Assembly (NCBI GenBank): GCA_018350325.1
Contig: JAEVLN010000005.1
Location: 692,142-756,141, forward strand
Length of the DNA: 64,000 bases
Direction of reading: 5' to 3'
From: Globodera rostochiensis
Lineage: Eukaryota; Nematoda; Chromadorea; Rhabditida; Heteroderidae
This document shows, in pieces, positions 1 to 64,000 of the stretch. Every line of letters begins with the position of its first letter. Position 1 is the first letter of the stretch. Position numbers and translations under genes: made by a program. The notes beneath the pieces were generated by a model. The model made no database searches, was not told the DNA's origin, and saw only the letters and a list, made by a program, of their open reading frames with translations.

Positions 1-99
1 CCAAAAGTCATTTTGTACTACTGATTTTGGTGCCTATTTTATTCTTTATTTATTTATATTTTGTTGCATTTAGATCATCAGAACATTTTTGATTAAAAA

Positions 100-2067
100 A
101 TGTTGAGACGGATCAAAAAGTACGAACACCGGCTATCAGACGGACGGGAACTTATTTATTACGATGACGCCGACACAAAATTGGATCCCAAACGAAGAGA
201 AGACGGACGTCAGCCATCGCAAAGGCCGCAAACGGCACGGATGCGCCAAGTAAATTTATTTATTTATTCATTTTTAAACATTTAAATATTTTAAACGGTT
301 CAAGTCCGTTTCCCTTGCCCGTGAAAAAGAATTTAGGCCTGGTGATCTACTTTAACAAAATATCAGTCCAGATCGGGGTCCGATTATTCCGACCTTTAGA
401 ACTGGACCAGCAGATCAGAATCAGCTTCCTCATATATATATCTAATCAGAATTTAATCAGATTACAAGATAAAATCAAATAAATGCGGCACATAATTCGG
501 ATCGGATCATTTGGGTGCCGCACAATGACTTTTCAGGACCCGCTGATCGGCGATTGGGTGTCCGTTGCGGTCGCTCGCCAAAATCGCGCCTATCTGCCGC
601 CTGCCGAGTGTGACCCGTTGGCGCCGCAATGTGCCACGAATCCCGGCGCCGAAATCCCGTCCTGCTACGACGTGGCCGTGTTCGAGAACAAATCGCCCGC
701 CTTCGGCCCGTTGCTGGAACCACCGGCGTGGTCGCCGCCTCAAGGCTTGACTGAACTTGGCACAATTGGACTGGGCCGAGAGATGACTTCGGTGTGGACT
801 GTACATACATGGAAAAATCAAAAATATTTGAAGATTATGTTCGGATTCTGCCTAAAAATATGAAAGTAAAATATATTTTAATCTTCAGTTAAAAAAGTAA
901 TAATAAAAACGGATTAATATTTATAAATAGGAAAAATTAAGGTCGGACGATGTGAAGTTGTCTGTTTTACGCCTGAACATTCCGGCTCTTTTGGCACATT
1001 TAGTCCTTCCCGGGCACGGACAATCATCGAAGTCTTCATATTTTCAACATTTAAATTTAACTATTTTATTTTATTCCTAAAATTTGCCATAATTTCAAAT
1101 TTTTATTTCCAAGGCCTGGGCTGATCGGACCGCAGCACTGTCGGCCATTCCGAACATTCAGCAAATATTTCCATTCGCAAATTGTGGCGAAGCCGTGACG
1201 CTGCACCATCCGCACGGCCAAATCTACGCTTATCCGTATATTACGCCAAGAACACAGGCGTTAATTGCTTCTTTGGATAAATACGGTACATTAAAGCAAT
1301 TTGTTGTGCGCGGTTTATTTATTTTACGGTCAAATCACAAAAAAATACTACACGATGATCATTAATTAAATTTTAAAAAAGTTCCGAGTTGGTTGGCGAT
1401 GACTATTCAGTAAATTTTGACGTTTGTTCATTTATTGGGTTAAATTTCCAATTCGTCATTTTCAAGACGTACCTTGGCTAACATTTATAAAAAAATTTTC
1501 AATGCCATCGGTTTTCAGGGCCATCTCTGTTTGCGGACATTTTGCTCTTTGAGCAGTCCGGCGAGCGGTTGGTGCTCGCCGGCGACCATTGGACCGCGTT
1601 TGTGCCATTCGCCGCCCGGTGGCCCATTGAAGTTCACATTTTGCCGCATCGGCACATCGCCGACATCGCCGCAACATCGGAGGTGGAACGTGCCGAATTA
1701 GCCACCGTTTACCTGCGCGTATTGCGCGGCATCGACGAGCTTTACGCCGACGGCACGCCGACGCCGTACACCGTCGCATGGCACCAAGTCTGAGAATGAG
1801 ACGATCCGTACTATAAAATTCAATCAGGCCCCCGTCCATGTTCGTCGTGATGAAATCCGGCTGATGTGCCAGATCACTTCGCCCCGTCGGGCGGTGGACA
1901 AACTGAAGTTTGTGGCGGGCTCCGAGGCGGCCATGGGCGCCTGGGTGGGCGACATTGTGCCAGAACTGGGCGCCAAGAGCTTGCGCGAGGCCATTCAACG
2001 TGCGGACGCGGAAAAATCTGTTGGCATTTTGCCGGAGGACATCGGAGGCATTGGACAAGAAGCCTAA
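100..2067 (+). CDS. GALT: Galactose-1-phosphate uridylyltransferase, actinobacterial type, six exons
   Basis: Predicted Leloir-pathway enzyme that exchanges UDP-glucose and galactose-1-phosphate. Exons: 100-249, 537 to about 791 or 800 (donor unclear), 942-1031, 1114-1285, 1519-1787, 1828-2067 (stop TAA). Phases agree throughout and one intron is only 40 nt. Seen: N-terminal LSDGRELIYYD, then DPLIGDWVSVA, YDVAVFENKSP, GRCEVVCFTPEHSGSF, the active-site HPHGQIYAYP (the HPH carries the catalytic histidine), AGDHWTAFVPFAARWP and DKLKFVAGSEAAMGAW near the C-terminus. From memory, these blocks follow bacterial (actinobacterial) GalT proteins block by block. The animal/E. coli-type start (RYNPL..WVLVS..R.KRPWQG) is absent. 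Length about 360 residues, normal for the family. Introns and no frameshift suggest a functional, domesticated gene. Confidence 0.88.
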
Positions 2068-3680
2068 AAAGATAAAAATTGTGAATTGTTGGCTCAAGGG
2101 CATAAACAATGAAAATCTGTTGAATATTTAGTATACTTAGATCCATATTTTGGCTTTTTGAAGAATAAATCCATATTTTGCCATTTTTCCATAAAAATTC
2201 CATATGTTAGGAATTTTTCCGAAAATTCCTGAAGAAATTCAATATTTAGGAAATTTTTTGTAAATTTAAAAAAATCGATATTTTAGGCCTTTTTTTCCAA
2301 AACCGCGTTCGCCCCCCGCCCACCGTTCTTTCCCATTTTACACATTTAAAATAACGAATTCACAGTCACTCGTAAGCAACTCTCTTAATGTAACATTTCC
2401 TTCACTTTTTGCCTTTCAGAGATTGTTTGATTTCGTTGGGGCTTTTTTACTCCCCCCCCCCCCCCCCCCCCTCCCGTCCTTTCCCATCACTTGACTTTTG
2501 CTTCATTTTCCCCCGTCTGTCTCTTTCCTCTTTTGCATTCATCCCTTTGGTTTGCTTTTTGGTTTATGGTAATAAGTAAAGGTGCTTTCAACTCCCCAAA
2601 TTTTAAAACAACTAAAAAAAAATCCTTTTCGACCGGCCGAACCTACAAATTCGTACAATTTATCGAAAAATCGTTTTTAAACAAATAAATTCAATTAAAT
2701 GATTCGAATTCTACGCCTCAGAAAGCGCGACCTTTGACATTTTAGCACCTCTGGGCCGAGTATAACACTTCAAAGTTAGCGAGAAAAAATAATCGTACCA
2801 TCCATTCGACTTCTCTCATCGATCGATAATTTAGCCAATGGGATGTGGCAGTATTTTCATTTTTAGCTTTTACGGAGTTCGAAATCGATCGAGGAGGTCT
2901 GATTCGCAATCTACGCCCCCCCCCTCTCCCCCACTCGTCCAGAAACATTTGTGGGGGGGGGGGGGGAGCTTTATACTATACCCACCTTTTTTGCGATTTT
3001 CCTCAAAGCCAGAAAATGAATCAAATTTTTGTGGGAAGAAAAATCTGCCTTGTTGCCAGAAAGCATTTGCCGATTGTGCAATAAACCTAAACCAAATTGT
3101 AAATGAAATTGCCAAAAGGAAAATAAAACATTAAGCCCAGGGCTTGCAGATAAAAATTTTTAAATCTTCAAGTTTTTTCTGAATTCGTTTCTCGGCAACC
3201 GGACGAAATGTCCGATTTTTTCCCTTTAGCTTTTTACTTACTATAAATATAATATCAATGCCGTTTTGAACTTTGATCGTGTAAAGGCATTTTTGCAGAA
3301 ATATAATAGGGGCTGCAATAGAAAAAACGGCATGTGCTTTTTGGGTAATTTATTGCAATTCTAATTTTTTTTGAAAACTTCAAAAAATTAAATCATTGAA
3401 AATTGCCTAAGGTAATAATGATCGTTTGCTGATTGTAGTCAAAAAATGCAAATGTGCGACAGGGGAATGGGTTGTTCTTTGTTCACCCATCAACAGCAGC
3501 GCGTCCATCCAACTTTCATTCATAAACAACCGTACATACCTATAGGTCACTCTCATTCATTCCCTTTTTTCATTCTTATCATTCATCCATTCATTACATA
3601 TTTTGTTGGTTTTGCTTAACCCTTAAAATTAAATTCTTTTTAAAACTTTTGAACTCTGATTGAGGGCAATTTTGTAGGAA
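2068..3680. other. Intergenic, no convincing gene
   Basis: AT-rich spacer between GALT and the left arm of the ShKT-derived inverted duplication. It holds a run of about 20 C at 2451-2471, another C run near 2920 and a G run near 2955. Reading frames are short and unsupported. Confidence 0.6.
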
Positions 3681-5390
3681 GATGGAGGAAAATGAAGACA
3701 AATCGGACGAAGAGTTCTTCAAGATGATGATAATGGAAGAAGAGGAAGTACTGCTTCCGGAAGAAAGACAATGATCGGAAGAGATTATGACGAAAGGGGA
3801 GGTGATCAAAGTGACCGAGCGACAAAACGAAAAAGTGGAGACAGACGGAAAAAGAAAACATACGCCAATATAATCAGGGTTTGTGCATTGAGTGACCCGT
3901 GATCATTGCCGGTCAATTTTGTGAAATTTGAAATTAAAATGAAACCCGCAAATTATTGCGTTTAATAAAAAAAATTGAGTAAACTTTTTTAAGCTGATCG
4001 AACACTGCGGCAGCTGCTGAACCTTTTAGTGGACAAAAAGCGAGCGGAGTCCATGCAAGATGTGGTGGCTAAGGCAGACAATGGAGGCGAAGACGCACTT
4101 CCAAGCCTCGAAGAACTGTTGGAGCTGATCAAAAATCAGAGGAAGGCAATGGACAAGAAGACAAAGTCGGACAAAGACGGGGGAAGAGGTAGAAATAATT
4201 AGCACTTGAAATAAATAGAATATTTTTCTAACGCCAGATTGACATTGACAATTATTCTGAACAATTCGTGATCGATCGATAAAGCTCGCAATACGTTGAT
4301 CGTTTTCTGATCGATGCCTTTGGTCGCCTATTCTGATCGATGATTTTTCTTTATCCGATTTAGATTACCTATGATCAGATTCGAATTCCAGAAGAAGAAG
4401 CAACGCCCACAACCGCCTCCCCCTGCAAGCCGTCGTCTGCGCATTGCGACTGCACGTGCCGCCTCGGTATCCAGTGCTGGCCACGCAGTTCCAACCCCAA
4501 GAAGCTCAAGCAGGACCTGCAGCACAACCGCAACAAATTCAGGTAGGAAGGCAAAAACAAAAAAGATTAGCGTTATATCTCAGAATTCTGTAAATACTTT
4601 GACCAGTATACGAATACCTTTTTATAAATACACTAGAGATTTTTGTAAAATGTTTTCCTTTACTTCTCAGATCCAACAATCTCCCAAAATTTGTAAACCT
4701 TAGTTTTAGTCCAGCTTGGAAACCCCATAAAATGCCGAAAATTTTATTAAAAAATGTTACCATTTTCAGAGCGCTGATTCTAATGCCAAGAAAATTATTC
4801 GTTGGCATTTTAATGTTTTTATATTGTCAGGTTGTTGTTGATACCCCTCCGGGGCCTGTTTCGTCTGGATTGCCTCGGGCGACGGTGCCATTTTTGCAAC
4901 CGTCGCGCGTCTTCCGCAGCTGGCTCGTACGCCATGTTGCGCAACAATGTGGTCGGCGGCTTTGTGGGGCCAGCAGCAACGCCGAATTGCCGTGACTATC
5001 ATCCGTAGTGAGTGCCAACGATTTTAGTTAATTTTTAAAGACTTAAAGTTTAGGAAATTTACATTTGTTAATATTTTTTATTTAATTTGTTTCAGTTGTG
5101 AGCAAATTGTGCCCCGCGGCTTTTGCTTTTTTGAATTGTATTCGCAAAGTTGTGGATTATGCTGACGATGTTCACTGAATTCACTTCTTTTTTGTTTAAA
5201 AATGAAGATAAATCGGACGAAGAGTTTCCGGACGCGGCATCGGATCCCGAGGATTTTGGCATTTCCGGAACGGAGGAAACGAAACGGGACGAAAAGCTTA
5301 CGGAACGGAAGGCAATGGACAAGAAGACGGAGGAGGACTAAGACGGGGGAAGAGGTGGAAATAAATAATGATAATTAGAATATTTTTCTA
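3681..5390 (+). pseudogene. Mosaic of decayed fragments of the ShKT gene (left arm)
   Basis: Plus-strand segments match, in order but with gaps, exons of the minus-strand ShKT gene at 15.3-10.16 kb. 3682-3860 joins the start of the giant exon (MEENEDKSDEE) to a later exon (RRGSTASGRK) out of frame, reaching a stop within about 31 codons. 3995-4190 copies the exon containing NGGEDALPSLEELLELIKNQ with one extra G. 4388-4542 fuses two exons across an internal deletion. About 4672-4690 is a scrap of a Gln-rich exon. 4771-5165 copies the ShKT exons of 10.6-10.16 kb with a frameshift and a 27-nt deletion that removes one cysteine. 5204-5390 repeats the MEENEDK segment, now joined to the ERKAMDKK segment. 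No intact reading frame survives. Confidence 0.82.
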
Positions 5391-5649
5391 AGAATCTGAA
5401 TTCTTTACTCAGCGCCCTCATCAATCAGCGCATAATTATCTTTTCCTGTTAATTCTGATCAGTCTAAGTCTATCTGATGTCATGATTGATCGACTAAATC
5501 GATTACGTTTTATGATACATTTTTGTTAATAAAAATTATTTCCTTTATGGAAAAAGGATTCTGCAGCAGTATGCTTACCTAATTGTTGTTACACACAAAT
5601 ATATTTGTATTGATTTAATATTCATTGCTTAATTTTTGTATTTAAATTC

Positions 5650-7230
5650 AGTGCAATGTTTAAAATTCAAAAAGCCGACGGACAAGCCCAATTAGTGAAG
5701 TGTGCTGAGGATGGCGGCATTGAACGAACTTACCCATTGGTGGAAAGATCACTTCAAAATGGATTCGGCACGATCGAAATACGGTAATGCTTTTGTGTGT
5801 CTTTATCGTACTCTTTCATTCGCTTTTTAAGTACTTTTTTGTCATAGGATTCTTTTTATTTTGGTTTTTGACTTAAACCGAAAAGTTGAAAGGATCGAAT
5901 TCTACTCCTTGATTTAAATTTGAACTAAATTAAAAATTGATTTAGGTATTGTGACAATATTGTTCTGCATTTTATGCGCCGCATCGGATGTTTTTTCACC
6001 TCGGGATTATTTTTCGATTTGGGCTGTAGTGACGATTTTGACCAGTGGCTCGACACCGCCAAAACAATTTGGCCAACAATTCGCAATGACATTTACGCGT
6101 TGAACGGCTTGACTGAGCGACAGTACGACAATTTGATGGAGGAAATTTCGCCTGCTATTTTGGCTGAATGTCCAAAACTTCGTTTCGTGAGCACAATAAC
6201 AGTGATGCCAAAAAGGCCGAAGCCAAGCGGGCCATCATCTTCATCGACGCCCAGCAGCGTGCCATCGTCGCCGGAGGGACTTTATAACTGGCTGCACTCC
6301 CTGCGCACAGACGGCCTTCCCAAATTTGCACGATGCTACACCGCAATGAACGCTGTGAAGGATATCAATGACATCAGCGAGGCTAGTTTTATTTTCGGGG
6401 CACCGTTTTTTACTTGGTTAAGCCCTTATTCGGGATTTTAATCGGGGATTTCGTCGTTGACTCTGAATTTTAAAAGATTTAATTTTAAATAAAAACTCCA
6501 ACTCCGAAAGTTAGCCACAAGTGAATTTAAATATTTAAATTGATTAAAATTAAAGGCCATGTTTTGAAATTCTTGTTAATGTTTTAGGCTTTCCTCACTG
6601 AAACCTGGCCGGTTAGCTACGCCGTCGCTTTTTTTCCGGCTGAAAAGTTTTGCGATTCATTTGAAGAATTTTCTGAGGAGAATGGACACACCAAGGAGCG
6701 ATTAACCTTGGCTCGAAGATCAAAGAAATGTTGGATTCTTCAACGCGGGCCAGCCGGGAGCAATTGGACGTATGAGGCAGCCGATAAGCAATGGGCCGAC
6801 GACGGAAAAGGGATTAAATTGAATTTTTCCATGGACGAAGAATTTGAGTAAGAATTATTTTTTATATAATTAAGCCTTTTAATTCGTTCAAATTTTGGTT
6901 GAGTTTAAAATTCTAATAAAATACAAAATAGTTTAACCGATTTTCATAAACTTATTTTTGAAGACGACAAATAAAATGAAAAGAATTAAATTTTTAATTT
7001 AAATAATTTTAGAGGCTGTTTGGCGGAGGAAGATGATGATGATGCTATGGAGTAAGGAATAATGTGTAAATTCATTTATTTTGAAGTCCTAAAAATAAAA
7101 TTAATTTAATTAAATTTTTCATTTAAATAATTTAAGGGGGATGGACGAACAAGGTGATTTGGCAGATGAAGAAGCAGAGGATGTCGATATGTGGGAGTCT
7201 GATTCAAACGATGCTGATCTGCCCGACTGA
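5650..7230 (+). CDS. F-box-like family protein of cyst-nematode type, N-terminal exon missing
   Basis: Exons: about 5650-5783, 5946-6381, 6588-6847, 7013-7051, 7137-7230 (stop TGA). The body matches a large family I recognise from Globodera, usually annotated as F-box domain-containing. Seen: a short basic first block, then YCDNIVLHFMRRIG, FDQWLDTAKTIWPTIRNDIYAL, CPKLRFVSTITV, LYNWLHSLRTDGLPKFARCY, and SNWTYEAADKQWADDG near the end. The C-terminal tail is acidic and split over two small exons flanked by similar intron ends, so one may be a duplicate. The first block begins with an acceptor (TTCAG at about 5649), and no family-type N-terminus (MSD..) lies upstream where the ShKT debris now sits. 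The gene may therefore be 5'-truncated, or start at ATG 5656. The intron at 6382 begins GC. Function unknown; an SCF-type role is only suggested by the family name. Confidence 0.65.
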
Positions 7231-7570
7231 TTTTTTGTTTTGCATTAAATTTGACACAAACACAAATTCTAAATCTTAAAAAATATAATGGACATTTAAT
7301 CTCTTATAGACTGGTTTTCAATGTTTTCTCAAGTACACGCCAAACCCTCGTCAAGCACACAAAAAAATTCAATTTATCGCTTAAATAACATTTAATGGAT
7401 GGATTGAGACAAAATTTAGAAAAAAGGAGAGGAAAACATATTCTGTTTAACTCATGTTGCCTAAAATGAAAATCCAAGCAGAACACAAAAAATCAGAATT
7501 TGAAAGGCAATTTCCGGAATTTAAATAATTTTTAAATGGAAATATTCATAAAATTGATGAACAAACAATG
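7231..7570. other. Short spacer between convergent genes
   Basis: AT-rich intergenic DNA between the stop codons of the two tail-to-tail F-box-like genes. It lies near the centre of the large inverted duplication. No gene seen. Confidence 0.6.
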
Positions 7571-9393
7571 TCAATATAACCATACTTTGTTCTCTGCTGT
7601 TTCCTTTAAACGAAAGTCCAAGCGGAACACATTGTCCTTTGGCCACAAGCGGCTTTTTATTGCTTCTTTCTCTAATTGCGCCCATCGCTTTTCATCCCAC
7701 GCAATTGGACCGCGCCTCAACAGCCAAAGACGATAGTAGGCGCTTTTGGATGGCCCGCGGTTGTAGCGTTTACTGCGCCTCCACATCCAAAGATAGTGCT
7801 GGACGCGTTTAGGCCGCTTTTTGATGCGTTTAAGCGTAAGCCGCTCAAAAGTACGTCCGTTCTCCACTTCAAAAGGTTTTCCATCAAATTGATAAAAGGA
7901 TGAGCTGCAATAAAATAAGTGTTTCTAAACAAATTGGTTTTCAAACGGAAGTCCCACCCGTAACTCTGTATAACGACAATAAAGGGAACAGAAGTGGTGG
8001 CATTGATGAACGACTGAATAAAAATTATATTTAAAATATTGTTGTGCGATTATTTGAGTCAAACTAAAAAAACAGGCCCACCTTCTTAATTTCTTCCACC
8101 TTCCACGCGACATCCTTCTTCATGGGCTCGAAACAGGTCAGAACTTTCGGCTGTCCATCCCCCCGGGGGGTGTGAAGCCACATGGACAGAGCTTGCTTAT
8201 TAGAAGCATTGGCGTGATCGTCGGCCATGGCTTCGGGGAAGAGGTCGTTGCAGTAAATCACGCGGAGGTTGGCACAGTCCCGGAGAACGGACGGAGAAAC
8301 GAGAAATCTCAGGTATGTAAGGTCAGTGTCAAACAACCGGTATAGTGTGCTGATATTGCCTGCCAAAAGAGGCCAAATTTTTTCTGCGATTGTTCCCCAA
8401 ATTTCGTGTTCGGGGTGAATGCTCAAATCCAAAAAGATGGCCGCGTTGAAGAGGTGCCGAATGTGATCGAGAAATGTGAGCACTTGCTGATCAATATAGC
8501 TAAAACATAAACATTAACTCTGTTCAAACTTACCTCAATCTTCATAACCAATCCCGGACCAAATTTTCAAAAACCTTCGATGTGAACCCCTTTCTATTGG
8601 TACTTTTCGGTTATGCGCCCACAGATTCAAATTTAAAAAAAAAGTGCAGAACAAGAAAACAGCGCACGAAACTATAAAGTGACATAAAAGCATTTTTTCT
8701 TGCAAAAAAGCACTGCTTGCTGCATCTTTTCCTTTGAAAATTGTTGGAAAAGATTAATGAAATTTGGCGGCATTTGTATTTTAAGGACTTTTTAAAAAAT
8801 TTGAATCTGTGGGCGCATAACCGAAAAGTACCCGCCTTTTGTTCGAATTAACAATTGATGGGGGTGTCAATACTGTAAGTGGCGTGGAAAATATTAAAAT
8901 GTATCTTTTTGTTAAGAGATTTGCACCAACAAAATGAGGCCTTCAAATTTGGGCAGTGTCCCCAATCCCGGGTGACCCCCTACAACTCAAACTAAAATAG
9001 TCAGTTTCGAGATCATTTGCCCAACACCTTAGACGGATGCGCCTGAAGCCGATTAAATTATTAGGTGGCGGCGTTTGAAGAAACGGCTTCTCCCTAAGCA
9101 AGCCGTCAACGAACGTGCACATATTTGGCCCCCCGGCGTCGTCGCATTTTTGTATAATTCCCATACAAAGCTTCCATTTTCTTGACTTAAAATGCGTCTC
9201 CACCAACGCACAGAAGCGGACACTGATCGGTGCCAATTTCAGTCCAAGCTCGGTACGTTCAATGAATTCAAATGTACTGAACCAAACGTCGTCACAAACA
9301 TTGCTGTAATTTAGAAAATAATGACAAATTTCCAACTAAAATTCATCACATTTTCTTGAGGTGCCGCTGCGCTTCTCGCGGATGATCTGACAT
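7571..9393 (-). CDS. F-box-like family protein of cyst-nematode type, complete
   Basis: Exons on the minus strand: 9393-9350 (MSDHPREAQRHLKK), 9303 to about 9024, 8499-8082, about 8020 to 7957, and about 7902-7571 (stop TGA). Phases match at each junction. Family blocks seen in order: NVCDDVWFSTFEFI, the VETHFKSRKW block, NLIGFRRIRL, YIDQQVLTFLDHIRHLF, IWPLLAGNISTLY, LRDCANLRVIYCNDLFPE, DDHANASNKQALSMWLHTPR, GDGQPKVLTC and WDEKRWAQLEKEA. This is the layout of the expanded Globodera family commonly labelled F-box domain-containing; the CDDV segment starts the putative F-box-like region. The protein is cytosolic or nuclear by default, with no signal peptide. The intron between exons 2 and 3 carries a 234-bp MITE. 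It is convergent with the related copy at 5.65-7.23 kb. Substrate-adaptor function is family inference only. Confidence 0.78.
8599..8832. mobile_element. MITE with 36-bp perfect terminal inverted repeats
   Basis: The ends at 8599-8634 and 8797-8832 are perfect inverted copies over 36 bp (starting GGTACTTTTCGGTTATGCGC). The interior is AT-rich and without coding potential, total 234 bp. No clear longer target-site duplication flanks it; TA could be the duplicated dinucleotide if the ends begin two bases inside. It sits in an intron of the F-box-like gene. Confidence 0.85.
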
Positions 9394-10164
9394 TTTTTAT
9401 AATTGTTGGCGACTTTCAATGCAATTAATCAGTAAAAGGCGATTTAAAGATTGATTAATGAAGTGAAAGCTGATTGAATAAATAAATTGCTATTAAATTG
9501 AAATTTGCTCCGTTTAAATTTAAAAATGTTTGGCTTTGTTATTTAATTGGGCGTTGAAACAAAAAAGGACGCCTTCTTTTTTCGTGGGTTGCAGAAGTGA
9601 AAGTGGTCGAAGGAATTATGCCGGTGAGAGGAGGACAAGTTGGCGGCGTTGGATGCGCAATCGATGAGAAGGAACATTTGGGCGAGGTCGTGCTGAGGAA
9701 ATGAGAACGGATTTAAGGGTCGTTGGCCATCACGGGCTTAAAAACCCATGAAAGCCGTATCCCGTGTAAAACCCGTGTAAGCCCAAAAAAACATGGCTAT
9801 GGACCCGTGAAAACGCCGTACGGACCCTTGCCCGTCTCCGATCTCTAGTGAAAAAAAAAATTGAACAAACATATCAATTTGTAAAAACTAAGTATTTCCT
9901 GCCGATTTAAGAAATTCGTGCCTATTTTACAATTTTTCTTGCCTAAAAGTAGCATCACTAATTATGATTAACATTTAAATCTTAAATTACCAACTAGCGA
10001 TTACGATAAAAATGTTTTATTACTTTCCAAATCATGATTAGTCAAAACAAAGGGAAAATCGCAATTTTCGAAGAGAATCATTAAATGTCCATAAATGGGC
10101 AATTAATCTCCTAAAAATAAATTTTAATTTTTAAACAAAAAAGAAGTGAATTCAGTGAGCATCG
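9394..10164. other. Intergenic with a putative repeat end
   Basis: AT-rich spacer. At about 9700-9855 is a GC-richer patch with repeated CCCGTG / CACGGG motifs, ending CCGATCTCTAG, which resembles the outer end of other palindromic elements here. A matching left end could not be found. No gene seen. Confidence 0.4.
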
Positions 10165-10600
10165 TCAGCATAATCCACAGCTTTGCGGACAATATTCACG
10201 TTTCGTCCGTAACGAATACAATTCAGAAAAGCAAAAGCCGCGGGGCACAATTTGCTCACAACTGAAACAAATTAAATAAAAAATCTTAACAAATGGCATT
10301 TACTACAAATTTCCTAAACTTTAAGTCTTTAAAAATTAACTAAAATCGTTGGCACTCACTACGGATGATAGTCACGGCAATTCGGCGTTGCTGCTGGCCC
10401 CACAAAGCCGCCGACCACATTGTTGCGCAACATGGCGTACGAGCCGCGGGAGACGCGCGACGGTTGCAAAAATGGGACCGTCGCCCGAGGCAATCCAGAG
10501 GGACCTGGCCCCGGAGGGGTATCAACAACAACCTGACAATATAAAAACATTAAAATGCCAACGAATAATTTCTTTAGATCGGCATGAGAATCAGCGCTCT
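10165..10600 (-). CDS. ShKT-domain exons (fifth domain): small gene or alternative 3' end of the ShKT gene
   Basis: Two clear exons: about 10532-10363 (VVVDTPPGPGPSG...NCRDYHP) and 10261-10165 (stop TGA). They join in phase to give six cysteines in ShKT order, ending REYCPQSCGLC. Upstream, 10598-10563 (SADSHADLKKLF) follows a TTCAG acceptor and is separated by a possible 30-nt GT..AG intron. If that intron is retained, an ATG at 10550 would start MFLYCQ. The first coding base matches the phase of the Gln-rich exon ending at 10959, so these exons could be spliced on in place of the terminal exon 10907-10719. The left-arm copy preserves this order without the terminal exon. ShKT domains are small disulfide-rich modules, usually secreted; the role here is unknown. 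Confidence 0.6.
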
Positions 10601-10718
10601 GAAGATGTTTAAGCTCAATTATTCGGCCTTTTTATTGGGTTTTTGAGCTGGACCAAAACTAAAGTTTACAAATTTATGTTAAGTAATTTTAGCTTATTTT
10701 GTCACTCTATTAAGTTTC

Positions 10719-13700
10719 TTAATCTTTGTTAATGAATTGCACCAAATTTTGCTGTTGTTGTGGTTTGGACAACAAAGGTTGTTGTGCTGGACGTTGAACG
10801 ACGAGCTGTGGTTGTTGCTGTGGTTGTGTTGCTGGTACTGCTTGAATTTGTTGCGAGGGCTGTGGCTGAACATACACAGTTTGTGGCTGTTGTTGAGGTT
10901 GTAGCTGCTACAAAACATAATTTGAGAAAGTTTTTGGTTTTAAAATTCATTTCACTACCTGCTGCTGGCCTACAAACTGGGATTGTGGCTGAAATTGTTG
11001 TGGAAGTTGTACAACAATTTGTTGGGGCGGAGCAACCGCCGGTTGTTGTTGGTTAGGAGATTGTTGGATCTGAGAAATAAAGGAAAATATATTACAAAAA
11101 TCTCTAGGTAAATTATATTTATAAAAAGGTATTTGTATACTGGTAAAAGTATTTACAGAATTCTGAGGCGCCTACAAAACTGATAAATGTCATATTTGTC
11201 TAATATAAGTACATATTAATCTTTTTTGTTTTTGCCTTCCTACCTGAATTTGTTGCGGTTGTGCTGCAGGTACTGCTTGACCTTCTTGGGGTCGGAAATG
11301 CGTGGTCGGCACTGGATAAGCGGGCTGAAGTCCGTTCTCGGCACCTTTCAACGTCAAAATTGTTGCCTGTTGTCCTGCGTTGACGGGTGGCAGGAAAGTG
11401 CCCTGGCCGGTTACGTAAACCTGGGCCGGAACGGACACTTGCTTACCTAAAAATGGAAAAAATGTATTTTTTAATATTTTACAAAAATATGAATTTTAAT
11501 GCTCACCCGGGCCAACAATGGGGACAAGTCGATATCCAGACGAAATGGGTCCGCCCGAAGACAGCACAACACGACGAGGCAACACAACATTCGCTGACGG
11601 CGTACGTCTTGGAATTGCCGAGGCGGCACGTGCTGTCACAATACGCAGACGACGACTTGCAAGGGGAGGCGGGCGTGGCTTCTTCTTCTGGAATTCGAAT
11701 GTAATCAATAAAATAGGCAATCAAAAATCGGATAAAGAAAGATGATCAGCAAAGGATAGGGTCAAAACATCGTTCAGAAAACGATCAACGATTGTGTATT
11801 GCGCACTTTCGATCGATCATAATATGAATGAGATTTCGACTGATTAAAATTACTAACTGTCAATCTGGCGTTTAAAAATTATTCTAATTATTTCAAAGGC
11901 CCACCTCTTCCCCGTCTTTGTCCGACTTTGTCTTCTTGTCCATTGCCTTCCTCTGATTTTTGATCAGCTCCAACAGTTCTTCGAGGCTTGGAAGTGCGTC
12001 TTCGCCTCCATTGTCTGCCTTAGCCACCACATTTTGCACGGACTCCGCTCGCTTTTTGTCCACTAAAAGGTTCAGCAGCTGCCGCAGCGTTCGATTATCT
12101 TAAAAAAGATTTCTTAAATTAAACACAAAATTAAATAAAACCTTAAGAGTTTTCTTCGCTCAATTTTATTCTCTAATTTGTAAGGCAATTATCGGAATCA
12201 TTAAATTTTACAGAAATCAGATCACCCAATGTACAAACCCTGATCATATTGACGCCTGTTTCCACTTTTCTTTTTCCGTCTGCCTCCACTTTTTCGTATT
12301 GTCGCTCGTTCACTTTGATCATCTCCCCTTTCGTCATCGTCTCTTCCGATCATTGGCTTTCTTCCGGAAGCAGTACTTCCTCTTCTTCCGTCATCGTCAT
12401 CTCGAAGAAGTTCAGCTGTTCTTTTACGTCCATCCGAATTCTTCAATGTTCTCAACTCGCCCAAAATTGCTTTCAGCCCGTTGGCAATGTCGCGTTCAGT
12501 GTCCAACAACAGGTTGGCCAACATTTCCTCCATTGTCCCGTTGTCAAAGCCGTACCGCAGACGAACACGCTCCAGGGCACCACGAATGCCGCCCAAAAAG
12601 CAATAAATTAAATAGGTAATCATAATATTTAAATTAAAAACACTAATCAAATTATTTTTGTTGAAATCATTTTCTAATTTTAATTTTGAATTTTAAGAAA
12701 TCAATCAAATAACGTAAATAAATTACCAGGCAAATTTTCAACTCGAACCGCGCGTCCGCTCCGATCGCGCAAAACTCCATCAAATGTTTTCTGACGCTGA
12801 TCATCCGACCTTATCCGGGATTCGTCCGGATTGGTCCGGAGGTGGACCATTTGGTTACGCCGATCAATCCTTCGTCCATCAGCTGTTTTACTCCAATCAT
12901 CATCCTCGGACCGATCAAAATCAGTTAATTTTGGAGATTTCGCTGCCGCAAAAGTGTCAAATTGTCGAACTTTATCGTCCGGAAGTGAGTTGTTGTCGTC
13001 CTCATCTACGGGATCATCAGGAAAAGTGTCACCTTCCTGATCCGGAACAGCACGGTCCTGATCATCAACCTTCACCTTCGGCCTCCATTGATCGTCGAGT
13101 ATCTGCTCTTCAACTTCCTCATAATCTTCATTACCATCCTCCTCCTCTTCGTCATACTCTTCTTCCACTTGTCCTGAATCATTATCATCTTCTTCCACAT
13201 CCTCTTCCGATTCTTGCAACTCTTCTTTCAATTTTGGCAATCGCTGAGCCCTTTGGCTGTTGTTGTAAGGTTCGTCTACAGATACAGCTCCAATTTCTTC
13301 CAACATAGCTTTGACAACGATGTATTCAGCATCATAACGGCCACCAAGCTGTTCAAGCAGTTCATCTACAATTTTTTCATGCGCCTTTTCTTCTTCTTCC
13401 ATTATTCCGTCCACACTTTCTTCATTCGGTTTTTCTTTTTCCTCTATTATTTTTTCCACCAATTCCTCTTCATCATGTTCCAATTTGTCTTCTTCTTCAA
13501 TCATTCCATGCAATAATTCTTCATCCATTTTTTGTCCTTCTTCTACCATTTTTTCCAATTTAGCTTCTTCCATTTTCAACTCATCCGGTGGCTTCTCTTC
13601 CGGAAAGCGCTCCAAAAAATTCTGTTCCGCAATAGTCGAGTTCTGCTTCGGATGGTCACGATTTTGATCAGGAACTGTTGGATTCTGCTGATCAGAATTT

Positions 13701-16700
13701 GACGACCGCTTACGCCTTCTTCTGGTGTCATAATTTGTCACTGCCGCTCTTGCGATCTTCAAATTTTTTAAGAGCTCAAGAATTCGTTGTGAAAGTCTGC
13801 TGTTTCCGGACACTGTGCCGGGCGAAGGCTTCTGTTCCGGAAGCTTTTTCGTATCGGAAGGCGCCTCTTTCGGGTTTTTAGTTCTGGAAGCAAGTCGCTC
13901 GTCGGCAGATTTTGTTTCTAAACTTTTCTCGTCCGCAATACTTCTCGAACTGGATGCCCTCCGATTCGGGAGATTTTTTGTTTTAGAAATTCTTTGATCT
14001 GGAAAGGCTTCCGCAGCGGAACTTCTTTGATCAGCAAGATTCTTGTTTTCTGATATTCTTTCATCCGGAAGACTTCTCGCGCTAAAAGCTCTCCCATTCG
14101 TGAGGTTTTTCGCTCGAGCATTCTGATCAGTCAGTTGATTTTTCCCTCTGGAACCACTTTCATCCTGAGAGTATTTCGTTATTAAATCATCCGGAAGACT
14201 TTTGGCACCGGAAGCTTTCTCACCCGGAAGACTTTTGGCATCGGAAGCGTTCTCATCCGGAAGACTTTTGGCACCGGAAGCTTTCTCATCCGGAAGATTT
14301 TTGGCACCGGAAGCGTTCTCACCCGGAAGACTTTTGGCACCGGAAGCTTTCTCATCCGAACGACTTTTGGCATCGGAAGCTTTCTCATCCGGAAGACTTT
14401 TGGCATCGGAAGCTTTCTCATCCGGAATACTTTTGGCATCGAAAGCTTTCTCATCCGGAATACTTTTGGCATCGAAAGCTTTCTCATCCGGAAGACTTTT
14501 GGCACCGAAAGCTTTCTCATCTGGAAGACTTTTGGCACCGAAAGCTTTCTCATACGGAAGACTTATGGCATCGGAAGCTTTCTCATCCGGAAGACTTTTG
14601 GCATCGGAAGCTTTCTCATCCGGAAGACTTTTGGCATCGGAAACTTTCTCATCCGGAATGCTTCTCATACGAGAAGAACGCCCCTCCAGACTAAAGCTAT
14701 GATGGTTTATCCTTCCCAATGATCGCGGGGCCGGAAAACGTCGTTGTTCACGATTAATCCGATTCCGTCCCCGTTGGGTCGGTGTCTTGTCCACAACTTT
14801 AACCATCATGTCCTCTATTTGTCTCTCGTCCTTTCTCATTCTCTCGTCCCCTCTATAATTTCCAGCACTTTTTTCCTCCTCCTCTTCAGTTTCTCTGGTT
14901 TCTTCTTCTTCTTCTTCTTCTTCGTCACTCTGCTTCTCTGTGCTTAACTCGTTCACCGTCTTTGCTTCTCTGTCTTTATGCTTCTTCTTCCGTTCTTTTT
15001 GCTTCTCTAACTGTCTGCCGCGCTTCTGTCCTTGCGCTATTTCTCCCGTACCATTCTTTTTCTTTTCCGTCTCCTCTTTACCCTTCCGTAAGCTTTTCGT
15101 CCCGTTTCGATTCCTCCGTTCCGGAAACGTCAAAATCCTCCGGAATCCGATGCCGCGCAATTCTTCCGGAAACTCTTCGTCCAATTTGTCTTCATTTTCC
15201 TCCATCTTCCTCAACGTTGACTGCTGGGCTTTTTCCAATATCACAAAAAGCGGACTTAAATTCTTCTGCTTTTTCTTCGGATCTTTACCATCACTAACTT
15301 GCTCATCGTCCTCCAACAATAGCTCACGCGAAATCCTTTAAAAACAAATATTTAATTAGTCAATTTTGAATATTTAGAAAACCATTTTTGTATAATGACT
15401 TTTGTGAATGTACCGTAATGTTTCGCCACGTTGTCCTCGCAAAACAATTTCTTCGTTATGTCCGCCGCCTCGAAATTTAATTATCAATCCGTCAGAAAAT
15501 TTGTCATTTGATTTCTTTGGCAATTTTTCTGCAATCTTTTTGTTTTAAATGCAATAGCCCCAAACCTTCACTTTAAAATAAATTTAAAAAAACAGAAACT
15601 TAGCCAAAAAAGATTATAAAAACCCTAATAAAAATAAAACCCATAAAAATATTCTTTTAATTTTCGTCTACAATTCTTACTAAAAATTTAAAACTGCTAA
15701 GTTTTAAAATGTTCCGATGACCCTTATGTTCAAAAAATAAATTTGAAAACTAATGTTCAGAGGTTAAACGAAACCGAATAAATGTAAAAGACACAATGTA
15801 TAACAATTACTGTACCCCTTTTGCCTCCGGGAAGGACTTTAATGCCTGAGGCATTGTTTGCCGCGGAAGGCCGATTCCGAATATGCCGAACTGCTTCAAA
15901 TTGTTGGTCCTCATCTTCATTGTCCTGCTGACCGCTGCTGCAATCATCACTTTCGCGCTCATTTTCAGCTTTACAGTGGCCGCAAGTTTTGGAACATTTG
16001 TCTTTGAGAAAGTCGGCGTAAATCTGAAGGATTTTTTTGTTGCGGGAAATGTAATTAATTTCAAGGCTTTTTGGTTGCTTGAACCAAGTTATTTTAAATA
16101 AATCTCGACATAAGTTTATTTGGGCAAATTTTACAATACATTTTACTTTTTTCAGAAAAGAGAATATCATTAACATTAATGAAACAGTGAGACTTTTTTA
16201 AATAATATTCACGAAAAAAACGTTTATCAAAAATCAAACACGAATGCCGCCGCACACTGCTGGTGGAACAATTTCAATGCGCAGCCAACAATTTAAAGGG
16301 GAGGCGCGAACGCCGTCCCCCGCACTCAAAAATTTAGCTGTGGGCCTATCCCAGTTCGGGACCGCCCTGCGGGTCAGCCCCAACCGAAAGTGCAATGGTG
16401 GAGCCTCGCCACAGGAGTCCTGCCTCAGTGATCGCAGGAACTCCCCAGCCAGGTAAGTTTATGAAGGGCCGCACAGCCCACGGAAAAGCAAAGCGACAGG
16501 CAAATGTCCGATGGGAAGCAAAAGGGGGAAGGGATGGCAGAGAAAATGTGTTGGAAATTACACTCTCTCTCTTTACTCTCTCACTTCTTTTCTCGCAGTG
16601 ACTAACGGTGAGAGTGTGTAAAAGACGAATGTTTTTCTCATCTGCTATAAAGATAAAATTCGAAAATGGGAATATTGCAAATTTGATCAACTCGCATTTA

Positions 16701-19484
16701 CACCTATTGAAATATTCTAATATTTCCTAGTCGCACAATTAAAACCCGCTCAGAGAGCGTCGCCCCCGCGGCCGATCCACTGGGGGACCAGCCGACGGTC
16801 CTCAACGCCGGGCGATCACCAAAACTGGCGACGCCCCCGGCGAGCTTCACGCTCAGGGGACGACGCTTCTGCTCGTCATCGCGGGTGCTTTGGCGAGCAA
16901 GGTGGAACCCCCACCGGGAAACCGTACTACAGAAATGATCCTGAGAAGTACAGTCTCAAATTTGAGTGAGTTTGGCTGACATTGAATGGGGAGGGCAATG
17001 AAAATGTTCGATGGGTCGCAAAGAGGGGAAGGGAAGGGGCAGACAAATGCATTAATTCCAACACACTCTATGATTACTCTCGTTTCTTTTTCACTCTCTC
17101 TTTCTTCTTCAATGTATTCCCCTTTTCCTTACCCTTTCATTAAATCTTTCTCTCTGCTGAACAAGTATTAGTAAACAAACCAAAAAGCAAAGTTTTGTGT
17201 TTCTAACTTTAAATTATTGACATTTTAACATATTTTGAATTTTTCCAGTGAATATTTAAATTTTTTGAATTATGATTATCCTGAGCCTTTATTTCTTCTA
17301 TTCTTTTTTATTTTTTAAATTTCTTAATAAAAAATCACTTTGTCGTTGCAAAGGCCGGCACTGTCCGCGCACGAAGAAGACGCGTCCTGACAAAGCGCAC
17401 TTTTCGGCATTACAGTGCTCGTTATTTGACTATTTTTGCGCACAAGAACAATAACCTAAACACTTTTACTCCAAAAGGTCTCTCAAATATGTTGAATTGA
17501 TCAAAATAAGAATTATGTTGGACCTATTTTCTTCATGAAATTGACTATAATTGTTCTTTCCGGATTCCGGGTCCATCTTTTTATCTTTCCGGATTACCAG
17601 AAAAATCCCTTTGTCACAATTTTAAAATTCGAGTCCGGCCGAATCCGGAAAATCGATTTGCCGGTTGGCGGTGCCGATAGGCGCCTTACCTCCTTGGGCG
17701 TCTTCTGTACGTCCAGCACTTCTTGTGACGCGGTGCTGCGTCGCGCAGCGTCCTCAGGCTTGCAGAGACCACATGAGCGCGCGCACTGCTGCCGCACAAG
17801 CGGTGACACGGCGTGGTGAAAGCACAAGTGGCGAAGCGACGTGCAGTCATCGGCCGCGTCAAAGCACGCATCCGCTGCACACAGACCGCATGTGTGCTCG
17901 CACACAGACATCATCACCTAAGGGCATCATTAACGCGTACTTACAAAAAGTGCATATTTTGCAAATATTGGTTTCCGGACATTTGGGTGCGGAATCCGGT
18001 TTCGGGAATTTTGGATTCCGAACATTTTTGGGTCTGAAATTCCGAATCCGGGTATTTTAGGTCCCTAGAATCCGGTTTCCGGACATATTTTGAAGCCGGA
18101 ATTTCGGTTTCCATACATTTTTGTGCCAGGAACCCGGTTAAAGGACATTTTTGGGTCCGGAATTTTAATTATTAATAATAAAAAAGATAAATTATTGAAA
18201 TTCTTAAATTCTTACTCTTCTCCAGCTGGGTTCCTTGCACTTGGCCTTATGTTTCTCACAGTCAATTAGCGTCCCTCCACTGTCCTTGCAATTAAATTGT
18301 GGCGTTTCGCAACAAAAAGCACATGTTTTGGCGCAACGTCGTGCCAAATCTGCCAGCTCTGTTTCAATTTATTTAAAATTTGATTTAATGCAATAATTAT
18401 TTTATTAAATTGCCTTTATTTAGACAAGCCAAAGGTCGAGACGATTCTTTAGTCCGTCGTAAAACTTTGTTGGCCGAAAAAATTGTCTCACACGCTCCAC
18501 TGCCAAGTTCGTCGTCACAATCCGTTGCTGATGGCCACAACGTGCCATTCTTAAATAAGCGCATAATTTTAAATCTTATTTATTTTGAAAATAGTTACAC
18601 TAAATAAATACCAACGATTTTAATGGTACTTTAATAGTTGATCACATCAAATTAATTCTATCATTTTTAAATATTAATAGAAAAAGCTACTGAAAATTGG
18701 CATCTGCGCACAGCGCGAATGTTTTCAGCCGCAGAGGGCAAAGTGAACGGCACTCTTTTGATATCAATTGCCCTGGGCGGAGGCGACTGCTGAAATAAAT
18801 TAAAAAATGTTTAATTGAATCGATATTCACGGATTTATATGCATTTGCATATTTTCAGTGCTATGTATTTGTCATTTTCAAACAAAGACTCGAACTCGAC
18901 TTTTTTCAAAACCCAAAAATACTAAAATAATAAGCAAAAAAAGCTAAAAAGCAGCATCTTTTGGCCTTTTTTAGAGTAATGCGCATATTTTGTCATTTTT
19001 AGTATTGTACATATCGATCCGTTTGCCTATGTTATTTCAAACTAATTGAAATATTTCCTCACTTTTGGCATTACATTTGAACGTTTGATTTCATTGAGTT
19101 GGCGGGCATCTGCGGTATCACTCAAAAGTTCAGAAATATCACGATGATCCTTTAAAAAAGTTTAACTGCATATTAAAACTTGAACAGCTGACTTTTAAAA
19201 GGTTGAAGTTTATTTAACTTAATTCTTCCGCTAAAAAGGGGTTTTAATTTTTGTAAAGTTACTAAGACTCTGCCATTGATCCATGATCAGATCGAAGGTT
19301 TTTGATCAAAGAATTAATTGGTCAGATCATTTTATCAAATATTACACACTATGTGATCAAAATTATAAACACAAAATTTGATGCGTACTTTTTCAGCCGT
19401 CACTGGCACAACAACGGTATCGTACCATGCAAATACCGTAATAATGATGATAATAGGAAATAAAGAAAAAATAAATGTTTTCAT
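10719..19484 (-). CDS. Secreted multi-ShKT protein with giant charged repeat exon and Gln-rich tail
   Basis: Proposed exons (minus): 19484-19389 signal peptide (MKTFIFSLFPIIIIITVFAW), 19149-19063, 18789-18691, 18549-18466, 18356-18216, 17917-17690, about 17429 or 17399 to 17339, 16023-15816, 15528-15414, 15335-12727, about 12608-12239, 12098-11905, 11687-11507, 11446-11244, 11069-10959, 10907-10719. Nearly all junctions agree in phase. Four ShKT domains are built across exons; cysteine endings seen are CAKTCAFC, CEHTCGLC, CARSCGLC and CSKTCGHC. The giant exon encodes a K/E/D-rich region with about 17 copies of an 11-residue repeat (SLPDEKASDAK). Later exons are basic, then P/V/Q-rich. Weak points: the acceptor of exon 7, and the acceptor before GGIRGALERV, which reads GG instead of AG; if that is not used, the gene ends at 12701 and a second one follows. 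About 1,650 residues. Function unknown. Confidence 0.62.
14190..14690 (-). repeat. 33-bp in-frame tandem repeat (11 residues)
   Basis: Inside the giant exon, about 15 near-identical 33-bp units encode variants of KSLPDEKASDA. Variation is mostly at the S/F, D/G and L/I/R positions. More degenerate copies continue to about 13800. The frame is kept throughout, as expected for coding repeats that expand and contract by unequal exchange. Confidence 0.92.
16244..16938 (+). CDS. Orphan two-exon gene nested antisense in a ShKT-gene intron
   Basis: ATG at 16244. Exon 1 ends at 16452 before a strong donor (AG|GTAAGTTT). Exon 2 runs from 16731 (after TTTCCTAG) to TGA at 16938. The frame stays open across the junction, about 138 residues, rich in S, P, R and A. 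Composition is far more GC-rich than the AT-rich surroundings. It lies on the opposite strand inside the ShKT-gene intron 17338-16024. I do not recognise the protein and see no signal peptide or domain. A further donor-like GTGAGTTTGG follows at about 16967, and the DNA after it resembles intron 1, so the transcript may be longer or non-coding. Confidence 0.4.
17550..18170 (+). repeat. Degenerate tandem repeats (TCCGGAT / CCGGACATTTTTGGGTCCGGAA type)
   Basis: Two stretches, 17550-17660 and 17970-18160, consist of diverged copies of a roughly 22-26-bp unit built on TTCCGGAC and GGGTCCGGAAT. They lie in introns on both sides of the ShKT exon 17917-17690. A related short patch is at 33240-33320. 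Confidence 0.6.
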
Positions 19485-20753
19485 TGTGGAAAATCTTTTT
19501 TTTGGATAAAATAATGGCCAATTCCAATTAATATAAATCAAAAATATCCCCGCCGGGGATCTGCTGGAGAGATCCATCCACCCACAAAATGTGGTCAAAC
19601 AAAACAAGGAAAACAAGCGCATCGGAGGCCGGGAAATATTTACAATATTTTTGTTGTCCCATTTTTTTTGTAATTTTTGGGGGTTTCTTTGTCTTGTAAA
19701 TCATCCCCAAAATGGGCAATTTTTTCCGGGAAAATGAATATTTGGCCAGCTTTTATAATTTAATGTATTTTATGCGCGTTACACAGGTAATAAATAAACA
19801 TTGGTTCGACTTTTTCCTTACATGAATAGGCACAAAATGTTTCTAAAATAGGCATGAAAAGTAGAGATCGGACGGTACGGGAAAGTACCGACGCTTTTCG
19901 GTACTTTTGTTATTTAGAAAATTCAGAACTTTGTCAAATGTTGAGGGGAGGAGACTCGTTTGTTTTGTAAGAAATTATTGGACCATTTTTCTTAACAAAA
20001 TTCATTAAATTTTCACATAATTTCCCGGCGGCGCCTATCGGCACCGCCGGACCGCTCCCATTCGTAAAAAGCTTCAAAAAATTGATTATAAAATCGTTGG
20101 TATTTTAAGCGATCTCCGATTTGCTAATAAGGGATCCCCGATTTTCTCTCTCTCTTTCTGTGTCGGGGAACGCCAAAAAAGGGTTTCAAATTCATTGATC
20201 AAATACTGTGACTCGAAGATGGCAAAACGCCAACGAATTCCGTTGCCCAAATCAACTTCCCAAATTTTTTTTTAACATATTTATTTATATTATTCATTTG
20301 TATTGTTTTGTGTGACCCATTGAGAATGGGAAAATATTGTAAAAGCGGCATAAAGTAGGTAAATTTAATTTTCGAAATAATAAAATCTTGTAAATTCTAT
20401 GAGAATGTTTGTGGATCGGGCAAATCATAAATCAATCGTAAGTGATTCTCGGGGAAATCGCAAGAATAATTTTGTGCAAAATGAGTGAAAAACAAACAAA
20501 CAAAAAAACGATGCCAGACTGCCCAAGTCAGGCCCAAATTAAGCAAATTTAGACGCCATGAAATGGACCAATTGAAGGCCGCCATACACATATATCCGCT
20601 TGGTAAGAGTGATCTTTGCCATGAAAATATTCTAATGAGAAAATATCTTTTTTGCTGACTCGATTGGACGGGGGAAAATGGGGGGGGGGATTAGAAATTT
20701 GTTGGAATTTCAGAATTTCAATTTTCTTTTGTTTGCGACGACGGCATTGGCAC
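19485..20753. other. Intergenic between ShKT gene and dve-1
   Basis: AT-rich DNA between the divergent start of the ShKT gene and the 3' end of dve-1. A GC-rich palindromic patch around 19862-19912 (TAGAGATCGGACGGTACGGG, then inverted GTACC/GGTAC) and one at 20025-20060 look like repeat remnants. No coding exon recognised. Confidence 0.5.
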
Positions 20754-23700
20754 TCATTTCGTTGATTTGCTGAAAATGTTTGTCAGGCCATACTGCTCGG
20801 CGTACAGCCGCCGCCCGCTGAAGTGCTCAACATTTGCTGCTGCCCGTCCATTCCGCCCATTAAACTTAAAAAGACTATTTTTGAATTTTTGCATTAAATT
20901 CTTTTTGTTTTCTTTTTTTTTGGCATACCGTTTTGTCTTCGCCCTCCGATTTTTGAACCAAATTTTCACATTGTGCGTGGAAATGTGCGGGTAGTTTTGC
21001 CGATATGCCATCGAGTTCAGGTAGTCCGTGTACTGCTCTATCTGCAGCCAGCCCGGGTGGGGGTTGTCCTGAGAAATTTTGGAAATTCGAAAAAATATTC
21101 AAAAAACAAACAAAAAAAAAGACTCACCTCAAACCACCTTTCAAGGATGGGCTGAAATTGCAAATTTGTTGACAATTTGAGTAAAATACAAAAGAATAAA
21201 GTTTATAGGGTTCCCGCTAGGATTCAAAAATAACAAATGCCAAATTCAAACTTTCAAATGTTCTTTGAAGTTACCAACCAGCTCGCTGAGCGGGTCAAAC
21301 ATCAGCCGGGAACGGGAAGTGCCGTTGCCATTTCCGTTGTCTCCGCCCCGATCTCTGCCGTCGTCTGTCGTGCCCATTGTCGTCCGTTCCGCCGATGTCG
21401 CCGTTTGTCCCCGTCTCTGATGCGTTGAAGTTGGAGACGAAAAGTTGCTGAGCATCTCCGACTTGATGGGCATCACTGCAGAAAATTTTATCAATATTTA
21501 TGTTAAAGCTTTAGTTTTTTGATCTATAGAGCTCTCTGTCTCTACCTCCATTCTCTTCCATTATTATTCCTCTGCTGCTGTTTCCCAACATCAAGCTGTT
21601 CAACGAGTTCGAGGAGGGCGACTGCTTCAACGCATTGGCACTGGTGCCAATGCCACACCCGGCACCAGACGAAGCGGTAAATCCGAAATTGTTGTTGCAA
21701 TTGCTCATGCTGTTGTTGTTCACTACCATTGTATTGCTTGCCGTCGTTGCTGGCGATGTCATTCCTTTAAGCGACGAGTTAAAAAATAAAAGTGACAAAT
21801 TTCGGGTTTTATTAAATTTTTAAAACCTTTTCATTTTTACGATTTTTTGGCGCATTATCAAAAAACTCATCCATTTTAAGAATTTTTAAAATTTTCGACC
21901 TGCTGCCATGGCCATCAGCTGCAGTTGCTGATGCGCGGACGTCGTCAGATGGGAGAAGGCTGCCGCAGCGGCCGCTGCAGCTGCGGCAGCGGCCATCGTG
22001 CCGGAGGACGGTGCCGAGGAGGTCGGTGTGGCCTGCAGTTGAGACGAGCTGGACTGGACAGGAGGAGGCGGCGGTGTCGACGACGAGCCAAAATGGCCAG
22101 CCTAAAATTTTCAAAAAATTAAAAAAAAATAGGATTAATTAAAGAAACTCAAAAATACTTATAATTTTTTCCCCAAATTGGACAAACAAATAGTTTCCAA
22201 AAATATTTTTTAAATAAAAATGTTTGACCATATTTTCTTGTTGCTGCGCCATCATCGTGTCCATGGGCTCGGCCGCGTGCTCATTGGGCACGGTGGCGAC
22301 AAGGTTGTGTTGATGCTGCTGATGGTGCGCATGCTGAACGTCCATCCATTGGACTTCTTCGTCCGGTGAACAGGCAACTGACGAATGCTCCTTCAGCGAG
22401 GCGGACGAGTGGGATGTGATGTACTGTATAGATGGGAATGAAATGCTGCTATACGGTAAAAGATGAATGAATGAATGATCTAATCTCCGATCAGATTAAT
22501 GGTGATATGGTTCCATCACAGTGTAAAGAATCACTGCATCTATCAACAATTGATTAAATACCTGAACGGCTTCAATGCTGCCGGTACAGCCGCCCACCAC
22601 GCTGGTTACACTGTGCACGCTCATGTCGTCGTTGCCAGTAGGCGACTCTGAGCCGCCGTCCATCCTCTAAAAAACTCAAATTTAAATGTATAGAATGTAA
22701 AATTTTCACAAAAATGGCATTTCAAAAAAAAACTCATTTTACATCAGAGTTTTGTCCTCCACTGCCCGTCGTCGTCGTTGCCGCTGTGCTCTGTTGATGC
22801 AGTTGTTGTTCATGTACAGCTCCAAGTTGATGGTGGTGTCCAGAAGGCTCAGTGTCCGAAACAATGGTGTCCAAATGTGCCGACGATGTTGTTGTGTTGC
22901 TTGTACTGGCTCCCATCGATGCGGCGGACGACTCAAATTTGGACCGAATGTCCAATGGGCCAGAAGCAAACGGAATTTGCTGAAGTTTAAGATTTTGTAA
23001 AAATTCAAAACACTGATCAGAGATGATCCTAAGGGTCTGATCGCCCAACGATTGTGTTTACATGTTGCTGATGTTCGTCCATGACGCCGCCACTGTTGTT
23101 CATCATCATCAGTGCCGTCGTGGTCGGCGGAGTTGGCGTGCTCGCGCCGGCAGCGCTGCCTGACAGCTGCGCGACCAGTGCCGCGGCGAGCTTCTGCTGC
23201 GCTTGCGGGTCTCCTGCTGCGGCACTTGCGGCAATCTGCTGGATGCCGGATGCGCCTGTTGACGGCGCAACGCCTCCGGCGCCGTTGGAGCTTGAGGCGG
23301 CTGCTTTAAAAAATTATTTTAAAAAATTTTAATATTACAAATAAATTTGCTAACCCATTGCAGCGAACTGTGCCAGAGAATTGAGCAGCGCGAAATTGAC
23401 GCCGCTTTGATGCTGCTGCTGATGATGATGATGTTGCTGATGGTTGGGTACTGTAAAATGGGTTAATTGTTTTAGGGTGTACAGTAACCACTAATTATAG
23501 AGATTCAATGTTGTACCGCTTTTATAATAAACTCAAAAATGCCCGATGACAAATATATATTCATAAAATTCCTACTGTACTTTCAGAGACAAAAAACATT
23601 TTTGAATTACCCGCGTTCAACGGAAGCATTGCCAACGCCTGCGGTTGGCGTTGTGCACCACTGACGCCATTTGTAATTTGGTACGCAGCGGCTGACGACG

Positions 23701-26700
23701 ATTGACGTGAGGCAATAGCACGCTGGTGGGTACGTCTCTGGTTCGCGAACCAATTGCAAATTTGCTGAATTAAATTTCAAAAATAAAATTTATTCCAATT
23801 GAAAATTGTCGGGAAAATCTTTTAAAATTTACAAATTTTTAATCAAATAAATTTAAATAAAATTTGAGAGAAAATTTTGAACTTTTTCCCACCTGATAAG
23901 TGACTTTGTTGTTGGCCCTTCGGTAGGCCGCCGCGTTCAGAATGTTCGCATAGGACAACAGCTTTTGACGGGTCGGGTTCGGGTCGGAGCGAAACCAGCG
24001 CTCCAGGCGAGGCAGTTCACTGACCGGACTGAACCGGGTGCTGCTCAGGGGACTGAAAATTTAAATGAAATTCACAAATATATAGCGTAATTGGGTGAAT
24101 AAAATTTCAAAACGACATACATTTAACATTTTTATTTTTTTGGGTGAAACGCGGCGCGGCGTAACCTTCCAAGCTTCCCGACCAACATTTTTTGTTTATT
24201 TTTATTCTATTTTTTATGAAAAATCAAAACCGTTAAGCCCCGCCCCGGCCCCCACCTTTTTCGGTTGTTCTCCTGCTGGGCCACAATTTGCTCCAGCCAC
24301 TCGTTGACCGCCTCGCTTTGCTCCCGAACGCCCATCCACGCCGAGCATTCGTCATCGCCGGCCATCACCTGGTTTTCAAGCAGTTTTAAAACAAAATTGG
24401 CCAATCAAAAAATGCCTCATCATTTTTGAACAGTTTTTTCCGAACCTGAAAGCTTTGCTCGCTGAATTTTGAAAAAAAAATCAAAACATTTTTTCATGGC
24501 CCAATGTTTGCATCAAAAAAATGTGCAAAAACATGTGGATCAATAATATAAATGGTGGGGCTCCTGATCAAATTGAGCGGCACCTGTTGCAGAATCTCCT
24601 TGACCTCTTGGCCGTTGGATGAGGTCAAAATTTGCGGTTGCTTCTCAATGGCCGTCTTCAACAAACGCTGTTTGAGGTCCACAATGCATTGGCCATTTGT
24701 GTCGGTGGGGGAGCTGCGCAAATTTTGTTTTTAAAAATTAACATTTAGAAAATTCCATAAAAATTTTATTTTTTTGTCAAAATTAATACAGCAAAATCCG
24801 GCAGAAGATGCTCGAAGAGATTTCATAAACCTCGGATGAGAAACCGAACCTAACATATTCTTTTTTTGGAACTACAAAAAATACTCGATTAGAAAAATGA
24901 TGGTCCCCCAATAAAAAGAATTCAATCAAATCCCCTCAAGGGAGGATTGGTGTGACGTTGAGGAAGAGAAAATCACGCGATTTATAGTGGGGAAAGTTAA
25001 GAAATATTGAGGAGATGAAAATGGGCGACGGACAAAAATTGGGAAATTTCATCTTTTAATATATTAAAAATATATTTTTCACTGCCCCAAAACGTTGAAA
25101 ATAAAATAAAAAAATGCCATTCATTCACTCACCGTTTTGCCAATATTTTCAGCGTTATGTGTGTGGAGATTTCGCGGAACAAATTGATGACAAGCTCTTC
25201 CGGGTTGTCCGTGATCGTCTCGAAGCTGATCGGCTTCCAATTGTTGATCTGGATCAGACCTGCAAATTGAGCTTAAATATTACAAATTTATGTTGCAATT
25301 ATCTCAAATTAAAAATAATAAAATTTTCTTTTTCTACATATTTATTATTGTTTACTCGAATTTGTTTTCTTGATTTTTGGACATTTCTTCTACAAATACA
25401 AAATTCCAAAAATGCCGGGTTTTTTTGTGACCTTCAGAATAAATTGTTGGCTTTAAATCACTCATTTCCCCTCATTTTTAAATAAGTTAACGCCAAAAAT
25501 ATTCAAACTTTCCCAACCAACCCCAACCATTGCATTATTCTTGTCGTTATTCAATTCCCCCCCCCCCCCAAAAATTTGCTGTCCATTTTCTCTCCGTCCA
25601 TTGGACGGGCGGCGGATGATCCAAATTCATCAGCAGATCCATCTCAATCCATCCGACCAATCCACCACAATTTACAGGCTTTGCTCATAAATATGCAAAT
25701 CGGACGGAACGGACGGACGGATTGTGGCGGATGAGGGGGCCTAACATTTGGGAAAAAAAAGAAATTTTTGAGCGATTGTACAAGTAATTGAAAGAGTTAA
25801 TTTGCCATATGTGTAAAAAAGAAAACCTATTTGGGGTCCATTGGTTTTTTTGAAAGGTTTTAAATTTTAGTTCGTCCACCGGATCAATGGTTTTGCCCGG
25901 TGGTCTCCCCATTCCTCCGAGGCTAGCTAGATGCCCTCTTATATATAAATAGGCTTTTCATTTTCACGGCCCTAAGTTTCCACCAAATTTTTCTAAATTT
26001 CCCCCATTTCAAGGCCCCTCTTGTTCAAATATCAAAACAATTGCTCTCCTCCCTCCCGAACACCAAAGATGGGGACGGGGACGACTCTCTGAGTGTGAGC
26101 TGCTGATCCCCCAATCCGCCTTACAATTTTCTTCGATTTGCCCCGACAATCCCCGCAAATAACACGAGGGGGGGGGGGGAGGGGGGGGGGAGGGGGGGGG
26201 GTAAACCTGTCCTCTCCAATTGGGGGGGGGGGGCTAAAGACGAACACCGGGCGGCGGCGGCGAACGTCGTCGGACGACGACGACGATTTCCAACACCATT
26301 CCATCCCAATTCCATCCCCCCCCCCCAATCTTCTCGTCGTCCTTATCTCTTTTTTGCTTCCCCTTCCGCACAATCCCCCGCCGGCGAAGAAAGTCCCATC
26401 CAATGAAGGCCAAATTGGAAAAAAATTGGGAGAGGGGAAAGGGATGTGAAAGTGGTCCGATGGGCTGACTGATTTCGTCGAGGAATTTGGGCGTTTCATC
26501 CAATCCGATTCTTCAACAATCACAGCAAACAGCCCCAGCGCCCTCATTTGGAAAGCAGGGAAAAAGCGGGGGGGGGGGGGGTACCGGGACTGCACCAAAA
26601 ATGCCAATAATTTAACCGGCATTTTTTGAATAGTGCGAAAGTGGCCGATATGCCATTCTTAAAGCAGAGTTTGGAATTTGGACTTAAACGCCGCTGAATG

Positions 26701-27258
26701 ATAGAATGGCATTGTTTGTTGACAAAATTTGGGGTTTAACAGTGCCAAAACCCCTCAATTTTGCCCACCCTTGGAGTCCTGGATGAACTGGGGCAAGCCC
26801 AGCGCGGACAGCACTGTCTCGACCAGCTGGCACAGCATTGTTTGGCCGCCGACCACCGCAAAAGTGTCCACCACCGGGTTGCCGTCATGGGCACAGCCCA
26901 AACAATGCTGAGTACGCACCGTTTCCACCAGCACACGGACCGGGAACATGTCGGCCACCATGTTGAGTGGGGAAGCTGAATTTAATTGCTTAGAGATTAG
27001 CCTGATTTTTTTTAAATCATGTGGTTGAGGGGGTTGAAAATTTTTTGTTTGAAACAACCTACTTTCAAATAAGCCACCTACAGTAACATCAAAAAAAATG
27101 TTTATTACAAATAGTAAAGCAAAACAAAACACCCACCAATTCTGCTGTCAGCAAATTGGGCTACCGTAAGTTGAAAGGCTCGTCGTTGAACGGTCGCGAT
27201 CAGAAAACGGCACGTTTGTGAAATTGGATCGAAGAATTTGAATTGGCGCCAACTTTAA
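20754..27258 (-). CDS. dve-1: DVE-1/SATB-family double homeodomain transcription factor
   Basis: Exons (minus), phases consistent: about 27258-27139 (less sure), 26975-26769, 25259-25133, 24713-24584, 24368-24256, 24052-23893, 23764-23611, 23450-23355, 23303-23062, 22979-22743, 22666-22562, 22423-22229, 22101-21900, 21774-21546, 21475-21280, 21151-21128, 21068-20929, 20874-20754. Domains in order: ULD-like region ([11 protein letters not shown] ... [18 protein letters not shown]), as in SATB/DVE; homeodomain 1 (ELPRLERWF ... [15 protein letters not shown]); a long linker rich in S, Q, H, A and N; homeodomain 2 (ILERWFE ... [14 protein letters not shown]); and a short C-terminus with EHFSGRR. 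Homeodomain 2 uses a 24-nt exon. In C. elegans, DVE-1 is a nuclear regulator of the mitochondrial unfolded protein response. Extra 5' exons may lie upstream. Confidence 0.88.
26166..26235. repeat. Poly-G cluster with strong G-quadruplex potential
   Basis: Several runs of 9-13 G separated by single A or short spacers lie in the dve-1 intron between the two ULD exons. This is the densest such cluster inside a gene in this window. Confidence 0.8.
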
Positions 27259-30200
27259 AATGTTAGTCTCCGATCGATCAATTAAATAATCTGTAAAATG
27301 TTTAACATTATTAAGAAAGAATTTTAAAAAGTAGCATTTATTATAAGCTGCGGAGTCTTGGGCGTCTGAGGCCCTTTTTGTTGGTAGATTTTGTGCTCAA
27401 ATCGACAAAGTGATTCGATCCGTTTCAGAAAAGTTTAATCAAAAAAACTTTAATTTTTCCCACTTTTATAACAATAAATTTTTCAAGTTCATACTAACTA
27501 TCGTTTAGTGCCTGCTAAGTAATAGCTTCCAAACGGTTTAACTAAGAGTTATGGCACTTTAAACTCGCTGGCGCCCTACCTGTAATCGATAAATTGAGCT
27601 CTAGTTCTTTCTAACAAAAGCCAAAATGTTTTATGTGTGTAAATATAAACAAAATGATTGAAAAACAAAAACAAAGTCATAAATACGTTTCGTTTTTTGC
27701 AACATTTCGTCAAATTATAGCCAAGAATCAGTCGGTATAAAATATTATGGCTCAATCATCATGATCACTATCTTCATGATCAAATTGTGCACTGTTGGCG
27801 CGCAATAACCACCATAGAGAGTCCCCAAAATTATCTCAAAATTCGGTGAAGAAAGGGGAATTCGGATGATTTTGTTTACCGTAGGGGGGCACTAAGAATT
27901 TGGGGATCGGAGATGGGTGGGGGGGGGGAGCAAAAGTTAATCAGAGGGAATGAGTTGTGAGGGGGTGGGCAGAGGGGCGGCTGATCGCCAGATTTTCTGC
28001 TCAAGATTTTCGCTCTTATCACCATCATCTTCATCATCATCCATCCACCCCATCCCCCAAATTTGTCACGGGAAAACGCAAAACTCCCGACCCACCCACC
28101 GACAGACCAACATGACAAAATAGTGGGCCAATGAGTGGTGAAAAGGAGGAGAAATAGTGTGGCATACAGACCGTAAGAGATGGGCCAGCGAACGGTGCGC
28201 CACAAGTGTCGCGCCCGAGAGGCGCGAGAGAGGTAAGGCTGAAAAATAGTGTAGGGACAGAGAGTGATATGATAGAAAAGTGCAAATTTCAGTGTGGAAA
28301 AGACAACGACAGATGGGCCAAATCCCGGGACAGAGTGCGAGAGTGTGGACAGAAACAGTGTGAGTGCAGAGAATGAGAAAATATTGTAAGAGTCGCCAAA
28401 AATGGTGTGGCTGAGGACCGAAAGTTGGTGATCGGCGGTGGATGGACAGATATGTAAAGAAAGGGCCCAAAGTCCAAGTTTGGCGGATTGGGCAGATAAA
28501 CAGAAAAAACGGACGGACGGACGGACGGGGACCGACCATTTTCATTCCTTTTACTTATGATTCAGAGGGTGTCGATCGGTCATCCATTTGATTTTGAAAT
28601 ATCGCCAAAAAGATGTGCACTAAAGTAAAATTATCTTTTAAAACATTGTTGAATGAAATCTGCTAAAGGTCTTAAACATTTGTCTGAATTCTCAGATTAA
28701 TTTTGATAAATCACCACGATTTAAATAAATCCATCAGACCCGAATTATCCCCAAATGAGAGAATGAATTTGGTTATATACCTAATTAAAGTTTGAGCAAT
28801 CAGTTCACAAATCAAAGATTAAATGGGCCGTAAATCCAAATACGGGTGGAAGACGTACGGACGAACGGACGGATGGTTCTGTGTTATGAATGATGGATGT
28901 ATTTGGGGGGGGGGCATGGGATGTGCTGGGCTAAGCGGGACGAATTTGAGCCCATCCGAGCCGTCCGAATAATATATACAACGCAACGCGATTTGGCCAT
29001 TAATGGGCCCGGGGGGGGCGAGGGGGTGGCAGAAAAGTGAAAGTGCTCTCCAAACGTAATCGCCGCAGGGGCCAAGACACAGAGGAGGCACAACAACGAA
29101 GAGACAGACAAAATCATGTTAATCGGAGGCGGACGGACGGACCATCTCTCCATTCTCTTCTGTGCTCATCAGCCTCTTCACACCCGCCGCCGATGGTCTC
29201 CCAACCGCCATCACACAAAGCGCCGGGGGTGGGGACAGAAACATTTTTTGGTTGGGCCCAGACTGGAACCATCCATCCGTCCAGCGGTTGGTTCTTCCAT
29301 CCTTTTTTGGATTCGTCCGACTCAACCCCCCCCCCCAGTCAATGTGTGCTTTCTGCTGCTTCTCGGCAGTTGCAGACACGGAGAAGTAAAGAGCTTGAAA
29401 TGATCAGGAAAGTGAGGCTTAAATGGTGATCTGGACGCATTGGTGATTATTTTTTGGTTGAGGCAAAACTGGAACCATCCGTTCAGAATGGAAAGAGAAA
29501 GGTAAGAAGGAAGCTTCATCTGATCACATCTGCTCTAATCACTTTGAATGATGATCGAATGGGGGAATGCGAGTGAAGCTCAACTGATGATCGGGGAACA
29601 TTTTTGAGTCTTTAAATGGAATGGATCGGAGAAATTTGTGGACTGCGGAACAAACTCTAAGGATCAGAAGATGAGTGGTGATCAACCGTGATGATGCTTA
29701 TTTGATCATCCCCTCGGGGGGGGGGAGCCGGATGATCGGGTTTTGTTTTCTGTCTGCTGGGCCGTTCAACAATTGTTGTTGCGCGACAACAATGCGGCTG
29801 CGCGAAAAGTGAAAGTGTGGAAGAACGACAACAACAACGACAAAAGCAACAGCAAGAACAATGTAAGAAAGCAAAAGATAAAAGCGCCCCGTCACCCCGC
29901 GGGCGATTTGGCCCCAGGAACAAGCTTTGACGGGATGAGGAGGGGAGGGCGGGGCGAGGGCATAAAAGCGAAAATGCATTTGATTGTCCTCCGTCTACTC
30001 CTCCACCTCCTCCACTCTGCTGTCGTTTGTGTTGTTGTTGTTGTCGCTGCAGGGGACGGACTGGAACCCCTCTCGTCGCGCAGTAGTGGAACAGGGTCCG
30101 GTGGGCGTGGGGACCAGCACATCCAATCCTCAGTAGAGGAGGGGCGCCCCGGGGCTTGGGGCCCATCTGCCCCATCACGTGAGGAAGAGCAGCAGGAAGA

Positions 30201-33200
30201 TGATTTGATTGTTCTTCTTCCGCCCGCCCATTAACAGCAAATGGCGGAAGATTGGGGGCGAACACAAATTGCGAGGCGTGGCGCGCCGAACAATGGCCAA
30301 GCGCCCAAAGGGACGGGTGGATGGCCAAGCAGTTCGGCCACAAAATGTGATGAGGATGATGATGATGATTGGAGGTTTTGAAGGACCTGCCCCCCCCCCT
30401 CCTCCCGAGAAATAGATGTGATCATGATCAAACAATGATGATGTAGGAATTCCGCGCGGACTCTCTCCCACTCCGATGGTCGGAGGCCCCTCGCGCATTC
30501 CGTGGATTGTCCCCGCCCATGAGCCAGGAGTTGAACAACAATAATGAGTTTAAAGTTGGAAAAACGACTGCCTGCAGCCCAAAGCAGGAAAAGAGACCCG
30601 TTGTTTCGTTTATGTTTAAGGTCCACAAAGTCAGAAGAAGACGTTGTCCGTCGAAGGGACAAATTGAGCCCAAAAGTCGGGGAAATTGCTCGACGATTGA
30701 TTGGTCCCAATTAGAAAAACAGAAAATTTGGCCTGATCCAATAAAAAAATCAGAAGTGTCTCGACAGGATTGCTTGGTTTAAAACAAATGGTTGGTTGTC
30801 TTCAAAAAAAAAACGGGGAAGCTTTGTCATCGGGGATTGCTTGGCCCCAAAAAAGCGGGGAAAAAGCAGTTTAAGGCGGTGCATCCCAAATCGGGGGGAA
30901 AGTTTCAGCGGCGGTCGGACGGCTTTCCCATCCCGCGCAGCTCCCCAAGGGGAAGGGAAACCTGTTCCCCGTCCCTCCGAGTAAGCAGCGGCTGGGGCTG
31001 CTGCTGTTGTTGTGTAATCGCTTCAGGGGACGATAAGGAAAAAGAATTTGTCCGTCCCCCTCCGTGAGGCGCAAAAAAGTGAAAGTCGCGCGGCTGGCGG
31101 GGACGGAGGGCGAATAGATGGGATTGGATGATTACATTGCGCGACGATGGGGACGAAGAAAGTCTTCTTCCCCCTCAACTCCATCCCATCATCCCCTGGG
31201 GGGAGGTAAAAGTGAAAGCGTCACGGGGCGAAGACGCCGCGCGATTTGGAATGGAACACATCGCCGTCGGATAGAAGACAGAGGGGGGGGGGGGGGGGGG
31301 GGGGGGATGATCGTCGGGTGGGAGTTGGTAGGCATGATGATCAACCCATCCATTCATCCGCCGATGGGAAGGAAAACAAGTCCTTCTTCGTCCCCTGGGG
31401 GGAGGGGGGGGGCAAATCTTCTCAATCTTCTTCCCACCACCTCCTACCTCCATTCCTTGAGCCAATCGGGGGTAAAGACCATGAACAAAAAAAAATTTAT
31501 TTTTTTTGGAACTTTCTCCCATTATCACAATGTGCGCGTTGCGCAATTGGCTGGCAACAAAAAAATTGAGGAAGCGCACCGGCTGGCAGCAGACGTGCGC
31601 GTTGCGCAACAAATCGCGCCAAACGCAGCGCATTTTCGCTCGAGGGGAAAGGGGAAAATGCAAAATGGGCCCTGAGGCATTCGAAGATGCGCCTGCCCTT
31701 AAGCGCGCCCATTGTTCCTCCTCCCATATGGCGTACGCGCGGTGCGCGATCGCGTCGTGAAAAACCGCTTTTCCCCTGCGGGCATAAAGCATTTTCAAGA
31801 GGCGCGCAGCGATTTGTTCCAGTCGGAAGGAGGCGAGTGAAACAAAAAGGTGTCGGTCGGCCAGTAACAAAACCCATGAAAACAATTAGGGAGAAAAAAG
31901 ACATTGGGCAACTGAAAGGGTTTTAATTTTTGATTTAGAACTCTAATTTAACCGGCATACCGTCGTTTGTGGCATATTAGAGATTTTAATGAAATGGAAA
32001 AATCCAAAATTTTGTTGTTTCGGTGAAAAAAGATAGGAGATTAAAGGGATGCATGCATAATATTGATTGGATAATCCATTCAAAAATTGTGCAAAAATTT
32101 GCGATTCCGGCTCATTTTGCTTCGGGCAAAAAGCATTAATCAGCAATGGAAACAAATAAAAGTGCAAAGGATAGGCAAATGTTGGCAGAGAGATAAACAC
32201 ATTTATACAATTGCGGATTAATTTCCGATGGATTTATGTGGGCTAACAACGAAAGGGGGGGGGGGGTAAGGATTTGATTTTCGAATTGGCAGTGCACAAA
32301 ATGAATGAATGAGAGGATCAATGATTTTTTTTGGTTGTTGCAGTTTTTGAGTGGATAAAATTTAAAAATTTAATTCTTGCTGAATAGAATAAATTTAAAA
32401 ATGCACTATTTTAGTAAAAAAACAATTTTGAAATTTTGGAAACTAAAAAAATTTCAACTGGAATTCCTTGAATTTTGTGTAATTATTAGGGTTGGAATTC
32501 AAAGATAACAAAAAGTAAAATTAAACAGAAACAAAAAAACAATTTAATTTCCACGAAAGCGCCTAGCCTTTCAGTAATTATAAGTGTAATTAAAAGGTCA
32601 ACAATTTCCGATTAAAATCCCCCCCCCCCCAAAAAAAGTTCAAAATCAAACGAATTTATAAAGAAAAAGCCTCCCCGCTTTCAATGTGCTAACTGTAATT
32701 AAAGCCACCACAAATTCATTGAGCATTAAATTTTATCCCCCCCCCCAACCCCCCAAAAAAGCGTTGTGGAAAATCCTGCCCCCCACCCCGACACTGTGCT
32801 CGTTCGTCATCCGACAGCCAGCCGCCGAGCCGGCCGATCCGCGTTGTACACATTCGATGAATAATTTTTTCCATCCCATTCCCCCCCCCCCCACCACCAC
32901 AACATATCTAATCCCTCCCTCCCCAGCAGCAGTGTCCCCCCTTCCCCCTCCCCCTATCTATGGCCTATCTTCGTGTCCTACTAAAAAAAACAAAAAAATT
33001 TATGCATCGAAGACCTTAGACGTGGAGGTGAGACAAAATGAGACACACGAATCAGTCGCGGTAAAATCAGTCCCGAGCACAAAATTTTGTTATGTTTCGA
33101 CCAATCCCATTGGATGCGATGCATTTGTACTGTTTCTTGGTCAGCAATCACTGATCAGGTTACGGTGGTTGACCAAGCGTTGTGATCAATCAATTCGGTC

Positions 33201-34965
33201 TCGACAAAAGCGATATTTGGCCTATTTTAATTGAAAGCGGGAATTTTAATCTCCGGATCTAGAAACCGATTCCAAAATGAACCCGGACCGTATCCGGACA
33301 ATCCGGGTCCGGTCTCATTTTATCATGATCAATCAGCAGAGCTGGGAGGGGGGGGGGATATATGTAGATCTTTGAATTTTTGCTCCGGAAGCTTGAAATA
33401 TGCAAAATTTATTTTTATTGCATTTTTGTAAAAGAATTTAGCCATAAAATGGCAAAATATACATTTCACAGTGGTCAATAAAGAAAGGGCCTGCGTTTGT
33501 TTTTAAAGCTAATTCCCTCAAAATTTAATTGCACAAAAATGCAAATGCATACAAATTCCCAGACCTAATAACAATCAAAGGCAAAGCGAACCCTGACAAC
33601 TCAGTCTCAGGAAAGGTTGTCTCCTCGGCGTTTTAAGCATTCCACAGCGGAAGATTTAAAAATGAAAAAGAAATAAATATTATTTTCTATACCAAATTAT
33701 ACTGAAAAGGCGCGGACTGAACTGTCCAAACCGGGATGGATGAAATGGAAAGTGGGTTTTGGTTTTGGGACGGATTGCACACAAATTTATGTGCTATTTG
33801 TGAGTGTATTTGTGGATGGCGTTGGGGGGGGGACGGAGGGGTGGAGGAGCAGATAAAATTGTGATAAGGCGGGGGAGGGGGGGATGAAGAAGATTGGGGC
33901 CGGTCGGAAGAGGAGCAGGAGGAGGAGTTTGAGGAGATGATCACCGTCATCATCATCTTCACCTCCTCCTCCTCCCCGACCCGACACTTTTTGTTGGGAT
34001 TTTCGATAGGGTGCATTAACGGGGGGGGGGGGAATAAAAGTATTATATATTTAAAAAAAAAGAAATGACACAACGACATAAGAACAAGAAGATGGGAGGG
34101 GGGGGGGGGACAAGATAAAACGACAATTTTTGCAGAAACCCACTGGCAGATGAAAGATCAACAAATGGCTAACATTTGGGCCAAAAAAATGCAAAATAAA
34201 GTCAAAAATATTTTTGAGCATTTACATAAGAATGTATTACATTGGCATGCCAAGAGAAAATAAAATAAAAATTCAGGAAAAAAAAAACATTGACCGTGGT
34301 CAGCGAATCACGATCAAAAAAGAATGAAGGGATAAGATTAGCTCTGATCCATCCAAAGATAATCCGTGTAGAATCGCATAAGCCATACCCGGACGAGTTT
34401 TTTGGGATGTTCAACACACTGTTGCTGCTGTTGATCAGCTTTGATCAATGTTCCTTCAGGGCATGACCTGGCCAAACAATTCTGATCATGCGTAATCCCC
34501 CCCCAGGCATAAAGAATTAATCGTCCGGCCTTCGCCGTCACAATCTGTGCCCGCCCGCCCGCCCATAACACAAGCGAAAGCGATGGAAACGTTTGGCGCT
34601 GGTGGCGATGGTCGCGGTTTATCTTGAGCAAATATATATTCTTCACCCACACACACAAACAAATTTTGGACCTTCACAATCCCATTCAATCCGCGCCCAA
34701 TCCGAGCGATAAAATTTTCCGAAGAAAATCGCGCCGAAAAATCTTTCTGCTGGTTGGCAAACGAGGACGGGCCAACTGAGCGCTTCAACTTAGGCCTGAC
34801 AAGTTGAGGCATTTGATCTTGGTCCGATCCAGTGCCTGGACACCTGATCTAACATTTGCGATTGGGCAATGATCAGAAGAGCTCAGATCAGCAAGTCGTT
34901 AGGCTCGTGATCTGATTGGAAAGCGCCAGGGTGCTCAGCGTAGCGATTTGGCATAAAAATATTTT

Positions 34966-35304
34966 ATGACATCTCAGCCTCACGGGGACACAAATTGTGC
35001 TGGCGCTCGGCTAGTGTTCGTTGGCGATTACAAAGGCCGTCCGTCATTCATTTCCGGGGCCATGAAAGCGACATTTTGCCCATTGTATTTTTCCACCATC
35101 GATTTGCGAGGCGGCGAATTGGACGACGCATTTTTTTTTTGGGCATCGCAAAAGATTGGATCGGACGGGGGGGGCGAAGGATTGGAGCCTTTTTTATACG
35201 GGCGAGAGCCGCTCGGCTTAACATTTTCATTGAACCGATTGGAATTGTGCGAGACAAACGCATTTTTTAGGCATAAATTGCGTGAAATTTTAAGTTGCCA
35301 ATAA
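34966..35304 (+). CDS. Possible single-exon orphan ORF
   Basis: An ATG-initiated 112-codon frame with mixed, non-repetitive composition (contains TSQPHGDTNCAGARLVFVGD and LTFSLNRLELCETNAFFRHK), unlike the low-complexity frames around it. No domain, signal peptide or family recognised. It could be chance. Confidence 0.18.
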   Translation: MTSQPHGDTNCAGARLVFVGDYKGRPSFISGAMKATFCPLYFSTIDLRGGELDDAFFFWASQKIGSDGGGEGLEPFLYGREPLGLTFSLNRLELCETNAFFRHKLREILSCQ

Positions 35305-36256
35305 TCGGTTTGAACCTATCGGTTAATGAACAAAAAGAAGAGGAAGCTGTGCACAAATGCCGGGGCCAAGACGGAGAAGGGCATGTCCCTTTTATACTAT
35401 TTAAAAATTTATGCGGATTTACTCAAAATTCCTATAAATTTCTTGAATAGGAAACATGATTTACATAAAGTTTCTCAATTATTTTTGCCAAAATTGGGAT
35501 AAAATAGTCGGATTTCATTGATAAAATTGGGAAATTTGTAAAACCCTATTAGAATATTTTTGCCTTAAACTCCGAACCTTATTCCTCCTCAACTTATCCT
35601 CTGGGCCATATATAAGTCATACTTTTTTGGAATTTGATAGAATTAATTTTTTTACATTTGGCTAGCCTAGGACTGATTTGTTGCCACAAATTTCCTCTCC
35701 CCCCACAATTCAATTCAATCCAATCCAAAAAATCCAATCAGCGTCGCGTGTCACCACTCTTTTTCCCCGGAGGGGAAATAATCGTTCGGGATTGATGAAA
35801 AAATGCGCCTTTTGTTGTTTGTTCACGTCTTTTGAGAGGGTGGCCACAAAAAAGGGCAAAATGACGAATTGGAGGGCGTGAGGGTAATGAAATGAGGATT
35901 TGTTCGCGATAAAATCACTTTACTGGTAGAAGGTTTAAAATTTAAAAATGTATCAGCCCAAAATTTGGGTCCGACCATTACAGACTGATCTCGTGCTGAA
36001 TTTTGATCAAAAATATAAAAGTGATCAATAAAAATTTTAATCCGCACAAAATTTCTGATCCAAAAATGGCTTCACATGCCTTTTCTTTTGGTTGAAGGTA
36101 ATTGTATAAAAGATGATAAGCAAATGAATCAATCGCCCAATTAAGGCGAGCAAATTCCTCAGGTTGACCCTCGACGAATGATTAGGCGCATTAGCCGCCG
36201 CCTTCGGGGTGATGAATTGGCCGCAAAAATTTACGGAATCCGAAATAATCTATGAG

Positions 36257-36323
36257 TAAGGCTGTCGGTTTCAAACCGAACCGAGACTGAATAACCGGCA
36301 TTTTTTCGGTTCGGACAGCCTTA
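36257..36323. mobile_element. 67-bp hAT-type MITE with 8-bp target-site duplication
   Basis: The inverted ends TAAGGCTGTCGGTT / CGGACAGCCTTA enclose a palindromic interior built on GGTTCGG/CCGAACC. The 8-bp direct repeat TCTATGAG flanks it exactly (36249-36256 and 36324-36331). Confidence 0.8.
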
Positions 36324-39300
36324 TCTATGAGTAATAAAAGCTTTGAAATTTTTTAAGGTAACCGAATGGTCAAACCTGGGATTTTTTTTGGAATTCTGAC
36401 CCCGAAAAATGCAAATCAGGCATTTCTGTCTAATAGAATTTATAATACAAATTTGATTGGAAATTCAACACCATCGTTGAAATCTTTGAAATGTGGCAAC
36501 AGCCGCAGAAACTTTCAAATTCGAAAAGCCCATAATATTCCATAATTCGCCACCCCGAAAAAGATTTTTGCTGAGAAATCAACGGATGTGCGGGGTTGAC
36601 AAAATATTTTTCCAACCAATTTTAGACCATTTGGGGCGCCTAGTCAGCGTCGCCGAAACTGACGGTTGAGGGGGGAGGGGGAGGGGGGGGGCCTCGTGCA
36701 AATCAGCCCACGAACACCGGATAGGAGGAATTGTTTCAAAACATCCGAATCCGGATATTCAAAAATTTCCCGCTTTTCCATCACCCGCAAAAGGATGGGA
36801 GTCCCCGTCCGATCAGCAGGGGAAGGGGGGGGGCAATGCTGACGAAACAGAGAAGTAACAGAGAAGTAAAACTCCGTCCAATTCCAGAGGCCCATTCAAG
36901 AGCCAAGCCTCCCCCCCCCCGCCTCCCGCCCCTATTACGGAATTGTTGTGTCGAGACTGATCGAGAATGTGTTGAGGACCTCGAGAAATCAGAGCCCAAC
37001 CAACCAGCACAACACGAGGAAAGGAGAGGAAGAGGAGGAAAAAGGCTTTCGCCCAGCCCCCCCCCCACCAATTCTCGACAATGGAATTGGACGGATGGAT
37101 GGCGGAAGAATGAATGGGCGGGCGGATGGATCGGACGGATTGGGCAAGAAGATTTGTCTCCTCTTCCTCCTCCGTTTTGTGTTGTCAGTCGGATGGATGG
37201 GAGGGGAGAAGAGGGGGAAGAAAGGTTTTTTGCGGACTGATCATCGAGGCGGATGGTTGGGGGGGGGGGGGGAAGAGGTTGACGACGCTGCTCTGATTTT
37301 TATTTCTTTTCCTTTTAGGGGGATTTTGTATAATAACACTGCTGCTTACAAATTAGTGAGTACACAAAAGGCTTTAGCAGCAGGATCGGAGAAAAATGTT
37401 TTTAAATTTTCAAGCAAATGAAGCTGACATTGGAAGTTCCGGGGTGGGGGGTCAGGAGCAATGCAATGTTCAGTCATCGATAAGGTTTTGCCCGTTTCGA
37501 GTGGGGTAAAGGGAAACCGTAATTTTTGAAAAAAAAAAACTGGCCGGGATTGTAAAAATTTGAAATCCGGCAATTAAAGACGGACAACCGGCATTGGCAT
37601 GCTCCTGGTCAAAATCCCGGGAATTTCGCACGGATATTTAAAAAAGTGAAAAAAGAACAGATGAAGCAGTTTTTAGGAGTCCCTCCCTCTCACAAATCAG
37701 CTTCTAATTTTTTCCTTTTCGGGTTTGTAAAGCGGCTGGTTACAGACAGACGGATGTGTAGATTGTATTAGGGTTGTGGGCAAGGACTTTCCCCTCCCAT
37801 TCCATTCATCAGATTTTCGCCCATCCCCGGAGGGGGGGGGGGGGGGGGTGTGTGTGAGTGTCTCTGTGTTGAGGTGTGAAGCATGATTCAGCGTTGTTGC
37901 TGCCTGGCCCTCCGGGGATAATGTCTTCGTGGACGGACGGATTGATGGATGGAGGGATGATCATCATCATCCTCTTCCTTTTCTTCCTCTTCCGATTGAG
38001 GAGAGAGGTTGTGTTTGCGGAGCGGCTAAATGTGATGAAGGAAGGACATGGAATGGGCTGTTGGGGGAGGGAGGGAGATGACTAAAATGGACACAAAATC
38101 GGGGACGGATGAATGGATCATCACCAGCACACCATGTCATCATCATCCGTCGATCCGCAAATATTATCTACACAAATATGATTGCAGCAAAAAATGGTTT
38201 TATGGGATTTAAAAGACATAAATACAAACCGGGAAGAGAAAAGTGTTGTGGCAAAATGCCAACAATTTTTGGAATATTTACTTTTCTCTGCTTGAGAAAA
38301 AAAATACAGTTTAACAAAAAAAATTATGGCGATAAAGAATATTTTATTAATTGGAAATTTTTTATTTTCCTCTCTGACAAGATTGGGGTGAATAAAGCTT
38401 TTGATGTTGGGCCAATGTTTGCCGATGGATTTGATGGGCTGGCTCAGCCTAACAGAATCCACCCATTAGACTGCTTTATCCCCTCCGGGGCCAAATCCTC
38501 CCGCCCACAATCTCATCCAATAGATTGAGCTCGGCGGGATAAAGCTGTTTGGCCAACCGATCGACGAGGACGACAAAGATGACGGACGGGACTGGCCTCG
38601 GCTTACGATAAGCCGAAAGGAAAACTGTGGGTGGGGGCCCGGGGGCCAAGGACTTGGCCACAGATTTGCCCTCCGGGGGGGGGCTTTAGAAGAAAAGTAA
38701 ACGGAAGTGCGGAGAAGAATGGTCTCTCTCCCGGGGAAAATCTGGATTGGCCGTGTGTTGGTAGATGGTAGGTTCAAGGCAAAAGTCACGTTTGTTTTTT
38801 ACAAATTTCCCCGACGATGAGTGTGTGTGGCAATTTCAAGATATTTTTTTAACTTCATCACAATAGAAAATTTGATAGCGCACGATGAAAGCTCTACTAC
38901 TTTGGGTTTATGAATTAACAAATCAGGCAATTGGAAGACTACAAATGATGTGGCAGTAATGCAAAATTTTTAATTTTTATAAATTCCTAAATCTTAATTT
39001 GGGCATCCCCACGACTAACTTTGGAAAAGTGTCCATTTTTGTAAATAGAGTGTCCGTCTCCAGCAGCAGAGGGTATTAGCTAAATGGATGAGCGGACTCC
39101 GAAGGTGGGGGGAGGGGGAGGGGATTACTCTTCCCTAAAGCCATCCCCGGAAAGGCCCAGAAAGCGGAGAGATTGAAGAAAGTCTCCCCCCCCCCTCAGG
39201 GGATGGATTGGTCCCTCGAATTTTTGGAGATTGCCCTGAAGGGAAATTAAATGCGACTTTTGAGGAGATAAAACTCGCCTCGGCGGATCCAATTAAGCTG

Positions 39301-41086
39301 ATGAACAAGCACAACAGCTAAAATAGTTTTGAATCCTTTTTTTGGGTGAACTATTTTTTTCTTTAACTAAAATAACAAATTATATTATATTCATTAAATT
39401 TTTGTTCATTAAATTGCAAATAAATAAAGCAGAAAACAATCAACTACTTACTATTCGGAGGATTTTCTGAAAATTCGTGACAAAATTCCATTCAATAAAT
39501 TAGATTTTGGACCAAGAAGCTTCGGGATTAGGGCAATTTGGTAGATTGGGTCATGGATTTGGTGAAGACGGGTGAGAGGAGGAGACCTCTCAAAAATTGG
39601 TAAATCCATACATTGGATTAATTCTGGCTAAACCCCAAACAATGCCACGCCGTGCCTGCCAAGTACGAATTTTAGTAGATTTTTAATACCAAATTTTTTT
39701 TTGATGTTTTCATTCAAAAAATAAAACTTAAAAATTAAGTGTAAAAACAAAATTTCGAAAATCTACTAAGCCCAACTTCCCGTTTTATGAATTATTTTTC
39801 AAGGCTCTTTCCAAATTGCGTCCTTTCCATTGCCTAACATCGATGGACTTCCATAATCCAGACAAATGGAAATCTGCTGGTCTGTCTCTGTGGGTTTTGT
39901 GATGTGTTTGGACGGTGGGGGGGGGGAGGAGGCCCTCCTGCCCAAATCCCTCCAAAATGAGTGTGTGCATCCGTCCAACCATCCAATCTCGTCAACCGTC
40001 GTCTCATTATTCATTCAAAAACGCGTCCCATCAGCCGGGGCGGTCCACGTCGTTTCGGGATGGGATTTAGGGATGGGCCACTACTGGAGGGAGGGGGGAA
40101 CTAATCCTTTGGCCCGGGCCAAGCCGTCCGTCCGCCATCCATCAGCAAAAGCGTCAACATTTGGCAGTACTTGCGGGCCAAAGTCACCAGCCCCAGAATC
40201 TTGGGAGATTTTGAGAATACGATGAAACTGAAAGTTGCTAGAATTGAATGAAGTTCCAGTAATTTTAAATATAAAAATTTTGGTAATTACTTGGACTCAG
40301 GGAGCATTGTCTCAATGAGCTGGAGTCGGAGCGCAAAAAGTTGGAAAGACGAGACCGAAACTGAGAATCTCGGCGGTTCCCTGCTCCCAAAATCCAATCC
40401 ACTGACCGAGACCACAAACAAGCATTCGGGAGTGGATATGTTAGCAAATGAGTTTATAATGGAGACATAAGGAAGGGATGCGATTATGGCAGCGGGTGGG
40501 TGACGTGCTCTCGCGGGTATTTTGAGGAGGACGGACGGCATTTTGCCTGAAGGCTTTCCGGGACCGGGATGAGTCCTTCCGGAAGAGTTTTCAGGAAAAG
40601 GCAACGAAATGATATGGAGAGAGTGTGCTGCCGGCGGGCGGGCGCCGTCGCTGCCCTCCCGAGGCAGTTAAAATTAATCCCACCCCCGAATCTCAATATC
40701 CCCCCCCCCCCCCGAAACTGAAGAGGGGGAAAGGATTGAGCCAAGCCATCCAAATAGCCCTCACTTGAGGATGATAAATGGGGATGGGATGAGAAGGGCA
40801 GTGAGTCTCCTCGAAAAGCGAGATTATTATGGACCAGAGGAGATAATCCATTCAAATTTTCAAAATAGATTTTTAAAATGCTCTAATGTCTTTCATAATT
40901 TGAATCCTTTAAATAAAATTAAATTTTTAAAAATAATAAATCAAAAAGTTCAATAAACTATTTAAATCAGAAAATTTTTAAATGCTCTAATGATAATCTA
41001 TTTGAAAAAAACATTTAAAAAAATACGCAGCCTACTAATAATAAAAAAAGCATACCTTTTTAGAAATTTATTTTGTAAAAAGGATT

Positions 41087-41157
41087 TGCAACGGCCGGGA
41101 ATCGAACCCGGGCCGCCCGCGTGGCAGGCGAGCATTCTACCACTGAACCACCGTTGC
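41087..41157 (-). tRNA. tRNA-Gly (anticodon GCC)
   Basis: The minus strand reads a canonical 71-nt tRNA. The acceptor stem GCAACGG pairs with CCGTTGC, the A box contains GGTTCAGTGGTAGAATGC, the anticodon loop is CTGCCAC, and the T arm is CCCGGGTTCGATTCCCGG. The anticodon GCC is at 41125-41123. A T-run pol III terminator follows on the minus strand at about 41082-41078. Confidence 0.97.
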
Positions 41158-43940
41158 TACATTACGACTCTGTTGCAAACTCCTTTTGACTTTATCTTTT
41201 ATGCGCATAACTGGTCTCTAATCAAACCACTCCACACAAGGATATTGATTTGATCGTGAACAATTTGATGATTAAAAATTTGAAGAAAGAAAGCATTAAG
41301 GATGAAGCAATAATATTGAAATAAAAAAGGTATTTGAAGGAAAAAATATGTTCAAATTGTTTAACTGCTTTAAAAATATTTTTGGACAGATGAAAACTTT
41401 GCAAAATTGGGTTTGAAAATAAATGGTGTAAAATATTTTAAAATGTAAGCGGAATAAAACTCAATAAAAAACAAAATAAGAATTTTAATTATTAGAGTTT
41501 TTAAAAAAACGGGAAAAACAATGACCAAGGTCAGGAGGCGTGTGCGGTTTCCGTAACCAAAAACAAAGATTTTCCATTTGCGACAGCGAGGGCACAATTA
41601 TGGCCAAATGGAATTAGCCAACTTGGGAGAATGTCCAAATTAGAGTCATTTTGTGGGGTGTACTGCTGGTGAAAACATTTGTGGAATGTGTTTATGGCAC
41701 ACAATAATTGGTGGAATAGCGGCATTTTTCATTGCTTTTTTCCAGGTACTTTCTGAAAAAAAGGTGTGCCGTGCCATTGTCACCTTGTCCAAAGGTGTCG
41801 TAAAAATTCAACAACAAATAACTTATTTTGTAGCATATTTTGCCAAAATTTGTAAATTTAAATTTCAAAAAAACTTTTCGGCCTAAATTTTCCAAAATAA
41901 ACTTTGCACCGAAGTGCCTCCAACCTGCAGCCCAAATGGATGGATTTTCCTATCCATAGTTAGGCACAACGGATAAAGTAAATGCCGTGCCCGCCACCGC
42001 ATGTACCCGGTGCCCCAGGGCTGATGAATAAGCAGCCCTGAGGCAGCGGTGCCGGATGCCCTCGGATGGGATTAGCGAAAGCTGAAGCCCCAGGGGGCCC
42101 AAAGCGCACAAAATGAGGGGCCGGCGGCCCCCCACCCCAGAGCCTCCACTCGTTGTGAGGAGATAACGGCGGATGAATGGGAGGGGGGGGGGGGCGATAG
42201 GGTGAGTAAATGGATTTCTCCTTTCATCCATCCACACTCTTCCGGATGGACGAATGCCGGATTTGAAGAGGGGGAGAGGGGAAAGATTTGTTTTGAGCGT
42301 GGAATGTTTGTCCTAGAAAAAATTGTGGTTAGGCTCAAATTTTCCGTTAAATTTACTTAATATTTCTAAAAATGGTACAGTTATTTGGAACTTGGGTGTG
42401 CGATAAGCTTAGAAAATGGTGGCTCTGTTGTGAGATAACCGGAGGCTGAGGGATTATCCAAAGCCCCCGAGGGGCCGGAAAATATGGGTATATACACCAG
42501 TCCAACCCTCAATGATGGGTCGACGGTCGGCTCTGAGTAAGAGATGTCTTCCCCGCGGGGGGGGGGGAGATTTGGTATAACCCTAAAGAGACATTAGGAG
42601 GCGTCCAATTGGTCCAACTAATTGAGTACTCAGCCATTAATCAGCTAAAATAAAGATAAAACGGGTGAAAAAACGGAAATTGATGAAGAAATCAAATTCA
42701 AATTATATATATATAATTTATTATTGTAAAAATTAGAGCAATTTTTAATTGGGCCAAAACTTTTGGTGGGACTTAGTTGGCCTTCCTTTGTACAGCCCCT
42801 AAATCCCTCGGGGGATTTTCGATGGGATGCAGGAAACAGCCAGCAGCTGCGGGCGGGGGATGGGATGGGATAAACCGGGGGATTAACAAAATCTACGGGC
42901 ATATGTAAAATCGATTTAAAAATCTGGTAAGAACAATTTGGAATTTTATGAATACGCTAACTTTTGCCATTATTCCAACAATTCATATAAGCAAAATTTG
43001 CCACTTTTCTAACACCTTAACATTTTTCTTTAAAAAATTCACAAAAATTTTAAAATTCAATCTAACAACATTTTCTTTTAACATTTTCCCCCTAAAACTT
43101 AGTCAAAATTTTTTTTTCAAAATACGCCTCCTCCTCCTTCCTGCTTGGCGTTTTGTTTGGAAAGCTCACACGGTAAAAAAGTGCGAGAAGATTTTGGGCA
43201 CAGGATGGCCCTGGTCTGTAAGCTTAGGGACGGGCAGATTTGGAAGGCGGGGGGGGGGGGATTGGGCGGTTGGGCCCAATGGCGGAATGGCGGGGTGGAG
43301 GGGAGGGGGGGGGGGCTTAAGTCCTTCAGCCAACAAAAAATGGATGGGTGGGGAGGGTCGGATGGATAAATCCCATCAAATGGGGATGGAATAAATCCCC
43401 CAAAAAAAGCACAGAAAATGAAAATGCAAAACGAGTAATTTAAAAATAAAAGTGGATAGATCCAATCGAATAAATTTCTCTGATCGGTTAAAATCGAATA
43501 CCACACAAAAATTCCCATGGTTTGGACGTTTTAAAAATTCTTGACGCCATTAGATTTAATTAAATCAACTTTTTAAATTTCTTTGGATTTTTACAAGTTT
43601 TTAATTTTAAAAGATGTGGAAAATAGGTATAAAAAAGCCCAAATATTTAAAATAAGCTCGAGCAAATGCAGCAAAAAGTTAGAAAACACAAAAACTGAAG
43701 TGAATCCACAAAATCTGTTCCCTCCTCCGATCCGTGTGCATCTGATCCAAAAAGCCGCTTCATCCACCCCCACAAATATTGGAACCTGCCCAACCAGTTT
43801 TTTTTTTGCTGCTGCTGATTTCCAATCACATTTATCCGTGAATAATTGGCGCGTCTGATCGTTGCGCAACTTTCATTTTCATTTGCTGCTGCTACTGCTT
43901 GTTGTCGTTGGTTGTTAAATTTGCTGTACACTTTGACCCG
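41158..43940. other. Intergenic, poly-G rich
   Basis: Continuation of the G/C-tract-rich, gene-poor region, with G runs near 42183, 42557, 43250 and 43306. No gene or RNA recognised beyond the tRNA. Confidence 0.55.
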
Positions 43941-43951
43941 GGAGTAAAAAG

Positions 43952-44077
43952 TAGGGATGTTCGAACCTTGAAATTTACCGAGACTCAAGAGTCGAGACCG
44001 AAAAATGACCCCCGAGACTCGAGACCCAAAAAAAAGAGAAATTTCTCGTTTCGAGAGTCTCGAATCGAACATCCCTA
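43952..44077. mobile_element. 126-bp hAT-type MITE with 8-bp target-site duplication
   Basis: The terminal inverted repeats TAGGGATGTTCGA / TCGAACATCCCTA are typical of hAT ends. The 8-bp direct repeat GTAAAAAG flanks it exactly (43944-43951 and 44078-44085). The interior is a diverged palindrome of GAGACTCGAGAC-like motifs. Confidence 0.88.
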
Positions 44078-44175
44078 GTAAAAAGCGCCAACTAGTATTT
44101 TTAGTGAAAGTCACATTTATGTACATAAATGGGTACTGAAACGCCCCGGCACTGAAATTATTGATCCTTCTTTGA

Positions 44176-44879
44176 GTGAGGGTCTTTTCGGCCCCGCCCT
44201 TTCGGCCCCGGGACGTTTCGGCCCCGGACGTTTCGGCCCCGGACGTTTCGGCCCCACCCTGCAATTTCTTTCTTGCATATTCACCGACCAATTTTTATTC
44301 AGAAATTTTTTTCAGATGAATTAAAACATAACATTTTTAATCTGAAAATTTGCAAGAAATTTAGGGGCTCATTGGTAATTACTAGAAAGCCAAGAAGAAA
44401 TTCCAAAATTTTTACGTGTAGAATCCGATTCTTCAAATTCAAGCCCAGGCTCAAATTCTAACATTTTTTCGAAAATTCAAAAATCAATTTTGGCCTCGAA
44501 TCATTTAAAAAGGGCTGGGTTTCCTTATTAGGCCTAGGCCTAAGCCAACCTAAGCTTAGGCTTAGGCTTAGGCCTAACTCACCCTAAGCTCAAAGATGTA
44601 AAAAGTACGTAATATCTGAAAACTATGATGTATTTTTCTTTATATGCATCTGGGTTGCGTCGAACTTTTTTTCGAAAATCGAAATAAAAAAATTTCGTTT
44701 TTGAAATTTTTTTTTTCGATGAAACCATATTTTTCCTTGGGGCCGAAACGTCCGGGGCCGAAACGTCCGGGGCCGAAACGTCCTTGGGGCCGAAAGGGCG
44801 GGGCCGAAACGTCGGGGCCGAAACGGCGGGGCCGAAACGTCGGGGCCGAAACGGCGGGGCCGAAACGTCCTGTTCCTCC
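44176..44879. mobile_element. Foldback-like element: inverted arms made of 15-16-bp tandem repeats
   Basis: The left arm (about 44190-44257) has four to five copies of CGGCCCCGGACGTTT. The right arm (about 44738-44872) has nine copies of the complementary unit GGGGCCGAAACGTC. The arms flank about 480 bp of unique AT-rich DNA that includes a small TAGGCTTAGGC repeat (44535-44585). Inverted repeats built from short tandem repeats are the hallmark of Foldback elements. CCTTCTTT on both sides (44168-44175 and 44880-44887) may be an 8-bp target duplication. Confidence 0.65.
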
Positions 44880-45289
44880 TTCTTTATAGGTAAGTTTTTT
44901 GCTTTCTCACTTTCACCTTTTTAATATTGATTTGTCGTTCATCCAAATGAATATAACGTCGGTGTTACATATTAATGTTACCAAAATTTACGGGCCCTAT
45001 GTTTAAAAGTGGCTTTCGAGTTCGTAAAACTAAATCTGTCTAATTTGTAAGCTCTATTTTGATTAATTTCAAGCCTAATCCGAATTTGAAACAGAAACCA
45101 ATTTTGAAAATTTGATTAACAAATGCAAATTTGGTCAAAGTTTCAGCGGTCGAAGCGGAGGTCGAGAGTTGCGTTCTTCGACTTTAAAACTCTTTTTTGG
45201 TTGTTTTCAAAAATATGTGCACCAGCTTTGTTTTTTTTTGAAAATTCAATTAATTTTAGGAAAATTTTGATAAACTTAACTATTACCCC

Positions 45290-46090
45290 GATCTCTAATT
45301 TAGTAAAAATAGCCTTAAAATTTTATTTAGTTACGCCTCACTATAACTTAACGAAGGAAATAGCAATTAAATTGGCATTGGGCGTTGGCGTTATGTCAAT
45401 GCAAAAATTACAGCAGAAATCGAGTTGGCCACACATCGAACACAAGAATTTTTGATTAAACACACCGATTTGCCTAATTTTTTGCAGAGAGCTCAGCAAC
45501 AAAATGGCCGATATTTTCTATCGGATGAAATTTTGATTCTATCGGCCAAATTTTTTTTTCATCATTTTGAAGGTTAAAAAATTTAAATTTAGCCTAAAAT
45601 GAGTGAAAAGCATAGAAATTTGGTAGAGAAAAGGACGGCAAAACGCCGAAAGAGGAAGGAGGAGCGCCGATCATCTGGACAGCACATGAATGAAGCCATT
45701 GCAGGTCAGAAAACATTCATTTTATCTAAATTTTCCATTTTTAAAATTCGTTACTCTCTAGCTCCAACCATTTTGTATTAAGAGTTATAAATTTTGCATT
45801 AAATGATAGAGCATAGTGTTAAGAGGCTCTGTGTAAAAAATTAGGCAAATCGGTATTTTTAATCAAAAGTTATTGTGTTCGATGTGTGGCCAACTCGATT
45901 TCTGCTGTAATTCTCTTTTTTTTTTTTGCATTGACATAACGCCAAAGCTCAATGCCATATTTTCAAAAAACATAATTTACACTCAAGCGGGGTTGAACTT
46001 GCACTACCCGACTACCGTAATTTATGCATTTTTTCAAATCCATTTCGCCAAACATGCAAATTTGCTATTTCCAAAGTTATTGGGGCGTAA
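45290..46090. repeat. Long inverted repeat around a 350-bp spacer
   Basis: 45365-45480 and about 45840-45960 are inverted copies (both contain TTACAGCAGAAATCGAGTTG and GCGTTATGTCAATGC), with weaker similarity further out on both sides. The right copy carries an added poly-T stretch. A short 60-codon frame in the spacer (MSEKHRNLVEKRTAKRRKRK...) is not supported as a gene. This looks like a non-autonomous element or its remnant, immediately upstream of a BTB copy. Confidence 0.6.
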
Positions 46091-46129
46091 GTTATAGTGC
46101 GCCTATTAAGTAACACAAGTTTTGTGAAA

Positions 46130-48454
46130 ATGTCAAAACCAAACTCTTCGCTGGGGCGGATGCAGCATTTACTGAGCACGGGCGATGACGCGGACGTTCA
46201 CTTTTTGGTTGGGGAAGGAACCAAAAAGGAGGCGAGTTTTGGGGGAGGGGAGGTAAAAATTTGAACTTTTTATAAATTCTCGCTTTTTTGAAATGTTTAA
46301 GCTTCTTCTCGCACATAAACTGATTCTGAAGACGGCCTCCGATGTGTTCGGGGCAATGTTCCGGTTTGACGCGGAAAATGCAAAGTCCGCCGTCGCTGGG
46401 ACCGGTGCGGAAATTTGTTTAAAAATTATTTTAATCCCTTCGGAAGACATTAAGCCCGTCGAAGTGCCCGACGTGGAGGTGGGCGCGTTCAAGGCAATGC
46501 TCAGCTTCATTTACGCCGATGATTTGAGTGGACTGGACGGGGAAAACGCAATTTCTGTGCTTTATGCGGGTGAATTTTAAGAATTTGAACTGTTAATTGC
46601 CTTTTCGCAATTTAATTGAAATTTATAAATTATCGTGATTTGCGGAAATTCATTAAAAATAAGCGTGGAAACCCAAAATACTTTTCATGGATTAATTGTC
46701 TTTTAGCCAAAAAGTATGACGTGCCCGGACTGGTCAAGGCGTGCGTGGCCTTTCCCATACCGGATTTGCATAATGTTTTTGTCGCATTTGATCGCGCTCG
46801 CTTTCTTGAAGAAAAGGTGAGGAATTTTCCCGAGAATTTTTTAATTTCAAAATTAGTTTATAAATAAAATCATTGTGCGCATATTCAAAATAATGCACTT
46901 TATTTTGGGCATTCGCTCGCCGCTGTTTGCATTACATCGATGTGAACGCGCCCAATTTGTTTCTATCAGAAGAATTTCTGCAAATTGATCAGAAATTGTT
47001 GTGCGAGCTTCTGGACCGTGATCAGCTGATGATCAGCAAAGAACTTATAATTGTGCTTGCGGTAAATTTACAAAATATTTATTAAATTTAAAGATAAATT
47101 TGTCTTAATATAATTTTTGGTTTGTATTTCCAGGCCTTATTATGGGCGGACGAAAAATGCCGTCAAAATGGGAATGAGCGTTTGGCGGAGAATTACGCGC
47201 AGTACTCGGCCCGGCACTTTACAAAATTCGTTTTTCGCTTATTCCACTGAACGAATTTTCTGAAACTATTGGTATCACCCATTTTGGAGTTTTCTGAATT
47301 TTACACTATTATCGATTGCTTTTGACAGTTCCGTTCGGAGTGTTGACACGGGACGAGCTGCTCAGCGTGTATCTGTACCATTCTCATCCGGACCGCGCTT
47401 TGCCCGGACTGTACCCGCTGCAATTCCCAACTAAGCGACGGACGGCGTCAGATCCGTATAAGCCTAAAGGGCAGATTATGCTGACAATCGAAAAAGTGTC
47501 AGAATTTGCGCGAGAGGGCGAAAACAGTCGCCGACTCAGCGAGTCCGTGTACATTAGGGGCCTTCCGTGGAGAATTTTGGCCACTTCTCGAACAAACAGT
47601 GACCAAAAATGTTTGGGCTTTTACATTCAATGCAACGCAGAAGAAAGTGGTGGGCATTTTAACACTTAAAATAGACCATTTAAATCATCAAATTTTTTGG
47701 GCATGCGCAGGGGCCGGGGAGGCGCGTGCCTCTTCCTCTGAGTTTTTTGAGAATAGGGTACTGGAATCTGTCTATTTTGTATGGAGAAAATGAATGTTCT
47801 ATTATTTAGCTCAATGAAATTTGTATTTTTGGAAAAACCAGAAACTGGTCGGGTCGGGTGGGGGGGGGGAAGCCAAAAAAAAGTCGATTTTGTTTTAAAA
47901 TCGGCAAAACGTTTTTCGATCATTCTTAACAAATTCCACCAAATAATTTTGTTTGAACCGTCACTCATCTGAACGGCCAAACCGCCTCCAGCAGTAGGTT
48001 AAAAAGCCCTAAAAGTACCGCTAAAGCAAAATGGGTAGAATTCGAACAAAAACAAATTTTTTCCGACCCCCCCCCCCTCTCGACAAAAAAATATAAGTAC
48101 GTCCCCGGAGAGTGTGGGGGAGGGGCAAGCGTAATTATGTTAAACTGACATTTAATGTGAAGATGCCAATTGGAGCTGTGCCTGTTCGGCAACACTTCGA
48201 ATTGTTTTGCAAAAGAAGGGAAAAGAAGACCTCATTCGAAAGAAGGACAACATTTTTAACTCCAAGACGAACTTCTGGGGCTTCGCCCAGTACATAACGT
48301 TTAAGGTTAAGATGATTTGTGATCAAAATGTCTGACATTAAAATGACAAATTTAGAAATTGATGGACTCGAACACCGGATGGTACGACGAGACGAACGAC
48401 ACTGCAATTTTGGCTGCCGATGTAACTGCTGACGAACCTCACGGAGTCGAGTGA
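46130..48454 (+). pseudogene. BTB/BACK-domain family gene, probably inactivated
   Basis: Exons: 46130-46231, 46302-46569 (perhaps with a small internal intron), 46707-46816, 46909-47061, 47134 onward, 47329-47649, 48163-48305, 48356-48454. BTB blocks: DDADVHFLVGEG, LLLAHKLILKTASDVFGAMF, EVPDVEVGAFKAMLSFIYAD and LYAAKKYDVPGLVKA. BACK block: EFLQIDQKLLCELLDRDQL. C-terminal family blocks: [39 protein letters not shown] and FNSKTNFWGFAQYITF. In other organisms such proteins are often Cul3-type ubiquitin-ligase adaptors. Two lesions: the acceptor before exon 4 reads GG instead of AG, and a 1-nt deletion against the copy at 52.1 kb shifts the frame in exon 5 (stop at about 47250). Downstream exons remain open and in phase, so decay is recent or an unusual isoform exists. 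The first intron begins GC. Confidence 0.68.
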
Positions 48455-49854
48455 TACAAAAAAAGGATTCAGTCCATTTGCTTATATTTATTGTTTATCA
48501 ATATGTTTGACTTTCAAATTTTGTTTAAGAAATTTTGCAGTTTCCATCTGCTTCCTTCCGATTAAGCTTGACAATCGTTTATCAATCTTTAATGCGAAAA
48601 GACACTCACAATTTGAATGGGTTAACGCGTACATAACAGGGTTGGGAGCTGGCCGTTCCGTTTTTTCGGACGGGATTATTAGGTATGTTATGGTAAATTT
48701 GGGAAATTGGTTCCAAAAAAACGATTTCTACTCATTCCATCTATTAACTTATTGCGTTTAATAAGCTAGTTTTATTTTGTCTAAATAGAGTGGGCTGATC
48801 AGCGGTAAGCTTATCCTCAAAGTTTATGTAAATCAATAGACATAATGTAAATTCGAAAAGGAAACCTTCTGGTTGTTCTAAAGCATTAAATACATTTGAG
48901 TCTTACAAATTAGGATCTTTCCACCGGTACTTCTTTATTTGAAGAAAATATTTTCTATAAAATCTGATACAGCTGTCCAACCGATTTTACGGTTTTGTGT
49001 TAAGTATTATACAAATAATTGCATTTAAATATTTACAAATATAAAAAATAGGCCCCAGATCTAAGCATTGAACCTGGAATTCTGGTCTTATGACAAGACA
49101 ACTTTGAACGCATAGTTAGGCCTATTAAGTGAAATTAGTTTTTTTGAACAACAAAAAATTTGTCCAAATTCTTATTTAATTACGTCATTAAGTAGTTAAC
49201 CTGGGGAGGTTAACTACTTCATTACTTTATTGTTTAATTGAAAATGCGCAACTCGATCAAGTGATGCTACGTAATCTTCATGAATTATACAATGGAAAAT
49301 TTTTAGCCACTTTATTATTATAAGCACTTTACACATTCGTTAGTTTGACGCAATAATCATGCGCAATGAAATGATTTATATAAAACTAAAAATCCATAAA
49401 TTATATAATATAAGTCGCTTTCACGATTAATATTATTATTTGAATATTAGAATTACTTGAATAATCCTAGAATTATTTGAAAATATTTAAATAATACGGC
49501 GAGTTATTATTATTTGAATAAAAAATTCTTTTTAAACTCAGTAAAATTTGCATTTTATTTGTAAAATTTGAAACTTTTCTTTATTATTTATTTTCTTTAG
49601 AAAAAATAGTATTCAAATTTTATTAGTTAAATTGAATTAAAGTGAAGGTATTCAAATAATACTAACTCGCCTATTTGAATAAATTAAAATAATACTAGGA
49701 TTATTCGAATAATCCTAAAATTCAAATAATACGCTGACATATGTTCCATTTCCAAAACATAAAAGTTTAGAATTTTTACTAAATAAATATTACTTGAACC
49801 GGCAAATTCATGAACTTTTAAAAATTAAAATTTTTAACCTTTAAGAAATTGAAA
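48455..49854. other. AT-rich intergenic with inverted repeats
   Basis: No gene seen. A perfect 13-bp-arm hairpin (AAGTAGTTAACCT / AGGTTAACTACTT) is at 49190-49219. At about 49430-49735 an inverted repeat of about 90 bp, rich in ATTATTTGAATA and AATAATCCTAG, surrounds about 120 bp and resembles an AT-rich MITE. Confidence 0.6.
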
Positions 49855-51232
49855 ATGTTTAAATTCCTATTGTTTTTGGCTTCATTTTTCTGTATTTTAT
49901 TTGGCACGACACTTTCCATGTTCGAAGAGTTACCGCCGGACAAAATGAGAAGAAATAAAAGTATTGGTGCTTATGGGACAACTTCGTCAGCCTGGCCTTC
50001 TTTCACTGGGGCTGCGGTAAAAAAAAATGCTAGCACTGGCACTACTGGTACTGAAAGTGTTCGGTCTTCTTTTGATCGGGCAAATAAACCAACAATTAAT
50101 CACATGTAAATAAATTACATTTTTTTTTATATCAATAGCGCAAAAAATTACCGAGAAATTAATGTAATTTTTTCAACTTGATAAAATTCAGGATGCAACA
50201 GCCGTTATCTCCATTTCACGCTTATTTTCCTCATAACAAGTTCTAAATTAAATTATTAATAATTTAATTAAATTTTTTTAGGCAACCAAATAGTCCAATG
50301 TCCCAAGCGCCGAGAGTGACCAATTTTGATGGATGTATGCCGTCAGGGTTCAAAAATTTGCTGCTTCGGAGCAAAACCACGGTTGATAGAAGAAATAAAA
50401 ACGGTGCCTTTTTGGATTTTATTATTATTTTGGAACAATAATTTTTTAACTTTTCAGGCAATTTTGTTATTGGTCTAAAAATATTTTCTTTAGCTTTTGC
50501 CAGGGTGAAAACTTACTAAAAAATATGTAAAATATCCTTTCTTAAATTAGTTATTTTAAATTGCCTATTTTCAAGCATTTTTATTGATGTTTTTTAGAGG
50601 TTTTTACCTTTCTGTTTGAGTTTTTTAGATTCCAAAACAGGGCCTCAGTAAATAGTAAAAAATTATTTCTTTTGAATTTAAATTATCTTTTAGGAGAAAG
50701 CCTAAGAAAGTGTAATACCTACCCATCTGAAAGCAAAAAGTATGCAAGCGACAGTAAAGAAAAGCAAAATAATGAAGACAGTGAACAGAAGCAAAGTAAA
50801 GAAGACAAAAATTCACCAAAAAAATTAAAAAAATGGTTTTCATTATGGCGGAAAGGAAATAAAAACGAAATTCCAAAATCAGAAGAAGACAAAGCCAAAG
50901 CAAAACCAAGACGAAAATGGTTTAATTCTGCGGAGAATAAAGGTTTTATTCATTTATTTAATGAGTTTCATTTTTAATTTAATAAATTTTGTTAAGCGGA
51001 AAATATACGAAATATCGAAGAATTCGAATTTAGTTTTCCTTCACCAGGTTTTTTGTTACATTTAAAAATATAAAAAATGAAATATATTTAATCAGATTTG
51101 GTCATCGCCCCGGAGACAATGACTCCGTTACGACTGTTTGGGTCAGCAAATTCGAGTGGACGAAAACCGGAGCTTTCGGAGATTCACCAAATTGAACAGA
51201 ATGATGGGCAGCGGGATGAAATTGTTATGTGA
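49855..51232 (+). CDS. Secreted basic low-complexity protein, effector candidate
   Basis: ATG at 49855 begins a clear signal peptide (MFKFLLFLASFFCILFGTTL). Exons: 49855-50105, about 50281-50400, 50694-50940, about 51095-51232 (stop TGA), all joined in phase. A small extra exon near 50192 could alternatively be included. The mature protein is S/T-rich, then lysine-rich, with basic clusters (SPKKLKKW, KPRRKW) that could act as nuclear-localisation signals, and one central CMPSGFKNLLLRSK block. No family recognised. Secretion plus nuclear-type basic motifs is a pattern known among plant-parasitic nematode effectors, but I saw no ATGCCA (DOG-box) cluster upstream. Its role is inference only. It sits between damaged BTB copies. 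Confidence 0.66.
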
Positions 51233-51719
51233 AAAAATGGGGATTTGATTTTTTGTTTGTTGTTGATGATTATTGGATATTGGCTGGATATATTTTGGGT
51301 AAATTGTAAAGATTGTTTCTTGTGGTTGCTCAATTTTGGGTAATTTTGAATCTTTTGAGTTATAAACAACAATTTGTTTCTTGTAGGTTTGGCTAACAAA
51401 TAAATAAATGCATAACTTTCCTAAAATAAAAAAGCGCCATTTCGTTGTTCTAAAAATTGCCTAGTTTCGAATTTTAAAAAATAGCGAGACTAACCGATTT
51501 AATAGCTAAACAAAATGATCAGAACCTCAGTCTTCGAAAGTTCAAACCCAAATTCAAGAAAATAAAGGCTTAGGTTTAGGCCTGAGCCTCAAAAACCCAC
51601 GCCAAATTCTGCCCCGTTCGAGTGCCAATAGACGGCATTAGAAAAATTTAAAATTTGAAGAAACAAAAATTTTAGAACATACAAATTGTCACTTTAACTG
51701 ATAATTCACTGATCAGTGA
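51233..51719. other. Short AT-rich spacer
   Basis: Intergenic DNA between the convergent ends of the secreted basic protein gene and a BTB pseudogene. It includes a TTAGGCCT-type repeat near 51570. No gene seen. Confidence 0.5.
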
Positions 51720-53165
51720 TCACCATCCCAACGTTCGGCACTCAAGAGACTCCGACAATACATTCCGGCGTCTACGCGTGTTGTGCCGTTCAGATTTGAT
51801 CTGGGCCCGTCGCTGAGTGGGAAAATGCAGCGGGTACAGTCCGGGGAATCCGCGGTCCGGATGAGAATGGTACAACAACACGCTGACCAGCTCGTCACTC
51901 GTCAACACTCCGTACGGAACTGTCAAAATACGACAAATCCAGCCGGAATTTTTGGGAGTTTGGGCATAAAAATTAAATATTTCGCATTTTTGCTTTCAAA
52001 ATTAAAACGTCGTCAACTCACAAATAACTGACAAATAAACTACCAATATTTGTCGAAAAATCCTTTTGTGGGATGACCGGAAAACGAATGTTAAAAAGTG
52101 CCGGGCCGAGCATTGCGCGTCTATTCTCCGCCGAACACACTTTCCCATTTTGACGGCATTGTTCGTCTGCCCAACGAAGTGCCTAATTAAAATAAAATGA
52201 ATGTAATCAAATAAATTTTTTAAAATTATTATTTTAATATAAAAATATTTTTTATAATTCACAGCATCCCAAATTGCAATTTCTTCGTCAATTTGAAGCT
52301 GATCACGGCACAGAATCTCGCACAGCAATTTTTGGTCAATTTGTAAGAACTTCTGTGAGAAGAGCAAGGTGTTTGCCTTTCTATCGATGTAATCCAAACA
52401 ACGGCGAGAAATATCCTAAACCAATTACTAATAAATAGAATAATTAATTAATTTTGATCAACTTTTTTTTTAATTTTTCTGGATTTATCGGGATTTGAAT
52501 CTCGAAGGTTTTTTTTTGTAGATTTCCTCACATCTTCTCCAACAAAGCGGGCATCAGCAAAGGCGTGGAAAATATTGCGCAACTTCGATAGGGGAAAGTT
52601 CGCACACGCTTCGATCATCAATGCCAGATCATATTTTTTTGCTAAAAATGAAATAAATTAAGGCAACAAAAATTCCTGTAAAATTTTAAGATTCAAAGTA
52701 AAATTGATTAACCAGCATAAAGCACTGTCATTGCATTGTCTCCGTTTAGTCCGCTCAAATCGTCCGCATAAATGAAGGCTAACATAGTCTTGAACGCGCC
52801 CACCTCCACGTCGGGCACCTCCACGGGTTTAATCTGTTCGGCTAAAATGCCTTTTTAATTCATTTAACAAAAAATTATTATCCCGCACCATTCCCAGCGG
52901 TGGCAGCGTCAAATCGAAACATTGTCTCGAAAACGTCGGAGGCCGCCATCAGAACCAGTTTATGTGCTGACAGAAGCTAAATATATGTGCAATCAATGAA
53001 TGCGTTTGTGAAGAAACAGATTTAAAACAATTAAAATCAAAACAAAAATATGCTTCCAAACTCGCCTCCTTTTCGTCTCCTCTCCCCACCAAAAAGTGCA
53101 TGTCCGCCCCATTGCCAGTGTCCAGCAAATGCTTCATTCGATCCACCAGAGAGGCCGATTTTGAT
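51720..53165 (-). pseudogene. BTB/BACK-domain family copy, start codon and C-terminus lost
   Basis: Minus-strand exons: about 53165-53066, 52978-52890, 52845-52715, 52644-52530, 52418-52270, 52183-52048, 51906-51720. BTB blocks (GADMHFLVGRGDEKE, LLSAHKLVLMAASDVFETMF, EVPDVEVGAFKTMLAFIYAD) and BACK blocks (RRCLDYIDRKANTLL, FLQIDQKLLCEILCRDQLQI) are in order. The family start MSKSASL is present except that the ATG triplet reads ACA, so translation could begin only at the downstream Met of MKHLLDTG. After [20 protein letters not shown] the frame diverges from the family and ends at 51720; the later TRAF-like or C-terminal exons are missing. The first intron begins GC, as in its two paralogs. Confidence 0.68.
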
Positions 53166-53379
53166 GTGACAATGTGAGTTTGAATTGTTGATTTTCTTCA
53201 AAATAAAAAGGGCTTAATCCTAATCGGGTTATTTTTAAAAACTGCCAGGAAACGACTTATTTCTGTGAATCTCTATTATAGAAAAGGACCCAATTGCCAT
53301 GGCTTGGTAAATGCCGTGGGTTCAATCCCCCCGGGGAGAGGGTAACATTTATTGTATATCTTTTTCTTAATTTTCTTAC

Positions 53380-54146
53380 ATATTCTCCAAAGAAGCGAGT
53401 CTGGTCAAACGCGAGGAAACATTGCGCAACTCCGGCGGGTTGGGAAGGTTCACACACACTTTGGCCAGCCCAGGGACAATATATTTATTGGCTGAATTAA
53501 AATTAAATTCTCAGATAAATTATCAACAAAAAAAAATTTGCAATGGCCTTAATTTCCAGACTAATGAACAAACATTTTAGAAACAACAAATTTTTGCGTT
53601 AGCAGCGGTATTTGTTTGGTTGTGTGCGGTTCAATAACCTACGATTAATTCTGTACGACTTTTTCTCAGTTCAAAAAGAAAAATAAATCGAATATTTTAT
53701 GACCGGCGTAAAGCACTGCGCTCGCATTGTCTCCGTTCAGTCCCCGCAAATCGTCCGCGTAAATAAAGGCTAACATTGTCTTAAACGCCCCCACCTCCAC
53801 GTCGGGCACCTCGATAGGCTTAATCTCTTCCGAATGAGCTAAAATAATTTTATTTAATTCTAAACAAAAACTTCGCACCCTTTCCGCCGGCGGCGGCCTT
53901 AGCATTTTGGGCATCAAAACGGAACATTGCCTCAAAAACGTCGGAGGCCGCCATCAGAATCAGTTTATGTGCTAACAGAAGCTTAAAATTTAAAAAAGTG
54001 AGAATTTGAAAAGTTCAATTTTTACCCCCCCTCCCCAAACTCGCCTCTTTTTTGTTTCCTTCCCCAACCAAAAATTGCACATCCGCACCATTGCCGGTGT
54101 CCAGCAAATGTTTCATTCGACCAATCAAAGAGGCTGATTTTGACAT
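53380..54146 (-). pseudogene. BTB-domain family copy, frameshifted and truncated
   Basis: Minus-strand exons: 54146-54045 (MSKSASLIGRMKHLLDTG...), about 53980-53880, 53840-53702, and about 53491-53385. The BTB region is present, including EVPDVEVGAFKTMLAFIYAD. The fourth exon lost one T against its paralogs (CGCAATGTTTCC versus ...TTTTCC), so the AFDQTRFFGEYV block falls out of frame. No BACK or C-terminal exons follow before the next copy begins at 53165. This is the head of a tandem pair with that copy. First intron GC-AG. Confidence 0.7.
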
Positions 54147-55539
54147 GTCACAAATTTGTAATAGCAGGCTTGTCTATATTTTTGGATTTAATTTTGTATG
54201 AAAATTCAATCGATTTTTTTGAGTTTTACAAATTCTTCGAATTTTATGGACAAAATGGCCCTGCTGGAGGGCGCTTGTTGACCAGAATTTGCTAAAGGGG
54301 GCTGACCTTTGTAAAAAAAGGAGCATCAAAATAACTGAAAATGGTGGGGATGAGTGAGGGCATTAAATATTGAACAAACGTCGGAATAATCGATATAATC
54401 AAAGTGGGGGGGGGGGCTTTAAGTTTTGTGAAAGAAATCTTCAGAGAACGAATTAAAATGATGGAAGTTGGCGTGAAAAAGAAATATAAACAAATCGACC
54501 GGAGACGGCAAATGTCTGAATTTGAATAAGCAAAGTCCCATATTTTAGCATCGAATGTTTAGGAAAAACCTAAACAAAGCAGGGCTCACGCGCAGTCCAA
54601 GAAAAGGACTCTTGCCTCACAAATCAGTGATCGCCAGGGTTTCGATCTCAAAATTTTTAAAATCCGCATCGGAGCATTAAAAAATTCTCATTTGATACCT
54701 AAAATCCGCGAATATCGAACCCTCGTCGATGGGGGTGCAAAAGGGGGGAGAGGATGTTTAAATTTGTGTAATTTTTCTTTTCTCTTCCCGCCGAAGGAAA
54801 CAGATGGGAAGGCAAAAATAACAAAGAGAACTTTAGTCTGGAAATACGGCACTTTCTGGTAAAGCATTGCACCAATTTATGAATTATTAATAATTAATCA
54901 AAATTTTAATTCCCAATCAATTGTTTACTAAATTTATCAACAAACAAAAAAAATTGACCAAATGAATCAGCCACATTGCCGGCAGGCCGGACAGAGATAA
55001 TTTTCAGTTTTCGTTTCTTTTTCCGTTCGTCATAAATGTCCTGTCGTGACGGAAGGGTTTATGCCCATCAATTAGAGACCGACCGGACAAAGTAATTTGG
55101 TCGGGATTCCGACCATATCCCTCCGATCCCGACCAATCCCGGCCGGTCTATTTTTCGGAATCCCGCGGGAACTTTGAATTGCTTGACACACCATTTAAAC
55201 CAAAATTGTGCCTTATGCAAAATTAGTAATTCCGATTCCGTCTCTAATTTTGTGCTAAATTGTTTGACTTATTATGCCCACTCATTATAGTGAGCGGTTG
55301 TGTGTTGGGCTCCAGAGGGGGGCAAGCACCTCGACCAGGGGAGGAGTCTTGAAGGGAGGTCCCGGGCCCTGGGGTCCCCAAAAGGCCTCTCCCCAAACGC
55401 CGATCAGTCCTCCAACTCGTATCCACCTTTATTGCTCCGGTCAACAGAAAATGAGAAGTGAGATGATGATAACTGATCTCGAAGACGGGAAATCATCTTT
55501 ATTGGGTCAGGCTAAAGTGTACATTTAGTTAGCAAAACA
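54147..55539. other. Intergenic with a palindromic repeat element
   Basis: AT-rich spacer. At about 55068-55249 are inverted ends (TTAGAGACCGACCGG / CCGATTCCGTCTCTAA) around a GGTCGGGATTCCGACC-rich interior, resembling a short non-autonomous element; no target duplication was found. No gene seen. Confidence 0.5.
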
Positions 55540-56520
55540 ATGAAATCGCTTCTTCAGACTCCAATTGTATTGGTCGTCCTCCCCCTCCTCTTTCTGTTGG
55601 GAAGTTGCCTCGGTTTTGGTATTTTGTGACTCTTTTATTTTGCTTCCTATAACCAATTAGGGTGTTCAACCCCAGTTTCCTGTTAACATCGAATGCATAA
55701 AAGCCAAGTTTTCAAAATATTCTTTAAATTTTCAATCAAACCATATAAATGGGGCTTTTCAAAAAACCCGGTTGACCGTGTTCAAAATCATAAGCCGGGT
55801 CTCCAAATCCCGATTTTAAACCGGTCTTGAACAGCCCAACTCATTAATTAATGCATTTAAATATTAACAAACAGAACTTCCCCTGATATGCCGAGGCAGA
55901 GATGGTTTCTCTCTGCCCAAATATGAAATAGTTGACTGTTCTCCACCAGATGATCATTGTTTTTCGGGTTTTTGTCATACAGGTAAAAAGAATGAAGATG
56001 AATTAACGCTTACACATTTTAATTTCTACCAAATTTTTGGGATGGAATGTTTTCAGACAGGGAGAAGCCCAACGAGTACTACTACATTTTCGGATGTGCT
56101 GAGTATCAATATAATAACAACGAATGCCGCAATGAAATCGGCAAATTTGAAGATGAAGCAATACAAAATGGCCAAATGGAAGTGCACCTGCTGGGTTCGG
56201 GAAAAAGGCAAACATATGGCAAATCTCGAGTTATATCCGCCGGGTGCCATTACGGTGTTTCCGTTGCCGCCACCGCCGCTGTTTCCGGACGAGCCGGTGC
56301 GCCGTTGGCAGCTGTCCAAAAGGCGTTGTTCGCCGCGTTGTTGATAATTGGTACATTTTGAAAATTGATTTATTTAAAAAAGCATAAAAAATGCATTAAG
56401 CAAACATTTCAGGCATTTTAACCCACTTTTTCCACGGCACCATCTTCACTGATCATCAGTCCTTCAATCATATAATGGAATTTGAATCTGTGGTGGCCAA
56501 CCAGAGATGAGAATTTGTAG
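55540..56520 (+). CDS. Secreted/membrane cysteine-rich protein, orphan
   Basis: Four exons in phase: 55540-55612, 55875-55982, 56057-56350, 56413-56520 (stop TGA). Exon 1 encodes a signal peptide (MKSLLQTPIVLVVLPLLFLL). Exons 2-3 encode an extracellular domain of about 70 residues with eight cysteines (ICRGRDGF, VDCSPPDDHCFSGFCH, IFGCAEYQYNNNECRNE, AGCHYG). A hydrophobic segment (AAVQKALFAALLIIGILTHF) near residue 150 would make it a type I membrane protein. Cysteine spacing recalls small disulfide-rich surface domains, but I cannot assign a family. The adjacent downstream gene is also secreted. Confidence 0.68.
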
Positions 56521-57730
56521 ACGAAAATAAATGATGAAATGTTTCAATTAAAATTAATTAGAAAATTTAAACGCTTTGAACTAGCGGACAACACGGTCCT
56601 TTTCGGTTATAAGTCCAATTAGGTTGGTCTCTGGTTTTTTGTCTTTATCAAAATGAATATTTTTTTTACATATTTTGCATTTTTAAATTCATTTTAGAAA
56701 AATGCAATAAAACTGAAAATTTGCTATTTTGGCAAAAATAGATAAATTGCAGCTAATCTTTCGACGATTTGTCATCCACCCATTTGTTCATCATCACCAA
56801 ACTTTCATTATTCACAACGTTTTTTATTTTCATTACTTTCTCCGCTAAATTTCCAAAAAAAAAAGATGATAAACATTTGTGAATGTTCAAATATTCTAAT
56901 CGTTACTCATCCTCAACAAAATTTGTATACATTTTCAGGCCACATTTTTGGATTTAAAAAGGGAAATAAAAATAGAACTATTTTCATTTTTAAAGAAAAA
57001 TGAATTTATCTGCCTAGCCTTTATTGAAAATCAAAATAATGAAAAATCCCCTTAGCCTATTAAATTTCGTGAATTAAAAATGCGGCATTTTTAATTCTAT
57101 GAACAAAATACACAAATTTTTGACTTGTAATATTTTATTCCGTAAACGGAAGAATTAATTCCACTTTCTGAAGCTAAAAATTAGAGTTCGGACCAAAACC
57201 CAAAACTAAAACATTTTTAGGTTGTTTTGTACAAAATTTTTTACCAATATTATTGACCAAATTTTGTTTGGTCCAAATTGGAAAAAAACCAAAAGAAAAC
57301 CAAAACCAAAATAAACCCAATATTATTGACCAAATTTTGTTTGGGTCCAACATTCCGGTCTCTACTCAAAATTACATAAGCCGTGATCTATAAAGTAAAT
57401 TCCGCTTGCTAATTACCTAATTCGTTAATCGAAAAAATTCAGTGAATCAAAAATATTTTGGGAAATCAAATTATTAAAATGTGAATATTTTAAATCCGTA
57501 AACGAGCCCACATTTCTAATTTATGGATTCTTTAATGCAATAATTTATTGTTTTTTTGCGTGAATCCAATTTTTATTATGCAATAATTTCCCAATCCAAC
57601 AAATTTGTTCTCACTATAAAAAGTTTTTAAATTACAAAAACTATAAAAAATTAATTTGAGCAAATATTCCAGCCAATATAAACTCAGAAATCTTTTGAAA
57701 ACAACATTTTTTTATTCCGTTTCCATTCAA
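56521..57730. other. AT-rich intergenic
   Basis: Upstream region of the micro-exon gene. At 57181-57365 is a repeat with TTAGAGTTCGGACC and GGTCTCTAC ends and duplicated ATTATTGACCAAATTTTGTTTGG. A TATA-like AATATAAAC lies at 57676-57684. No gene seen. Confidence 0.5.
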
Positions 57731-58848
57731 ATGAATTTTTTTTCGTACATTTTTGCGACTGCTGTGCTGTCCATTCTCTCTCACCAAACAATTTCTGAAG
57801 AGGTATTCATTAAATTTTAAAAAAACTGAAAATAAAATAAATGGAAAAAATTAAAAAAAAATTCTGTTGTTTTAATATTATATTCAATGTTTAGAACGTC
57901 ACTCAAATTGCCGTGTTGAACAGAACTGTTGAACTTGCACACAATGGCACACAAATTTCTGTTTTATTTTTTATTTTAGCATTAAAATTTAGTCACATTG
58001 CCGCCGCTTGCAGTCGTAAAGCGCGAAGGTGTGGAAAAATATAAGAAAATTAAAATGCTTTTCTTTATAATTTAGTTGTACAAGAAGACTCGCCTGAAAA
58101 TGGTATAAAAATTTAATGTTAGCCTTCCGTTTAATAGATTACGATTTTTATGAACAATTAAATTAGCCTAATTTAGTTGATCAGATAGACCCAGCGTCGT
58201 ATGATGGTAGGCAAAGATTTTTGTGCAATTAAATTAGTCTAATTTAGTTGATCGGCCAGAGCCAACATATGATGGTAGTCATAACATTTTAATGCCCCAA
58301 TTTTTTTGACATTTATTCACTAAAATTTAAGATAATATGCCAGAAACAGTGGCAAAACGCGATGGTAAGGAAAAAATATTCAGAAAATTTAAAAAATAAA
58401 AAACTAAAATTGAGTTGCACAACAAAAACAACAAGTCCCGCAGAAAGCTGGTAGGGAACTTTTTGTCATCTGCTTTATTGTGAACAAATAAATAACATTT
58501 ATTATTTTGTTTAATTTAAAAAATTAGACAATCAGACAAACCCACAGAAAAATGGTGAGAATAATGTGTAAAATTTGTTGGTTTTACTGTCTCAAAATTT
58601 GCAAGTAAAATATGATAAAAATAAATGATTTTTTTAAAATGATTTAGTTGAAGAAAATCGAGTAGCCGTCCCACAGGAACTTGGTAGGAAAACATCTGCT
58701 TTTATTGTGAATAAATTTAATTGTTTTTTTTTGATTTAGCTAATCAGACGGACCCACAAGCTAATGGTAGAGGAGAATATTTTTAAATAATTTATTTTAA
58801 TGCTATAAAATTGTTTATTTTTTAAATTAAGGTGGTGTTTATACTTAA
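57731..58848 (+). CDS. Secreted micro-exon gene with duplicated phase-1 exons
   Basis: Exon 1, 57731-57802, encodes a signal peptide (MNFFSYIFATAVLSILSH). Exon 2, 57895 to about 58015, carries three N-glycosylation sequons (NVT, NRT, NGT) and a hydrophobic stretch; its 3' end is the least certain. Then come eight tiny exons: 58076-58102 (27 nt), 58177-58206 (30), 58248-58274 (27), 58332-58364 (33), 58415-58450 (36), 58528-58554 (27), 58648-58683 (36), 58740-58766 (27), and a terminal exon 58832-58848 (stop TAA). All eight are multiples of three and flanked by phase-1 introns, so any can be skipped or duplicated without frameshift. Each ends in a codon split after G. Encoded peptides include DQIDPASYD, DRPEPTYD, NQTNPQKN and NQTDPQAN. 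No known family; mature protein about 100 residues, hydrophilic, P/Q/N/D-rich. One acceptor (TGAG at 58414) is weak. Confidence 0.72.
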
Positions 58849-59186
58849 CCCATCTTTCACGGCAAAGAAAAGTTTTGGTAATTTATGAACTTTAAGTGAG
58901 CGATGCCTCCAAATGGATTTGAAATGCGGCGATTTGGCTTGTGATGAGAAAAGCATGATCGATCGATACAGAAATTAATGTTAACAAAGTTTACAATGCA
59001 ATAGAATAAATTAATCGTTTTCACAAATTCCAAAAACGTTTATAAATACTGCAAAAAATGTTATTAGCCCCCCATTCTCGAGACGATAGCGAAATTTATG
59101 CTTTTGCACGCTAATTTATGGAAATTTTGCTCAATAATTCATAGAAAAATTATTGATCGATCAGCCACTTCATTTTCTCGCTCTGA
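58849..59186. other. Spacer between convergent genes
   Basis: AT-rich DNA holding the 3' regions of the micro-exon gene (+) and trehalase (-). No gene seen. Confidence 0.5.
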
Positions 59187-62100
59187 TCATGCGCCCTTGA
59201 AGGGTGGGAATACTTCCGGTTCCGGCTCCTTGACATTTTGTTTGCACTTTACAGTCGGCATCTCTTCCAGTGTCAATTCGTGCCCATACGTAGCCAAAAG
59301 ATCCAAAACGGCACCATTGGTCCATCCAAAGCCGATCTGAGCATTTTGATCAAATTCAATGAGGTTTTGGCATTGGAAGTTTTTCCTCCCACCCGCCGAG
59401 TGATTTGAACCAAATAAAAATCAGGCAAAATATATTATTTTCAACAATTTTTATGCCAGGCATGCCCCCATTAAAAAGAGCTAAAACGATCATTCAATTG
59501 ATCAGATTTGAGCTGTCCAAAACTTAATGCATAATGTTACTCGTTTTTTGTTACTAATTGATTTGTTCCGTTTATGATTCTTTTTTGTATGTATGAGCCC
59601 CCAAAGTGATTAGCAAAACGATCACTTGCGCGTGGAAATCCCCGTGGGCACCGGAAGTGCCCGTGTCGGCCGCCATCTTCATCCACATGAATTTGTAACA
59701 GCTCTGGTACAGCTTGTAGTTGGCGGACAGCCATTGCCGTGCCCATTGCTTGGCCTTGTCCTCCATTCTGAGTGAATATTGTAAAGAATGGATGTACGGC
59801 ATTTGTTGATTATTAATTTATATTTTGATCAAATAAAATATACTTTTTGCTGCCCGAACGACGAAAGCTTTCAATCATCATGTGACTCAATGGCTTAAAA
59901 GCTGAATTATTAACCATAAAATTATTCGAAAAATACTTTCACAGAACCTGCCAAAGTTTTCTTCAATAAAAATGAATTTTCTCAAAAAACTTTTCAGTAG
60001 CGCCTATTGACATTAAACTTTATTATTAAAATAAATAAATTTCAAAATTTTGATATTCCTCAAAAACGAAATGTTCTTTAAATCCGGGTCTAGCTTTACC
60101 ATTTTCCCTTACCGGCCAAATGTTTGGAAAGTCCCACTGTTGTGAGGTGTTGACGACTGAGCTGAAATTGTTTTTCACAGATTAAATCCAGTTAAATTCC
60201 CCCCCCCCCTCCAACAGCTTCAAATGCACCTTGTCGGTATTCCGAACGGATGTTTCAGAAGACCATGGTCACGGTCCATTGCCTCGAACGTTTTGAACAC
60301 CCTTTCCGCCGACTCCACATCAACAGTGCCGTAGCATCTCGTGAACAATGGCATTACAATGCTTCCATAAAATGCTTTAGGACTCTTTTGGCCGGCACTT
60401 CCCTGTTTAAAGTCGTTGTATGTGCCGAATTTCTCGAGAAAGTCCTCGCGAAAGCGTTGGTACTTCGTATAGTACATGGTGGCATTTTTTTTGTCGCCTT
60501 AATCCCAGTAAGTGCAGAAATTATAAAGATTTTTGGCTTCAGAAAATTCAGCTAAATCTTGACGATTTTCACTACAAGTTCAAAAATTTGGCTTCTTGGT
60601 TTGATTTTTGTATCAGAATTTACCAATTTGGAGAAATAAGTGGGCTATCTTCTCGAAGTTTCCACAGATCAGTGCGTTCAAGTCCACCGGCACAATGTCG
60701 GTTGTCACCAAATTGATCAATTTCCACGGGTTGCTTTTGTCCTCGGTGTCCTCGCGGATCCATCGGGCTAAATTGGGGTAAATTCTCGTGATCCGGCTCT
60801 CTGAAAAATTTTGAGAATTTTAACTTATTCGTTAATAAATAGGTCCACTATTTTCAACCTTTGGAAAAATTTTAAAAATATTCCTTAATTAGTTGAAATG
60901 GCGGCATTATATTGATTTTCCATGTAATTTTTTCTCTTCTTTAAGCTTTTTTGTTGGGGGGTCCGGGGCCTAAAAAAAGATTACAGCAAAAAAATTATTT
61001 TGTTCAATATTTTTTGTGAATTTTCAGACTCACAACTGAAGTCCCATCCGGACTCGGCCGTAGACGCCATTTGCTTCCAAACGGCTGCCTTTTTCTTCGG
61101 GTCCGTGATGTCCTTGACGAGGTCCACGTCTTTGCAGAATGACTCCGGACGAGGCACCTTTTAACATTGAGGAGCCTATAATTATTGTCCTTTTAAATTC
61201 TGCATTTTTCTTCATTTTTAAATTCGAACCATCCGAATAATTCGATTTCTGAACAATGGTCAGAATTTTGCTTGTCGCCTGATTATTATTATTATTTGGA
61301 AAGATCCGATCATTTGTTGAGTATCATAATAAAATAATAAATGTTTTGATCATGCAAACACTAGTGCTCGGCAATGGCATCGATACGATATATCGAACGA
61401 TATTTCGATAAAATATCGGTATCGAAAAATATCGAATTCCTAACATTTTTCCGATACGATATATCGAACGATATTTCGATAAAATATCGGTATCGAAAAA
61501 TATCGAAAAAAAACCGATATATCGCGATATTTTTATCGAAATATCGTATCGTGCCGAGCACTAGCAAACACTGCTCGCTCAGCTGACCAACATTGCTGTT
61601 TGCCCTGTATTGATAAAATTGCGCATGCCGATTGTTGTTCATGAGGACAGTAACATTGCGATTTGTAAGCCAAAAGTTGAGTTCCTTTTGCAATAAAGAA
61701 ATCCATTTTAATTGGTTGTTAATTGAAATTAATTAATTTTGTTTTTATGAATATTTGAAAAATTGAATTTGACCTTGACAAGAACCGGTAGCATTTGCCT
61801 AAGAAATTCGGTGTCACCGGTGGCCCCATAATAATCATAGACCATTCTGAATGTTTAATGCTTTAAATTGTTGTTTATAATCATGTTTTGTGACTAAAAC
61901 GTACGACGTGAGGAAGGGCGGTTGAGAACGTTTGCTGTAGTAAATTCGGCCTCCGTTCGGCACAAAGCCAAAATGGTTGACCAACTCCGCAAAATTCATG
62001 CACATGGACTTCACCGACTTTTTCATTCCTAATGTTTTAATTTAAATTGTATTGATCAGCTTCTCTTAAAAGACGGATGGATAGTGAGTGATTAGGAGGA

Positions 62101-63273
62101 ATTGTGAATGGATGATCGATCAAACCACTCTCCTAACTTTGATAAGATCACCAACCGGAGGCAAGAAGACCGCGTACAATCCAATAACTGTCCCAGTAAT
62201 AAAACTCCCGGAAACGACCTCCCGGCACCACAAACGGGTTGGACACGTAGATCAGCGAGTGCATCTGACTGTCTTTCAGCTGAAAATTTTGAAAAAGTGA
62301 ATTCAAATAATGAATATTGCGCCTGTCCCATTCTTTGTTGTACCTTTTTAGGCATTTTTCTGCCCAATTGTTTCCACAAATGGTTCAGCTGTTTGGCCCA
62401 ATCTTTGAATTTTGCGTCTTTGATGCGCTCAAACATTGGCGGATTTTCAACCCAATCTTCAGGATCATGCCTTAATAGTCAAATGAAAGAATTTTGAAAT
62501 TCATAATTTTAACAGGTCCACTTTGATCAATTAGGCACTATCTGTTTAGCCCCTTCATTTCCGATCGCTGGATATCAAAAATACTTCTCAGGGTCAGGTT
62601 CTGATCACAAACTTACTGGAGCAGCACTCCGTCGGCCTTGCCAAAATTGTCTCGAACAAATGTGTTCAGACGCTCAACATCATCTTTGCTCAATGTGCTT
62701 ACATTAAACTTGGCCCAATCAGTCACATTGAACATCGATTTAAAATCTTCGACGACCTTTTTGGCATCGAACTTCAGCGGACGGTCAGCAAAATGCTTGG
62801 CATCGCCGTTCCACAGTACGCCATGGTAGTTGACCGCCTGAAAGGTGATCGCGACAATGGACAAAACCAGAACTTTTTAAATTCATTTACTCCGTTTTGG
62901 TCCATTTTGATCACGACCAAATCATTTAAAAATGAACAAGCTTTCCGGTTTAAAGGACCCAGAGTTCAGAGAGCAAAAACGTTTCAATTATATTTAATCC
63001 AATGATCTTGAATTCAAAACTAAAAATTAAAATGAATTTTTAAAAATGCTCAAGTGCCAAAGTAAAATCGTGGCACCGCGATACCTCAAGGATTTTGCCA
63101 TAACAATAAATGGGTGCCAGGTCTGGCCACAGTGCTTCACAGGGCCGTTCTACGAAGGAAAGCGATGCCAAGTCGATGCCGTCCAGGGAACAATTGTACT
63201 TGGTCGGTTTAGTGCCAACACAAAATTTGAACAGAAGCAAAAGAATGAGGGCAAAGGGACAAAAACATAACAT
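59187..63273 (-). CDS. tre: Secreted trehalase (GH37)
   Basis: Hydrolyses trehalose to two glucose. Minus-strand exons include 63273-63085 (signal peptide [20 protein letters not shown]), 62837-62617, 62470-62344, 62279 to about 62154, 62028 to about 61904, about 61845-61773, about 61686-61562, about 61165-61033, about 60800-60627, about 60500-60220, about 60180-60115, about 59905-59850, about 59770-59600, and a final one ending at the stop 59187. Trehalase signature 1 is seen as [15 protein letters not shown] and signature 2 as QWDFPNIWP. Also [39 protein letters not shown], and [14 protein letters not shown] near the end. Length about 560-600 residues, normal for the family. The usual glycine-rich GGGGEY is not evident. 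In cyst nematodes trehalose is abundant in egg fluid, so a hatching-related role is possible but inferred. Confidence 0.9.
61362..61563. mobile_element. 202-bp hAT-type MITE with 8-bp target-site duplication
   Basis: The ends TAGTGCTCGGCA / TGCCGAGCACTA are inverted. The exact 8-bp direct repeat GCAAACAC flanks it (61354-61361 and 61564-61571). The interior has two tandem copies of a 57-bp unit rich in CGATAT/ATATCG (61380-61437 and 61452-61508). It abuts the trehalase exon encoding [14 protein letters not shown]. Confidence 0.92.
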
Positions 63274-64000
63274 CCTTGGACGTTAACACCAATCTCAGTT
63301 ATGATGATGAAAAAACAAAGCTTTTTTCATTCAGAATTGATAGTTTTTGCTTAATTGGTTGAAAATATTTTTAAAAATAGCATTGCCTTACTATACTAAT
63401 TTTGGAAATTTACTATATAATTGAAAATTTCTTATTAATTTTATGAACATTGCAGCTAAAATGGAATAAAATTTTTCGTTTTGATGACAAAAAATGTGAA
63501 AACGAATGAATGGTGTGATTCATTATAAAACGCTGATGAATAAGCCAGAGGAATGGACAAAATTTTAAAAAATGCAAAAACAGATGAATAAAGTTTATAA
63601 ATTTTCTTTTTTGGTATTGATCGATCAAAATCAGTTAATTTCGATAATTAATTTGTTCCTAAATTGTCGATTGTGAATTTGGATGCTGTATATATGTCAA
63701 TATAAAATAAATTTCCCTTATCAATATCTAATAAAATGTTTATAATGTTGTCTATCTTTCGGTTGTATTGCATTTTCTTAATAAAATTTTTAAAATTCCA
63801 AAATACTTTAAAATTCCAAAATACTTGAAAATATGTTACAGTCTATGTGCTAATAAAATTTTTAAAAGCAGCGAAGTGTAACATTTTAGTTTTGTAGTTG
63901 AAATGTTACGTCGGCGAAATGAACAGCAGGATTTTGAATTTTATTTTTCTTACAAAATAAATCTTTAAAGACAAAAAGCATTATAATGATTTAAATTGAT
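63274..64000. other. AT-rich intergenic
   Basis: Upstream of trehalase. Short direct repeats (AAAATTCCAAAATACTT, twice near 63795-63825) and inverted TGTAACATTT / AAATGTTAC near 63878-63910. No gene seen. Confidence 0.5.

What the first reader, a model, noticed from the sequence alone, without database searches (positions are those of the whole stretch)
57731..58848. A micro-exon gene for a secreted protein, growing by exon duplication
Eight consecutive exons of 27-36 nt, all multiples of three and all bounded by phase-1 introns, follow a signal-peptide exon. This matches the rules of the micro-exon genes (MEGs) of schistosomes, which make variable secreted proteins by exon skipping. I know of no such gene described in plant-parasitic nematodes. 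The cassette design would allow up to 256 in-frame combinations. The cyst-nematode HYP effectors are hypervariable through in-exon repeats; this looks like a different route to a similar end.
Basis: partly seen in the sequence, partly recalled or inferred. Interest (0 to 1): 0.93.

Follow-up and report, generated by a model that had tools for sequence, protein, structure and literature searches.

The report
Micro-exon secreted-protein gene in cyst nematode
A potato cyst nematode gene for a small, probably secreted protein is cut into nine tiny interchangeable exons whose number differs between gene copies and apparently between species, an architecture known from parasitic flatworms that may let the protein vary cheaply.

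Summary
At 57731-58848 a signal-peptide-like exon (72 nt) and a 52-nt exon are followed by NINE consecutive exons of 27-36 nt (57993-58766), all multiples of three, all phase 1-1, then a short last exon. Under one fixed rule this chain is unmatched in the 273,016 bases scanned: outside this gene and its paralogue the longest chain is 2, as in 1000 simulated sequences. A paralogue on contig C21 keeps 18 of 18 shared splice dinucleotides but has two micro-exons fewer. Databases hold a G. rostochiensis protein identical across ten of the first eleven exons, lacking one and ending in an alternative last exon, and two G. pallida relatives, one with three copies of a unit present twice here. Exon-number change in DNA is shown between the paralogues; exon skipping in RNA is only hinted at, by annotations. 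It meets a published operational definition of a micro-exon gene (MEG), but its introns (41-93 nt) are far shorter than in schistosomes and no homology to MEGs was found. Effector function is unproven; no DOG box lies upstream.

The parts
57731..57802 (+). E1, 72 nt, signal-peptide-like exon (phase-0 donor GAG|GTATTC)
   Evidence: against the C21 paralogue 4 synonymous and 0 non-synonymous changes and one 9-nt in-frame indel
57895..57946 (+). E2, 52 nt, converts phase 0 to phase 1; GC donor (ATG|GCACAC)
   Evidence: GC kept in the paralogue; junction used in A0A914HNV2 and GPALN_004857 but not in A0A183CKD2; GC/AG introns are 3.46% in G. rostochiensis (PMC4901422 passages)
57993..58028 (+). 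E3, micro-exon 36 nt
58076..58102 (+). E4, micro-exon 27 nt (absent from the A0A183CKD2 protein)
58177..58206 (+). E5, micro-exon 30 nt, first of the 71-bp duplicated unit
58248..58274 (+). E6, micro-exon 27 nt, second copy; C21 has one exon where this gene has E5 and E6; G. pallida GPALN_004857 has three units of this type
58332..58364 (+). E7, micro-exon 33 nt
58415..58450 (+). E8, micro-exon 36 nt (acceptor ATTGAG)
58528..58554 (+). E9, micro-exon 27 nt (missing from the annotated protein A0A914HNV2)
58648..58683 (+). E10, micro-exon 36 nt, diverged copy of E8 at 233 bp; absent from the C21 paralogue
58740..58766 (+). E11, micro-exon 27 nt, diverged copy of E9
58832..58848 (+). E12, last exon with stop (5 residues; the two G. 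pallida proteins read further)
58897..58922 (+). E12', alternative last exon that fits the C-terminus of A0A914HNV2 (acceptor TTTAAG)

Best explanation
This is an intact, apparently Globodera-restricted gene for a small secreted, cysteine-free, probably disordered protein. Its mature part is built from nine symmetrical phase-1 micro-exons. Each micro-exon with neighbouring intron sequence is a unit that can be duplicated or lost without disturbing the frame, because every cassette ends in G and all introns in the cassette region are phase 1. The gene thereby changes protein length and repeat number over evolution, while the signal peptide stays constant. Shown: exon anatomy, conserved splice sites, exon number differing between two copies in this genome. 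Inferred: that the exons are spliced in by intron definition across 41-93-nt introns in most transcripts; that exon number also differs between species at the DNA level; that some transcripts may skip single cassettes; and that the protein acts outside the worm's cells, perhaps at the host interface.
For: Exon chain unmatched in 273,016 bases and 1000 simulations. Paralogue: 18 of 18 shared splice dinucleotides kept; of 18 alignment gaps between start and stop, 1 lies in an exon (9 nt, in frame), 2 are the large gaps (65 and 155 nt) that take out a micro-exon each, and 15 lie in introns, none a multiple of three; 1 in 348 exon bases against 15 in 446 intron bases, p = 0.0016. A0A914HNV2 is identical over E1-E8, E10 and E11. 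GPALN_004857 has three units where E5/E6 are two. Exon pairs E5/E6, E8/E10 and E9/E11 are similar beyond shuffles (0, 1 and 0 of 2000). Signal exon 4 synonymous: 0 non-synonymous against mature region 4: 19 (p = 0.004; codons split by introns not counted).
Against: No RNA evidence was available. Exon and intron substitution rates between the paralogues do not differ significantly (30 of 348 against 61 of 483, p = 0.07). The mature dN/dS of 1.35 is not distinguishable from 1 (p = 0.80), so neutral drift of a disordered protein is possible. The GC donor of E2 fits the published consensus poorly, and A0A183CKD2 reads through that intron. In C21 the intron between E9 and E11 would be only 30 nt, so that copy may skip E9 or be decaying.
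Confidence: 0.85

Rival explanations
1. Functional micro-exon gene: cassettes are regularly skipped in RNA, giving many isoforms of a secreted protein (schistosome MEG-like protein variation).
For: All cassettes are symmetrical and every junction codon is sense. Annotated proteins lack whole micro-exons: E9 in A0A914HNV2, whose other exons match this locus exactly; E4 and E9 in A0A183CKD2. An alternative last exon fits. The signal/mature contrast in substitutions resembles that reported for MEGs (PMC4350168 passages).
Against: The missing exons may be prediction errors, allelic absence or true species difference. Introns are short (41-93 nt), favouring intron definition and constitutive inclusion; schistosome MEG introns are 0.1-5 kb (PMC10526429 passages). 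No reads were available.
Confidence: 0.3
2. Ordinary intron-dense gene: a disordered secreted protein under weak constraint that happens to be split by many short constitutive introns; exon number drifts neutrally.
For: Mature dN/dS not different from 1; exon and intron substitution rates not significantly different; short introns.
Against: No comparable chain in the 273 kb scanned. Ten consecutive introns of the same phase (after E2 to E11) with cassette-wise duplication are not expected of random intron gain. The frame is kept in all ten shared exons.
Confidence: 0.4
3. Not a gene: a chance chain of splice-like motifs in AT-rich repeats.
For: AT-rich region; the 71-bp unit is a direct repeat.
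Against: as above.
Confidence: 0.02
4. A host-targeting pharyngeal-gland effector.
For: Signal-peptide-like start, found only in Globodera, changing mature part. The C21 copy lies about 4 kb from an ATGCCA-rich tandem array followed by another signal-peptide-like exon.
Against: No ATGCCA on either strand within 1.3 kb upstream of this copy, nor in the 500 bp upstream of the C21 copy, whereas 77% of 101 dorsal-gland effectors carry one (PMC4901422 passages). Tissue unknown; amphid, cuticle or reproductive secretion are equally possible.
Confidence: 0.35

Closest known systems
Micro-exon genes (MEGs) of schistosomes and tapeworms
   Same: Signal peptide followed by a run of tiny exons divisible by three; frame-neutral cassettes; no known domains (for the relatives here; PMC4413821 passages, for MEGs); mature part changes faster than the signal peptide.
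   Different: Nematode, no sequence homology found; exons 27-36 nt rather than mostly 15 nt and introns 41-93 nt rather than 0.1-5 kb (PMC10526429 passages); exon skipping not demonstrated; exon number differs between copies by unit duplication and loss.
HYP hyper-variable effectors of potato cyst nematodes
   Same: Same genus; secreted; variable number of short repeat units.
   Different: The HYP variable domain lies in a single exon and the variation is genomic, not splicing (PMC11228951 and PMC4177990 passages); here each repeat unit is its own exon. No HYP protein was among the three hits of the protein searches.
G. rostochiensis A0A914HNV2, G. pallida GPALN_004857 and A0A183CKD2 (uncharacterised proteins)
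   Same: Same gene or relatives; shared signal peptide and cassettes.
   Different: Named only as uncharacterised, hypothetical or 'Secreted protein'. They lack E9 (all three) and E4 (A0A183CKD2), differ in copies of the E5/E6 unit and in the C-terminus, and A0A183CKD2 also differs in the E8 stretch and reads through intron 2.

Membership tests
Micro-exon gene (architecture definition of PMC7653826) | At least 7 exons; at least half of them shorter than 70 nt and divisible by three; at least 4 such in a row | tested here: met
   12 exons, 9 of them micro-exons, run of 9 (predicted model); definition read as a passage
Micro-exon gene (schistosome/tapeworm) | Signal peptide, secreted product | tested here: met
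   By reading E1 only; no signal-peptide program was run; A0A183CKD2 is named 'Secreted protein' by its source
Micro-exon gene (schistosome/tapeworm) | Variant proteins by exon skipping | not testable with these tools
   No transcript data; annotation differences only
Micro-exon gene (schistosome) | Long introns (0.1-5 kb) between the short exons | tested here: not met
   Introns between micro-exons 41-93 nt; schistosome values from PMC10526429 passages
Micro-exon gene (schistosome) | Higher dN/dS in the mature part than in the signal peptide | tested here: met
   Paralogue pair 4:19 against 4:0 syn:nonsyn, p = 0.004; small counts, one pair; pattern from PMC4350168 passages
Micro-exon gene (schistosome families) | Sequence homology to a MEG family | tested here: not met
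   Only 3 Globodera proteins at E <= 10 in 5.77 billion sequences; the search needs shared 5-residue words, so remote homology is not excluded
HYP effector | Variable repeats inside one exon between conserved flanks | tested here: not met
   Repeats are separate exons in the predicted model; HYP structure read as passages
[quoted passage not shown]
   None in 1.3 kb upstream at C45; none in the 500 bp upstream at C21

The most novel reading that the evidence does not exclude
Nematodes independently evolved a micro-exon gene: nine phase-1 cassettes that are both skipped in RNA (up to 512 in-frame forms) and gained or lost in DNA, giving a plant parasite a second, HYP-independent way to diversify a secreted protein.
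Probability: 0.27. Interest if true: 0.9.

Novelty: new variant of a known kind. Interest (0 to 1): 0.7.

Why it matters
MEGs are said to appear restricted to platyhelminths (PMC4350168 passages). A sequence-unrelated gene of the same architecture in a cyst nematode would be convergence, and would make the open question of what micro-exon architecture is for testable in a second phylum. It also shows exon-by-exon gain and loss between two copies in one genome, and suggests that gene prediction may miss such exons, as reported for flatworm MEGs (PMC7653826 passages).

Tried and rejected
Neuropeptide precursor: two KR sites exist (E3, E7) but no repeated peptide with an amidation glycine; rejected by reading. 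Pfam: 0 families at E <= 1 for the three annotated relatives. Other copies in this genome: the DNA search gave this place and one other on C21, matched in three pieces (the tool calls such counts lower bounds); a 30-position exon pattern with up to 3 mismatches allowed found four sites, all in these two copies. Wider homologues: a profile search had 2928 candidates and returned the same three Globodera proteins. Literature: the searches (15 of 16 papers listed) listed no paper whose title or abstract start describes micro-exon genes in plant-parasitic nematodes; one search matched nothing at all and says little. In three listed papers whose passages I opened (PMC8307930, PMC6327390, PMC4054779) 'microexon' is a mapper option; in PMC4413821 it concerns flatworm MEGs (passages). 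The other listed papers not cited elsewhere were seen only as listings. Diversifying selection: exons of the duplicated units differ more than the introns duplicated with them (23 of 87 against 14 of 96), but p = 0.06, so it is not claimed. Structure prediction was not run (likely disordered, shallow alignment). In one search I left ten short loci (L001-L004, L006-L011) out: eight overlap the two gene copies, two come from the primer search. A first count of 16 intron indels included the tail of a large gap; recounted as 15.

Full report
WHERE IT IS. The window is 64 kb of contig C45 of a 92.6-Mb, 80-contig assembly. The ITS primer PITSr3 matches it perfectly six times, five of them on one contig; the primer's name and letters occur together in four listed papers on potato cyst nematodes (listing only; that it marks G. 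rostochiensis is recalled). Published G. rostochiensis assemblies are 92, 96 and 101 Mb (PMC8359618 passages), and ten exons match a G. rostochiensis protein exactly. The source is therefore G. rostochiensis or something extremely close.

ANATOMY. E1 57731-57802 encodes a signal-peptide-like start. E2 57895-57946 ends in a GC donor and shifts the phase from 0 to 1. E3 to E11 (57993-58766) are 36, 27, 30, 27, 33, 36, 27, 36 and 27 nt long, each a multiple of three, each entered and left in phase 1. E12 (58832-58848) carries a stop. Introns are 92, 46, 47, 74, 41, 57, 50, 77, 93, 56 and 65 nt. The ten exons E2-E11 all end in G, so the residue at any junction depends only on the downstream exon, and no junction codon is a stop. 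An alternative last exon, 58897-58922, also fits.

CHANCE. Under one fixed motif rule the gene gives a chain of nine. A thousand first-order Markov sequences gave at most two, as did 208 of 210 sub-windows of this window, the other two overlapping the gene. In 22 sequences totalling 273,016 bases, both strands and three phases, the four chains of four or more are in this gene or its paralogue and every other set reaches at most two. A looser rule is less clean: it also takes a tandem array in L014, and other sets reach up to six.

THE PARALOGUE. One other copy was found, on C21, with 81-84% identical DNA in three pieces. Flanking matches, including 45 bp of the neighbouring signal-peptide-like exon, spread with gaps over about 3.0 kb of C21 and 3.6 kb of the window, so a segment was duplicated. 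Of 12 exons, 10 are shared; all 9 acceptors and 9 donors compared are kept, the GC donor included. Between start and stop the alignment has 18 gaps: one in an exon (9 nt, in frame), two large ones (65 and 155 nt) that each remove a micro-exon with intron sequence, and 15 in introns, none a multiple of three (1 in 348 exon bases against 15 in 446 intron bases, p = 0.0016). Substitution density does not separate exons from introns significantly (30 of 348 against 61 of 483, p = 0.07). C21 has one exon where this copy has E5 and E6, and lacks E10; the latter leaves a 30-nt intron between E9 and E11, shorter than any in this copy, so E9 of C21 may be skipped.

INDEPENDENT RECORDS. The protein search returned 3 proteins at E <= 10 from 10 candidates, and the profile search the same 3 from 2928 candidates. 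A0A914HNV2 (G. rostochiensis) is residue-identical over E1-E8, E10 and E11, lacks E9 and ends with E12'. GPALN_004857 (G. pallida) has three units where this gene has E5 and E6, and no E9. A0A183CKD2 (G. pallida) has two such units, lacks E4 and E9, differs in the E8 stretch and reads through intron 2. These are database proteins, not transcripts that I saw, and I do not know whether A0A914HNV2 comes from an assembly independent of this one. They show that other annotations use the same junctions, and they differ from one another by whole cassettes, which may be real skipping, allelic or species difference, or prediction error.

HOW IT CHANGED. E5/E6, E8/E10 and E9/E11 are diverged copies (0, 1 and 0 of 2000 shuffles as good), and introns next to them are copies too (I4/I5 and I8/I10, 0 of 2000 each; I9/I11 less clearly, 90 of 2000). 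I infer that an intron-plus-exon unit was copied once as a single exon and once as a pair. E8/E10 (24 of 33 identical) and E9/E11 (19 of 27) differ more than E8 (33 of 36), E9 (26 of 27) and E11 (25 of 27) do between the paralogues, so that pair duplication is older than the gene duplication and C21 lost E10. For E5/E6 the direction is open. More distant pairs are mixed: E3/E7 (0 of 2000), E4/E5 (6), E4/E9 (48), E7/E8 (584); a common origin of all nine is not established.

SELECTION. Between the paralogues the signal exon has 4 synonymous and 0 non-synonymous changes; the mature part 4 and 19 (p = 0.004; intron-split codons not counted). The mature ratio of 1.35 is not significantly different from 1 (p = 0.80). 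The pattern resembles that reported for schistosome MEGs (PMC4350168 passages), but it equally fits relaxed constraint on a disordered protein. The three database proteins have no cysteine after residue 22, 17-21% D+E, 12-19% N+Q, 8-11% P, and 3 to 5 N-glycosylation sequons each; disorder itself was not computed.

MECHANISM. Most likely the short introns are recognised by intron definition and most cassettes are included, while unequal exchange in the repeated intron-exon units changes exon number in DNA (inference). RNA-level skipping is possible and costs nothing in frame, but was not testable. Function is inferred only: secreted, genus-restricted as far as searched, variable. The dorsal-gland DOG box is absent upstream of this copy and from the 500 bp upstream of the C21 copy.

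COMPARISON. By the operational rule in PMC7653826 (passages) this is a micro-exon gene. By intron length and by sequence it is not a schistosome-type one. DeMarco 2010, the main MEG splicing paper, is not held and was not read. I found no description of such a gene in plant-parasitic nematodes in the searches listed under Tried and rejected; subscription papers and preprints were not covered.

Noticed in passing
L005:9158-9293 (C21:872657-872792): Eight ATGCCA motifs (minus strand) at 18-20-bp spacing in a tandem array, about 120 bp before a signal-peptide-like exon near L005:9412; looks like a DOG-box-rich promoter of a secreted-protein gene about 4 kb from the C21 copy.
   Followed up: partly
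window 59187-59420, minus strand (gene may extend to about 63282): Open frame with a weak Pfam Trehalase match (E 0.0015, 18 bits, cut-off 21); three further minus-strand stretches tested up to 63282 matched nothing. Trehalase-like motifs by recall: perhaps a trehalase gene next door.
   Followed up: partly
window 55540-56361, plus strand: A second signal-peptide-like exon and a downstream open frame without a Pfam match; 45 bp of the exon (55577-55621) recur at C21:866005-866049 at 93%.
   Followed up: partly
window 57179-57364: Dispersed repeat with dozens of matches (72-99% identical) across the genome, ending about 366 bp before the start codon.
   Followed up: no
window 61360-61500: Dispersed, partly tandem repeat (spacing of about 71 bp on C3) with dozens of matches at 93-100%.
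   Followed up: no
L014:6081-9912 (C21): Tandem array of about 30 units that mimics a micro-exon chain under loose rules.
   Followed up: no
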